A stretch of DNA of 64,000 bases from assembly GCA_020746105.1 (NCBI GenBank), contig JAJGST010000077.1, positions 58,010-122,009 of the forward strand, written 5' to 3'. Made by a program: the position numbers and the translations under genes. This document shows, one piece after another, positions 1 through 64,000 of this stretch (position 1 is its first letter; every line of letters begins with the position of its first letter). This DNA is from Trogon surrucura. Lineage: Eukaryota; Chordata; Aves; Trogoniformes; Trogonidae. The notes beneath the pieces are model-generated. The model was given only the letters and a program-made list of their open reading frames with translations. It was not told the DNA's origin and made no database searches.

Positions 1-345
1 AAGGGCACGTTGCTGTCCCAGGGACAACTCACCGTCCACTGGGACTCCGAGGTCTTTCTCCATGGGGCTGCTTTCCAGCAGGACGTTCCGGAATCTGTGC
101 TGGTGCCTGGGCTTGTTCCTCCCCAGATGCAGGACTCTCCAGCTGTCCTTACTGCACTCCATGAGGTTCCCCTTTGCCCGGCTCTCCAGCCCGTCCAGAT
201 CTCGCTGGGTGGCAGCAACGAGACAGGTGACAGCCCTCCCGGGTGTCACCCACCCCTCCCAGTTCTGTATCATCAGCGAACTTGCTGAGGGTGTCCTCTA
301 CCCCCTCATCCAGGTCATTGACGAAGATACTGAACTGAACCGGAC
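1..345 (-). mobile_element. CR1 LINE fragment (ORF2 reverse transcriptase, 3' part)
   Basis: Read on the minus strand this encodes the late part of a CR1 reverse transcriptase, with the motif [10 protein letters not shown], where FADD is the CR1 form of the catalytic box. It is cut on its 5' side (right) by the minisatellite and on its left by the window edge. It covers the same part of ORF2 as the copy at 2290-3962, so it is a separate insertion. Confidence 0.8.
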
Positions 346-2125
346 CCAGCTCCCAGTTCCTCCCTCTGACCCCCCCAGTGCTCCCAGTGCCTCCCCAGTG
401 CTCCCACTTCCTCTCTCTGCCTCCCCCCAGTGCTCCCAGTGCCACCCCAGTGCTCCCAGTTCCCCCCTCTTGCTCCGCACAGTGCTCCCAGTGCCTCCCC
501 AGGGCTCCCAGTTCCTCTCTCTAGCTTCCCACAGTGCTCCCAGTGCCTCCCCAGTGCTCCCAGTTCCTCCCTCTGACTTTCCACAGTGCTCCCATTGTCC
601 CCCCAGTGCTCCCAGTTCACCTCTCTGGCTCCCCACAGTGCTCCCAGTGCCTCCCCAGTGCTCCCAGTTCCTCTCTCTGCCTCCCCCGAGTGCTCCCAAT
701 GCCCCCTCCAGTGCTCCCGGTTCCTTTCTCTCGTTCCCCCCAGTGCTCCCAGTGCCTCCTGAGTACTCCCAGTCCCTTCCTCTCGTACCCCCCAGTGCTC
801 CCAGTGCCTCCCCAATACTCCCAGTTCCTCCCTCTGGCTCCCACCAATGCTCCCAGTGCCTCCCAGTGCTCCCACTTCCTTTCTCTCGTTCCCCCTAGTA
901 CTCCCAGTGCCTCCCCAGTGCTCCCAGTTCCTCCCTCTGGCTCCCCACAGTGCTCCCAGTGCCTCCCCAGTGCTACCAGTCCCTACCTCTCGTTCCCCCC
1001 AGTGCTCCCACGGTCTCCCCAGTACTCCCAGTTCCTCCCTCTGGCTACCCACAGTGCTTCCAGTACCCTCCAGTGCTACCAGTTCCTCCCTCTCACTCCT
1101 CCCAGTGCTCCCAGTTCCTCCCTCTGAGTCCCCTCAGTGCTCCCAGTGCCCCCACAGTGCTCCCAGTTTATCCCTCTGGTTCCCCAAAGTGCACCCAGTG
1201 CCTCCCCAGTGCTCCCAGTTACTCCCTATGACTCCACACAGTGCTCCCAGTGCCCCAACAGTGCTACCAGTGCCTCCCCAGTGCTCCCAGTTCCTTTCTC
1301 TCGTTAAGCCCAGTGCTCCCAGTGCCTCCCGAGTACTCCCAGTCCCTTCCTCTCGTACACCCCAGTGCTCCCAGTGCCTCCCCAGTGCTCCCAGTTCCTC
1401 CCTCTGGCTCCCCACAGTGCTCCCAGTGCCCCACCAGTGCTCGCAGTGCCTCCCCAGTTCTCCCAGTTCCTCCCTCTGGCTCCCCCCAGTGCTCCCAGTG
1501 CCTTCCCAGTGCTCCCAGTTCCTCTCTCTGCCTCCCCCGAGTGCTCACAGTGCCCCCTCCAGTGCTCCCAGTTCCTTTCTCTCACTCTCCCCAGTGCTCC
1601 CAGTGCCTCCCAAGTACTCCCAGTCCCTTCCTTTCGTACCCCCCAGTGCTCCCAGTGCCTCCCCAGTACTCCCATTTCCTCTCTCGGGCTACCCACAGTG
1701 CTTCCAGTACCCTCCCAATGCTACCAGTTCCTCCCTCTGACTCCTCCCAATGCTCCCAGTTCCTCCCTCTGAGTCCCCTCAGTGCTCCCAGTGCCTCCCC
1801 AGTGGTCCCAGTTCCTCTCTGTGTCTCCCCACAGTGCTCCCAGTGCCTCCCCAGTGCTCCCAGTTCCTTTCTCTCGCTCCCCCCAGTGCTCCCAGTGTCT
1901 CCCGAGTACTCCCAGTCCCTTCCTCTCGTACCCCCCAGTGCTCCCAGTGCCTCCCCAGTGCTACCAGTCCCTTCCTCTCGTTCCCCCCAGTACTCCCAGG
2001 GTCTACCCAGTACTCCCAGTGCTACCAGTTCCTCCCTCTGACTCCTCCCAGTGCTCCCAGTTTATCCCTCTGGCTCCCCACAGTGCTCCCTTTGCCTCCC
2101 CAGTCCTCCCAGTTCCTCTCTCTGG
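346..2125. repeat. C-rich minisatellite, about 51-bp compound unit
   Basis: About 1.8 kb of imperfect tandem repeats. Each compound unit joins CAGTGCTCCCAGTGCCTCCC to a longer variant containing CAGTTCCTCCCTCTGGCTC. Units are often a multiple of three long and lack stops, so long frames stay open on both strands without being genes. The array abuts a minus-strand CR1 fragment on the left. The same repeat recurs at 16850-17062. Confidence 0.92.
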
Positions 2126-2289
2126 CTCCTGACCTCGACTGGCCGCCCGTACGTGACTCACAAGACAGCGCTTTAGTGGCGGCCACTCGTCCCTGCCAGC
2201 TGTCACTTGACGCAGCAGACGGCGCTTTACCAGCAGCCAGTCACGGCTACAAGCTGGCACTTCAGCCACGGATCTGGTTTTCCTGCCCG

Positions 2290-3962
2290 GATTTCCCTTT
2301 CCCCTGCGCTGCTCTCCAGCAGGGCAGTGCCCAGCCTGTACCCGCACATGGGCTTCTTCTTTCCCAGGTGCAAAACTCTACCCTTGCCCTTGCTGAACTG
2401 TCTATGTTTTCTCCCCGCCCAACTCTCCGTCCTGTCCCGGTCTCTCTGAAGGGCAGCACAGCCTGCTGGGGTGTCAGCCACTCCTCCCAGTTCTGTGTCA
2501 CCAGCAAACTTGCCGACAACACTCTCTAAGCCCTCGTCCAGGTCACTGATGAATATATTGAAAAGCACCGGCCCCAGCACTGACCCCTGGGGGACCCCCC
2601 CCAGACACAGGCCCCCGGCCAGACTCTGCCCCAGTGACCACAACTCTCTGGCTCCTGCCCTGCAACCAGTTCCCGACCCACCTCACTACTTGCTCATCCA
2701 GACCACTCTTCACCAGTTTACCTACGAGGATGCTGTGGGAGACGGTGTCCAGTGCCTTGCTGATGTCCAGACACACCACATCTACTGCACGGCCACCGTC
2801 CAGCCACCTGGTGATGTCTTCATAGAAGGCTCTCAGGTTGGTCAGACATGACTTCCCCTTGGCACAGCCATGCTGACTGCTCCTCGTGACCTTCTTACCC
2901 TTGATATGCCCAGAGACAGCGCCAAGGGTAAGATGTTCCATCACCTTTCCAGGGCTGGAGGTGAGGCTGACCGGTCTGTAGTTACCCGGGTCAGCCTTCC
3001 TGCCCTTCTTACAGACTGCCATGACATTCGCTGTCCTCCAGTCCTCAGGCACCTCTCCTGTTCCCCACGGCTTACCAAAGGTGATGGGAGTGGCCTGGCA
3101 ATGACTCCCGCCAGCTCCCTCAGCACCCATGGATGCATCCCATCAGGGCCCATGGATTTGTGGATGTTCAAGTGTTCAAACTGATCCCTAACCCAGTCCC
3201 CCCCAACCAGGGCAAAGTCCTCCTTTATCCTGACTTCCTCTGGGGCCTCACGGGACTGAGACTCCTCAGGACAGTCTCCAGCAGTGCAGACAGAGGCAAA
3301 GAAGGCATTCAGCCACTCTGCCTTCTTTCTGTCCTCTGTCTCCAGGGCACCCACCCCATTCACCAGAGGGCCTGCATTGCCTCTGGGGTTAGTTTTGTCG
3401 GCGATGTCTCTGAAGAAGCCCTTTCTGTTGTCCTTGGCCTCCCTTGCAAGTTTTAATTCCAAGGAGGCTTTAGCGTTTCTGATTGCCTCCCTACACTCCC
3501 TGACAGCTGTCCTGTACTCCACCCGAGTGGCCAGCCCTTCCTTCCACAATTTATACACCCTCCCTTTCCACCTGAGTCTGCCCAGCAGATCCCTGGTTAA
3601 CCACGCAGGTCTCCTGGATCCCTTTCTTGATTTCCTACCTGATGGGATGCACTGATCCTGAGCCTGGAAGAAGTGGTCTTTGAATACCGACCAACTCTCT
3701 TGGGCCCCTTTACCTTCCAGTTCCCTGTCCCAAGGGGTTTCCCCTCGCAGTTGCTTGAAGAGGCCAAAGTTGGCCCTTCTGAAGCCCAGAGCTGCGATCC
3801 TGCTTGGTGTTCTGTTCCTACCACACAGGATCCTGAACTCCTCTTCAAGCAATTGCTTTTGGCCTCTTCAAGTAATTGCTGGTGAGCACAAGGTCCAGCA
3901 GCTCCTCTCGTGGTCGGCTCATCCGCCTTTTGCATCAAAAAGTTCTCATCGATGCACTGGAG
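2290..3962 (-). mobile_element. CR1 LINE, 5'-truncated and decayed ORF2
   Basis: On the minus strand this holds the linker after the endonuclease (from about 3960 down), the first reverse transcriptase blocks (YRPVSLTS near 2960, DISKALDTVSHS near 2780) and then, after a frame change, GSVLGPVLFNIF and a decayed catalytic box, KFAGDTELGG, with G in place of A. Several frameshifts and substitutions make it non-functional. The 3' UTR is missing; the recognisable match starts near 2290, and 2126-2289 is unassigned. Confidence 0.85.
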
Positions 3963-4142
3963 TGTACAGAAAATTACGTTGCCAGAGATCAGTGTTCACA
4001 AAGAAGACAGAGGAGTCTTAACTTTATTCGAATAAATGGAGAGTTCACCGGGGCTGCCAAGTCCCAGTGAGGTCTCTGAAATTGCTGGAGGACGCAGCCC
4101 CCTTTTATCCTAATTTCCCGGCCGCATGAAACCCTCTCCCTT
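3963..4142 (-). mobile_element. possible LTR fragment
   Basis: The minus strand shows a TATA-like GATAAAAGG (near 4110), then GAATAAAG (near 4030) and a pyrimidine-rich tail, in the order expected for U3-R-U5 of an avian LTR. No clean TG...CA ends or target duplication were found. It separates a CR1 from the duplicated RhoGAP exon. Tentative. Confidence 0.35.
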
Positions 4143-4150
4143 TCCCCATT

Positions 4151-4308
4151 GACCTGCTGGGCCTCTGCAGCTGCAGCCAGAGCTTCAGCTCCAACCTCTG
4201 GCTCATCCAGCCCAGCGAGCACCGAGGCACCGACACACGGCTTCGCCATCGCCCTCGGCCGTCTTGCCCAAAGCTGAGGGCCGGTGTTGCGCTAGAACCC
4301 AGCGTTGA
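4151..4308 (+). pseudogene. duplicated last coding exon of the RhoGAP gene
   Basis: These 158 bases match 30824-30981, the end of the last coding exon of the RhoGAP gene at 25914-30981. Length is identical through the TGA stop and only a few substitutions are visible. Similarity continues through the 3' UTR to about 4559. The upstream exons are absent: the copy starts abruptly next to an LTR-like fragment, so it is a truncated gene remnant. It shows that this gene family has been duplicated locally. Confidence 0.85.
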
Positions 4309-4429
4309 AGCCCCAGCGGGGCAGAGCTGAGCAGAGCTGGAGGACATGGAGGCTCAGAGCTGTTTCTGGGTTATTGCTTTGGGCACAGCCTGTTTGTCAC
4401 CACCCTTGGCTTGGACGACTGTTCCTGTG

Positions 4430-5165
4430 TTTGTTAATGTCCAGTTAATGTGTAGTGACTGTGTTGGTGAAGGTTCATGTGTTGTTGATGTGTCGTTGAT
4501 GTGTAGTTCATGTGTAGGTAAATGCTGGGAAATGTTGATATGTTCTTGATATGTTCTTACTGTTCTTAATGTGTTCTTAATGTGTAGTTAATGTTGTTAA
4601 TGTAGTTAATAAGGTTAATGTTGTTAATAATGTGTTTAATGTAGTTAACGCGTTGGTAAATGTTAATATGTTGTTAATACGTTGTTAATACATTGCAAAT
4701 ATGTTCTTTGTATGTTCTTTGTATGTTCTCTGTATGTTCTTAATGTGTAGTTTCGGTGTCGTCAATGTTGCTAATGTAGTTAATAAATTTAATGTTATTA
4801 ATGTAGTTAATGTTGTTAATGTAGTTAATTAACTTTATGAATTACTTTAACATTAACTTTATGTAGTTGATAAAGTTGATGTTCATGAAGTTACTGTAGT
4901 TAATAAAGTTAATGTTATTAATGTCGTTAATAAAGTAAATGTAGTTGATGTAGTTAATAAAGTTAATGTTATTAATGTTGTTATTGTTGTTAGTGTAGTT
5001 AATAAAGTTAATATAGTGAATAAAGTTAAAGTTGTTAATGAAGTTGCTGTTATTAATGTCGTTAATAAAGTTTATGTTAATGTTGTGGGTTTTGTTTAAT
5101 ATGTTGTTCTCTGTGTTTGTCAGACGAGTGTTAATATGTTTGTTAATATGATTTACTGTGACACA
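4430..5165 (+). repeat. TTAATG-rich AT minisatellite in the duplicated 3' UTR
   Basis: Degenerate short tandem repeats built from GTTAATGT and TAGTTAATAAAGTTAATG run for about 700 bases. The beginning of the array is also present after the intact RhoGAP gene (31090-31232), where a CR1 replaces the rest. The array contains many AATAAA hexamers that could act as polyadenylation signals. Confidence 0.85.
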
Positions 5166-6110
5166 CCTAAAGTATTCAAAGGGAGAAAAAGAATGTTTGT
5201 GTGCTGTCGATGTGTTTGTTAATACGATGCACTAAGCTGTGATGCTGCTGTTTCGAGAGCAGGAAACTGTTTCAGTTTAACCACTTCAGACTGTAGCTGT
5301 ACCTAGAAATAGTCATTTCTGACAGTGGAGAAACACAATATTGAGCACAAAGCCCACGTGATCCGAGATCATAGTTGAAACAACCTCCTATCTGCACATG
5401 ATGAAGGGACGCTTCTCACAGCTCTTGTTTTCTGGTATTTCTCAATACACTTGTCTGTGGGATCTGTCAGAGCATCACACGCTGTTAGAAGAGAAATGTG
5501 CAGATCCTTTGAAGTCAGACTGTTTGAAGCCAACTCTTTTGGAAAACATTGTTGCAGTACCCTGAGTCCTGGCACAGCTCAGGCTTGTAACGTGGGAGTG
5601 GAGCACGACCCCAGGCTTTGCACAAGTCTTAAACCTTAATTGCTGTGGCTGTTCTTTCTGGAAAAACCTCACAGAGGGGAGTTTTTGTGTGCAGCAGAAG
5701 ACCCAGAAATAACAGAGAGGAACGTTCACTTTGGGCTCCTCTCTGGGGTCAGCATCATCTGGGAGAGATAAAAACACACGGGGAAAAAAAGCAGCTGATC
5801 TGGAGAAGGGATCTGGCTGAAAGTGTCTCTGCTCCAGAAACTGTTCCTGCCTCAGAGAGGGAAATGGGTGGGGTGGGGGATGTCTTTCAGCTTCGCTGAA
5901 GCAAGGGCAGAGTTATTGTCCAGTTTCTTTTTCTTTCTAGTTCTATTTTACTCTCGTTCCTGCTCTTGCATTTTGTTTGCTTCACCCAGACTGTCCTGTT
6001 GGTGATCGCTCACCTTTCCATCAGGAGCTGTCCTGGCTGGAGCTGAAAGACACCAAATCTGCTCCGTGATTTTATCTTCCAGCTCAGTCTCTTCTAAAAG
6101 GCTGAAGAGG
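5166..6110. other. unassigned intergenic DNA
   Basis: About 950 bases with no convincing exon, RNA gene or recognised repeat. Open frames are short, mutually overlapping and lack protein-like features. Confidence 0.5.
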
Positions 6111-6113
6111 AGG

Positions 6114-6252
6114 GGAAGGTCCCAGTTTGAGGGAACTGGAGGGAAGGTCCCAGTTTGGGGGATCTGGAGGGAAGGTCCCAGTTTGGGGGAACTGGAGGGA
6201 AGGTCCCAGTTTGGGGGGTCTGGAAGGAAGGTCCCAGCTCAGGGGGTCTGGG
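6114..6252. repeat. 28-bp minisatellite, five units
   Basis: Five tandem copies of a 28-bp unit containing GGAAGGTCCCAGTTTGGGGG. The last unit has drifted. Confidence 0.85.
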
Positions 6253-6371
6253 TGTGTCCCCGCCGCGCTGGGGCCCTGCCAATTGTCCCCCCAAGGGTCT
6301 CGAACCAGCATTTTTGGGCTAAAATCTGCCGGTTTTCAGGGCAGGCCCGGAGCAGGCCCGGGCGGGACAAG

Positions 6372-6390
6372 ACTACATCTCCCAGCAGGC
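6372..6390 (+). promoter_or_regulatory. ZNF143/STAF-type promoter motif
   Basis: ACTACATCTCCCAGCAGGC is close to the long ZNF143 site ACTACAANTCCCAGAATGC. It sits in a CpG- and GC-rich stretch (6320-6520) that could be a promoter or a promoter remnant. No first exon was identified beside it. Confidence 0.4.
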
Positions 6391-6514
6391 CGCGGGGCCT
6401 CACCCACTTCTGACCATGCAGGGCCGGGGCTCCCGGGGGGGTCAGGCCCGGGCTGGGGCCGGGAGGGGCCCGGGGGGGCTCCGGGGGTGCCGGGGGGGGG
6501 CTGTGGGGCTTTTG

Positions 6515-6640
6515 AGCACCTCCAGGGCTGGTGCCTCCACCCCTGCCCTGGGCAGCCTGTTCCAAGGCCTCACCACTCCTTGGCCAAGAGCGATTTCCTG
6601 ACACCCAAACTCAACCTCTTCTGGTGCGACTGAGCCTGAC
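6515..6640 (-). mobile_element. CR1 fragment near the 3' end
   Basis: The segment with GGGCAGCCTGTTCCAAGGC and following bases matches the CR1 segment upstream of the 3' UTR seen in the other minus-strand copies, for example around 19075. Short and diverged. Confidence 0.5.
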
Positions 6641-7078
6641 TTCTGTGAGGGTGGAACTGGAGGCCGCAACCAGCTCCCCCTGGGCAGCTCCGAGGGAGTG
6701 GTGGGGACAGCAGGTCCGACCCTCGGAGCCACAGACACAGCTGGAGCTCCTGCCGCTGGCTCTGCTCCCGCTGGCCGTTCCCCGGTGTTGGGGGCCACAA
6801 CAAGACACTGGGGTGCCCCCAGACACCCCGAGGAGGGCCTGGAGCATCCCAGAGTGGGGCACAGGCACCCCAAGGAACAACAAAGAGGGGCTGGAGAACA
6901 CCAGAGAGAGTCTGAGCCACACCAGGACTCTCCCAAGAGACACTGGAAAACCCCAGGGGGTGCAGGGGCTGCCCCCCGCCCCTGGCCCCAGCCCCACCTG
7001 GAGGGCAGGAGCACCAGGAGGGGCGGGAGCTGCTGCCGTCCCTGCCATGGCCAGGGGTCACTGTCGGGTCACAGGATC
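6641..7078. other. unassigned GC-rich DNA
   Basis: No gene, RNA or clear repeat recognised. Long open frames exist on both strands but reflect high GC content. Confidence 0.4.
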
Positions 7079-7250
7079 ACTCACAGGATCACAGAATGTT
7101 CGGGGTTGGAAGGCAACTTGCAAGATCATCTCGTCCAACGCCCCTGCCAGAGCAGGATCACCCAGAGCAGGTCACACAGGAATGCCCTGAAAGCTCCTAC
7201 ACTGGCGTTTGGAAGGTCCAAAAGGCCCCTCAGACGTGTGTTTCTGAGCC
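7079..7250 (-). mobile_element. CR1 3' end
   Basis: ATCACAGAATGTTCGGGGTT and the following TTGGAAGG...CCAACGCCCCTGCCAGAGCAGG are the reversed CR1 3' UTR, as in the intact copy at 18911-19010. Confidence 0.75.
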
Positions 7251-7510
7251 CGAAATCTTACTGAATGTCTGTGTTGACAGAGGAGAAGCTCAGCCCGAGC
7301 CCGCAGGACGCTCCTGCAGCCCAGAGGCCAACCCTGTCCTGGGCTGCATCCAGAGGAGGGTGGCCAGCAGGGCAGGAGAGGGGATTTTCCCCCTTTGCTC
7401 TGGGGAGACCCCACCTCGAATGCTGCGTCCAGTTCTGGTGTCCCCACCGTAAGAGGGACATGGATCTGTTGGAACGAGTCCAGAGGAGGCCACAAAGCTG
7501 ACCCAGGGGC
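7251..7510 (+). mobile_element. CR1 fragment, opposite orientation
   Basis: The plus strand carries GGTGGCCAGCAGGGCAGGAG, then the block around CCCCACCTCGAATGCTGCGT and GAGTCCAGAGGAGGCC, which is the CR1 ORF2 C-terminal region. It lies tail to tail with the preceding CR1 3' end. Confidence 0.7.
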
Positions 7511-7535
7511 TGGAGCAGCTCTGCTACGTGCTCAC

Positions 7536-7629
7536 ACGACTGGCTGTGCTCCAGAGAGAACAGGTTTCCCTGCTGTGCTCCCGAGAAAGACAATTTCCCC
7601 TCCAGGGACTCGAACACCGTGTTGAAAAA
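7536..7629 (-). pseudogene. remnant of a USP catalytic-Cys exon
   Basis: The minus strand matches the end of exon 2 of the neighbouring USP gene: LEHSQSC followed by the same donor site GTGAGCA, compared with GEHSRSC and GTGAGTG at 12360. Just upstream, the NTCF catalytic box reads NTVF, so the nucleophile is lost. No other exons accompany it. It is probably debris of a tandem copy of the USP gene. The match is short and diverged. Confidence 0.5.
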
Positions 7630-7779
7630 GAAAAGACTGCAAGAGTGGCACACGCAGGCACACTGCTTTCAGAATCCCCTCACGTAAATCTCCCACTCCG
7701 GGTATTTCCACCAATTGCCTCAACACCTACAGAGGGGAAAAGAGCCCGGAAATCACACGTGCAAGGCCAACAAGTGTTT

Positions 7780-8001
7780 TTAATTCTGGCTTTGGCTACT
7801 CTGACTGTTGAGCACTGATTTTGGGTGATCCAAAATCTGGAAAGGGATTAAAGCTCTTCCTCCAGGCACCTTTGGGCAGGCGGGCGAGCTAGCAGGGCTG
7901 TCCCAGTCTCTGGAAGTCTCTCTGAGCTCTTCCTCATCCCACGAACCGGCTGCGGGTATCTTAGCCCTGCCCCGGGACCTGCTCCTCTGCGTCGGAAGGG
8001 T
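7780..8001 (-). other. open tail downstream of the USP stop; 3' UTR or lost C-terminus
   Basis: After the TGA at 8004-8002 the same frame stays open for 73 codons to a TAA at 7782-7780. It begins by continuing the third RS-rich repeat (TLPTQRSRS). This may be a former C-terminus now acting as 3' UTR. An ATTAAA near the TAA could serve as a variant poly(A) signal. Confidence 0.55.
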
Positions 8002-11000
8002 TCACTCCCGAGCAGCCCTGGGTGCAGGAGCCCACTGCGGCCTGAGGTTGGAGGGCCTGGGAGCTGCGTTGTCCCTGGGGGCTCCATGAAATGGTGGAGG
8101 ACTTGTTCTCTGCATTCTCCTCCTTGATGAGCCGTGGTGGTCCTTGCGCTCCAAAAGGTTGAAGCCCCGCAGCGGGGACCTGCTCCTCTGCCTCGGCAGG
8201 GATCTCTCCCTAGCAGTCCTGGATGTGGGAGCCCGCTGCCTCCTGATGTTGGAGGGCCTGGGAGCTGCGTTGTCCCTGGGGAATCCATCAGAATGTAGAG
8301 GACTTGCTCTCTGCATCGTCCTCCTCGCTGAGCTATGGTGGTCCTTGCGCTCCAAAAGCTCGGAGCCTCGCAGCGGGGACCTGCTCCTCTGCCTCGGCAG
8401 GGTTCGCTCCCGGGCAGCCCGGGGTGCGGGAGCCAACCGGGAGCTGCCATTGGAGAGCTCTGGAGCCACGACACTCCTCAGGGCCCGGTCACGATTTGGA
8501 GGACCAGTCGTCCTCCTCCTCCTCCTCCTGCTCCTGCTCCCTGCCAAGTCTTCATGGCCTGTGGTGCCCGCGGAGCAGCTGCGGAGATCACTGCCCCCCT
8601 GCGGTGACCGGCTGCAGGCCCTCTCCCTGGCACCGCTCCTCTGGCAGCGGGAGGAAGGGCTGAGCTCCGCTGCCACAGCACCCGTCGCCGTGCTGCCAGC
8701 AGTACCCGGGCCGAGGAAGGAACGGGCCGGGGATGGTGCCGGGGAGGACGAAGCCCTTTCTTCAGCGTTCCCATCAGAGCACCTGGAGAAAAAAAAAGAG
8801 GCATCTCTGTTTAGGGTGTTCTTGCAGCCTCCTCTGGGCTGCAGTTCTCCTCCCGGGTCTGCTGCTGTCGGAGCAAGACCTCAGCCTCATCCTCCCCGTG
8901 GCCTCCGTTTCACAGAGTCGAGGGATCATGTAGAATGGTTTGGGTTGGGAGGGACATTCAAGATCGAGTTCCCAGCCCCTGGTGTGGGCAGGGACACCTC
9001 CCACTAGACCGGGTTGCTCAAAGCCCTGAACGCTTCCAGGGAGGGGGCAGCCTGTGCCAGAGCCTCACCAGCCACACCGAAAACGGTTTCTCCCTCCCAT
9101 CTAACCCTGATCTGCTCTTTTCCAGCTGCAAACCATTGCCCCTTGTCCTTTCACCACGCCGGCTGATAAAGGGTCCCTCCCCATCTTTCCCCCAGGCCCC
9201 CTGCAAGTCCTCTTTCCCACACCAGCAGACAAGGAGCGGTTCACAGCAGGGCAGCAGCCTGAAGCCCAGCGAGGGAAGAGCAGGGCTGATGGGGGGGAGT
9301 TCAGGTGTGACAGCACCGAAAGACGCCTGTAGGAATTGTCTCCCAGGACATAAATGCTCTGGAGGAGGAGAAGAAAAATAGCAAAAACATGAACGGGAAA
9401 CGTGTTGTGAAGACCTTGTAATGCTGCTCATTACCTGACGTAGAAGAGCAAATAGGCTTGCTGCCTGAGAACCGTGTCGAGGCCACAGGGTTTCACAGAC
9501 GCATCGTCCATCTTGTACCAGAGTCCGTTGCTGGCCTGTGAACAAAAAAGCAGCGACAGCTGGAGACGAACCGTGTGCTTTCCCCAGAAAACACAGGCAG
9601 AAAACCACAGAACCAAGAGTACACTGAAAACATGCAGTCCAGCCCCTTAGATTCTGAGTTTCTGCCCCAAAACCTTGGCTACTGGGAAGACTGCCGTGAA
9701 AACTTGTCTGCCCCAATACACGTCTTTCCCCCATTAGGAAGAATGCAGCTCCTCACCTTTGTGTAGCAGAAATAGTGCCCTGCCCAGGAGCTGTCACCGC
9801 GGTGCACCAGGACGGAGTACAAGGCATAGCGGAGCGGTTCTCCGTCTGTCTGAGAGGTGTAGGGGTGAAGATCCAAGTGTTCAGGATATTTCACAACCTA
9901 TGGAGAGACCAAGAGGGCTCACAAATCATCCTGACACGCTCCATGCAGTAGCTGTCCCAGACTAAAGGCTGGAGGTGTAGAAACACATCGTGGGGCTCAC
10001 AACCACTTGGCTGTCCCTAAGGCCACACGGAGCGGTTCGGGGGCAGGAAACTGTTGTCGGCCAGAGCAGCTCTGCCGGAGCAGAGCACGTGCTTGGCCTC
10101 CCCCAGGAACCCTCCCCTCCCCTCCCCAGAAGGGAGAACGGGCAACTCGGCAGGACCAGCGTGGGGAAGAGCGTGCCGCTCGGGGAAACCTGCTCTGGGC
10201 AGAGCGAGCGGCTCTCCAACCGCATACGCACCTGGCTGAGCTTCCTGCCGGTGAGATACTCAAACCTCTTCAGGCCCAGCGTGAGAACCCTGGGCGCCTG
10301 GTGGATTGTGAACCCCTTGGAGGTGGCACCCAGCTCGTCACACCTGGAAACCAAGCACAGAGCCAAGAGCTGAAACGCGCCCCCACAGGCCTGCCAAGCC
10401 TCCAGGGCTCACCCGGCCTCACGCTGCTTGACCAATGCTCCGCGTGACACGGGCACAGTCACACCAAACAGCCGTGTCTCATCAACGTGCATCTTAACGT
10501 GCAACGCGAGGTGGCACGCAGCACCTTCACGCGGAATCTGGCGCGAACAGGTCGCTAGCAATTGTCTTACTTGCTACACCTGAAGTCAGTCAGGCACTCG
10601 GGTCGCACAAAGTCCTGCAGAGCTGCGGTGACAGACGAGGCTGCCTGGAGAGTGAGAAGGGAGAGCGCTGAGCGCAGGGAAACCCCTCGCCCCGACACTG
10701 GCTGGGAGGGGACAAGAAGATCCAGGGAGCTGACGCTGAGGAGACCCACCGGGCACGTGGGCACCGTGGCCAGCAAGAGGCAGCAGGAGGGCGTCCTGCT
10801 GAGCACTGCCCGCAGCTCCCAGGCCTTCCCGGGGCTGCCAAGGGCTGCGTCTCTGGGCCACCGCTCAGTTCAGCTCCTGCCGGCGTGCAGGCTCCGCCAG
10901 AGCAAAAACAACCCAACCCGCTGGCCTGGGAGCCAGACGGGTGCTGAGGGGGCGAAGGGAACCAGGAGGAACACAAAGGCGAGGGGGCAGGGAGGATCAG

Positions 11001-13162
11001 CTCGTCCAGCTAAAAACCAGCCCCCACAGGGAGACCACCGCCATGGCCTCCCCAGCAGGACACCGTCCCAGCCACATCCCACCCTCCACCCAGCTCTCCT
11101 GGGCTCCCATGGTGCCTTGTTAAGGCAACTGCGTTGCTGCTGCAGGGGCCTTGGGACGGCTTGAGGCACCACGACAAGCCCTCTTACTTGGATATCCAAC
11201 AGCACGTCCAGGAAGGCCTCGTAGGAGTCGGAAACCGCTCCGCAGCTGCCACACGTGACTGGAAGGCAAATGGAAATGCTCAGCGATGGGCCAAGTCGAC
11301 CGACGGTGCCGCTTTGTGCTCTTCGTAGCTGCTACGCCAGGCACACGCTCAGCGCTTTATCACGGGCAGACAGAAGGGCCCAGACAATTCCCAGTTTAGT
11401 GACCGTTGTGGACAGGTACCTCTGGATCTCAGAAAGCCCCCGAAGATTTGATGGATGACGGTCGCTTCTTCCAAAGGGTTGTCCAAGCTGGAAACACATG
11501 GTGGGGCAGAGAGTTATCTCCTCCGAGAGTTTTGCTTTGTCTGAAAGCCCTGGCCGTTGGCCGGCCTTGATGGGAGTGCATCAGGGAGCGCCAAGGGCTC
11601 AGGAACATTGAGAGAGTAAATTGCTTGCGCTTACTCGGTGCTTCCCCGCAGACAAGCTCTCTGCATGGCATCCACGGCACAGCGTAGGAATTCGTGTGCA
11701 TCTTCCTGCCTGCCCAGCTGGAAATGTCCTATTCCTAAGGAAAGAGAAGTCAGTGGTTCTCTCCTACAAGGACAGGAGGAAACACGTAAAAGCACCTGAA
11801 ATGACGTACGTGGCAGGGCATGGATGACAGCCAGAGGCAGGAGGACGCAGGCAGAGCAACGCAGGGCCGTGCTGACGTGCGCTTCCATCACGCACAGCAT
11901 GCAGATGTCTCGCTCGGCACCTGAACAGGGAGGGAGGGAAGATTCTCAGGTCAGCAAAATATCCTCAGCGATGGGAAACCTAACGGAGATTTGGACGTTC
12001 TAAGGACGGTCTCCAGCCCTCTCCTCCTGAGCTGCCAATGTCCCCACAAGCCCCGGACATCTCAGGGCATAGAAACCTTTCTTCAGAGGGATGCGGAACT
12101 GACACAAGTTTTCTGTGTGATAAACAAAGCGTTTCAAGTCTCAGGAATGGTGGCTGAGGCCCGGGGACAGAAAGAGGGGCCTTTCTGAAGATGAGCACCC
12201 CCAGATATGACGAGCGGCTTCTGGGCTGCGGTGGTCCCACAACACCCGCTCAGGGGCTGACCGAGAAGGGCAGCTTTTCTCCTCAACCCAGCTCCAGACT
12301 CTGGGAATCCTCGGGCAGCGCCCAACAGATCTGCAAGAGAGGTGCACACAAGCACTCACACGACCGGCTGTGCTCCCCGGAGAGCAGGTAGCTGGCGAGA
12401 GGCGGGGTGTACGTCAGGCACTGGAGCACAGAGTTCAGGAAACACGTGTTGGCGGGGTTGTAGAGCCCTGCTCCAGCTGCCTGGCTCTGCCACCACTCCA
12501 GGCAGATCTTCTCGGGGGGAGAGAGGATCTTTTCTGGCCCAGCCGTTCCCTTGCAAGTGACTGCGGGGAAAAGACCTGTGAAAAGAGATGAGACACTATT
12601 GGAAAGTCGAGTTCTGTGCAGGAGCAGCCAGGACGAGCAGCTCTGAGCTCCAAGCCAGAAACATCGGGGGAAGCCCAGCGCTGCCACTGGGATGGACTGG
12701 TGAGGAGCGAGCTTGGGGAAACAGTCTGTTCCCCTGCTTACTTGGCCCAAAGTCCCACAAACCCACACGCTGATGTCTGTGCCTCGGGCTAACTTCCTTT
12801 CCCTCCAGAGCCTTCAATTGGATTGTCAGGTCTTTTCCTGACTGTGACTTGAGGAAAACAAGCAAGTGCCTGGCACAGAAGGTAGCCCTACTGATGTCGG
12901 ACCTTTCTACGAGCAACGTCGCCTTTCAAAGCCTTGGCCGTAGTGGCAGAGGAGCGACAAAACGCGTTTTCCTCTGTGTAATCGCCAGCGCCTGAGAGAG
13001 CCTGACTGCTCCCGGGCATCGCCCCAGAATTCCCTCTGGGCTGCCAGCACATCAGCGCTCAGGGCTGGAGCACCAGCCCCGGCCGTGGCCCCTGGGGGTT
13101 CCCCAAGTCCCAGCCTGCGGGCGAAGCCCGTACTCACAGGAGCTGTTCACCAGGACGGCCAT
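8002..13162 (-). CDS. ubiquitin-specific protease, USP36/USP42-like, with RS-rich tail (11 exons)
   Basis: A deubiquitinating cysteine protease (peptidase C19). Exons, minus strand: 13162-13138, 12560-12360, 11920-11810, 11734-11635, 11487-11420, 11258-11188, 10644-10571, 10343-10232, 9897-9757, 9535-9435, 8782-8002. All introns are GT-AG and every phase agrees, giving 594 residues. Visible features are the Cys box NTCFLNS (Cys48), [15 protein letters not shown], a CGSC zinc pair, the His box AGHYFCYTK (His295) and WYKMDD (Asp311/312). Residues from about 337 form a tail with poly-Arg and two and a half tandem copies of a roughly 66-residue repeat containing [12 protein letters not shown]. 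The catalytic core looks complete and probably active. The start is the ATG in the first exon whose phase fits; an upstream 5' UTR exon is likely. A close paralogue rather than the USP36 or USP42 orthologue is possible. The last codon may be a nonsense mutation (see findings). Confidence 0.85.
8925..9300 (-). mobile_element. CR1 3' end in the last USP intron
   Basis: ATGGTTTGGGTTGGGAGGGA, then GGCAGGGACACCTCCCACTAG, minus its last base, is typical reversed CR1 3' UTR. It lies in the intron between 9435 and 8782. Confidence 0.75.
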
Positions 13163-14530
13163 CGCTCCTCTCGGCAGCAGAGGGGAGTCCTCGCGATGAC
13201 AAAGGATGTCGCGACGCGCTCCAGAAAGACGAGATCGGCGCCGATCCCGTCACCCTATTGCAGAGAAATAACTGGAGCTCAACAAAATGATTACAGGAAA
13301 CCTGAAAGGCAACCCACAAAACACAACAGTGCCCACCACCAAAACCCTTTGCACGGGGCTTTTGACTGCTGCAGAGCTGCCGGCTCGGTGACCGCTCATC
13401 CCTGCCACAGGGCCCCAGCTCACAGCAGCTGCAAAGGCCCTGTTGAAAAACTCAGCACGGGCCACCTTCTCTGAAGAGGAGCCGCTGCTGAGCTGCTGCC
13501 CACGTTAGCAGCAGAACCCTCCGGCTCTCCAGCCCACGCTCGCCTGCCCTGTGTGCAGGAGGGACCGGCCATCAGCCACTCCCTCACAGCTCCTTGGCCG
13601 TGCTCCTTTGCCGGCTCCCTTCCTCCCGTGTCAGTCGCGGTGGGCTTCTGGTCTCTCTGGGCTGAGCCCAGCGCCTCAGACGGCCACCCCCCTGCCCACC
13701 TCTCCCAGGGCACGGCAAAGAAATGAGAATGAGCAAAGAGGAACTCTACGCGTAGCCCGTATCTGGCTCGGCCTGCAGCTCGGCAGGTGGAGACCAGCCC
13801 ATGCGTCTGTCCTGTGTCTACCTTCTCCATGACCTGTCCCAAAAGCCGAGCCCTCCTTACCTCTGAAAGAGGACGAAGTGGAGGACAAGCGAGCCGTAAC
13901 CAAAAACTGGCTGCAAAATGCCAAAAACTAGCTGCAAAACGCCGAAAACTGGCTGCAAACCAACACTACGCACCGAGCGCAGGAAGAGCCGAGTTCTCCC
14001 GAAGGAAGGCTCGGCCCAACTGACTCCCGCTGGCCGCTGCTCAGGACATCAAGCCCCGGCCCGGTGAGGTCACAAGTGCCAGGCGGGCGCCGCATCGCTG
14101 CCCCTTTGTGACACGGGGCCGTGTCACCTCGAGCCGCCAGTGCCCGGTCAGCTCCCGCAGCCGCAACCCCGGGGCTGCCCCACGCAGCGCTGCTGGCCGG
14201 GGGCTGCTCGGCCCCGCGGGGCTCCCGCCTCTGCCCCAGCCGCACCAGCCGGAGGAATCCAAACCCGCCCGGGGCCGTGAGCGCGCCTGGTCGCAGCGCA
14301 GGCTGCCACCGTTGGTGATCTCAGAGCGCTCTTCCAGCCTCCACAGTTCTGTGACTCTGTGGTTCTGTGTGGCGGAGGGATGCTCAGAACATACAAGCCC
14401 TTCTCAGACAGGCGGTGAGACCAGACGAACCTGTCTGGGCAAAGGAGCCCTTCTCGGTGTCGGATTTAAAGAAAGATATTGCCGGCGTGTATAGAGGGAA
14501 CACTGGCACCTTCCTCTTGATACCCTCTTG
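13163..14530. other. region upstream of the USP gene; no gene seen
   Basis: Includes the presumed USP promoter and 5' UTR. 13980-14300 is GC- and CpG-rich and could be the promoter island, but no TATA or initiator is obvious. A short tandem repeat lies at 13899-13960. No other exon could be supported. Confidence 0.4.
13899..13960 (+). repeat. 21-bp tandem repeat, three units
   Basis: Three copies of a unit close to CAAAAACTGGCTGCAAAATG, each with one or two substitutions. Confidence 0.8.
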
Positions 14531-14790
14531 GGTTCAAGTTGCAACAGGGCAAGTTTAGACTGGACATTAGGAAGAAATTCTTCACGGTTTAAGAACAGAC
14601 TGCCCAGGGAGGGGGTTGAGTCGCCATCCCTGATGTGTTTAAGTGTCACCGAGATGTGGTGTTGGGTGACATGGTTTAGGGGTGAACTTGTAGTGTAGGG
14701 TTAATGGTTGGACTTGATGATCCCAAGGGTCTTTTCCAACCTGAACTGTTCTATGGTTCTATGATTCTATGATTCTATGATTCTATGTAG
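14531..14790 (+). mobile_element. CR1 3' end with octamer tail
   Basis: GACTGGACATTAGGAAGAAA, then GGTTGGACTTGATGATC and TTTTCCAACCTGAACTGTTC, ending in repeated ATTCTATG octamers at 14755-14787. This is the canonical CR1 3' terminus on the plus strand. Confidence 0.9.
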
Positions 14791-15299
14791 CTAGAGAGAG
14801 AGATTAAAGGAGGGCCGGAGTCTAGGGAGAGAGAAGGAGGGGATAACGAAGAAGGGCACAATATGGAGCACCAAAAGTGTTTGAAGCTCAGAATACGAGG
14901 GTTCCTCAAATGCCTCTGCGCCAGGAGCCCGCAGCGACGCTTCCCAGCGGCCGGGCACAGGCAGAGCCAGAGCCGGGCCAGCTCTGGAGCTCCTTCCCCT
15001 TCCTCTGCCCTCCTCGCCACCACCGGGGCAGGAGCCAGCGGCTCTCACCTGCCCCATCCCTGTCCTCTTCGCAGTGTCAGCCCTGTCCCCCTCCAAAATA
15101 AAGTGGTACGTTTAGTCTCTGCACGGGGACATTCCCTGCTCCTTTGTTGGCTTCCTCCTCTCCCTTGCTCGCGGGGCTGGGCCCCGAGGCTTGTCTTCTG
15201 CCCGGGGGTTGGCAGCTCCTTCCCCAGAGCTCCCTCCTTGTGGGTGGTGTTTGATCGGGGTTCCATGCGGGGACGGACGACTCCGCACTGACATGCGGA
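14791..15299. other. unassigned DNA
   Basis: No gene or repeat could be supported. A purine-rich stretch follows the CR1 tail. Confidence 0.4.
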
Positions 15300-15775
15300 A
15301 TAAAGACTCGATAACCCACAAGGTTATAAAGTAGGTGCATTTTAATCAGTGCTGAGTGCACGGGGGAATATTTTTCTCTGAAAACATACACACCTGAACC
15401 ATGCAGCTACCTTGGTTATATGCAGTGAAAGTTACATATTCAGGTGCTGTCCCGAAAAAGGCATCGGTTCCGGGGGTCAGCAGCTCCTCCTCCTGACGCT
15501 TGTGCGGTGCCTCCGGGTGGTCTTGGGCAGGGGTCTTCAGGGATGAAGGCCGTATGTCTTCCTCACGATGAACTTTTTACCTTTGTTCCAAAACTAGTTG
15601 TTCTCAGCACTTTTTCACAAGAAGTTTTGTCATCAAATTACACAAGGGGCTTCGTCACCAGATGGTCCTTGTTAGTTGCCCTTATCACTAGTGTCCTTGT
15701 CAATTTGTCTTTGGTTTATGTTCTTTTACAACAGGTACTGAACAGCCTCACCCTGTAGGCCTCTGACTGATGACA
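15300..15775 (-). mobile_element. LTR-like segment
   Basis: On the minus strand an AT-rich block with GCATATAACC (TATA-like, near 15420) is followed by GATTAAAATGCACC, CTTTATAACC and GTCTTTATTCCGCATGTCAG, the style of an avian ERV LTR R/U5. Terminal repeats and target duplications were not resolved, so its limits are approximate. Confidence 0.4.
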
Positions 15776-16845
15776 TCGTAATGACTCTGGGAGGCAGCTT
15801 CTCCCATCCTAGCGGCCCTGAGACATTGCTTCCCACTGGATGCTGTTTCCCCTGTCAGCTCGTCTGGCCCCGGCCGTGTCTCTCAGGAGGCCTGGCGGCT
15901 GGGCAAGGGCCCTGCCCTGAGCCATCCCTCTGCACACTCACCAACGGGAGCTCTTCACTCGTGTGAAATCCCTCTCCGGGACATTTCCCAGCCCCGGCAT
16001 CCCGCAGCCTTGCCGCATCCCTGCCTTCAGCCCGGCTCGGCCCAGCAGAGCAGCCGTGCTGGGACTGGTGCCACGGCGGGAAGCGGAGGCCGGTGAGAAT
16101 GTCCCTGCGGCCGGAGAATCCCCAGCCCAGGCTGTCTGCAGCCCCCGCTGCCGCACTCGCTGCCCGGGACGGGCCGAGGGAACTGGCCCCGGGGCTGGTG
16201 GCGCAGCTCCTGCTGCCCCAGGGACAGGGCAGCCTGCCCCGAGCTGGCACCCGCGGCAGCGGCTTCTCTTGCCGCGCCTCCCCGTGGGGCACACACGCGG
16301 TGCCCGGCTCTGCTGCCAGGACATCCCCTCTGCCCACAGAGCCTGGCCCCAAGGGCAGCGGGAGAGGGGAGAGAGAGGGGAGGGAGAGGGGGTCTGAGGA
16401 CTGTGCAGAAATATCGGAGGGGTGGGTGTCAGGAGGAAGGGGCCGGTCTCTTTTCGGGGGTGCCCAGTGACAGGACAAGGAGGAACGGGGATCAGCTGGA
16501 ACACGGGCAGTGCCACCTCCAGAGGAGGGGGTAAAGCTTTGCTGGGCGGGTGCCGGAGCCCTGGCCCAGGCTGCCCAGGGAGGGTGCGGAGGCTCCTGCT
16601 CGGGAGACTTTCCAGCCCGCCGGGACGCGTCCCTGTGCGCTCTGCTGTAGGTGACCCTGCTCGGGCAGGGGCGGGACTGGGTGAGCTCCGGAGGCGCCTT
16701 CCAGCCCCCGACATTCTCTGACTCGGGGGTTCGATGCTTCTGTGGGTTTATGCCTTTACTCGCCCACCGGGGCCACCGGGGATGCGGGAGTTTCTATCAG
16801 GCACCGCGCAGGGCAGCCCGGTTGCCAGGGCAGCGGGGGCCTTCC
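15776..16845. other. unassigned GC-rich DNA
   Basis: About 1 kb with many CpGs and long open frames on both strands but no recognisable domain, splice-consistent exon set or repeat. Confidence 0.4.
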
Positions 16846-16849
16846 TGCT

Positions 16850-17062
16850 GGTGTGCCCAGTGCTCCCAGTACAGCTTCCTGGCTCCCCCCAGTGCTCCCA
16901 GTTCCTCCCTCTGGCTCCCCCCCAGTGCTCCCAGTGCCTCCCCAGTGATACTAGTTCCTCCCTTGAGCTCCCCCCAGCGCTCCCAGTACCTCCCCAGTGC
17001 TCCCAGTTCCTCCCTATGACTTCCTCCAGTGCTCCCAGTGCCTCCCCAGTGCTCCCAGTTCA
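16850..17062. repeat. second block of the C-rich minisatellite
   Basis: Same CAGTGCTCCCAGTGCCTCCC type units as 346-2125. On its right it stops directly inside minus-strand CR1 ORF2 sequence. Confidence 0.9.
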
Positions 17063-18910
17063 CAGAATCACACTTCCCCTTGGTGAAGCCATGTTGACTG
17101 TCTCTAATGACCCTCTTATCCTTGATATGCCTTGAGATGGCACCAAGGATAAGTTGTTCCATCACTTTCCCAGGGATGGAGGTGAGGCTGACCGGTCTAT
17201 AGTTTCCAGGGTCCTCCTTCTTGCCCTTTTTGAAGACTGGACTGACATTAACTTCCCTCCAGTTCTCAGGCACCTCTCCCATCTCCCAAGACTTGGTGAA
17301 GATGATGGAGAGTGGTCTAGCAATGACATCAGCCAGCTCCCTCAGCACCCGTGGATGCATCCCGTCTGGACCCATGGATTTATGGATGTCCAGATTCCTT
17401 AACTGGTCCCTAACCCAGTCCTCATCGACTAAAGCAAACTCCTCCACTGCCCTGACTTCCTCTGGGGCCTCAGGGGAACGGGGCTCCTCAGGACAGCCTC
17501 CGGCAGAGTAGACAGAGACAAAGAAGGCATTCAGCAACTCTGCCTTCTCTGTATCTTCTGTCACCAAGGCACCCACCCCATTCATCTGTGGGCCTACACT
17601 GCCTCTGGTGTTAGTTTTATCTGCCACGTATTTGAAAAAGCTCTTCCTGTTGTCCTTGACCCCTCTCGCCAGGTTTAATTCTAGGGAGGCCTTTGCTTTC
17701 CTAGTTGCCTCCCTACATCCTCGGACAACAGTCTTATATTCTTCCCAAGTGGCCAGCCCTGCCTTCCAAGATCTGTAAATTCTCCTCTTGCCCTTGAGCT
17801 TACCCAGCAGATCCCTGTTTAGCCACGCAGGTCTCCTGGCTCCGTTCCTTGACTTCCTACGTGTCGGGATGCTCTGATCTTGAGCACGGTAGAAGCAGTC
17901 CCTGAACGCTAACCGACTATCCTGGGCCCCTTTACCTTCAAACAGCCTTGCCCATGGGATTTTCTCGAGTAATTGCTTGAAAAATCCAAAGTTTGCCTTG
18001 GCAAAGTCCAGGGTTGCAATTCTGCTTGCTATTTTGTTTCTGCTACATGAGATCCTGAACTCCACCATTTCATGGTCACTGCAGCCAAGGCAGCCCTCAA
18101 CCTTTACTGCTTCAGCCAGATCCTCCTTGTTAGTGAGGATGAGGTCCAGCAGTGCTCCTCTCCTAGTCGGCTCCTCCACCATTTGCAACAGAAAATTATC
18201 ATCGATGCACTGGAGGAACCTCCTGGACTGTGGCTGGCTGGCTGAGTTGTCCTTCCAGCAAACATCAGGGAAGTTAAAATCCCCCACGACAACCAGGGCC
18301 TGTGATTGTGAGACCGCTCTCAGCTGCCTGTAGAAGGCCTCATCAACTTCCTCACCCTGATCTGGTGGCCTCTAATAGACACCCACAACAGTATCTCTCC
18401 TGCCAGCCTGCCCCTTAATTCTGACCCATACACTCTCAACTTGCTCCTCATCCATGCCTGGATGGTGTTCAAGACATTGTAGTTGCTCTTTCACGTAAAG
18501 AGCGACTCCACCACCTCGCCTGGCTGGCCTGTCTTTCCTGAAAAGGACACAGCCACCCATGACCACATTCCAGTCATGCGAGCTGTCCCACCATGTCTCT
18601 GTAATTGCCACCAGATCATAATCTCCTGCCCGAACCCAGGTGTCCAGCTCCTCCTGCTTATTCCCCATGCTGCGTGCATTGGTGTACAAGCATTTCAGGG
18701 AGCAAGCTGAGCACACTGATCTCACCCTAGGGGGATGGGAGGCCACCCGGTCCTCATAATTTCTAGAGCACTGCCCCGCTGCAATCCCAGTTATAACCCC
18801 ATCAGTAGAGGGAGATAAAGTCCCTGTGGTGTACGAAAGGAATTTGTTGGGGAAGACTGTCTGGGTATTTCCTGCTTCAGGCAAAAGCAAACCCATTTGT
18901 GGGGTTGCTT
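17063..18910 (-). mobile_element. CR1 LINE, endonuclease and first half of reverse transcriptase
   Basis: Minus-strand ORF2 from an APE-type endonuclease (NARSMGNKQEELD, AITETWWDSSHDWNV, GDFNFPDVCW) through the linker to the RT start ([30 protein letters not shown]). One in-frame TAG near 18372 interrupts the endonuclease; otherwise 496 codons are open. The 3' part is cut off by the minisatellite, whose sequence then continues the same frame. Confidence 0.9.
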
Positions 18911-18998
18911 TCACAGAATCACAGAATCACAGAATGTTAGAGGTTGGAAGGGACCTTAAAGATCATCTAGTCCAACCCCCCTGCCAGAGCAGGATCAC

Positions 18999-21780
18999 CT
19001 ACAGCAGAGCGCACAGGAACGCGTCCAGGCGGGTTTTGAATGTCCCAAGAGAAGGAGATTCCACAACCTCCCTGGGCAGCCTGTTCCAGTGCTCGGTCAC
19101 CCTCACAGTAAAAAAGTTTTTCCTCATATTTTTATGGAACCTCCTGTGTTCCAGCTTCCACCCATTGCCCCTTGTCTTGTCAGTGGACGCCGCTGAAAAG
19201 ATCCTGGCTCCATCTTCCTGACATTCCCCCTTGACATATTTATAAACATGAATGAGGTCACCCCTCAGCCTCCTCTTCTCCAAGCTAAAGAGACCCAGCT
19301 CCTTCAGCCTTTCCTCATAAGGGAGATGCTCCACTCCCTTCACCATCTTTGTGGCTCTACGTTGGACTCTCTCAAGCAGCTCCCTGTCCTTCTTGAGCTG
19401 AGGGGCCCAGAACTGGACACAATATTCCAGATGTGGCCTCACCAGGGCAGGGTAGAGGGGCAGGAGGACCTCTCTTAACCTACTTGCTACTCCCCTTCTA
19501 ATACACCCCAGGATGCCATTGGCCTTCTTGGCCACGAGGGCACACTGCTGGCTCATGATCATCCTGCTGTCCACTAGAACCCCCAGGTCCCTTTCCCCTG
19601 CGCTACTCTCCAGCAGGGCAGTCCCCAACCTATATTGGCACATGGGGTTATTTTTTCCCAAGTGCAAAACTCTACACTTGCCCTTATTAAACTTCATCAG
19701 ATTTCTCCCCGCCCAGCCCTCCAGCCTGTCTAGGTCTCTCTGAATGGCTGCACAGCCTTCTGGTGTGTCAACCACTCCTCCCAGTTTCGTATCATCAGCA
19801 AACTTGCTGACAACATTCTCTAATCCCTCATCCAGATCATTGATGAATATATTAAACAGCACCAGCCCAAGCTCTGACCCCTGAGGGACCCCACTAGACA
19901 CAGGCATCCAGCCAGACTCAGCCCCATTGACCACAACCCTCTGGCTTCTTCCCTTCAACCAGTTCTCGACCCACCTCACTACTTGCTCATCCAGACCACA
20001 CTTCCTCAGTTTACCTATGAGGATGCTGTGGGAGACGGTGTCAAAAGCCTTACTGATGTCCAGGTAGACCACGTCCACTGCATGGCCACCATTCATCCAC
20101 CTGGTTATGTCTTCGTAAAAGGCTATCAGGTTGGTCAAACATGACTTCCCCTTGGCAAAGCCATGCTGACTGCTCCTAATAACCTTCTTATCCTTGATAT
20201 GCCCAGAGACAGCGTCAAGGGTAAGATGTTCCATCACCTTTCCAGGGATGGAGGTGAGGCTGACCGGTCTGTAGTTACTCGGGTCATCCTTCCTGCCCTT
20301 CTTATAGACTGGAGTGACATTTGCTTTCCTCCAGTCTTCAGGCACCTCACCTGTTACCCATGACTTACCAAAGATGATGGAGAGTGGCCTAGCAATGACT
20401 CCTGCCAGCTCCCTCAGCACCCGTGGGTGCATCCCATCAGGGCCCGTGGATTTATGAATGTTCAAGTGTTCAAACTGATCCTTAACCCACTCCTCATCAA
20501 TCAGGGCAGACTCCTCCTTTGTCATGACTTCCTCTGGGGCCTCAGGGGACTGAGGCTCCTGAGGACGGTCTCCAACAGTGTAGACAGAGGCAAAGAAGGC
20601 ATTCAGTAACTCTGCCTTCTTTCTGTCCTCTGTCTCCGGGACACCCACCTCATTCAACAGAGGGCCTACATTGCCTCTAGTGTTAGTTTTGTCAGCAATG
20701 TATTTGAAGAAGCCCTTTCTGTTGTCTTTGACCTCCCTTGCAAGTTTTAACTCCAAGGAGGTCTTAGTTTTTCTGATTGCCTCCCTGCACTCCCTGACAG
20801 CTGCCCTGTACTCCACCCGAGTGACCAGCCCTTCCTTCCACAATTTATACACCCTCCCTTTCCACCTGAGTCTGCCCAGCAGATCCCTGGTTAACCAAGC
20901 AGGTCTCCTGGATCTCTTTCTTCATTTCCTACCTGATGGGATGCACTGATCCTGAGCCTCGAAGAAGTGGCCTTTGAATACCGACCAACTCTCTTGGGCC
21001 CCTTTACCTTCCAGCTCCCTGTCCCAAGGGGTTTCCCCTCGCAGTTGCTTGAAGAGGCCAAAGTTGGCCCTTCTGAAGCCCAGAGCTGTGATCCTGCTTG
21101 GCGTTCTGTTCCTACCGCACAGGATCCTGAACTCCACCATCTCATGGTCGCTGCAGCCAAGATTGCCCTCAACCTTCACTGCTTCAACCAGACCTTCCTT
21201 GCTGGTGAGCACAAGGTCCAGCAGCTCCTCTCCTGGTTGGCTCATCCACCATTTGCATCAAAAAGTTCTCATCGATGCACTGGAGGAACCTCCTGGACTG
21301 AGGATGGCTGGCTGTGTGGGACTTCCAGCAAACATCTGGCTAGTTGAAATCCCCCATGAGAACCAGGGCCTGGGACTGAGAGGCTGCTGTCATCTGCCTG
21401 TAAAAGACCTCATCAACTTCCTCCTCCTGATCAGGTGGTCTATAGTAGACACCCACCACAGTATCACCTAAGCTAGCCTGCCCCTTAATTCTTACCCATA
21501 AACTCTCTACTTGCTCCTCATCTGCCCCTGGATGGATCTCAATACACTCCAGTTGCTCCCTCACGTACAGAGCAACTCCCCCACCTCGCCTCATCAACCT
21601 GTCTTTCCTAAAAAGAACATAACCATCAAGGCCCACATTCCAGTTATGTGAGCTGTCCCACCACGTCTCTGTAATTGCAATAAGATCATAGTTCTCCAGC
21701 TGCACATAGACTTCTAATTCTCCCTGCTTATTCCCCATGCTTCTTGCATTGGTATACAGACACTTCAGAGATTTAATGGA
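18999..21780 (-). pseudogene. CR1 ORF2: endonuclease-reverse transcriptase, broken
   Basis: This encodes the APE endonuclease (AITETWWDSSHNWNV; GGGVALYVREQLE), a linker, the reverse transcriptase ([40 protein letters not shown] with FADD at the active site) and the C-terminal domain. The final 617 codons (20852-18999) are open, covering the whole RT. Upstream there is an in-frame TAG in the conserved GDFN-PDVCW box near 21340, and at least one frameshift and one stop between 21245 and 20850. The enzyme would perform target-primed reverse transcription if intact. Confidence 0.88.
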
Positions 21781-22043
21781 GTATCTGTTACCGTTGCTTG
21801 TGCCTTTTACGCCTAACCCTGGGATACTTCCCCTTGGCTCATGTGTAGAGACTCGGGTTTTATCCCCTTCCCCCTTCCAACTTAGTTTAAAGTCCTATCT
21901 ATTAATCCTGCCAACTCTTCAGCAAGTATTCTCCTCCCTCTCTTAGACAGCTCTACACCATCTATATCTCTCATGCCCAGTACTGCATAAACTTCCCCGT
22001 GATCATAATACCCAAAACGTTGCTGGAGGCACCAGTCTTTGAG

Positions 22044-23027
22044 TCATGCATTTACTGCATGTACTTTTCTTTTCCTTTCACTATTCCTGTCACCTACTAA
22101 AGGGATAGATGAGAAAACTACGTGTGCCCCCGATCCTTGGATCACCTGGCCTAACAACTTAAAGTCCTTTTTAATTCTCTGAGTACTTCTATGGTTGATC
22201 TCATCACTGCCAGCCTGGACAATCAAAAATGGGAAATAATCAGTGGGACTCACCAGTCTGGGAAGTTTTTTAGTAATGTCCCTAATCCGAGCTCCAGGGA
22301 GGCAACAGACTTCCCTGTGGGCTGGGTCTGGGCGGCAAATGGGACCCTCTGTTCCCCTCAGGATGGAGTCACCAATGACAACTACCCTCCTTTTCTTTTT
22401 AGTTGAACTAGTCCCGATGCATGGGTCTGACTTACTCAGCGAAGTCAACCTTACGTCTCCACATTCATTCACCTCTTCTTTTCCTTGACTCTCCTCTTCC
22501 AGAGCACTGTACCTGTTCTGTAGAGGCAACTGAGCAGGTGAGGGAGGCTGGGCATGGACCCGCCTTCCTCTCCGAGCCAGGACTCATTTCCATTCCCCCT
22601 CATCTCCTTGGTCCCCTCTTTTGACCTGATGGCCAGAGGGGAAGGGATCCCCTGTTGCATGTGGAGAGTGCTGCGTGTGCATCAGGGACTGGCTCCACCA
22701 ATCTATCTCTCTTTCACACTCCCTAATGCTCCTCAGCCTCTCCACTTCTTCTTTTAGCTCTACCACAAGATGGAGGAGATCATCCAACTGACCACACCTC
22801 ACACAGGCACTGTCAGATGCAGCCTCTGGGAAGCACAGGCTCAGGCACTCCCTGCAGCCGGCAGCCTGCACAGCTGCATCCTTGTGCTGGAGCACTGTTT
22901 GGGTCCCCACACTCCTCCTCGCGGTGGCTTTCTGTCTGGTGGCAACCATAATGGGGAAGAAAAGAAAAAGGAAAGAAAAATGATCAAAAAAAAATAGAAA
23001 AGAATTGACCAATAACCACTCCTTCAC
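22044..23027 (-). pseudogene. CR1 ORF1: zinc/coiled N-part and SGNH esterase, broken
   Basis: The first open piece (23027-22584) starts MVATRQKATARRSVGTQT and carries a Cys-rich zinc-like region (CRECLSLC, CVRC) and a short heptad-like stretch. The second piece (22529-22044) has the SGNH-hydrolase signature VVVIGDSILRGTE and a later block, QAGSDEINHRS. This is the known CR1 ORF1 layout: an RNA-binding protein with an esterase domain. A frame change between the pieces disrupts it. Confidence 0.82.
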
Positions 23028-23163
23028 CTCTTATGCCCAGGGTCTGCGATCCTCGCCCTCCCTGAGCCAGCAGTAACACCCCCCTGTGCCCGCGGATCAC
23101 CAGAGTCCAGCAGGTCCTCCCCTCCCCCACGCTTGCGCCGCTCTCAAGAGTCAGACGCTGAGG

Positions 23164-23466
23164 CCGCTTTTGAGTTTCGCGGGCTGCCGGCTTCCTCCTC
23201 GCCTACGTCACTCGCTCCTGCCTCGCGAGATTCCCTCTCAGTTCCGGGTCCCGCTCTCTCTCCTCGGCTTCACCGTCCCCGGCAAAGCCCCCTCTCGCCT
23301 CAATCCACCCAGAAATCAGAGAAAAAAAACACTCTTACTGCAGCAGCTGCCCCTGCCGCTGTCTACGCAGTCCGAAGGAGTCAGCCGTTCTGACCGCTTT
23401 TGAGTTTCGCGGGCTGCCGGCTTCCTCCTCGCCTACGTCACTCGCTCCCGCCTCGCGAGATTCCCT
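23164..23466 (-). promoter_or_regulatory. tandem 5' (promoter) units of the full-length CR1
   Basis: A 73-bp GC-rich block is present twice, at 23164-23236 and 23394-23466, with one visible difference and 230-bp spacing. It includes TTTGAGTTTCGCGGGCTGCC and CCTACGTCACTCGCTCC, the latter holding a CRE-like TACGTCA. Position and repetition suggest tandem internal-promoter units. Confidence 0.6.
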
Positions 23467-23903
23467 GGAATTCGCTCAAGGCCCTGGAACTACTTGGTGG
23501 GTGATGATGAAAGATGGTGAAGTTCAATGTGTACCTCAAGGAAATTTAACTCTGGGTGAGAATACTCGATTTAATCCTGTATGATGTTGTTACATAACAC
23601 TAACAGTGCTCAATAAGTGGTTTTCAGAATAATAACCAGTGATGACCAGAGCTGACCTCATCGAGTGACATCCAGCAACTGAGCTGGCCTCATGGAGTGA
23701 CGTCCAGTAACTTCTTCGGAGTGAACCTACACCCTATGGACACAAACTGTAACGAATCTCACATGAACTTTCCTGTCCTGAGAGACTGCTATGATGGATG
23801 GAACCCACGATTCTGAACTTTATGAGCTTACTGAACTTTTCCTATAAGTAGATCATTAGCTCGTGATCAGTATGAGGTAAATTGTACGGAATAAGGGGTG
23901 GAA
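23467..23903 (+). mobile_element. 3' internal remnant of an ERV
   Basis: AT-rich sequence directly upstream of a complete LTR. It ends in a purine run (AATAAGGGGTGGAA) that fits a polypurine tract. No retroviral protein motif remains readable. The 5' part of this provirus is missing. Confidence 0.55.
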
Positions 23904-24715
23904 TGTCCTGGGTTTAGCTAAAAACCCAGTCCTGTTTAGTGATTTTTACTTTCCAGTTTAGTGTCTTCTGAAAGGCTGCACGTTCCCAAGTCAGCAGCGT
24001 GTTTCTGCAGACAGTGTGTGCTACTGGCAGTGATAACACCTGATGTTTACGGTCACTCCCTGGGACTGGGATGCAGAAAGGCTCTTGCTTATACTTATTC
24101 CTATAGTGCCCAAGGCCACTGCTGGTTCCTGTGTGCCACGCTGGGGGTGCCGGGTAGTAAGAGGGGGCACAAGGAAGTAAAAGGTTGCACCTCTGGGGGG
24201 TAACAGACAGGACAGGTGACCAACGAGAGTATTCCATCCCATAGACGTCATATTTAGTTTAAATTGAGTGATCACGAGAGTTTCGGTCTTTTATTCGCCT
24301 CTTTTGCCCCTTTTCTGCAATGGCCGGTGTCCAGAGAGGACTCCATCTGACCTCCTGATTTTGATCCGGATCCTGAGTTCCCGAATCCAGCTCCCTGCAT
24401 CCAGCTCCCGCCGCCGCTGAGCCTGGGGCTTCCCCAGTGCCTCCTGCTCGGCAGCATCGGTGGGGATTGATATCGGGGGAGGGAGTTGGGTTTGATATCA
24501 GGCTACTATCCATAGTTGTATGTAGTTCTTTACTTTTATCTTGTCACCATTATTTCCATATTTCCATTTTCATTAAAGCTGTTCTAGTTTTTTCTTCTCT
24601 AACCCGTAAGTCTCTCTGCCTCATTCCCTTTTCCTTCCTGTTTTGGGGGGGGGGAAAGAGGGGGTTAGAGAGCGTCTGTCTGTGTTAGTGGCCGGCCCAG
24701 TCCTAACCTGTGACA
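23904..24715 (+). repeat. complete LTR of an ERVK-like element, 812 bp
   Basis: Begins TGTCCTGGGTTTAGC and ends CCTGTGACA, so the tips form the inverted pair TGTC/GACA. A CATTAAAG box lies near 24572, followed by a T/C-rich stretch and a G-run. Placed after a polypurine-like tract, it is a 3' LTR on the plus strand. The next base resumes minus-strand CR1 sequence. Confidence 0.75.
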
Positions 24716-25163
24716 CCGACCAACTCTCTTGGGCCCCTTTACCTTCCAGCTCCCTGTCCCAAGGGGTTTCCCCTCGCAGTTGCTTGAAGAGGCCAAAGTT
24801 GGCCCTTCTGAAGCCCAGAGCTGCGATCCTGCTTGGTGTTCTGTTCCTACCGCACAGGATCCTGAACTCCACCATCTCATGGTCGCTGCAGCCAAGATTG
24901 CCCTCAGCCTTCACTGCTCCAACCAGACCTTCCTTGCTGGTGAGCACAAGGTCCAGCAGCTCCTCTCCTGGTCGGCTCATCCACCATTTGCACCAAAAAG
25001 TTCTCAACGATGCACTGGAGGAGCCTCCTGGACTGAGGATGGCTGCTGTGGGGGACTTCTAGCAAACATGGGGGTAGTTGAAATCCCCCAGGAGAGCCAG
25101 GGCCTGGGATTGAGAGGCTGCTGTGAGCTGCCGGTAAAAAGCCTCATCGACTGCCTCCTCCTG
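24716..25163 (-). mobile_element. CR1 fragment: endonuclease end and linker
   Basis: Minus-strand sequence nearly identical to 20983-21430 of the full-length CR1, including AALGFRRANFGLFKQLRGE. It starts at the LTR boundary. Confidence 0.85.
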
Positions 25164-25437
25164 ATGTGCCCAGAGACAGCGCCCAGGATCAGTTGTTCCG
25201 TCACCTCTCCAGGGATGGAGGTGAGGCCAGGCGGTCTGTGGCTCCCCGGGTCCTCCTTCCTGCCCTTTCTCAAGACTGCAGTGACATTCGCTTTCCTGTC
25301 GCCCTCCGGCCCCTCTCCTGCTGCCCACGACCCACCCGAGATGATGGAGCGTGGCCTCGCAACGGCTCCTGCCAGCTCCCTCAGCACCCGCGGGCGCATC
25401 CCGTCAGGGCCCGTGGATTTCGGAGGTGGCCTTGAAC
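25164..25437 (-). mobile_element. CR1 fragment: start of reverse transcriptase, out of order
   Basis: Minus-strand [15 protein letters not shown] through LTSIPGEVTEQLILGAVSGH. In a normal CR1 this part lies 3' of the endonuclease, but here it lies 5' of it, so this is a separate or rearranged piece joined at 25163/25164. Confidence 0.8.
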
Positions 25438-25913
25438 GGTGCCCTCCAGCCCAGCACGGTCCCTGGTGCTCTGCAGAGGGACGTGTCCCAGCGCTGGCAG
25501 AGAGCAAGCGCCAGAGGGGCTGAGGAGCAGCGCAGGCGCTGGAGGAGCGGCCGGGCCAGGGGCCAGCGAGGAAGCCGGAGGAGAGAGGCAGTGGCAGCAG
25601 GTGCAGAGAGGGGCTCCTTCCCCTGGGCTCTGCCCTGCTCGGGGCTCCCCAGGGGCGGCCATCGGGGATAGAACCCCCGGGGCAGGGGCCCCCAGGCTCC
25701 GCCCACTTTCCGTTGGGGCCACCACCTTGGCCAGTTGGAGCCAACGGCCACCACAGACGGCAGCGCGGAGCTGTGCTGGCACGGAGCAGCGCGACGAGAG
25801 GCAGAGTCTGGCCGAGACGCCGTGCCCAGCGCCGGCACCCGCCTGTCGTCCTCGCTGTCGCCGGCTGGGCTGCGTCCCGTGCTAACGGCGGGGGTCCTCC
25901 TGTCCCGGGCGCG
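25438..25913 (+). promoter_or_regulatory. GC-rich upstream region of the RhoGAP gene
   Basis: About 475 bases between CR1 debris and the first ATG; GC- and CpG-rich, no TATA box seen. Probably promoter plus 5' UTR by position only. Confidence 0.4.
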
Positions 25914-28900
25914 ATGGGCCAGGCCAGCTGCTGCTGTGGCTCCAGGTGGGCTCTGCCCAGGGCTTGGGGACACGCGGGCACGGGTCAGGCCCCGCAGCAG
26001 CGCCCTTTCTCACGCTCGCTGCTCTTTGCTCTGCAGGGAGGCTCTCGGCGACGCCGAGCCGGTGCTGAGTGCCGACGTGCGGCTGACCCGGGGCCGCAAG
26101 AGGAGCGAGAGGCGCCTTCTCCTCCTCCAGGAGGAACTGGTGGTCACCAAGTTGCAGTAAGACCCTCAGAGCCTAGCTGCCTTCCCCCCAGCCCTGGCCC
26201 TGGCACCAAGGCAGGGACACCCTGGCAGCGGCCCCAGGCCCCGCGCTGCTCGATGCCGCCTTTTGCTGCAGCCTCCAGGAGCAGGTGCAAAAGGTGGCTG
26301 CAGCCATGTCCGTTCCAAGGGCAGGTGGGGGACAGGGCTCTGCCCGGGGGGACTCCAAGGGGGCCACCTCGAGCTCTCCGCCCGCCTCTCCTCTCCGCAG
26401 ACGCGGCACCGCCGTGCGCCTGCAGCTCCGCCTGGCCCTGGAGCAGCTGTGGGTGCTGAGCGGCGGCAGGGAGGCGGAAGAGGAGCAGGAAGGAGGGGAT
26501 GAGGACAGCACCTCCCTCCTTTTCAGCTGGCCCAGCGGCTCCTTCGTCGCCACTTTCGGGTGAGCCGTGGTGCCACGTGCCACTGAGAGGTTCCCAACTC
26601 TGTCCACACCAGCCCGTGCAGAGCCTGGGCGGGGAGCAGGCATCACGCCGGCAGGGAGGGATGGGGGCGTTTCCACGTCCTGCATCCCCTGGTCCCCTGC
26701 TGGGGACGGGCAAAAGCAGGGACGGGCAAAAGCAGCTGCTCTGGTGGGACAGAGGAAACCAGGGCTTAGGCAGCACCTCTGTCCTGTCCCACGTGGTTTC
26801 CTCCTGCCCCTGTGCTCTTCCCCAGGGGGCAGAGCTCTGCAGGCTCCCGCCTCTGCCCACGGGCTGGGAGGCAGCGGGGCCTGATGCCACTTTTGCTCTC
26901 TTTCTGCAGCTCCCGGGCGCTGAAGGAGCTGTGGGTGGGCGCGCTGCTGAGGTAAGCCGGGGGGATGCTCCAGAGGCAGGCGGAAGGGGAACGCAGTTTG
27001 GGGCTCACCCCGCTCTCTCCCTGTCCTGTCCCCATGCGCAGGACACCAGAAGGAGCCGAGGGAGCCCGGGTGATCCGCCTGCCATCTCTCAAAGTCCTGC
27101 AGAAGGAGCTGAGCCGCCGCCGTGCCGTGAGTGCCTCTCTGCTCCGGGCTCTGTCCCCGAGCCCTGCTCCCCCAGCCGAGCAGCAGAGGCAGCGCCGCTC
27201 ACCTTCTTCCCCTTCTCTCTTGCCCAGGGGAGGACAATCACCGCCAGGAGCCTGGAGAGGCTGATCGAGGACCAGGCCAAGGTGAGAAGGGCTGCCTTTC
27301 GCCAGACTCTGCCTATGCTGGGGTGACAGGCACGTGTGGCACTGAGGGGGAGCCTGTACAGGTGGGAGCGTGTTGCAGTGCCTCTCGGGGAATGGAGAGG
27401 GCTCGGGACCCACCAGGAACGCCGGCAAGTCCTCTCTGGCAGCGCTGGGAGGAAACCTGCAGAGAGCCTGGGAGGGCAGAGGGCTCTGCTGCGCTCGGGC
27501 GGCTGGTGCTGAGCGGCCGCTCGCCGGGGCCCTTTCCACCACGGGGCTGCTCTCTGGTTCTTGCAGGCTGATCCCAAGCAAGGGCCTCTGCCGGCCCCGT
27601 CTGCCAGCAGAGGGGAACCGTGCCGCTCATCAGGTGAGTTTTGCAAAGAAAGGCAGCTGCCTGCGACCAGTGGAGATGTGGTCACTTGTCTCTTGAGTGT
27701 CGCCGTGCAGGTTGGGCACCCCAAGGGATGACGTCAGCTGGAAGACACCAGCGAGGACACGCACTGGGCAGCAGCCGCTGGACGCGGTTCTGCGGGGACA
27801 CGTAGCATCTGCTACTGCCACACCTTGGAGGAGGGCAGGGCAAGGAGAAGACTGGGCTGTCCAGCGGCAGCTCGGCTCTCGGGAGCTGCCGAGCTGCTGC
27901 CACTGAGCCGGCGCCGTGGTTCCAGCTGCCAGCTCCCTGCCCGTCCTGCCGCCCCGCTCAGGGCAGGGCAGGGCAGGGCAGGGCAGGGCAGGGCAGGCTC
28001 CGGCAGCGCTGACCTGGCGGTCTCCATTGACGGGTTTTGCTCTGCTTTCCTTTGCAGCAGGAGGGAGCAGCGGGACGAGGAGGAGGAGGGGGTTGCCCTG
28101 GCCCCTTTCTCTGTGGTGGAGCCCGGCCGCTGCCCAGGCGCCAGGGTAGGTGGGCCCCGGCTGCACCAGGGCGCTCTTTGGACAGCCCCTGGCAGCGCTC
28201 TGCGGGGAGGAGGGCACACTGCCCGCCACCATCCAGGTGAGCCGGGCTGGACAGGGGGTCCCCAGCCACCCCTCCAGATGCTCCGTACAGGCTGCAGGGA
28301 TCCTCAGGAATGCCGGGGATGGAGCATCGGGCTCTTCAGCCCCACCAAGGAGCCAGGGCCGGGGCGGTGCTCTGGCCACCGCTGTCGGGAGGCAGCTCCT
28401 CAGCCAAGCAACTGTCCTCTTGCCTCTCCTGCAGGAGCTGCTGGCTGTCCTGCAAGATCAAGGGCCGTCCACGGAGGGCATATTCCGCATAGGCGCCGGC
28501 GGGACAGAGCTGCGGGAGCTGCGGCAGGCCCTGGACCACGGCGCAGACGTCAACCTGAGAAGCCAGCCTGCGCTGCTGCTGGCTGTCGTCCTGAAGGTGA
28601 GCGCTTCTGACCTGTGGCTGGAGGAGCTCCTGGCTGGCCTGAGGTGTTCCAGGGCTCACCTGCAGCCCTTGCCATTGCAGGACTTCCTCCGAAGCATCCC
28701 CTCCAAGCTCCTCGTCACCGACCTCTGCGAGGAGTGGATGGCAGCCCTGCAGAGGAGCAGCAAGGAGGAGCAGATTCAAGAGCTGAAGGCGTAAGTGCGG
28801 GTCTGTGGAGCAGGAGCCCTGAGCGCTGGCCGAGAGCCCCCGCAAAGCTGCGCAACAGAGCCGCTGGCTCCCACCAGCCTGGGGGAGGGCTCTGCGCAAC

Positions 28901-30981
28901 ATCTGCTTGAGGAACCTCGCTTTGCCCTTCCCTCAGGGTGGCCGAGAAGTTGCCCGCAGCCAACCGCCTCCTCCTGAGGCACCTGCTGTGCCTGCTCCAG
29001 CACATCGGCCAGCACGCGGCCACCAGCAGGATGAGCTACAGCAACTTGGCCATCTGCGTGGGGCCAAACCTCCTGAGCCCGGTCGACGAGGACCTGCTCC
29101 CGCTGGAGGCCATGCTGGAGGTGACGCAGAAGGTACGCTGTCGGGAGGAGCCAGCTGCAGCCGTGCCGGCCCATCAGAGCTTGGCTGTGCAGAGGTCTCC
29201 GGGTGCCTCCTCCCTCGAGCGGATGCTGGCGAGGTGGCTGCCTGCAAGAGCAGCCCCGCAGCTGCAGCCTTCTGCGCAGACATCCTGGACGGGTCACGAG
29301 TGGGAAAGGCTGCTTGAGACCTTTCCTGGCCCCTGCGCTGAATCCAAGGGTTTGATGCACGCAGGTGAAGGCCCTGGTGGAGCTGCTCATTGAAAACCAC
29401 AGTGACATCTTTGGGGAGGAGAAGGCTGGGCTCTCCAGTCCCTCAGCTGAGGAGCGGACGGCACCCACAGAGCGGTCCCCAGGTAGGAAGAGGGGCTGAG
29501 GGTTGTCACAGCCTGAGCTGACAGCTGGTGTAGGGCTTAACACGGGTTTTGCTTGAGCCGTTGTCTGCTTCCAATAAGTCACTGGTTGCACATGCTTTTG
29601 CTTCCCAGAGCTGCTTTCGGAGAAGGAATCGTGCCCAGCAGGTGAAGCGGACACAGAGCACCAGGTAAAAGCCGTCCTGGACACATCTCCCTCTCTGGTC
29701 GTCCTCCGGGAAGCAGCAGGGCCAGAGACAGCGGTGGGATCGGAAGCAGCAGCTGCACAAACACTGGCACAAGGTGTCTCAGACAGGAGGGGAGATCCTC
29801 CCGAGTCCAAGCAGCTGCTGTGCCTCTTCCTGGCTTTCCATCTCTTTTTGTGTTGGTCTGTGTTGGTTTGGGTTTTCCCCCCAGAACGACACACTGTGAG
29901 TAGAACTAGCGAGGTTGTTTCCCCAACGCGTTAGACACGTGCTTCCGCAAAGGGAAATACCCACAGGAAGACCGTGTTCAAAAGCAAAGGCTCTCACCGC
30001 AGGAGCGGGTGTTGCACCAGTCGCCTCCTGCTCCAGGCTGTCCCTTGCCACCTGCTAATGCCGCCTTTTCTGCTTTAGGCACCCCTTGCTGTGTCTGCAG
30101 CCACGCCAGAGACGGCCGAAGACTCCCTGGCACGTGCAGCAGAAGTCGAGAGCCTGCCGGAGGAGACAAGGTAACAGGAGTCAGCTTTGGCTGAATGGAG
30201 AACTGGTGCCGGCTGATCCTGGCTTTCCCGAGCTGATCACCCTGGGGGATGGAAAGGTTTGCAGGCTCGCCCCAGGAGAAGGGAATCCAGACCCGAGGAC
30301 GGAGACAAGCCACCCGGGCAGAGGAGCAGGACTGCCAGCGAGTCAGGAAGAGAAGAGCAGAACCAAGGAGAAGACGGGGACAGCGGAAAATGAGGAAGGT
30401 CCTGAAGGTGACGAAGCCCAGGTGTGTCCCAGGCTCTGCTGCCCATCCCGCCACCCTCTCAGCTCTGCCCCAAGTCCGTCCAGCTCGCTGGCCAGGGCCA
30501 GCGCTGCGCAGGCTCTGGAAAGAAGCCCAGGGCAGCTGCCCAGGGGCTCCCCGTGGAGCCCGGCTGCGTGGCACCGGGGCACAGGGCATCTCCGCACACG
30601 CACAGCCCTCCAGGGGCAGCGCCCGTGGGGACGAGGCGCCAGAGCCAGCCCGTAGCCAAGGCCAGCAGTCGCTCTGCCTTCTGGGCCGTCAAGAATTCCC
30701 GGCCAGCGGTGCTCCCCAGAGGAGGGCGAACAAAATCCTGCCTCCTCCTGCCCCCAGGGCTTGGTCAGAGCTTTCTGCCTCTGTCCTTGCAGGTGCCGAT
30801 CCCTCCTCCTGCTGAGCCGCTGCGACCTGCTGGGCCTCTGCAGCTGCAGCCAGAGCTTCAGCTCCAACCTCTGGCTCCTCCAGCCCAGCGAGCACCGAGG
30901 CACCGACACACGGCTTCGCCATCGCCCTCGGCCGTCTTGCCCAAAGCCGAGGGCCGGTGTTGCGCTAGAACCCAGCGTTGA
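25914..30981 (+). CDS. RhoGAP protein, ARHGAP20/TAGAP-like (about 16-17 exons, one in-frame stop or micro-intron)
   Basis: A GTPase-activating protein for Rho-family GTPases. Exons: 25914-25945, 26037-26156, 26401-26559, 26910-26951, 27042-27126, 27228-27281, 27567-27633, 28058-28236 (or 28058-28145 + 28170-28236), 28435-28596, 28681-28790, 28937-29132, 29365-29482, 29609-29664, 30079-30170, 30265-30421, 30793-30981. All introns are GT-AG and phases agree. The N-terminus MGQASCCC could be acylated. Exons 2-4 look like a PH-type domain (RRLLLLQEELVVTKLQ; LALEQLWVL). The GAP domain spans about residues 225-425, with the arginine finger in TEGIFRIGAG (Arg264) and NLAICVGPNLLSP. The tail is Pro/Glu-rich. 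Exon 8 contains TAG at 28147-28149 (codon 217); it is avoided only if the 24 nt 28146-28169 are removed as an intron, which would give 597 residues. It may therefore be a recent pseudogene. A partial copy lies at 4151. Confidence 0.78.
27958..27998 (+). repeat. GGGCA pentanucleotide repeat in an intron
   Basis: About eight copies of AGGGC in the intron between 27633 and 28058. Confidence 0.9.
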
Positions 30982-31235
30982 AGCCCCAGCGGGGCAGAGC
31001 TGAGCAGAGCTGGAGGACGTGGAGGCTCAGAGCTGTTTCTGGGTTATTGCTTTGGGCACAGCCTGTTCGTCACCACCCTTGGCTTGGACGACTGTTGCTG
31101 TGTTTGTTAATGTCCAGTTAATGTGTAGTGACTGTGTTGGTGAAGGTTCAGGTGTTGTTGATGTGTCGTTGATGTGTAGTTCATGTGTAGGTAAATGCTG
31201 GGAAATGTTGATATGTTCTTGATATGTTCTTAATA
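30982..31235 (+). other. 3' UTR of the RhoGAP gene
   Basis: Matches the segment after the duplicated exon at 4309-4559 almost base for base, including the start of the TTAATG repeat. At about 31232 the similarity stops and a CR1 begins. No AATAAA is present before that point. Confidence 0.7.
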
Positions 31236-31237
31236 TG

Positions 31238-31959
31238 TTCTGAGGTACTTAACACCTGCTTTGCCTCAGTCTTTAGCAAAAAGACTGGCTATCCTCAGGG
31301 CAACTGGTCTTCTGAGTTGGTAGACAAGGATGGGGAGGCAGAATACCCCTCCTGTAATCCAGGAGGAAGTAGTTAGTGACCTGCTGTGCCACTAGATCCC
31401 AACAAGTCTAAGAGTCCTGGGGGGATTCATCCCAGGGTGCTGAGGGAGCTGGGGGAAGAACTGCCTAAGCCTCTTGCTATCATTTATCACCGATCCTGGC
31501 TAACCGGGGAGGTCCCAGGTGACTGGAGGTTGGCCCATGCAACACGCATCTATAAGAAGGGCCAGAAGGAGGGCACGGGGAACTGTAGGCCTGTCAGCCT
31601 GACCTCGGTGCTTGGCAAGGTTATGGAGCCAATTATCCTGAGTGCCACCAAGCGGCATGTAGAGGACAACCAGGGGATCAGGCCCAGCCATCACAGGTTT
31701 AGAAAAGGAAGGTCCTACCTGAGCAATCTCATCTCCTTCTCTGACTGTGTGACCCGCCTAGTGGATGAGGGGAAGGCTGTGGGTGTGGTCTACCTTGATT
31801 TCAGCAAGGCCTTTGACACAGCCTCCCACAGCATCGTCCTGGAAAAGCCGGCAGCCCACGGCTTGGATAGGTGCGCCCTCTGCTAGGTTAGAAACTGGCT
31901 GGATGACAAGGCCCAGAGAGTGGTGGTGAATGGCAGAGAAGGATCTGGGAGTACTGGTT
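31238..31959 (+). mobile_element. CR1 LINE, 5' part (split by the provirus)
   Basis: Plus-strand reverse transcriptase region with [27 protein letters not shown]-like CRPVSLTSVLGKVMEP and VVYLDFSKAFDTASHSI. It ends mid-sequence at the 5' LTR and resumes at 41636. It is a different CR1 subfamily from the minus-strand copies. Stops and frameshifts are present. Confidence 0.9.
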
Positions 31960-32464
31960 TGTTGCAAATAAAGTAGAATTAAAATTGTAGAAGTAGTTAA
32001 GTTAAGGCTTTGACTGGCCAGGTAGGCCTTATGAGAATAACAAGTCTTGGAAAACAAGAAGGAATGTACTGAGAAAGAAGGAACAATAATCAAAGGAATC
32101 AGTAGGGCATATAGGACAAACAGGACTAGCAGAAATAACAAACAGTTGCTTAGGGAACAGTTGCTTAGGGATTAGAAAGGTGTATAGTATAAACAAAGGG
32201 GTTCTGGTGATGGGAATCAGTTAACCATTATCCTTAGGTTAGACAAGCATGAAAATTTATAAGTTTGGGGATAATTATCAACTGTTTCTGTATGATGTAG
32301 AATTCTGTATGTAAGCCAAGTTGTAAAAGGTATAAAAATTAAACAGAAAATGAGGGTCTTTGGAATCCTGACTTTGGACGCTAGTCCGCAGGTTTCCCGG
32401 GCCCTGAATAAAGCACCGCATAAACTGACACTCTGTTGGTTTGTGTCTTTGTTTACGGGCAACA
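31960..32464 (+). repeat. 5' LTR, 505 bp
   Basis: Starts TGTTGCAAATAAAG and ends GGGCAACA, with TGTTGC/GCAACA inverted tips. A TATA box (TATAAAAA) is at 32331-32338 and AATAAA at 32407-32412, defining U3, R and U5. It drives proviral transcription on the plus strand. Confidence 0.95.
32331..32338 (+). promoter_or_regulatory. TATA box of the 5' LTR
   Basis: TATAAAAA about 70 bases before the AATAAA box, as expected for a compact retroviral U3/R. The same box in the 3' LTR is at 41502-41509. Confidence 0.8.
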
Positions 32465-32470
32465 GTTTTC

Positions 32471-32488
32471 TGGCGACCGCGGCAGGAC
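32471..32488 (+). promoter_or_regulatory. probable primer-binding site
   Basis: TGGCGACCGCGGCAGGAC begins six bases after the LTR end. TGG pairs with the CCA of a tRNA. The tail GCAGGA resembles serine-tRNA sites but the middle does not fit; the primer is not assigned. Confidence 0.5.
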
Positions 32489-32597
32489 TCCGGAGGCGGC
32501 AGGAGCGGTTCACGGGTTGATCCACTCCAAGCCGGCACCAGGTGATTTCTGGGGAGACATCAACCCGTGCCCGACTCCGCGCTGGACGGACAACCGT

Positions 32598-32606
32598 AAG
32601 GTAAGC
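32598..32606 (+). promoter_or_regulatory. splice donor in the leader
   Basis: AAG|GTAAGC is a near-consensus 5' splice site between the primer site and gag, suited to making the env mRNA. The matching acceptor was not identified with confidence. Confidence 0.6.
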
Positions 32607-32846
32607 CCGAAGGTGCTTTATTCTTTTAAGGTTGGGTGCCTGCCCATAAGACGAGGACTTATCTCGCAGGGTTGGGCAAAGGTTCTGGTATTGGGAAACC
32701 TAGGCGCTGGCCGTAAGACGCAGCGAAAGCCGCGCTGAGCCAGCACTTGCCACTTGCGGCGTCGAGAATAGGCAAGTTGGTTGGTATTAAGGTAAAAGGG
32801 TTATAGTATCGTAGTTTTACGAGTGTGTGTGTGTGTGAGTAGTATA

Positions 32847-34529
32847 ATGCCGTTTAAAATGTTTAGAGTTCTATCGTGCAATGAAATCGATATCCCTGAG
32901 GATTCTCCTCTTGGTTGTTTATTGAAACGTTGGAAAGATGGTAATTTTGGAAAGGAATTAAGAAAGAGAAATTTAATTGATTATTGTAATTATGTATGGC
33001 CTGAATATGAAACAGAAGGAATGCAGTGGCCACGAAACGGTACAGTGAATTCAGAAATTATAACCCCCTTAATGCAGTACTTACGGGAAAATGAAAAATG
33101 GGAAGAGGTGCCGTATCTTGACTTATTTTATTATTTAAAAGGGAAACCTGAGTGGCAGAAAGAATGTGGAATGATGGTATTGGGATCAATAGATAAGGAA
33201 TGTGCTGGTTGTAAGGAGCGGAAAGTCTGGTTCTCTGAACCGGAGGAGGATGTGTCTTTGTTAGTTTCCCCAAGCGCGCCGTCGGCCCCCGAAATACCAC
33301 CACCGAATGACCATAAGGTCACTATTCCTGTTACATCAGAAGAGGAAACGGAGTCTGAAGAATTGTTGACTGATAAGCCGAAAACGCCGCTTGCAGAGCG
33401 GACTCATAAAGGGAGGTTAGAACGGAAAAAGAGATTGCTACAACCTCAGTTGATGGCCCCGTTACGGGAGGCTGTGGGGGGAATTGGAGAAAGAATTTTA
33501 GTAAAGGTCCCATTTTCTCCGAGTGATCTGATGATTTGGAAGCAATCGGCAGGGGCATATAGAGAAAATCCGGAGAAGGTGGCTCAGGTAATAAAAATGG
33601 TGATAAAAGCACAAAATCCAGATTGGAATGATTTACAGGTGTTATTAGATACCATAATGGATTCCACTGAAAAGGAGATGGTGTTTAAGGCTATGACAGA
33701 TCGTGCGCGAGAAATGGTTAGGATGCGGGTTATTAAAGGTGATACTATTAATGATTTGGTGCCCAGAGAAGATCCCGAGTGGGATCCCAACTCCGGGGAG
33801 GGGTATCGTAGACTGAAAGCGTACCAAGAATTATTGATAGATGGGATACGCGAAGGGATTCCGAAAACATTGAATTGGTCTAAATTGTATTTGGTAAGAC
33901 AAGACAAAGGGGAGTCACCATCGGCGTTTTTAGAGAGACTGAAGGAGACGGCTCGGAGATATACGGATTTGGATGTGGAAGCTGAGTCAGGCAAATTACA
34001 ATTGGCATTGATTTTTATGGGACAATCTCAGGAGGACATTAGGAAAAAGCTGCAGAAGTTAGAAGGGGAAGATACAAGGAACTTGGAGAAATTATTAGAA
34101 GTGGCCTGGAAAGTATATAATAGTAGGGAAAAGGAATCGGTAAAGAAACAGCAAGCGATTATGCTGGCGGTCCTGCAACAGGCTTCTCAAGTAAATAATA
34201 GAGGAAGGGACCGGGGGAGAGGAAGAGGTAATGAACGAGGAAGAAACTTCGGGTTTGGGGGTTTTGGAAATCAAGTCCCGGGAGGTCGGGAAAAGTTGGG
34301 ACCTAATCAATGCGCGCTGTGTAAGGGCCAGGGACACTGGAAAAGGGAGTGCCCACTTAATTTGGGGATGGGAACACCAGTGGGTGGTAACATAGGTGGA
34401 AATGCATTAGGAAATGGGATGAATTTGGACGGAGGGATGAATTCTGGTAACGGAATGAACCCTTTTGTAGGAGGACCACAAGGTGTCGCTCAAGCTTTTA
34501 TGATGAGAAATTATCAGAATCAGAGCTGA
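32847..34529 (+). CDS. gag: Gag polyprotein, gammaretrovirus-like (intact)
   Basis: 560 codons from ATG at 32847 to TGA at 34527-34529. An upstream GTG run is in frame, but the ATG is the first normal start. Features in order: a matrix region without Gly2, so the usual N-myristoylation signal is missing; PSAPSAPEIPPP near residue 140, a P(S/T)AP late-domain type motif; a capsid region with ESPSAFLERLKETARRYT, fitting the gammaretroviral p30 family; one zinc knuckle CALCKGQGHWKREC (C-X2-C-X4-H-X4-C, about residues 489-502); and a Gly/Asn/Met-rich end. The single knuckle and the same-frame pro-pol after a stop both point to gammaretrovirus-type organisation. Confidence 0.92.
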   Translation: MPFKMFRVLSCNEIDIPEDSPLGCLLKRWKDGNFGKELRKRNLIDYCNYVWPEYETEGMQWPRNGTVNSEIITPLMQYLRENEKWEEVPYLDLFYYLKGKPEWQKECGMMVLGSIDKECAGCKERKVWFSEPEEDVSLLVSPSAPSAPEIPPPNDHKVTIPVTSEEETESEELLTDKPKTPLAERTHKGRLERKKRLLQPQLMAPLREAVGGIGERILVKVPFSPSDLMIWKQSAGAYRENPEKVAQVIKMVIKAQNPDWNDLQVLLDTIMDSTEKEMVFKAMTDRAREMVRMRVIKGDTINDLVPREDPEWDPNSGEGYRRLKAYQELLIDGIREGIPKTLNWSKLYLVRQDKGESPSAFLERLKETARRYTDLDVEAESGKLQLALIFMGQSQEDIRKKLQKLEGEDTRNLEKLLEVAWKVYNSREKESVKKQQAIMLAVLQQASQVNNRGRDRGRGRGNERGRNFGFGGFGNQVPGGREKLGPNQCALCKGQGHWKRECPLNLGMGTPVGGNIGGNALGNGMNLDGGMNSGNGMNPFVGGPQGVAQAFMMRNYQNQS

Positions 34530-34533
34530 CTAG
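34527..34533 (+). promoter_or_regulatory. stop-readthrough context at the gag/pro junction
   Basis: The gag stop is TGA followed by CTAG. UGA-CUA-G is an established leaky stop context in viral and some cellular genes. Pro continues in the same frame, so readthrough rather than frameshifting would make Gag-Pro-Pol. Confidence 0.75.
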
Positions 34534-37500
34534 ACCAAGATTTAAAGGTTATTTTGGAAATAGGGGGGGAACCGATGGAATTTAGGGTAGATACCGGGGC
34601 AAGTTTTTCGGCAATGAATAAACAAATGGGACCTGAAGAGGGTCCTGTCGGAGAGCCGGTCAAGACAACAACAAATCCCACCCATATGGCTACAAGTAGT
34701 TCTCCCTTTATTGCTCCGGACAGCTCAAGATATACAGTTCAGCAGTGTCCCCGCGCCTGCCCCTTCCCCAAGTTGGTCAGTTACAGGTTTACACGCACCA
34801 GCGTTTTATTGGGTAGTGCCATTCCACTATGCCAGCGGCTATCACCCCCCCTTCTGCCCCTGGGGCCAGCACCTCCCCCCAAGCATCTCGCAAAGCTCTC
34901 ACAAAACAGATAAAACCTCCTCCTCCCTGTGTTCCAAGGCAGCTTCAAGGACAGGGCCTCTGTTTAGGCCTAAGCTGGGTTGTCCACGTCCTTAAAGTAA
35001 TACCGCGCCTCTGCTCCGCAAGAAATTCCTCTACAGGGACCTCTGAGTGATTCTACAGTGCTTGTTGTTGGGGTAACTGGGGAAGTAGAGGAAAGGACAT
35101 TCCTGCGGCCACTCGATATAAAATTTGGGGGAAAGGAGTTTGACCATCAGTTTTTATATATGTCAAGCAGTCCAGAGTGTCTACTGGGAAGAGATTTACT
35201 CTCAGCATTACAAGCACAAATCATATTTGAAAAAGGAAGAGTAAAATTAGAAATACCGGAGGAAAATTTAGCGAAAATCTTTATGGTTAGGGAGGTGGAG
35301 AAGGAGGAAATACCACCAGAGATTGAGCAGGCTGTAGTACCATGGGTGTGGGAAACAGGAGCACCAGGGAAATCGAAGGCAGCAGTACCTGCGATAGTGG
35401 AATTAAAAGAGGGGGCCCGACCGGTAAGGATACGTCAGTATCCTATTAAGCTGGAAGCCCGGAAAGGAATAGCCCCTATGATAACTCAGTATATGGTATT
35501 AGGAATTTTGCAGGAATGTGAATCCGAGTTCAATACTCCAATTTTCCCAGTTAGAAAACCCAACAGTAAATACAGACTAGTACAGGATTTACGAGCAGTA
35601 AATTCCATTGCCAAAGATATACACCCAGTAGTAGCCAATCCATATACTTTGTTAACATCTGTGTCTGAGAAATTTCAGTGGTTTACAGTAATTGATTTGA
35701 AAGATGCTTTCTTCTGCATCCCTCTGGCACCTGAGAGCAGATATATTTTTGCATTTGAATGGGAAAATCCGGAAACTGGACGTAAGCGCCAACTCACCTG
35801 GACCAGGTTACCTCAAGGATTTAAGAACTCACCTACAATTTTCGGAAATCAGCTGGCCAAGGAGCTCGAAGAATGGAAAACTACCCAGGTAAAGGACTCA
35901 CCTTTTTCCTATGTTGTGTTGCAGTATGTAGATGATATTTTCCTGGGTGCTACGAATCGAAATCTCTGCCAACAATTGACTATTGAATTATTGAATATGT
36001 TGGGACAGGCTGGATACCGGGTATCCAAAGAAAAAGCACAGTTAGTAAAACAAAAGGTCATCTATTTGGGATGTGAAATTTCGCAAGGGGTTCGCCGATT
36101 GGGAGCCAATCGCGTCCAAGCAATATGCGCAATCCCCATGCCCCGCAATCACCAAGAATTAAGATCCTTTCTAGGGATGGTCGGTTGGTGTCGCTTGTGG
36201 ATTTCAAACTTTGGATTGATGGCCAGACCACTTTATGAAGCAACAAAAGAGTCTGTATTTAGATGGGGAAAGGTGCAGGAAAAGGCATTCCAGGAATTGA
36301 AAAGGGCACTCAAGGAGGCACCTGCTTTGGGTTTGCCGGATTTGAATAAGGACTTTCAACTATATGTAAATGAAAGACAGAGACTGGCCCTGGGTGTGCT
36401 TACCCAAAAGCTGGGATCCTGGAAGAGGCCTATGGGATATTTCTCCAAACAGTTGGATACGGTAAGCGGAGGATGGCCGGGATGTTTGAGGGCAGTGGCG
36501 GCCACAGTACTCTTGATTCAGGAAGCCCGTAAGCTAACGTTGGGAAGACACATAACAGTCTTTGTACCCCACATGGTTATAGCAGTATTGGAACAAAAAG
36601 GGGGGCATTGGCTCTCATCAAGCAGAATGCTCCAATACCAGGCCCAGTTAAGGGAACAGGATGATGTGGAATTGAAAGTAACTAACCATCTCAACCCAGC
36701 GGAGTTTTTAAGGTCCACACAGGAAGAAGGAGAATTAGAACATGATTGCATGGAAGTGATTGAGCAGGTGTATGCCAGCCGGAAGGACCTGAAGGACGTA
36801 CCCCTACCAGATCCGGACTGGGAGCTGTTTACGGATGGATCCAGCTTCGTGGAAAATGGTACCAGGTATGCGGGATATGCAGTGGTCACATTACAGCAAA
36901 TAGTAGAAGCAAAAGCGCTACCCCCAGGCACATCGGCACAAAAGGCCGAGATCTGGGCTCTAATAAGAGCCCTAATCCTGAGCCAAGGAAAGAAAGTCAA
37001 TATTTGGACAGACTCTAAATATGCTTTTGGAGTAGTGCATGTGCATGGGGCTCTGTGGAAAGAGAGGGGGCTTCTCAATGCGCAAGGATCGACGGTTAAA
37101 CACAAAACTGAAGTTAGTTTACTACTGGAAGTTATCTACAAACCATTAGCAGTGGCAGTAATGCATGTTAAAGGACACCAAAATGATCCAGGAAAAGAAT
37201 TTCAAGGGAATCGGCGAGCTGATCAGGTTGCCAGACAAGTGGCAAGAGAGGTATGGACTCAAATGGCACTAATACCAGTTCGAGATCAACCGGCTGCTGC
37301 ATATATGGATGAGAAACCACACTACTCACCGGAAGATGAAAAACTGGCTCAAATGTTACAGGCAAGGAAGAACATCAAAGGCTGGTATGTAACTCCGGTG
37401 GGACAAGTAATATTGCCGGTAAGAATTATGAAAGCAATACTAGAATCAGAACACAACAAATGTCATTGGGGTGCAGAAGCAATGGTGAAATTCCTGAAAA

Positions 37501-38460
37501 ATGACATATTCTCAAACCAGATGTTAACATTAGCGAAGAGAATAAATGCTATGTGTCCGGTATGTATTAAAAACAATCCAGTAATTAGGAAACAGATTCA
37601 GATGGGCAAGCTGCAAGTAGGGCCTCAACCGGGAGATTACTGGCAGATTGATTTTTCTGAGCTACCAAAAGCCCAAATGTATAAATATCTTCTGGTGTAC
37701 GTGTGTACGTTTTCAGGATGGCCTGAGGCCTTCCCTTGTAGAACTAATCAAGCTAAAGAGGTGGTGAAAACACTTCTGAAAGAGATCATCCCCAGATTCG
37801 GGGTTCCGTTAGGGATATCATCAGATAGGGGCCCACATTTTACAGCAGGAATTGTCCAACAAGTTTCAGTAGTATTAGGGATAACCTGGAATTTGCATAC
37901 TCCTTGGAGACCACAATCAAGCGGGCAAGTGGAAAGGATGAATCAGACTCTAAAGGGTCAAATTAAGAAAATCTGCCAAGAGGCAAAAAATTCAGTGGCC
38001 GCAGGCATTGCCGTTAGCTCTACTAAGAATTAGAATTAAACCAAGGGAAAGGTTAGGAGTAAGCCCGTATGAGATCCTATACGGCAAACCCTACCATGCA
38101 GCTACTTATAAGGGAGACCCCCATCTGGTAGGAGACCAGATGATACTAAATTATGTGTTATCTCTAAATAAGACTCTTACAGCTATTAGAGGAGCACTAC
38201 AGTGGAATCGACCTCTATCACTGGATAATCCAGTCCACGACATACTTCCGGGAGACCAAGTTTATGTAAGGAACTGGTCAGTGGAACCCCTGAAAGAAAC
38301 ATGGGACGGTCCTCACCAGGTGATCATGACCACCTATACGGCTGTCAAGGTCGGCGGGATAGACAACTGGATTCATTACACCAGAGTCAAGAAAGTTCCT
38401 ACGCAATGGTCGGTAGAAACTTTATCTCCTACACGAATGGTATTCAGAAGCAAAAATTAG
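34530..38460 (+). pseudogene. pol: Pro-Pol: protease, reverse transcriptase, RNase H, integrase (broken)
   Basis: In the gag frame after the UGA. The protease active-site box VDTGAS lies at about 34589-34606, and the second half, including LLGRDLL (about 35184-35204), follows an interruption with in-frame TAA at 34911 and 34998. From 35058 the frame is open to 38033. RT has LPQGF and YVDD (35925-35936). RNase H has FTDGSS, IWTDSKYA and VKGHQ. Integrase has an HHCC zinc part (HNKCHWG, CPVC) and DDE residues at WQIDF (37650), SSDRGPH (about 37824) and GQVERMNQ (about 37932). At an A6 run, 37985-37990, the frame shifts: the integrase C-terminus continues in another frame from about 37990 to 38460. 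As it stands the provirus could not make complete protease or integrase. Confidence 0.9.
34645..35025 (+). other. C-rich insertion within pro
   Basis: About 380 bases unlike the A-rich provirus around them, with runs such as TCACCCCCCCTTCTGCCCCT. They separate the two halves of the protease and contain stops in the pol frame. The origin is not recognised and the edges are approximate. Confidence 0.65.
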
Positions 38461-41078
38461 GAGTAATGGTTCTCTTTCATCTGTTGGCATTGGTAGAAAC
38501 TCATGTAAAAGTTAATGTGTCTGAACCGTATCTGTTAGTACCTGAAACTACTGATGTTAACTTGACTTGTTTGTTTACTGATGACCAGGGAGCTGGATTT
38601 GAGGAAATTAATGCGAGATGGAGGTGGATCACGGGAGATGAATTAATCACAAAAGGAATCGAAACCATCTGGGATGTGACACGTCAGGAAGGGAAAACTA
38701 CCCTGCAGATACCCAAAGTGTCAAAAGACAACGAAGGAAAATACACCTGTGTGATCTGGATACGGTATAGTGTTGATTATGGGGATATGAATCTATACGT
38801 TACTAACACTTCACAGAAAGAGGAGACTAGGGATGCAATTCAGATAATCCCAGCAAACAAGAGGGTGGAAATGTGGGATGGCCCCCCGTTGAAAATAAAT
38901 TGTACCTTTAAATTTGGAACACAGTGCAGTCAAAAGGTCCAAGTGAAGTGGTGGAAGTTCAATGCCAGTCAGCAAATGTGGGACCCACAAACAGCAGGGG
39001 TAAGCTGGAGGTCAAATAAGTTGGGAGGTAAAGGATGGTTAAATATAACAAATCCCAGGGTTGGGAGGACAGAAGGGAAATATTTGTGCATTGTTATTTG
39101 TGGAGCTAGCGGAAACTATGGGATTAGAAACGTAGAGTCGGTACCCCATCAGCATCAGGGAATAAGGCCAGAACATGGAATATATCCGGCAGTGGAAGGA
39201 AAAGACGTGATTCTAAATTGTCTTGTACGAAATTTAAGTTATTTGGATTACGGGTGGTGGTACAAGGGAAAGAATTTAGAAACAGGAGGAAAATACCGAA
39301 TTGAAAATAGGTTCCAATCGATAGTCTTGATCATTAAAAAGGTGAGCAGGGAAATTGATATAGGACGATATTGGTGCTGGATAGCCCGGGATGATTGGTG
39401 GGTTAATGGAATGGCGACGGTGTATATAAAGAAGAAAAGAGTGGTTCGACAGGCTATCGAAGAGGGTAAACTAGCTAAAGTCGGGAGTCAAGAAAATTTA
39501 ATAGTAGGATTAATTAGAGATTTTGGACAAATTCAGAATGCCACAACCATTACAGCATGTTTACCTATGCCGCATGCAGCAGGTGATCCCATACCCTGGG
39601 GAATTATACCAGTTCTCGAAATGCCCAAAATGTTACAGAATGTTTCCTGGAATTGTAAGTTTGTCACTACCGCAACTTATGAATGGGTAAATGTTTGTAT
39701 ATTGATTAGCAAAACAAAAATAACTAAGAAACAGAGTGAGCAAAAACCAGGATATTATGGATGGATTGAAGACCCGAAAATTAAAGGAAATTGTTTAATT
39801 CGAGACAGTGTAGTGCACCCTCGAGGCCCTGATTTATGTAGTAAAATGAGAACTCGGGAAAAACAAGAGAAGCGAGAGGAAGTGTGCCAAAATATCACCA
39901 ATTCTACAACGATGAAACAATGGCAAACAATCTGGGGACCAAGCCTGTTAGAAACATATAGTTATATTGGACCAGTACATTGGTGTATACATTGGAAGGG
40001 AAAGAAGAATCAAACTTATTCACAGATGTATAAGGAAAGTAGTGAATGGAGAAAAGAGACACAGCTAATAGGGGATTGGAATTGTACACAAATTTACACT
40101 TGTGACACTCCTGATGAACATATTGGTTTAATGCCGGTTCGAATGCTATTGCAATTGGGTTGTGAGTGTAGAGGTTATAATCATTCCATCAGAGAAAGTT
40201 TAAAGCAAGTTGATTGCAAAACAGCCACAGTAAGGAGTCCAGGAAATCTGGTATGGGTAATGGGACATGGACACTGGACCACACATATGGCTGTCGATGG
40301 GCCAGCTACTCAGATTACCTTGGGAGTCCCAACACTTTGTCCATTCTGGAAATATTCAAAACTCACCACAAAGGAAATGCAGGGAAGGCAAAAACGGGAT
40401 ATTGGTGATGATATCGACGACATAGGATTAGGAAATGACGAGTGGCACGAACCATCTTCAGGGGTTAAGTTTGGGTGGGTATTAGAATCTATATTTGCAC
40501 AGGTATCAACATATCGGAATCGGGAAATGTTGTTTAAATTATTGGGACAAACTGAAAGGCTTGCAGCAGTAACTAAGAAGGGATTTAGGGATTTGAATCT
40601 ACAACTACAAGCAACCACTAGAATGACAATACAAAATCGAATGGCCTTGGACCTGATGTTATTAAAGGAACATGGAGTTTGTGGGTACCTGCATGGTAGA
40701 ATTGATCATTGTTGTGTGCACATCCCAAACGTTACTCAAGAAGTTGAAAAGGACGTTAGCCAATTGGAACAAATCGAAGGGAAAGTCCACGAAATTCAGA
40801 AGGAAGCAGAACACAATTGGATAGGAGAAATATTCAGCTCCCTGGGAATTCGAGTTTCTGGTTGGATATCATCTATTGTGCAATATGGAATCATGATTGT
40901 TGTGATTATCATTGCTGCCTTGATTACGTATAAGTGTCTTTTAGGAATGATCATGAGAGAAGGACAACATACTCGGAGAGTCATGAAGGCGATGACGCGC
41001 AGAGAAGTGATATTCCCGCAGAACCACCTGCAACCCCATCCAGACAACCCACCCGCTTATCAAGAGACGACAACCTAA
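38406..41078 (+). CDS. env: Env glycoprotein with three N-terminal Ig-like domains (intact frame)
   Basis: 890 codons from ATG 38406, overlapping the end of integrase; a second ATG at 38466 is possible. Both keep a hydrophobic signal-like stretch VMVLFHLLALV. Three Ig-like domains follow, each with a Cys pair and the D/E-x-G-x-Y-x-C hallmark: Cys55-Cys115 (DNEGKYTC), Cys166-Cys228 (TEGKYLC), Cys272-Cys324 (DIGRYWC). Then come about 320 residues of Cys-rich, glycosylated surface subunit, the cleavage site GRQKR (Arg664) and the transmembrane subunit: QNRMALDLMLLKEHGVC in the immunosuppressive-domain position, C-X9-CC (Cys759, Cys769-770), a membrane segment at about 823-845 and a tail with PPAY (882-885). 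The Ig part explains why it is much longer than usual retroviral envelopes. The third domain resembles CD300/pIgR-type V-set domains by eye. Confidence 0.9.
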   Translation: MVGRNFISYTNGIQKQKLGVMVLFHLLALVETHVKVNVSEPYLLVPETTDVNLTCLFTDDQGAGFEEINARWRWITGDELITKGIETIWDVTRQEGKTTLQIPKVSKDNEGKYTCVIWIRYSVDYGDMNLYVTNTSQKEETRDAIQIIPANKRVEMWDGPPLKINCTFKFGTQCSQKVQVKWWKFNASQQMWDPQTAGVSWRSNKLGGKGWLNITNPRVGRTEGKYLCIVICGASGNYGIRNVESVPHQHQGIRPEHGIYPAVEGKDVILNCLVRNLSYLDYGWWYKGKNLETGGKYRIENRFQSIVLIIKKVSREIDIGRYWCWIARDDWWVNGMATVYIKKKRVVRQAIEEGKLAKVGSQENLIVGLIRDFGQIQNATTITACLPMPHAAGDPIPWGIIPVLEMPKMLQNVSWNCKFVTTATYEWVNVCILISKTKITKKQSEQKPGYYGWIEDPKIKGNCLIRDSVVHPRGPDLCSKMRTREKQEKREEVCQNITNSTTMKQWQTIWGPSLLETYSYIGPVHWCIHWKGKKNQTYSQMYKESSEWRKETQLIGDWNCTQIYTCDTPDEHIGLMPVRMLLQLGCECRGYNHSIRESLKQVDCKTATVRSPGNLVWVMGHGHWTTHMAVDGPATQITLGVPTLCPFWKYSKLTTKEMQGRQKRDIGDDIDDIGLGNDEWHEPSSGVKFGWVLESIFAQVSTYRNREMLFKLLGQTERLAAVTKKGFRDLNLQLQATTRMTIQNRMALDLMLLKEHGVCGYLHGRIDHCCVHIPNVTQEVEKDVSQLEQIEGKVHEIQKEAEHNWIGEIFSSLGIRVSGWISSIVQYGIMIVVIIIAALITYKCLLGMIMREGQHTRRVMKAMTRREVIFPQNHLQPHPDNPPAYQETTT

Positions 41079-41117
41079 ATGTTTGAGCATCCTTGCGAAG
41101 ATAATCGAAGAATGCTC

Positions 41118-41127
41118 AAAAGGGGGG
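41118..41127 (+). promoter_or_regulatory. polypurine tract
   Basis: AAAAGGGGGG three bases before the 3' LTR, the primer site for plus-strand synthesis. Confidence 0.85.
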
Positions 41128-41130
41128 ACT

Positions 41131-41635
41131 TGTTGCAAATAAAGTAGAATTAAAATTGTAGAAGTAGTTAGGTTAAGGCTTTGACTGGCCAGGTAGGCCT
41201 TATGAGAATAACAAGTCCTGGGAAACAAGAAGGAATGTACTGAGAAAGAAGGAACAATAATCAAAGGAATCAGTAGGGCATATAGGACAAACAGAACTAG
41301 CAGAAATAACAAACAGTTACTTAGGGAACAGTTGCTTAGGGATAAGAAAGGTGTATAGTATAAACAAAGGGGTTCTGGTGATGGGAATCAGTTAACCATT
41401 ATCCTTAGGTTAGACAAGCATGAAAATTTATAAGTTTGGGGATAATTATCAATTGTTTCTGTATGATGTAGAATTCTGTATGTAAGCCAAGTTGTAAAAG
41501 GTATAAAAATTAAACAGAAAATGAGGGTCTTTGGAATCCTGACTTTGGAGGCTAGTCCGCAGGTTTCCCGGGCCCTGAATAAAGCACCGCATAAAATGAC
41601 ACTCTGTTGGTTTGTGTCTTTGTTTACGGGCAACA
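41131..41635 (+). repeat. 3' LTR, 505 bp
   Basis: Same length as the 5' LTR with nine substitutions and no indels. AATAAA at 41578-41583 would direct polyadenylation. It is followed by the duplicated target GGTT. Confidence 0.95.
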
Positions 41636-42280
41636 GGTTGGCAACCAGTTGATCATGAGCCAGCAGTGTGCCCAGGTGGCTCTGAAGGCCAATGGCATCC
41701 TGGCTTGTATCAGGAATGGTGTGGCCAGCAGGAGCAGGGATGCAGTTCTCCCCCTGTACTCAGCACTGGGGAGGCCTCACCTCGAGTGCTGTGTCCAGTT
41801 CTGGGCCCCTCACTGCAAGAAAGGTATTGAGGTGCTGGAGCGGGTCCAGAGGAGAGCAACGAGGCCATTGAAGGGACTAGAGGGAAAGTCCTATGAGGAG
41901 AGGCTGAGGGAGCTGGCGTTGTTTAGTCTGGAGGAGACTCAGGGAGGACCTTATCACTCTCTACAACTACCTGGAGGGAAGTTGTAGTCAGGCGGGGGAT
42001 GGGCTCTTCTCCCGGGTGACTAGTGGCAGGATGAGAGGGCATGGCCTGAAACTGCATCAGGGAAGGTTTAGGTTGGATCTCAGGAAGCTCTTCCTCACGG
42101 AGAGGGTGATCAGGCATTGGGATGCACTGCCCAGGGAAGTGGTGGAGCCACCGACTCTGGAGGTGTTTAAGGAAAGACTGGATGTGGCACCTAGTGCCAT
42201 GCCATGGTCTAGCCATCGGCTGGACTTGATGATCTCAGAGGTCTTTTCCAGCCTCAGTAATTCTGTGATTCTGTGATTGT
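41636..42280 (+). mobile_element. CR1 LINE, 3' part after the provirus
   Basis: Continues the CR1 of 31238-31959: GATCATGAGCCAGCAGTGTG, then the ORF2 C-terminus ([23 protein letters not shown]) and a 3' UTR ending in ATTCTGTG octamers at 42260-42277. Removing the provirus and one GGTT restores continuity. Confidence 0.93.
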
Positions 42281-42445
42281 GCCATCTTCCCCAGTCCTGA
42301 GGTCAGGCCGACAGGCCTGTAGTATTCCCCGGATCCTCCTTGCGGCCCTTCTTGCAGATGGACGTCCCATCGGCATGCCTCCAGTCATCTGGGGCCATCT
42401 TCCTCCCTCAGGGGGAAGGGCACCTTGCAGGCCACAGGCCCCCCC
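42281..42445 (-). mobile_element. CR1 scrap, reverse transcriptase region
   Basis: The minus strand reads CKKGRKEDPGN, the segment just before YRPVSLTS in CR1 ORF2. It is diverged and lies tail to tail with the preceding CR1. Confidence 0.7.
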
Positions 42446-42471
42446 AACTGCCTCAGGAGCCACACACGGTG

Positions 42472-42588
42472 ATTTGCATGGCCGTCACAATGGCCTGGTG
42501 ATGTCACAGGCTACCTCAGCGAGTCTTCTTCTGGGCCCCAGCAGCTGGCTGGCTCATTCGCTGAGCGTCCGGGCCCTCGAACGCCACC
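42472..42588 (+). promoter_or_regulatory. promoter-like segment with octamer and CRE-like motifs
   Basis: ATTTGCAT (octamer, 42472-42479) and TGATGTCA (42499-42506, one base from a CRE) lie 110-80 bases before an ATG in a strong initiation context. Octamers at this distance are typical of histone H2B and some other promoters. No TATA box is seen. Confidence 0.4.
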
Positions 42589-42744
42589 ATGGCTGGCAGG
42601 AAGAGGACCCAGCGTGGCACAGCGAGTTGTTGCCCACCTCCGCGTGGGCGACAAATGGAGAGAAAGGAGAAGGCGTATGAGAGTAGGCAGAGGCCGCTGA
42701 CCAGAAACACCAATTTAGGGAACTTTGGGACTCAGAAACACTGA
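42589..42744 (+). CDS. short basic ORF running into the satellite
   Basis: 51 codons, ATG in the context CGCCACCATGG, beginning MAGRKRTQRGTA and rich in Arg/Lys (about 12 of the first 39 residues). From residue 40 it is encoded by satellite repeat and ends at a TGA in the second unit. It is not recognised. It may be the first exon of a gene whose remainder was replaced by the satellite, or chance. The strong start context and upstream motifs are the only support. Confidence 0.3.
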   Translation: MAGRKRTQRGTASCCPPPRGRQMERKEKAYESRQRPLTRNTNLGNFGTQKH

Positions 42745-45700
42745 TTTAGGGAAATTTTGGGCTCAGAAACACCGATTTAGGGATCTTTTAGGCCCACCAA
42801 CACCAAATAAAGGATCTTTGGGGCCCAGAAGCAATGATTTAGGGTACTTTTGGGCTGAAAAGCTCCAATTTAGGGATCTTTTAGGCCCAGAAAACAAAAT
42901 TAGGGAACTTTTAGGCCCTGAAATACGATACTAGGGAAATTTGGGGCTCAGAAACTGATTTAGAGAACTTTTGGCTTCAGAAACACCAATTTAGGGAACT
43001 TTGGGGCCCAAAAGCATGAATTTAGGGAACATTTAGGCTCAGAAACATCAAATTAGGGAACTTTGGGGCACAGAAACACCAATTTAGGGATCTTTAGGCC
43101 CTGAAACACCAAATTAGGGAACTTTGGGGCTCAGGAATAGTGATTTAGAGAACTTTTAGTCCCAGGAACACCTAATCAGGGAACTTTTGGGCTCAGAAGT
43201 AGCGATTTAGGGAACTTTGGCCTCTGAAACACCAATTTAGGGATCTTTTAGGCCCAGAAAAACTAAATTAGGGAACTTTTAGGCTCAGAAACACCAAATT
43301 AGGGAACTGTGGGGCTCAGGAATAGTGATTTAGAGAACTTTGGGGCTCCGAAACAGTGATTCAGTGAACTTTTGGGCTCAGAAACACCGATTTAGGGATC
43401 TTTTAGGCCCAGAAACACAAACTTAGGGAACATTGGGACTGGGAAGCAGCGAATTAGGCAACTTTGGGGCTCAGAAGCAGCGAATTAGGGAACTTTGGGA
43501 CTCAGAAACACCAATTTAGGGAACTTTGTGGCTCAGAAACACCAAATTAGGGAACTTTTGTGCTCAGAAGCACCAATTTCTGGATCTTTTAGGCCCAGAA
43601 AAACTAAATGAGGGAATTTTAGGCCCAGAAACACCAAATTAGGGAACTCTTGGGCTCATAAACACTGATTTAGTGAACGTTTGTGCTCTGAAACACCAAT
43701 TTAGGGATCTTTTAGGCCCAGAAAACAAAATTAGGGAACTTTTAGGCCCTGAAATACGATACTAGGAAAATTTGGGGCTCAGAAACTGATTTAGAGAACT
43801 TTTGGCTTCAGAAACACCAATTTAGGGAACTTTGGGGCCCAGAAACAGTGATTTAGGGAACTTTGGGTCTCAGAAAGGCCAATTTAGGGATCTTTTATGC
43901 CCAAAAAAACTAAATGAGGGAACTTTCAGGCCCAGAAACACCAAATTAGGGAACTGTGGGGCTCAGGAATAGTGATTTAGATAACTTTTAGGCCCAGGAA
44001 CACCTAATTAGGGAACTTTGGGACTCAGAAGCAGCGATTTAGGGAACTTTTGGGCTCAGAAACACCAATTTAGGGATCTTTTAGGCCCAGAAAAACTAAA
44101 TTAGGGAACTTTTAGGCTCAGAAACACCAAATTAGGGAACTTTTGGGCTCCGAAACAGTGATTTAGTGAACGTTTGGGCTCAGAAACACCGATTTAGGGA
44201 GATTTTGGGTTCAGGAACACCAATTTAGGGAACTCTTGGGCTCAGAAAGAGTGATTTAGGAAACTTTGGGTCTCAGAAAGGCCGATTTAGGGATCTTTTA
44301 TGCCCAGAAAAACTAAATGAGGGAACTTTCAGTCCCAGAAACACCAAATTAGGGAACTTTGGGGCTCAGAAAGAGAGATTTAGAGAAGGTTTGTGCTCAG
44401 AAACAAAGATTTAGGGATCTTTAAGGCCCAGAAACACCAAATTAGGGAACTTTGGGGCTCAGAAGCAGCGATTTAGGGAACTTTTAGGCCAAGAAATACT
44501 AAATGAGGGAACTTTTGGGCTCAAAAGCACCAATTTCTGGATCTTTTAGGCCCAGAAATACTAAATGAGGGAACTATTGGTCTCAGAAGGACCAGTTTAG
44601 GGATCTTTAAGGCCCAGAGAAACTAAATTAGGGTACTTTTAGGCCCAGAAACACCAACTTAGGGAACACTGGGAATCAGAAGCAGCGAATTAGGTAATTT
44701 TGGAGCTCAGAAGCAGCGAATTAGGGAACTTTGGGGCTCAGAAACACCAATTTAGGGAATTTTGGGGCTCAGAAACACCAAATTAGGGAATTTAAGTCTC
44801 AGAAACCACAATTTACGGAACTTTTGTGCTCAGGAACACCAATTTAGGGAACTTTAGGGCTCAGGAACACCAACTTAGGGAACTCTTGGGCTCAGAAAGA
44901 GTGATTTAGGAAACTTTGGGTCTCAGAAAGGCCGATTTAGGGATCTTTTATGCCCAGAAAAACTAAATGAGGGAACTTTCAGTCCCAGAAACACCAAATT
45001 AGGGAACTGTGGGGCTCAGGAATAGTGATTTAGAGAACTTTTAGGCCCAGGAACACCTAATTAGGGAACTTTGGGACTCAGAAGCAGCGATTTAGGGAAC
45101 TATTGGGCTCAGAAGCACCAGTTTAGGGATCTTTAAGGCCCAGAGAAACTAAATTAGGGTACTTTTAGGCCCAGAAACACCAACTTAGGGAACACTGGGA
45201 ATCAGAAGCAGCGAATTAGGTAATTTTGGAGCTCAGAAGCAGCGAATTAGGGAACTTTGGGGCTCAGAAACACCAATTTAGGGAATTTTGGGGCTCAGAA
45301 ACACCAAATCAGGGAACTTTAAGTCTCAGAAACCACAATTTACGGAACTTTTGTGCTCAGGAACACCAATTTAGGGAACTTTAGGGCTCAGGAACACCAA
45401 CTTAGGGAACTCTTGGGCTCAGAAAGAGTGATTTAGGGAACTTTGGGTCTCAGAAAGGCCGATTTAGGGATCTTTTATGCCCAGAAAAACTAAATGAGGG
45501 AACTTTCAGTCCCAGAAACACCAAATTAGGGAACTGTGGGGCTCAGGAATAGTGATTTAGAGAACTTTTAGGCCCAGGAACACCTAATTAGGGAACTTTG
45601 GGACTCAGAAGCAGCGATTTAGGGAACTTTTAGGCCAAGAAATACTAAATGAGGGAACTTTTGGGCTCAGAAGCACCAATTTCTGGATCTTTTAGGCCCA

Positions 45701-48700
45701 GAAATACTAAATGAGGGAACTTTTCGGCCCAGAAACACCATATTAGGGAACTTTGGGGCTCAGAAACAGAGATTTAGAGAACGTTTGGGCTCAGAAACAC
45801 CGATTTAGGGATCTTTTAGGCCCAGAAACACCAATTTAGGGAACTTTGGGACTCAGAAACACTGATTTAGGGAAATTTTGGGCTCAGAAACACCGATTTA
45901 GGGATCTTTTAGGCCCACCAACACCAAATAAAGGATCTTTGGGGCCCAGAAGCAATGATTTAGGGTACTTTTGGGCTGAAAAGCTCCAATTTAGAGATCT
46001 TTTAGGCCCAGAAAACAAAATTAGGGAACTTTTAGGCCCTGAAATACGATACTAGGGAAATTTGGGGCTCAGAAACTGATTTAGAGAACTTTTGGCTTCA
46101 GAAACACCAATTTAGGGAACTTTGGGGCCCAAAAGCATGAATTTAGGGAACGTTTAGGCTCAGAAACATCAAATTAGGGAACTTTGGGGCACAGAAACAC
46201 CAATTTAGGGATCTTTAGGCCCTGAAACACCAAATTAGGGAACTGTGGGGCTCAGGAATAGTGATTTAGAGAACTTTTAGTCCCAGGAACACCTAATCAG
46301 GGAACTTTTGGGCTCAGAAGTAGCGATTTAGGGAACTTTGGCCTCTGAAACACCAATTTAGGGATCTTTTAGGCCCAGAAACACAAACTTAGGGAACTTT
46401 TAGACTCAGAAACACCGAATTAGGGAACTGTGGGGCTCAGGAATAGTGATTTAGAGAACTTTTAGGCCCAGGAACACCTAATTAGGGAACTTTGGGGCTC
46501 CGAAACAGTGATTCAGTGAACTTTTGGGCTCAGAAACACCGATTTAGGGATCTTTTAGGCCCAGAAACACAAACTTAGGGAACATTGGGACTGGGAAGCA
46601 GCGAATTAGGCAACTTTGGGGCTCAGAAGCAGCGAATTAGGGAACTTTGGGGCTCAGAAACACCAAATTAGGGGAACTTTTGTGCTCAGAAGCACCAATT
46701 TCTGGATCTTTTAGGCCCAGAAAAACTAAATGAGGGAATTTTAGGCCCAGAAACACCAAATTAGGGAACTCTTGGGCTCATAAACGCTGATTTAGTGAAC
46801 GTTTGTGCTCTGAAACACCAATTTAGGGATCTTTTAGGCCCAGAAAACAAAATTAGGGAACTTTTAGGCCCTGAAATACGATACTAGGGAAATTTGGGGC
46901 TCAGAAACTGATTTAGAGAACTTTTGGCTTCAGAAACACCAATTTAGGGAACTTTGGGGCCCAGAAACAGTGATTTAGGGAACTTTGGGTCTCAGAAAGG
47001 CCAATTTAGGGATCTTTTATGCCCAAAAAAACTAAATGAGGGAACTTTTAGGCCCAGAAACACCAAATTAGGGAACTGTGGGGCTCAGGAATAGTGATTT
47101 AGAGAACTTTTAGGCCCAGGAACACCTAATTAGGGAACTTTGGGACTCAGAAGCAGCGATTTAGGGAACTTTTAGGCCCAGAAAAACAAAATGAGGGAAC
47201 TTTTAGGCTCAGAAACACCAAATTAGGGAACTTTGGGGCTCCGAAACAATGATTTAGTGAACGTTTGGGCTCAGAAACACCGATTTAGGGAGATTTTGGG
47301 TTCAGGAACACCAACTTAGGGAACTCTTGGGCTCAGAAAGAGTGATTTAGGAAACTTTAGGTCTCAGAAAGGCCGATTTAGGGATCTTTTATGCCCAGAA
47401 AAACTAAATGAGGGAACTTTCAGTCCCAGAAACACCAAATTAGGGAACTTTGGGGCTCAGAAAGAGAGATTTAGAGAAGGTTTGGGCTCAGAAACAAAGA
47501 TTTAGGGATCTTTAAGGCCCAGAAACACCAAATTAGGGAACTTTGGGGCTCAGGAATAGTGATTTAGAGAACTTTTAGGCCCAGGAACACCTAATTAGGG
47601 AACTTTGGGACTCAGAAGCAGCGATTTAGGGAACTTTTGGGCTCAGAAGCACCAGTTTAGGGATCTTTAAGGCCCAGAGAAACTAAATTAGGGTACTTTT
47701 AGGCCCAGAAACACCAACTTAGGGAACATTGGGACTGGGAAGCAGCGAATTAGGCAACTTTGGCGCTCAGAAGCAGCGAATTAGGGAACTTTGGGGTCAG
47801 AAACACCAATTTAGGGAACTTTAGATCTCATAAACAGAGATTTAGAGAACGTTTGGGCCCAGAAACATCGATTTAGGGATCTTTTAGGCCCAGAAAAACC
47901 AATTTAGGGAACTTTGGGTCTCAGAAATTCTGATTTAGGGAACTTTTGTGCCCGGAAACACCGATTTCGGGAACTTTAAGGCCCACCAACACCAAATAAA
48001 GGATCTTTGGGGCCCAGAAGCAATGATTTAGGGTACTTTTGGGCTCAAAAGCACCAATTTAGGGATCTTTTAGGCCCAGACAACAAAATTAGGGAATTTT
48101 TAGGCCCTGAAATACGATACTAGGGAAATTTGGGGCTCAGAAACTGGTTTAGAGAACTTTTGGATTCAGAAACACCAATTTAGGGAACTTTGGGGCCCAG
48201 AAACAGTGATTTAGGGAACTTTGGGTCTCAGAAAGGCCAATTTAGGGATCTTATATGCCCAGAAAAACTAAATGAGGGAACTTTTAGGCTCAGAAACACA
48301 ATATTAGGGAACTTTGGGGCTTAGAAACAGAGATTTAGAGAACGTTTGGGCTCAGAAACACCGATTTAGGGATCTTTTAGGACCAGAAACACCAATTTAG
48401 GGAACTTTGGGGCTCAAAAGCATGAATTTAGGGAACATTTAGGCTCAGAAACATCAAATTAGGGAACTTTGGGGCACAGAAACACCAATTTAGGGATCTT
48501 TAGGCCCTGAAACACCAAATTAGGGAACTTTGGGGCTCAGGAATAGTGATTTAGAGAACTTTTAGTTCCAGGAACACCTAATCAGGGAACTTTTGGGCTC
48601 AGAAGTAGCGATTTAGGGAACTTTGGCCTCTGAAACACCAATTTAGGGATCTTTTAGGCCCAGAAAAACTAAATGAGCGAACTTTTAGGCTCAGAGACAC

Positions 48701-51700
48701 CGAATTAGGGAACTGTGGGGCTCAGGAATAGTGATTTAGAGAACCTTTGGCCTCAGAAACACCAATTTAGGGATCTTTTAGGCCCAGAAAAACTAAATGA
48801 GGGAACTTTTCGGCTCAGAAACACCAAATTAGGGAACTTTGGGGCTCCGAAACAGTGATTTAGTGAACGTTTGGGCTCAGAAACACCGATTTAGGGAGAT
48901 TTTGGGTTCAGGAACACCAACTTAGGGAACTCTTGGGCTCAGAAAGAGTGATTTAGGAAACTTTGGGTCTCAGAAACACCGATTTAGGGAACTTTTATGC
49001 CCAGAAAAACTAAATGAGGGAACTTTCAGTCCCAGAAACACCAAATTAGGGAATTTTGGGGCTCAGAAAGAGAGTTTTAGAGAAGGTTTGGGCTCAGAAA
49101 CAAAGATTTAGGGATCTTTAAGGCCCAGAAACACCAAATTAGGGAACTTTGGGGCTCAGGAATAGCGATTTAGAGAACTTTTAGGCCCAGGAACACCAAA
49201 TTAGGGAACTTTGGGGCTCCGAAACAGTGATTTAGTGAACGTTTGGTCTCAGAAACACCGATTTAGGGAGATTTTGGGTTCAGGAACACCAACTTAGGGA
49301 ACTCTTGGGCTCAGAAAGAGTGATTTAGGAAACTTTAGGTCTCAGAAAGGCCGATTTAGGGATCTTTTATGCCCAGAAAAACTAAATGAGGGAACTTTCA
49401 GTCCCAGAAACACCAAATTAGGGAACTTTGGGGCTCAGAAAGAGAGATTTAGAGAAGGTTTGGGCTCAGAAACAAAGATTTAGGGATTTTTAAGGCCCAG
49501 GAACACCGAATTAGGGAACTTTGGGACTCAGAAGCAGCGATTTAGGGAACTATTGGGCTCAGAAGCACCAGTTTAGGGATCTTTAAGGCCCAGAGAAACT
49601 AAATTAGGGTACTTTTAGGCCCAGAAACACCAACTTAGGGAACACTGGGAATCAGAAGCAGCGAATTAGGTAATTTTGGAGCTCAGAAGCAGCGAATTAG
49701 GGAACTTTGGGGCTCAGAAACACCAATTTAGGGAATTTTGGGGCTCAGAAACACCAAATCAGGGAACTTTAAGTCCAAGAAACCACAATTTACGGAACTT
49801 TTGTGCTCAGGAACACCAATTTAGGGAACTTTAGGGCTCAGGAACACCAACTTAGGGAACTCTTGGGCTCAGAAAGAGTGATTTAGGGAACTTTGGGTCT
49901 CAGAAAGGCCGATTTAGGGATCTTTTATGCCCAGAAAAACTAAATGAGGGAACTTTCAGTCCCAGAAACACCAAATTAGGGAACTGTGGGGCTCAGGAAT
50001 AGTGATTTAGAGAACTTTTAGGCCCAGGAACACCTAATTAGGGAACTTTGGGGCTCAGAAGCAGCGATTTAGGGAACTTTTGGCCTCAGAAACACCAATT
50101 TCTGGATCTTTTAGGCCCAGAAAAACTAAATTAGGGAACTTTTAGGCTCAGAAACACCAAATTAGGGAACTTTTGGGCTCCGAAACAGTGATTTAGTGAA
50201 CGTTTGGGCTCAGAAACACCGATTTAGGGAGATTTTGGGTTCAGGAACACCAACTTAGGGAACTCTTGGGCTCAGAAAGAGTGATTTAGGAAACTTTAGG
50301 TCTCAGAAAGGCCGATTTAGGGATCTTTTATGCCCAGAAAAACTAAATGAGGGAACTTTCAGTCCCAGAAACACCAAATTAGGGAACTTTGGGGCTCAGA
50401 AAGAGAGATTTAGAGAAGGTTTGGGCTCAGAAACAAAGATTTAGGGATCTTTAAGGCCCAGAAACACCCAATTAGGGAACTTTGGGGCTCAGGAATAGTG
50501 ATTTAGAGAACTTTTAGGCCCAGGAACACCTAATTAGGGAACTTTGGGACTCAGAAGCAGCGATTTAGGGAACTATTGGGCTCAGAAGCACCTGTTTAGG
50601 GATCTTTAAGGCCCAGAGAAACTAAATTAGGGTACTTTTAGGCCCAGAAACACCAATTCAGGGAACACTGGGAATCAGAAGCAGCGAATTAGTTAATTTT
50701 GGAGCTCAGAAGCAGCGAATTAGGGAACTTTTGTGCTCAGGAACACCAATTTAGGGAACTTTAGGGCTCAGGAACACCAACTTAGGCAACTCTTGGGCTC
50801 AGAAAGAGTGATTTAGGGAACTTTGGGTCTCAGAAAGGCCGATTTAGGGATCTTTTATGCCCAGAAAAACTAAATGAGGGAACTTTCAGTCCCAGAAACA
50901 CCAAATTAGGGAACTGTGGGGCTCAGGAATAGTGATTTAGAGAACTTTTAGGCCCATGAACACCTAATTAGTGAACTGTGGAGCTCAGAAGCAGCGATTT
51001 AGGGAACTTTTAGGACAAGAAATACTAAATGAGGGAACTTTGGGACTCAGAAGTACCAATTTCTGGATCTTTTAGGCCCAGAAATACTAAATGAGGGAAC
51101 TTTTAGGCCCAGAAACACCATATTAGGGAACTTTGGGGCTCAGAAACAGAGATTTAGAGAACGTTTGGGCTCAGAAACACCGATTTAGGGATCTTTTAGG
51201 CCCACAAACACCAAATAAAGGATCTTTGGGGCCCAGAAGCAATGATTTAGGGTACTTTTGGGCTGAAAAGCTCCAATTTAGGGATCTTTTAGGCCCAGAA
51301 AACAAAATTAGGGAACTTTTAGGCCCTGAAATACGATACTAGGGAAATTTGGGGATCAGAAACTGATTTAGAGAACTTTTGGCTTCAGAAACACCAAATT
51401 AGGGAACTGTGGGGCCCAAAAGCATGAATGTAGGGAACATTTAGGCTCAGAAACATCAAATTAGGGAACTTTGGGGCACAGAAACACCAATTTAGGGATC
51501 TTTAGGCCCAGAAACACAAACTTAGGGAACATTGGGACTGGGAAGCAGCGAATTAGGCAACTTTGGGGCTCAGAAACAGCGAATTAGGGAACTTTGGGGC
51601 TCAGAAACACCAATTTAGGGAACTTTAGGTCTCATAAACAGAGATTTAGAGAACGTTTGGGCCCAGAAACATCGATTTAGGGATCTTTTAGGCCCAGAAA

Positions 51701-54700
51701 CACCAATTTAGGGAACTTTGGGTCTCAGAAACTCTGATTTAGGGAACGTTTGGGCCCGGAAACACCGATTTCGGGAACTTTAAGGCCCACCAACACCAAA
51801 TAAAGGATCTTTGGGGCCCAGAAGCAATGATTTAGGGTACTTTTGGTCTGAAAAGCTCCAATTTAGGGATCTTTTAGGCCCAGACAACAAAATTAGGGAA
51901 CTTTTAGGCCCTGAAATACGATACTAGGGAAATTTGGGGCTCAGAAACTGATTTAGAGAACTTTTGGCTTCAGAAACACCAATTTAGGGAACTTTGGGGC
52001 CCAAAAGCATGAATTTAGGGAACATTTAGGCTCAGAAACACCAAATTAGGGAACTTTGGGGCTCAGGAATAGTGATTTAGAGAACTTTTAGGCCCAGGAA
52101 CACCTAATTAGGGAACTTTGGGGCTCCGAAACAGTGATTCAGTGAACTTTTGGGCTCAGAAACACCGATTTAGGGATCTTTTAGGCCCAGAAACACAAAC
52201 TTAGGGAACATTGGGACTGGGAAGCAGCGAATTAGGCAACTTTGGGGCTCAGAAGCAGCGAATTAGGGAACTTTGGGGCTCAGAAACACCAATTTAGGGA
52301 TCTTTTAGGCCCAGAAAAACTAAATTAGGGAACTTTTAGGCTCAGAAACACCAAATTAGGGAACTTTTGGGCTCCGAAACAGTGATTTAGTGAACGTTTG
52401 GGCTCAGAAACACCGATTTAGGGAGATTTTGGGTTCAGGAACACCAACTTAGGGAACTCTTGGGCTCAGAAAGAGTGATTTAGGAAACTTTAGGTCTCAG
52501 AAAGGCCGATTTAGGGATCTTTTATGCCCAGAAAAACTAAATGAGGGAACTTTCAGTCCCAGAAACACCAATTTAGGGAACTTTGGGGCTCAGAAGGAGA
52601 GATTTAGAGAACGTTTGTGCTCAGAAACAAAGATTTAGGGATCTTTAAGGCCCAGAAACACCAAATTAGGGAACTTTGGGGCTCAGGAATAGTGATTTAA
52701 AGAACTTTTAGGCCCAGGAACACCTAATTAGGGAACTTTGGGACTCAGAAGCAGCGATTTAGGGAACTATTGGGCTCAGAAGCACCAGTTTAGGGATCTT
52801 AAGGCCCAGAGAAACTAAATTAGGGTACTTTTAGGCCCAGAAACACCAACTTAGGGAACACTGGGAATCAGAAGCAGTGAATTAGGTAATTTTGGAGCTC
52901 AGAAGCAGCGAATTAGGGAACTTTGGGGCTCAGAAACACCAATTTAGGGAACTTTAGGTCTCATAAAAAGAGATTTAGAGAACGTTTGGGCCCAGAAACA
53001 TCGATTTAGGGATCTTTTAGGCCCAGAAACACCAATTTAGGGAACTTGGGGCTAAGAAACACCAAATCAGGGAACTTTAAGTCTCAGAAACCACAATTTA
53101 CGGAACTTTTGTGCTCAGGAACACCAATTTAGGGAACTTTAGGGCTCAGGAACACCAACTTAGGGAACACTTGGGCTCAGAAAGAGTGATTTAGGGAACT
53201 TTGGGTCTCAGAAAGGCCGATTTAGGGATCTTTTATGCCCAGAAAAACTAAATGAGGGAACTTTAAGGCCCAGAAACACCAAATTAGGGAACTGTGGGGC
53301 TCAGGAATAGTGATTTAGAGAACTTTTAGGCCCAGGAACACCTAATTAGGAAAATTTGGGACTCAGAAGCAGCGATTTAGGGAACTTTTAGACCAAGAAA
53401 TACTAAATGAGGGAACTTTTGGGCTCAGAAGCACCAATTTCTGGAACTTTTAGGCCCAGAAATACTAAATGAGGGAACTTTTCGGCCCCGAAACACCATA
53501 TTAGGGAACTTTGGGGCTCAGAAACAGAGATTTAGAGAACGTTTGGGCTCAGAAACACCGATTTAGGGATCTTTTAGGCCCACCAACACCAAATAAAGGA
53601 TCTTTGGGGCCCAGAAGCAATGATTTAGGGTACTTTGGGGCTGAAAAGCTCCAATTTAGGGATCTTTTAGGCCCAGAAAACAAAATTAGGGAACTTTTAG
53701 GCCCTGAAATACGATACTAGGGAAATTTGGGGCTCAGAAACTGATTTAGAGAACTTTTGGCTTCAGAAACACCAATTTAGGGAACTGTGGGGCCCAAAAG
53801 CATGAATTTAGGGAACATTTAGGCTCAGAAACATCAAATTAGGGAACTTTGGGGCACAGAAACACCAATTTAGGGATCTTTAGGTCCTGAAACACCAAAT
53901 TAGGGAACTTTGTGGCTCAGGAATAGTGATTTAGAGAACTTTTAGTCCCAGGAACACCTACTCAGGGAACTTTTGGGCTCAGAAGTAGCGATTTAGGGAA
54001 CTTTGGCCTCAGAAACACGAATTTAGGGATCTTTTAGGCCCAGAAAAACTAAATTAGGGAACTTTGGGGCTCTAGAATAGTGATTTAGAGAACTTTTAGT
54101 TCCAGGAACAACTAATTTAGGGAACTTTTGGGCTCAGAGGTAGCGATTTAGGGAACTTTGGCCTCTGAAACACCAATTTAGGGATCTTTTAGGCCCAGAA
54201 AAACTAAATGAGGGAACTTTTAGGCTCAGAAACACCGAATTAAGGAACTGTGGGGCTCAGGAATAGTGATTTAGAGAACTTTTAGGCCCAGGAACACCTA
54301 ATTAGGGAACTTTGGGGCTACGAAACAGTGATTCAGTGAACTTTTGGGCTCAGAAACACCAATTTAGGGAACTTTAGGGCTCAGGAACACCAACTTAGGG
54401 CACTCTTGGGCTCAGAAAGAGTGATTTAGGGAACTTTGGGTCTCAGAAAGGCCGATTTAGGGATCTTTTATGCCCAGAAAAACTAAATGAGGGAACTTTC
54501 AGTCTCAGAAACACCAAATTAGGGAACTGTGGGGCTCAGGAATAGTGATGTAGAGAACTTTTAGGCCCAGGAACACCTAATTAGGGAACTTTGGGACTCA
54601 GAAGCAGCGATTTAGGGAACTTTTGGCCTCAGAAACACCAATTTAGGGACCTTTTAGGCCCAGAAAAACTAAATTAGGGAACTTTTAGGCAGAGAAACAC

Positions 54701-57700
54701 TAAATTAGGGAACTTTGGGACTCCGAAACAGTGATTTAGTGAACGTTTGGGCTCAGAAACACCGATTTAGGGAGATTTTGGGTTCAGGAACACCAACTTA
54801 GGGAACTCTTGGGCTCAGAAAGAGTGATTTAGGAAACTTTAGGTCTCAGAAAGGCCGATTTAGGGATCTTTTATGCCCAGAAAAACTAAATGAGGGAACT
54901 TTCAGTCCCAGAAACACCAATTTAGGGAACTTTGGGGCTCAGAAAGAGAGATTTAGAGAAGGTTTGTGCTCAGAAACAAAGATTTAGGGATCTTTAAGGC
55001 CCAGAAACACCAAATTAGGGAACTTTGGGGCTCAGGAATAGTGATTTAGAGAACTTTTAGGCCCAGGAACACCTAATTAGGGAACTTTGGGACTCAGAAG
55101 CAGCGATTTAGGGAACTATTGGGCTCAGAAGCACCAGTTTAGGGATCTTAAGGCCCAGAGAAACTAAATTAGGGTACTTTCAGGCCCAGAAACACCAACT
55201 TAGGGAACACTGGGAATCAGAAGCAGCGAATTAGGTAATTTTGGAGCTCAGAAGCAGCGAATTAGGGAACTTTGGGGCTCAGAAACACCAATTTAGGGAA
55301 CTTTAGGTCTCATAAAAAGAGATTTAGAGAACGTTTGGGCCCAGAAACATCGATTTAGGGATCTTTTAGGCCCAGAAACACCAATTTAGGGAACTTGGGG
55401 CTAAGAAACACCAAATCAGGGAACTTTAAGTCTCAGAAACCACAATTTACGGAACTTTTGTGCTCAGGAACACCAATTTAGGGAACTTTAGGGCTCAGGA
55501 ACACCAACTTAGGGAACTCTTGGGCTCAGAAAGAGTGATTTAGGGAACTTTGGGTCTCAGAAAGGCCGATTTAGGGATCTTTTATGCCCAGAAAAACTAA
55601 ATGAGGGAACTTTAAGGCCCAGAAACACCCAATTAGGGAACTTTGGGGCTCAGGAATAGTGATTTAGAGAACTTTTAGGCCCAGGAACACCTAATTAGGA
55701 AACTTTGGGACTCAGAAGCAGCGATTTAGGGAACTTTTAGGCCAAGAAATACTAAATGAGGGAACTTTTGGGCTCAGAAGCACCAATTTCTGGAACTTTT
55801 AGACCCAGAAATACTAAATGAGGGAACTTTTCGGCCCCGAAACACCATATTAGGGAACTTTGGGGCTCAGAAACAGAGATTTAGAGAACGTTTGGGCTCA
55901 GAAACACCGATTTAGGGATCTTTTAGGCCCAGAAACACCAAATAAAGGATCTTTGGGGCCCAGAAGCAATGATTTAGGGTACTTTTGGGCTGAAAAGCTC
56001 CAATTTAGGGATCTTTTAGGCCCAGAAAACAAAATTAGGGAACTTTTAGGCCCTGAAATACGATACTAGGGAAATTTGGGGCTCAGAAACTGATTTAGAG
56101 AACTTTTGGCTTCAGAAACACCAATTTAGGGAACTGTGGGGCCCAAAAGCATGAATTTAGGGAACATTTAGGCTCAGAAACATCAAATTAGGGAACTTTG
56201 GGGCACAGAAACACCAATTTAGGGATCTTTAGGTCCTGAAACACCAAATTAGGGAACTTTGGGGCTCAGGAATAGTGATTTAGAGAACTTTTAGTCCCAG
56301 GAACACCTACTCAGGGAACTTTTGGGCTCAGAAGTAGCGATTTAGGGAACTTTGGCCTCAGAAACACGAATTTAGGGATCTTTTAGGCCCAGAAAAACTA
56401 AATTAGGGAACTTTGGGGCTCAGGAATAGTGATTTAGAGAACTTTTAGTTCCAGGAACACCTAATTTAGGGAACTTTTGGGCTCAGAGGTAGCGATTTAG
56501 GGAACTTTGGCCTCTGAAACACCAATTTAGGGATCTTTTAGACCCAGAAAAACTAAATGAGGGAACTTTTAGGCTCAGAAACACCGAATTAGGGAACTGT
56601 GGGGCTCAGGAATAGTGATTTAGAGAACTTTTAGGCCCAGGAACACCTAATTAGGGAACTTTGGGGCTCCGAAACAGTGATTCAGTGAACTTTTGGGCTC
56701 AGAAACACCAATTTAGGGAACTTTAGGGCTCAGGAACACCAACTTAGGGAACTCTTGGGCTCAGAAAGAGTGATTTAGGGAACTTTGGGTCTCAGAAAGG
56801 CCGATTTAGGTATCTTTTATGCCCAGAAAAACTAAATGAGGGAACTTTCAGTCTCAGAAACACCAAATTAGGGAACTGTGGGGCTCAGGAATAGTGATGT
56901 AGAGAACTTTTAGGCCCAGGAACACCTAATTAGGGAACTTTGGGACTCAGAAGCAGCGATTTAGGGAACTTTTGGCCTCAGAAACACCAATTTAGGGACC
57001 TTTTAGGCCCAGAAAAACTAAATTAGGGAACTTTTAGGCAGAGAAACACCAAATTAGGGAACTTTGGGACTCCGAAACAGTGATTTAGTGAATGTTTGGG
57101 CTCAGAAACACCGATTTACGGAGATTTTGCGTTCAGGAACACCAACTTAGGGAACTCTTGCGCTCAGAAAGAGTGATTTAGGAAACTTTAGGTCTCAGAA
57201 AGGCCGATTTAGGGATCTTTTATGCCCAGAAAAACTAAATGAGGGAACTTTCAGTCCCAGAAACACCAAATTAGGGAACTTTGGGGCTCAGAAAGAGAGA
57301 TTTAGAGAAGGTTTGGGCTCAGAAACAAAGATTTAGGGATCTTTAAGGCCCAGAAACACCCAATTAGGGAACTTTGGGGCTCAGGAATAGTGATTTAGAG
57401 AACTTTTAGGCCCAGAAACACCAAATTAGGGAACTTTGGGGCTCCGAAACAGTGATTTAGTGAACGTTTGGGCTCAGAAACACCGATTTAGGGAGATTTT
57501 GGGTTCAAGAACAACAACTTACGGAACTCTTACGTTCAAAAAGAGTGATTTAGGAAACTTTGGGTCTCAGAAAGGCCGATTTAGGGATCTTTTACGCCCA
57601 GAAAAACTAAATGAGGGAACTTTCAGTCCCAGAAACACCAAATTAGGGAACTTTGGGGCTCAGAAAGAGAGATTTAGAGAAGGTTTGGGCTCAGAAACAA

Positions 57701-60700
57701 AGATTTAGGGATCTTTAAGGCCCAGAAACACCCAATTAGGGAACTTTGGGACTCAGAAGCAGCGATTTAGGGAACTATTGGGCTCAGAAGCACCAGTTTA
57801 GGGATCTTTAAGGCCCAGAGAAACTAAATCAGGGTACTTTTAGGTCCAGAAACACCAACTTAGGGAACACTGGGAATCAGAAGCAGCGAATTAGGGAACT
57901 TTGGGGCTCAGAAGCAGCGAATTAGGGAACTTTGGGGCTCAGAAACACCAATTTAGGGAATTTTGGGGCTCAGAAACACCAAATTAGGGAACTTTAAGTC
58001 TCAGAAACCACAATTTACGGAACTTTTGTGCTCAGGAACACCAATTTAGGGAACTTTAGGGCTCAGGAACACCAACTTAGGGAACTCTTGGGCTCAGAAA
58101 GAGTGATTTAGGGAACTTTGGGTCTCAGAAAGGCCGATTTAGGGATCTTTTATGCCCAAAAAAACTAAATGAGGGAACTTTCAGTCCCAGAAACACCAAA
58201 TTAGGGAACTGTGGGGCTCAGGAATAGTGATGTAGAGAACTTTTAGGCCCAGGAACACCTAATTAGGGAACTTTGGGACTCAGAAGCAGCGATTTAGGGA
58301 ACTTTTAGGCCAAGAAATACTAAATGAGGGAACTTTTGGGCTCAGAAGCACCAATTTCTGGATCTTTCAGTCCCTGAAACACCAAATTAGGGAACTTTGG
58401 GGCTCAGAAAGAGAGATTTAGAGAAGGTTTGGGCTCAGAAACAAAGATTTAGGGATCTTTAAGGCCCAGAAACACCAAATTAGGGAACTTTGGGGCTCAG
58501 GAATAGTGATTTAGAGAACTTTTAGGCCCAGGAACACCTAATTAGGGAACTTTGGGGCTCCGAAACAGTGATTTAGTGAACGTTTGGTCTCAGAAACACC
58601 GATTTAGGGAGATTTTGGGTTCAGGAACACCAACTTAGGGAACTCTTACGTTCAGAAAGAGTGATTTACGAAACTTTGGATCTCAGAAAGGCCGATTTAG
58701 GGATCTTTTATGCGCAGAAAAACTAAATGAGGGAACTTTCAGTCCCAGAAACACCAAATTAGGGAAATTTGGGGCTCAGAAAGAGAGATTTAGAGAAGGT
58801 TTGGGCTCAGAAACAAAGATTTAGGGATCTTTAAGGCCCAGGAACACCTAATTAGGGAACTTTGGGACTCAGAAGCAGCGATTTAGGGAACTATTGGGTT
58901 CAGAAGCGCCAGTTTAGGGATCTTTAAGGCCCAGAGAAACTAAATCAGGGTACTTTTAGGCCCAGAAACACCAACTTAGGGAACACTGGGAATCAGAAGC
59001 AGTGAATTTAGTAATTTTGGAGCTCAGAAGCAGCGAATTAGGGAACTTTGGGGCTCAGAAACACCAATTTAGGGAATTTTGGGGCTCAGAAACACCAAAT
59101 CAGGGAACTTTAAATCTCAGAAACCACAATTTACGGAACTTTTGTGCTCAGGAACACCAATTTAGGGAACTTTAGGGCTCAGGAACACCAACTTAGGGAA
59201 CTCTTGGGCTCAGAAAGAGTGATTTAGGGAACTTTGGGTCTCAGAAAGGCCGATTTAAGGATCTTTTATGCCCAGAAAAACTAAATGAGGGAACTTTCAG
59301 TCCCAGAAACACCAAATTAGGGAACTGTGGGGCTCAGGAATAGTGATGTAGAGAACTTTTAGGCCCAGGAACACCTAATTAGGGAACTTTGGGACTCAGA
59401 AGCAGCGATTTAGGGAACTTTTAGGCCAAGAAATACTAAATGAGGGAACTTTTGGGCTCAGAAGCACCAATTTCTGGATCTTTTAGGCCCAGAAATACTA
59501 AATGAGGGAACTTTTCGGCCCAGAAACACCATATTAGGGAACTTTGGGGCTCAGAAACAGAGATTTAGAGAAGGTTTGGGCTCAGAAACATCGATTTAGG
59601 GATCTTTTAGGCCCAGAAACACCAATTTAGGGAACTTTGGGACTCAGAAACACTGATTTAGGGAAATTTTGGGCTCAGAAACACGGATTTAGTGATCTTT
59701 TAGGCCCACAAACACCAAATAAAGGATCTTTGGGGCCCAGAAGCAATGATTTAGGGTACTTTTGGGCTGAAAAGCTCCAATTTAGGGATCTTTTAGGCCC
59801 AGAAAACAAAATTAGGGAACTTTTAGGCCCTGAAATACGATACTAGGGAAATTTGGGGCTCAGAAACTGATTTAGAGAACTTTTGGCTTCAGAAACACCA
59901 ATTTAGGGAACTTTGGGGCCCAAAAGCATGAATTTAGGGAACATTTAGGCTCAGAAACATCAAATTAGGGAACTTTGGGGCACAGAAACACCAATTTAGG
60001 GATCTTTAGGCCCAGAAACACCAAATTAGGGAACTTTGGGGCTCAGGAATAGTGATTTAGAGAACTTTTAGTCCCAGGAACACCTAATCAGGGAACTTTT
60101 GGGCTCAGAAGTAGCGATTTAGGGAACTTTGGCCTCTGAAACACCAATTTAGGGATCTTTTAGGCCCAGAAAAACTAAATGAGGGAACTTTTAGGCTCAG
60201 AAACACCGAATTAGGGAACTGTGGGGCTCAGGAATAGTGATTTAGAGAACTTTTAGGCCCAGGAACACCTAATTAGGGAACTTTGGGGCTCCGAAACAGT
60301 GATTCAGTGAACTTTTGGGCTCAGAAACACCAATTTAGGGAACTTTCAGTCCCAGAAACACCAAATTAGGGAACTGTGGGGCTCAGAAAGAGTGATTTAG
60401 GGAACTTTGGGTCTCAGAAAGGCCGATTTAGGGATCTTTTATGTCCAGAAAAACTAAATGAGGGAACTTTCAGTCCCAGAAACACCAAATTAGGGAGCTG
60501 TGGGGCTCAGGAATAGTGATTTAGAGAACTTTTAGGCCCAGGAACACCTAATTAGGGAACTTTGGGACTCAGAAGCAGCGATTTAGGGAACTTTTAGGCC
60601 AAGAAATACTAAATGAGGGAACTTTTGGGCTCAGAAGCACCAATTTCTGGATCTTTTAGGCCCAGAAATACTAAATGAGGGAACTTTTAGGTTCCGAAAC

Positions 60701-63700
60701 ACCATGTTAGGGGAATTTGGGGCTCAGAAACAGAGATTTAGAGAACATTTGGGCTCAGAAACACCGATTTAGGGATCTTTTAGGCCCAGAAACACCAATT
60801 TAGGGAACTTTGGGACTCAGAAACACTGATTTAGGGAAATTTTGGGCTCAGAAACACCGATTTAGGGATCTTTTAGGCCCACCAACACCAAATAAAGGAT
60901 CTTTGGGGCCCAGAAGCAATGATTTAGGGTATTTTTGGGATGAAAAACTCCAATTTAGAGATCCTTTAGGCCCAGAAAACAAAATTAGGGAACTTTTAGG
61001 CCCTGAAATACGATACTAGGGAAATTTGGGGCTCAGAAACTGATTTAGAGAACTTTTGGCTTCAGAAACACCAATTTAGGGAACTTTGGGGCCCAAAAGC
61101 ATGAATTTAGGGAACATTTAGGCTCAGAAACATCAAATTAGGGAACTTTGGGGCACAGAAACACCAATTTAGGGATCTTTAGGCCCTGAAACACCAAATT
61201 AGGGAACTTTGTGGCTCAGGAATAGTGATTTAGAGAACTTTTAGTCCCAGGAACACCTAATCAGGGAACTTTTGGGCTCAGAAGTAGCGATTTAGGGAAC
61301 TTTGGCCTCTGAAACACCAATTTAGGGATCTTTTAGGCCCAGAAAAACTAAATTAGGGAACTTTTAGGCTCAGAAACACCGAATTAGGGAACTGTGGGGC
61401 TCAGGAATAGTGATTTAGAGAACTTTTAGGCCCAGGAACACCTAATTAGGGAACTTTGGGGCTCCGAAACAGTGATTCAGTGAACTTTTGGGCTCAGAAA
61501 CACCAATTTAGGGAACTTTAGGGCTCAGGAACACCAATTTAGGGAACTCTTGGGCTCAGAAACAGTGATTTAGTGAACGTTTGTGCTCTGAAACACCAAT
61601 TTAGGGATCTTTTAGGCCCAGAAAACAAAATTAGGGAACTTTTATTCCCTGAAATACGATAGTAGGAAAATTTGGGGCTCAGAAACTGATTTAGAGAACT
61701 TTTGGCTTCAGAAACACCAATTTAGGGAACTTTGGGGCCCAGAAACAGTGATTTAGGGAACTTTGGGTCTCAGAAAGGCCAATTTAGGGATCTTTTATGC
61801 CCAGAAAAACTAAATGAGGGAACTTTTAGGCCCAGAAACACCATATTAGGGAACTTTGGGGCTTAGAAACAGAGATTTAGAGAACGTTTGGGCTCAGAAA
61901 CACCAATTTAGGGAGATTTTGGATCCAAGAACAACAACTTAGGGAACTCTTACGTTCAGAAAGAGTGATTTAGGAAACTTTGGGTCTCAGAAAGGCCGAT
62001 TTAGGGATCTTTTACGCCCAGAAAAACTAAATGAGGGAACTTTCAGTCCCAGAAACACCAAATTAGGGAACTTTGGTGCTCAGAAAGAGAGATTTAGAGA
62101 AGGTTTGGGCTCAGAAACAAAGATTTAGGGATCTTTAAGGCCCAGAAACACCCAATTAGGGAACTTTGGGACTCAGAAGCAGCGATTTAGGGAACTATTG
62201 GGCTCAGAAGCACCAGTTTAGGGATCTTTAAGGCCCAGAGAAACTAAATCAGGGTACTTTTAGGCCCAGAAACACCAACTTAGGGAACACTGGGAATCAG
62301 AAGCAGCGAATTAGGGAACTTTGGGGCTCAGAAGCAGCGAATTAGGGAACTTTGGGGCTCAGAAACATCAATTTAGGGAATTTTGGGGCTCAGAAACACC
62401 AAATCAGGGAATTTAAGTCTCAGAAACCACAATTTACGGAACTTTTGTGCTCAGGAACACCAATTTAGGGAACTTTAGGGCTCAGGAACACCAACTTAGG
62501 GAACTCTTGGGCTCAGAAAGAGTGATTTAGGGAACTTTGGGTCTCAGAAAGGCCGATTTAGGGATCTTTTATGCCCAGAAAAACTAAATGAGGGAACTTT
62601 CAGTCCCAGAAACACCAAATTAGGGAACTTTGGGGCTCAGGAATAGTGATTTAGAGAACTTTTAGGCCCAGGAACACCTAATTAGGGAACTTTGGGACTC
62701 AGAAGCAGCGATTTAGGGAACTATTGGGCTCAGAAGCACCAGTTTAGGGATCTTTAAGGCCCAGAGAAACTAAATGAGGGTACTTTTAGGCCCAGAAACA
62801 CCAACTTAGGGAACACTGGGAATCAGAAGCAGCGAATTAGGTAATTTTGGAGCTCAGAAGCAGCGAATTAGGGAACTTTGGGGCTCAGAAACACCAATTT
62901 AGGGAATTTTGGGGCTCAGAAACACCAAATCAGGGAACTTTAAGTCTCAGAAACCACAATTTACGGAACTTTTGTGCTCAGGAACACCAATTTAGGGAAC
63001 TTTAGGGCTCAGGAACACCAACTTAGGGAACTCTTGGGCTCAGAAAGAGTGATTTAGGAAACTTTAGGTCTCAGAAAGGCCGATTTAGGGATCTTTTATG
63101 CCCAGAAAAACTAAATGAGGGAACTTTCAGTCCCAGAAACACCAAATTAGGGAACTGTGGGGCTCAGGAATAGTGATTTAGAGAACTTTTAGGCCCAGGA
63201 ACACCTAATTAGGGAACTTTGGGACTCAGAAGCAGCGATTTAGGGAACTTTTAGGCCAAGAAATACTAAATGAGGGAACTTTTGGGCTCAGAAGCACCAA
63301 TTTCTGGATCTTTTAGGCCCAGAAATACTAAATGAGGGAACTTTTCGGCCCAGAAACACCATATTAGGGAACTTTGGGGCTCAGAAACAGAGATTTAGAG
63401 AACGTTTGGGCTCAGAAACACCGATTTAGGGATCTTTTAGGCCCAGAAACACCAATTTAGGGAACTTTGGGACTCAGAAACACTGATTTAGGGAAATTTT
63501 GGGCTCAGAAACACCGATTTAGGGATCTTTTAGGCCCACAAACACCAAATAAAGGATCTTTGGGGCCCAGAAGCAATGATTTAGGGTACTTTTGGGCTGA
63601 AAAGCTCCAATTTAGGGATCTTTTAGGCCCAGAAAACAAAATTAGGGAACTTTTAGGCCCTGAAATACGATACTAGGGAAATTTGGGGCTCAGAAACTGA

Positions 63701-64000
63701 TTTAGAGAACTTTTGGCTTCAGAAACACCAATTTAGGGAACTTTGGGGCCCAAAAGCATGAATTTAGGGAACATTTAGGCTCAGAAACATCAAATTAGGG
63801 AACTTTGGGGCACAGAAACACCAATTTAGGGATCTTTAGGCCCTGAAACACCAAATTAGGGAACTTTGGGGCTCAGGAATAGTGATTTAGAGAACTTTTA
63901 GTTCCAGGAACACCTAATTAGGGTACTTTTGGGCTCAGAAGTAGCGATTTAGGGAACTTTGGCCTCTGAAACACCAATTTAGGGATCTTTTAGGCCCAGA
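42702..64000 (+). repeat. 31-bp satellite array, over 21 kb, with higher-order structure
   Basis: An uninterrupted tandem array that reaches the window end. The monomer is about 31 bp: TTAGGGAACTTT, then a G-rich centre (GGGGCTCAG or AGGCCCAG), then AAACACCAA. At that length the window holds roughly 690 units. Most units carry one TTAGGG. Variants alternate (GGGGCTCAG versus TTAGGCCCAG) and recur in the same order, forming irregular higher-order blocks. No gene, transposon or spacer interrupts the array. Confidence 0.97.
42725..43020 (+). repeat. diagnostic higher-order block of the satellite
   Basis: A run of about ten distinctive monomers, recognisable by AAATAAAGGATCTTTGGGGC and GAAATACGATACTAGG, recurs with few changes starting near 45846, 51133, 53511, 55860, 59637, 60810 and 63467, with partial copies near 47990 and 51800. 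Spacings vary from about 0.6 to 3.8 kb. Each complete copy keeps a 69-codon frame by shared descent, not evident coding function. Confidence 0.85.

Follow-up and report, generated by a model that had tools for sequence, protein, structure and literature searches.

A three-immunoglobulin cassette in an avian retroviral envelope, possibly released from the spike and shared with avipoxviruses

How does a retroviral envelope gene come to carry three tandem immunoglobulin (Ig)-like domains, and what might these domains do once the protein is made? The gene lies in a provirus within the window, a 64,000-nucleotide stretch of Trogon surrucura DNA whose positions are used throughout. The reading that we favor, at a probability of about 0.45, is that the three-Ig cassette is cut from the surface subunit (SU) as a self-contained protein that likely acts on the host surface as a soluble protein decoy or modulator, and that it was probably taken by canarypox-group avipoxviruses as a free-standing gene. 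The provirus around env is laid out as follows:

31960..32464, + strand: 5' LTR of 505 bp, a direct repeat with boundaries set against the 3' LTR
32823..34529, + strand: gag ORF, listed from GTG, with an MLV-type capsid (Pfam Gag_p30, E 4e-35)
34530..35057, + strand: protease region, broken by stops (three-frame reading)
35058..38033, + strand: pol ORF with RT, RNase H and integrase core (Pfam RVT_1, RNase_H, rve), its frame broken at the end
38008..38460, + strand: 3' end of pol in another frame, overlapping the start of env (Pfam MLVIN_C, E 1.4e-14)
41131..41635, + strand: 3' LTR of 505 bp, a direct repeat

This is a young, gammaretrovirus-like provirus. Its LTRs differ at 9 of 505 positions, and a 4-bp duplication, GGTT, stands on both sides of it. 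Target duplication of 4 bp is a criterion for a gammaretrovirus-like provirus, and here it is found together with an MLV-type capsid and integrase C-terminus (Gag_p30 and MLVIN_C). The env gene itself can be divided as follows:

38301..41078, + strand: env ORF of 925 aa, uninterrupted (ORF reading, Pfam)
38463..38498, + strand: presumed signal-peptide core, about residues 55-66 (hydrophobic stretch in the sequence)
38496..38816, + strand: Ig domain 1 (D1), Cys 90-150 (model, Pfam, sequence neighbors)
38832..39155, + strand: Ig domain 2 (D2), Cys 201, 209, 263 and 267 (AF2 model)
39156..39440, + strand: Ig domain 3 (D3), Cys 307-359 (model, Pfam, sequence neighbors)
39438..39449, + strand: pre-SU furin-type site RVVR, residues 380-383 (motif; pLDDT below 50 at 380-410)
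39450..40397, + strand: SU, with a conserved start ENLxVGLIRDF at residue 398 and ending in RQKR (motif, alignment of relatives)
40398..41075, + strand: transmembrane subunit (TM), CX9CC at residues 794-805 (motif; weak phmmer matches)

An earlier note, made from the sequence alone, had read three successive Cys pairs as three Ig folds in one frame with a furin-type site and a TM, and this description has held up. The pairs that it numbered 55-115, 166-228 and 272-324 from the Met at 38406 (env residue 36) correspond to env 90-150, 201-263 and 307-359, all of them Cys, and the ORF runs without a stop through the SU/TM furin site RQKR at residues 696-699. The whole env scores above the curated Pfam cut-offs for ig, Ig_3, I-set and Ig_2, and in the AF2 prediction, at pLDDT 90.4, the Ig block shows the strands of three sandwiches. 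When the domains are scanned alone, D1 passes three Pfam cut-offs (ig, Ig_2 and I-set) and D3 narrowly passes those for ig and I-set; D2 matches no Pfam profile, with its Cys pair present and an Ig sandwich in the model. The motif D/E-x-G-x-Y-x-C, which was said to end every domain, is found as such in D3, while its first position is N in D1 and T in D2. A further Cys pair, 209 and 267, is present in D2, and all four Cys of this domain are kept in 14/14 alignment rows checked, as are the eight Cys of the whole Ig block in every checked row that has letters there (14 checked of 30 in the alignment).

Among sequence neighbors of D1, CD276 is closest, along with DIP-alpha and titin, and PD-L2 and JAM-A come lower in the list. 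D3 is nearest to titin and CEACAM domains and pIgR gives only a weak profile match, so the resemblance of this domain to CD300/pIgR that had been suggested is nothing special. The best 50 of 1997 matches of the Ig-block model to PDB structures are multi-Ig proteins or antibody parts, and a specific host parent family could not be chosen by fold, the matches listed being generic and tied. Profile comparisons between the domains give probabilities of 91% for D1-D2, 95% for D1-D3 and 26% for D2-D3, which fit either internal duplication of D1 into D2/D3 or separate capture and do not separate the two.

The cassette sits between the presumed signal peptide and the RVVR site, which lies exactly at the end of the interval given in the earlier note and had not been noticed there. 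In the full env model, pLDDT is below 50 at residues 380-410 and 412-433, the region holding this site. Of the 23 envelopes scored, 21 (the present one among them) have a furin-like motif within the 50 residues that precede SU, against a mean fraction of 0.16 in control windows; the pattern scored (RxxR or [KR]x[KR]R) is a loose one and RVVR a minimal furin motif, and the set comprises those of the 44 proteins that have the SU start motif, the other 21 being left out. P0024 and P0043 have no such motif, and the Ig-free relatives P0030 and P0031 have it too, as RMKR. As all eight Cys of the Ig block can pair with one another, leaving none spare for a covalent bond to SU, we predict that cleavage at the pre-SU site would cut the block free of SU. 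Once released, the block would likely act on host surface proteins as a decoy or modulator, a role suggested by the closeness of D1 to CD276, with PD-L2 and JAM-A below it, all proteins of the immune synapse or of cell junctions.

It is also conceivable, though we find it doubtful, that the block remains attached to the spike and forms an outer cap, binding or hiding the part of SU that recognizes the receptor, with the pre-SU cut only priming a latch that opens on entry. The in-frame fusion of the block to an Env that keeps SU and TM would agree with a cap, as would the many predicted glycan sites, 7 of the 15 env sequons being within the Ig block, and the flexibility of the pre-SU site in the model. 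However, the even number of Cys means that no covalent tether is predicted, related envelopes do without two or all three of the Ig domains, and avipoxviruses have the Ig block without any SU.

Lack of an Ig sandwich, and confinement of the block to this one insertion as an assembly artefact, were the two outcomes that the earlier note had named as speaking against its own reading, and both were looked for; the sandwiches are modelled as described, and in several passerines a retroviral Env again carries three Ig domains in frame, at 46-61% identity. Other env relatives have two, one or no Ig domains, and for some of those with one or two the domain number may reflect predicted introns, the records being gene models or named isoforms. 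The passerine ERV envelopes, among them Pipra filicauda LOC120324666, Serinus canaria LOC127060434 and Zosterops HGM15179_009267, are unnamed in databases, where they are recorded as uncharacterized, hypothetical or Ig-like proteins; they share the order leader, one to three Ig domains, pre-SU site, SU and TM, and differ in the number of Ig domains. The architecture shows an N-terminal slot, from the signal peptide to the pre-SU site, that holds zero to three Ig domains. The retroviral forms found extend from Pipra to Serinus, and include Colius and a one-Ig form in a parrot; IMG/VR, scanned with each of the Ig block, SU-TM and a pox protein, yielded no relative. The single parrot domain is closest to D1 (by a profile built without the parrot row), which suggests that D1 was perhaps in the env lineage before D2-D3 and the three-Ig form; it falls below the Pfam cut-offs (best E 6e-4) and has a very long branch in the D1 tree.

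Outside retroviral envelopes, the closest relatives found are avipoxvirus 'Ig-like domain proteins'. Shearwaterpox SWPV1-183, crowpox CRPV-108 and a mudlarkpox protein are 46-50% identical with 96-98% of the Ig block aligned and all three domains present, and they end a few residues ahead of the furin boundary, without SU or TM. SWPV2-074 is a two-Ig form, and identities to the block over all the avipox proteins are 41-50%. In a structure search of BFVD the top match was SWPV1-183 (TM 0.87), the other 49 matches listed being at or below 0.32. The groups CNPV081/SWPV1-183/CRPV-108 and CNPV079/SWPV2-074 have a homologous Ig block, of three domains in SWPV1-183, CRPV-108 and the mudlarkpox protein as compared, and SWPV1-183 has the same fold; they differ in being stand-alone proteins of a DNA virus without SU or TM, whereas the block here is part of Env. 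The CNPV names and the pairings CNPV081/SWPV1-183 and CNPV079/SWPV2-074 come from published tables rather than from CNPV sequences (PMC5390406), where one table annotates the avipox Ig block without a source, and we place CRPV-108 with CNPV081 from its likeness. The earlier remark that no described avian virus has this layout is thus only partly right: avipoxviruses encode the Ig block alone, and the literature covered, chiefly titles and abstract openings with few subscription papers and no preprints, links no Ig-bearing env with birds or avipoxviruses (PMC4229897, PMC10715236, PMC12405802, PMC5390406, PMC9967133, PMC4299795).

The likeness to the avipox proteins extends ahead of the signal peptide:

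38430..38459, + strand: env codons 44-53, inside the pol overlap, where env-frame residues match avipox N-termini (anchored permutation test, offsets, HMM test)

In the anchored test, none of 5000 permutations matched as well as the avipox N-termini do to env residues 44-53, a ten-residue match that rests on a MAFFT alignment kept fixed across permutations and on 15 retroviral rows (P0029, P0030, P0031, P0033 and rows without letters there were excluded). Offset 0 scores 0.99, and all 15 offsets on the one side tried are negative. Taken alone, SWPV1-183 matches the leader less strongly, 34 of 2000 shuffles doing equally well, and for SWPV2-074 a match further upstream is marginal (144/3000). 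An HMM test, whose profile included an unrelated row (P0041), gave a mixed outcome, weaker than that of the anchored test, with 1 of 2000 shuffles as good for crowpox, 26 for SWPV1-183, 28 for mudlarkpox and 142 for SWPV2-074.

Canarypox-type avipoxviruses probably took the Ig cassette as a gene for an apparently secreted protein, and we infer that the direction was from retrovirus to poxvirus. The fuller version, which we offer more tentatively and at somewhat under an even chance, is that a retrovirus assembled, within env, a three-Ig immune decoy that could be released, and that a poxvirus stole this decoy from it, cutting near the furin boundary. In the three-domain tree all four pox proteins group together (100/99) and join Pipra (93/92) among retroviral rows, a join that is not starred; in the D1 tree with the parrot D1 they fall inside a 13-row group (100/99) alongside nine retroviral rows, with weak support for their own grouping (73/81). 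Use of the parrot domain as a root for D1 was not decisive for direction, and a root with pox outside all passerine retroviral D1 was not rejected by the AU test (p 0.40).

That root would leave room for another model, which we regard as unlikely, in which retroviruses and avipoxviruses separately took the same host three-Ig gene and the likeness reflects shared host descent. The last pol codons could themselves be captured DNA, and there is a precedent for an ERV taking up a three-Ig host gene, nectin3 in CrocERV31, whose three-Ig product is likewise encoded at the position of env (PMC4299795). In CrocERV31, however, the captured gene has taken the place of env, with one copy described as ~76% identical to nectin3, whereas the present provirus retains its env, and a parent gene was looked for and not found: among the seven proteins matched by the Ig block alone, in a search limited by length and shared words, none is a host protein outside retroviral env, and the host IgSF capture proposed earlier gained no support from them. 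The parrot env, with its suggestion that D1 came before D2-D3, and the residues that env and avipox proteins share upstream of the signal peptide also speak against separate captures. Movement of the Ig block from an avipoxvirus into a retrovirus is permitted by the unrooted data but is very improbable, as the retroviral forms are the more diverse and the four pox proteins are one group in the three-domain tree, weakly so in the D1 tree. An assembly or gene-model artefact, or a chance Cys pattern, can be dismissed, given a single uninterrupted ORF within a provirus that has both LTRs and a target duplication, and independent records in several bird species.

If the decoy did pass from retrovirus to poxvirus, a secreted module that mimics the host would have moved from one virus to another. 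The 'Ig-like domain proteins' of canarypox-type viruses, at present orphans, would gain a likely source, and two unrelated virus families with common bird hosts would become linked. Function also becomes testable, the avipox protein being in effect the isolated Ig module.

This provirus does not have a standard gamma-type envelope: CXXC was found nowhere in env, and the TM motif, also in relatives, is CX9CC rather than CX6CC. According to PMC9967133, gamma-type TM typically has n = 6 in CXnCC, and CXXC is absent from alpharetroviral SU and from filoviral envelopes too. With gamma-type and alpharetroviral Env the present protein has in common the SU/TM furin site and the TM CXnCC, and with alpharetroviral SU the lack of CXXC; it differs in having n = 9, the extra N-terminal Ig block and the pre-SU site (PMC9967133). 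The TLV_coat profile is above cut-off in the relatives P0029 and P0030 and not in this env itself, and its TM gives weak phmmer matches (E 0.006-0.02) to S71 Env, MLV p15, syncytin-1 and filovirus GP2.

The retroviral envelope considered here (Env) carries its immunoglobulin-like (Ig) domains at the N-terminus, ahead of the surface subunit (SU) and transmembrane subunit (TM), and lies within a provirus that has paired LTRs.

31960-32464: LTR
38301-41078, + strand: env, a stop-free ORF of 925 residues
41131-41635: LTR, mismatched with the other at 9 of 505 positions

The block of three tandem domains (D1-D2-D3) is genuine on the combined weight of sequence and modeling, because the three cysteine pairs claimed in an earlier note are present (env residues 90-150, 201-263 and 307-359), Pfam ig, Ig_3, I-set and Ig_2 exceed their curated cut-offs on Env, and AlphaFold2, given the block and 21 relatives, returns the proposed Ig fold as three beta sandwiches (mean pLDDT 90.4). 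Scanned singly against Pfam, D1 and D3 were matched and D2 was not. By sequence, D1 is closest to CD276 (B7-H3), followed by an insect DIP protein, titin, PD-L2 and JAM-A, and D3 is closest to titin and CEACAM domains; the D2 search gave nothing better than E 0.08, and the whole-block fold matches among those listed were generic and tied. ERVs with captured Ig proteins are already known, such as CrocERV31, in which captured nectin3 is reported to occupy the env position (PMC4299795). While nectin3 replaces env there, our provirus retains both subunits and places an Ig cassette ahead of them, an arrangement found for no other Env in the literature searched. Nor is this a standard gamma-type Env, because it is without CXXC and has CX9CC where the gamma-type has CX6CC.

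A protein search with the full env gave 10 matches (best 7992 candidates scored) at 46-63% identity across the aligned part, and the eight bird-named ones are all passerines by reading of their names (Pipra, Manacus, Zosterops, Serinus, Catharus, Myiozetetes, Acridotheres and Aphelocoma). These nearest envs would point to a bird, likely a passerine, as the host. SU-TM alone retrieved 36 proteins, many of them partial gene models, with parrot, cuckoo, pigeon and falcon among the sources. Ig copy number varies among these relatives (handles P0001-P0043): three domains in Pipra, P0002, Serinus, Aphelocoma and Zosterops (the last with its start cut), two in Prinia and Melospiza, one in P0008, P0024, Catharus and Strigops, and none in P0030 and P0031. 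In the midpoint-rooted SU-TM tree, the one-Ig pair Catharus and P0008 groups with three-Ig Zosterops (support 96/94), which fits a loss of D2-D3 in their lineage. The parrot Ig domain, whose Pfam Ig matches are under cut-off, is nearest D1 by hhalign (96.6%, vs 86% with D2 and 2% with D3; the D1 profile was built without this row), and this would fit an order of gain in which D1 came first, then D2-D3. Separately, in P0003 (Manacus isoform X3) and P0007 (Myiozetetes isoform X1) most of D2 and D3 is missing as far as the furin site, a gap that may reflect either an intron introduced by the gene model or splicing to a one-Ig form.

RVVR sits after D3 and ahead of the conserved start of SU. That start was found in 23 of 44 proteins (the Env of the window and P0001-P0043), and a furin-like motif (RxxR or [KR]x[KR]R) lies within 50 residues before it in all but P0024 and P0043 (21/23), as against 16% on average in control windows from the same proteins. 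The site is independent of the Ig block, since the Ig-free P0030 and P0031 have RMKR at this position. Residues 380-410 and 412-433 have pLDDT below 50 in a full env model that is weak overall (mean 62.9). All eight Ig-block cysteines are kept in each of the 14 rows checked that have letters there (30 rows aligned), and because all eight can pair among themselves, no disulphide to SU is predicted. Together, motif, low pLDDT and predicted lack of a disulphide lead us to predict that the Ig block is freed from SU.

The Ig block alone, searched against proteins of similar length with shared exact words, matched seven proteins, none of them a host protein outside env: one mousebird env fragment, two unnamed fragments bearing env sequence, and four avipoxvirus Ig-like domain proteins, namely shearwaterpox SWPV1-183 (50% identity), crowpox CRPV-108 (48%), a mudlarkpox protein (46%) and shearwaterpox SWPV2-074 (41% over two domains). 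SWPV1-183 is also the best BFVD match, with a TM-score of 0.87 at 51% identity; none of the 49 further matches listed exceeds 0.32. The three-domain pox proteins end a few residues from the D3 end, directly ahead of the furin site position. A second shearwaterpox Ig-like protein, SWPV1-144 (BFVD A0A1V0QGU4), matches the block partially (34% identical across 122 columns, rmsd 3.6) and is perhaps a further family member. In a table of PMC5390406, the best match for SWPV1-183 is canarypox CNPV081, and SWPV2-074 is listed together with CNPV079; the passages concerned offer a source for neither, and the word stem 'retrovir' is absent from the main text of that paper.

Transfer from retrovirus to poxvirus is the most likely direction as judged from sequence. 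In its favor, the pox rows cluster together (100/99) and join Pipra (93/92), with retroviral rows around, and a D1 tree that includes the parrot D1 places them with nine retroviral rows in a group of 13 (100/99), support for the pox cluster being weak in that tree (73/81). Counting against it, placement of the pox rows outside the passerine retroviral rows is not rejected by the AU test (p 0.40). Also in its favor, the pox leader residues directly before the presumed signal peptide agree with env residues 44-53, a stretch encoded within the pol overlap. This match was reached by 0/5000 joint permutations, and by 0, 0, 0 and 34 of 2000 for the individual pox proteins; it stands at 0.99 at offset 0 and is negative at all offsets 1-15 (one side tried). 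On the other side, an HMM version of the leader test, whose profile contained one unrelated row, gave 1, 26, 28 and 142 of 2000 shuffles, SWPV2-074 is marginal over its longer leader (144 of 3000), and the terminal pol codons could themselves lie in captured DNA. As for function, a soluble decoy or a modulator of a surface receptor best fits the Ig block, because the module looks cleavable, is partly or wholly missing in relatives and is retained alone by poxviruses.

The proviral insertion is young, given the 9/505 LTR differences and the GGTT on both flanks. Its Gag capsid and the integrase C-terminus at the pol end are MLV-type. Stops in the protease region and a pol frame broken near 38008-38033 make the provirus, as read, defective in pol; env is open. 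By eye, the flanks (31600-31955 and 41640-41900) suggest that it inserted within an older LINE-like element. About 1 kb past the provirus begins a 31-bp satellite (42702-63990, ~689 copies, 71% matches) that occupies the last third of the window. LINE-type endonuclease and reverse-transcriptase ORFs (Exo_endo_phos, RVT_1), which we take to be probably CR1, lie at 16797-20852 on the minus strand, and a minisatellite at 349-2061 has ~33 copies of a 52-bp unit, with a similar unit again at 16887-17061.
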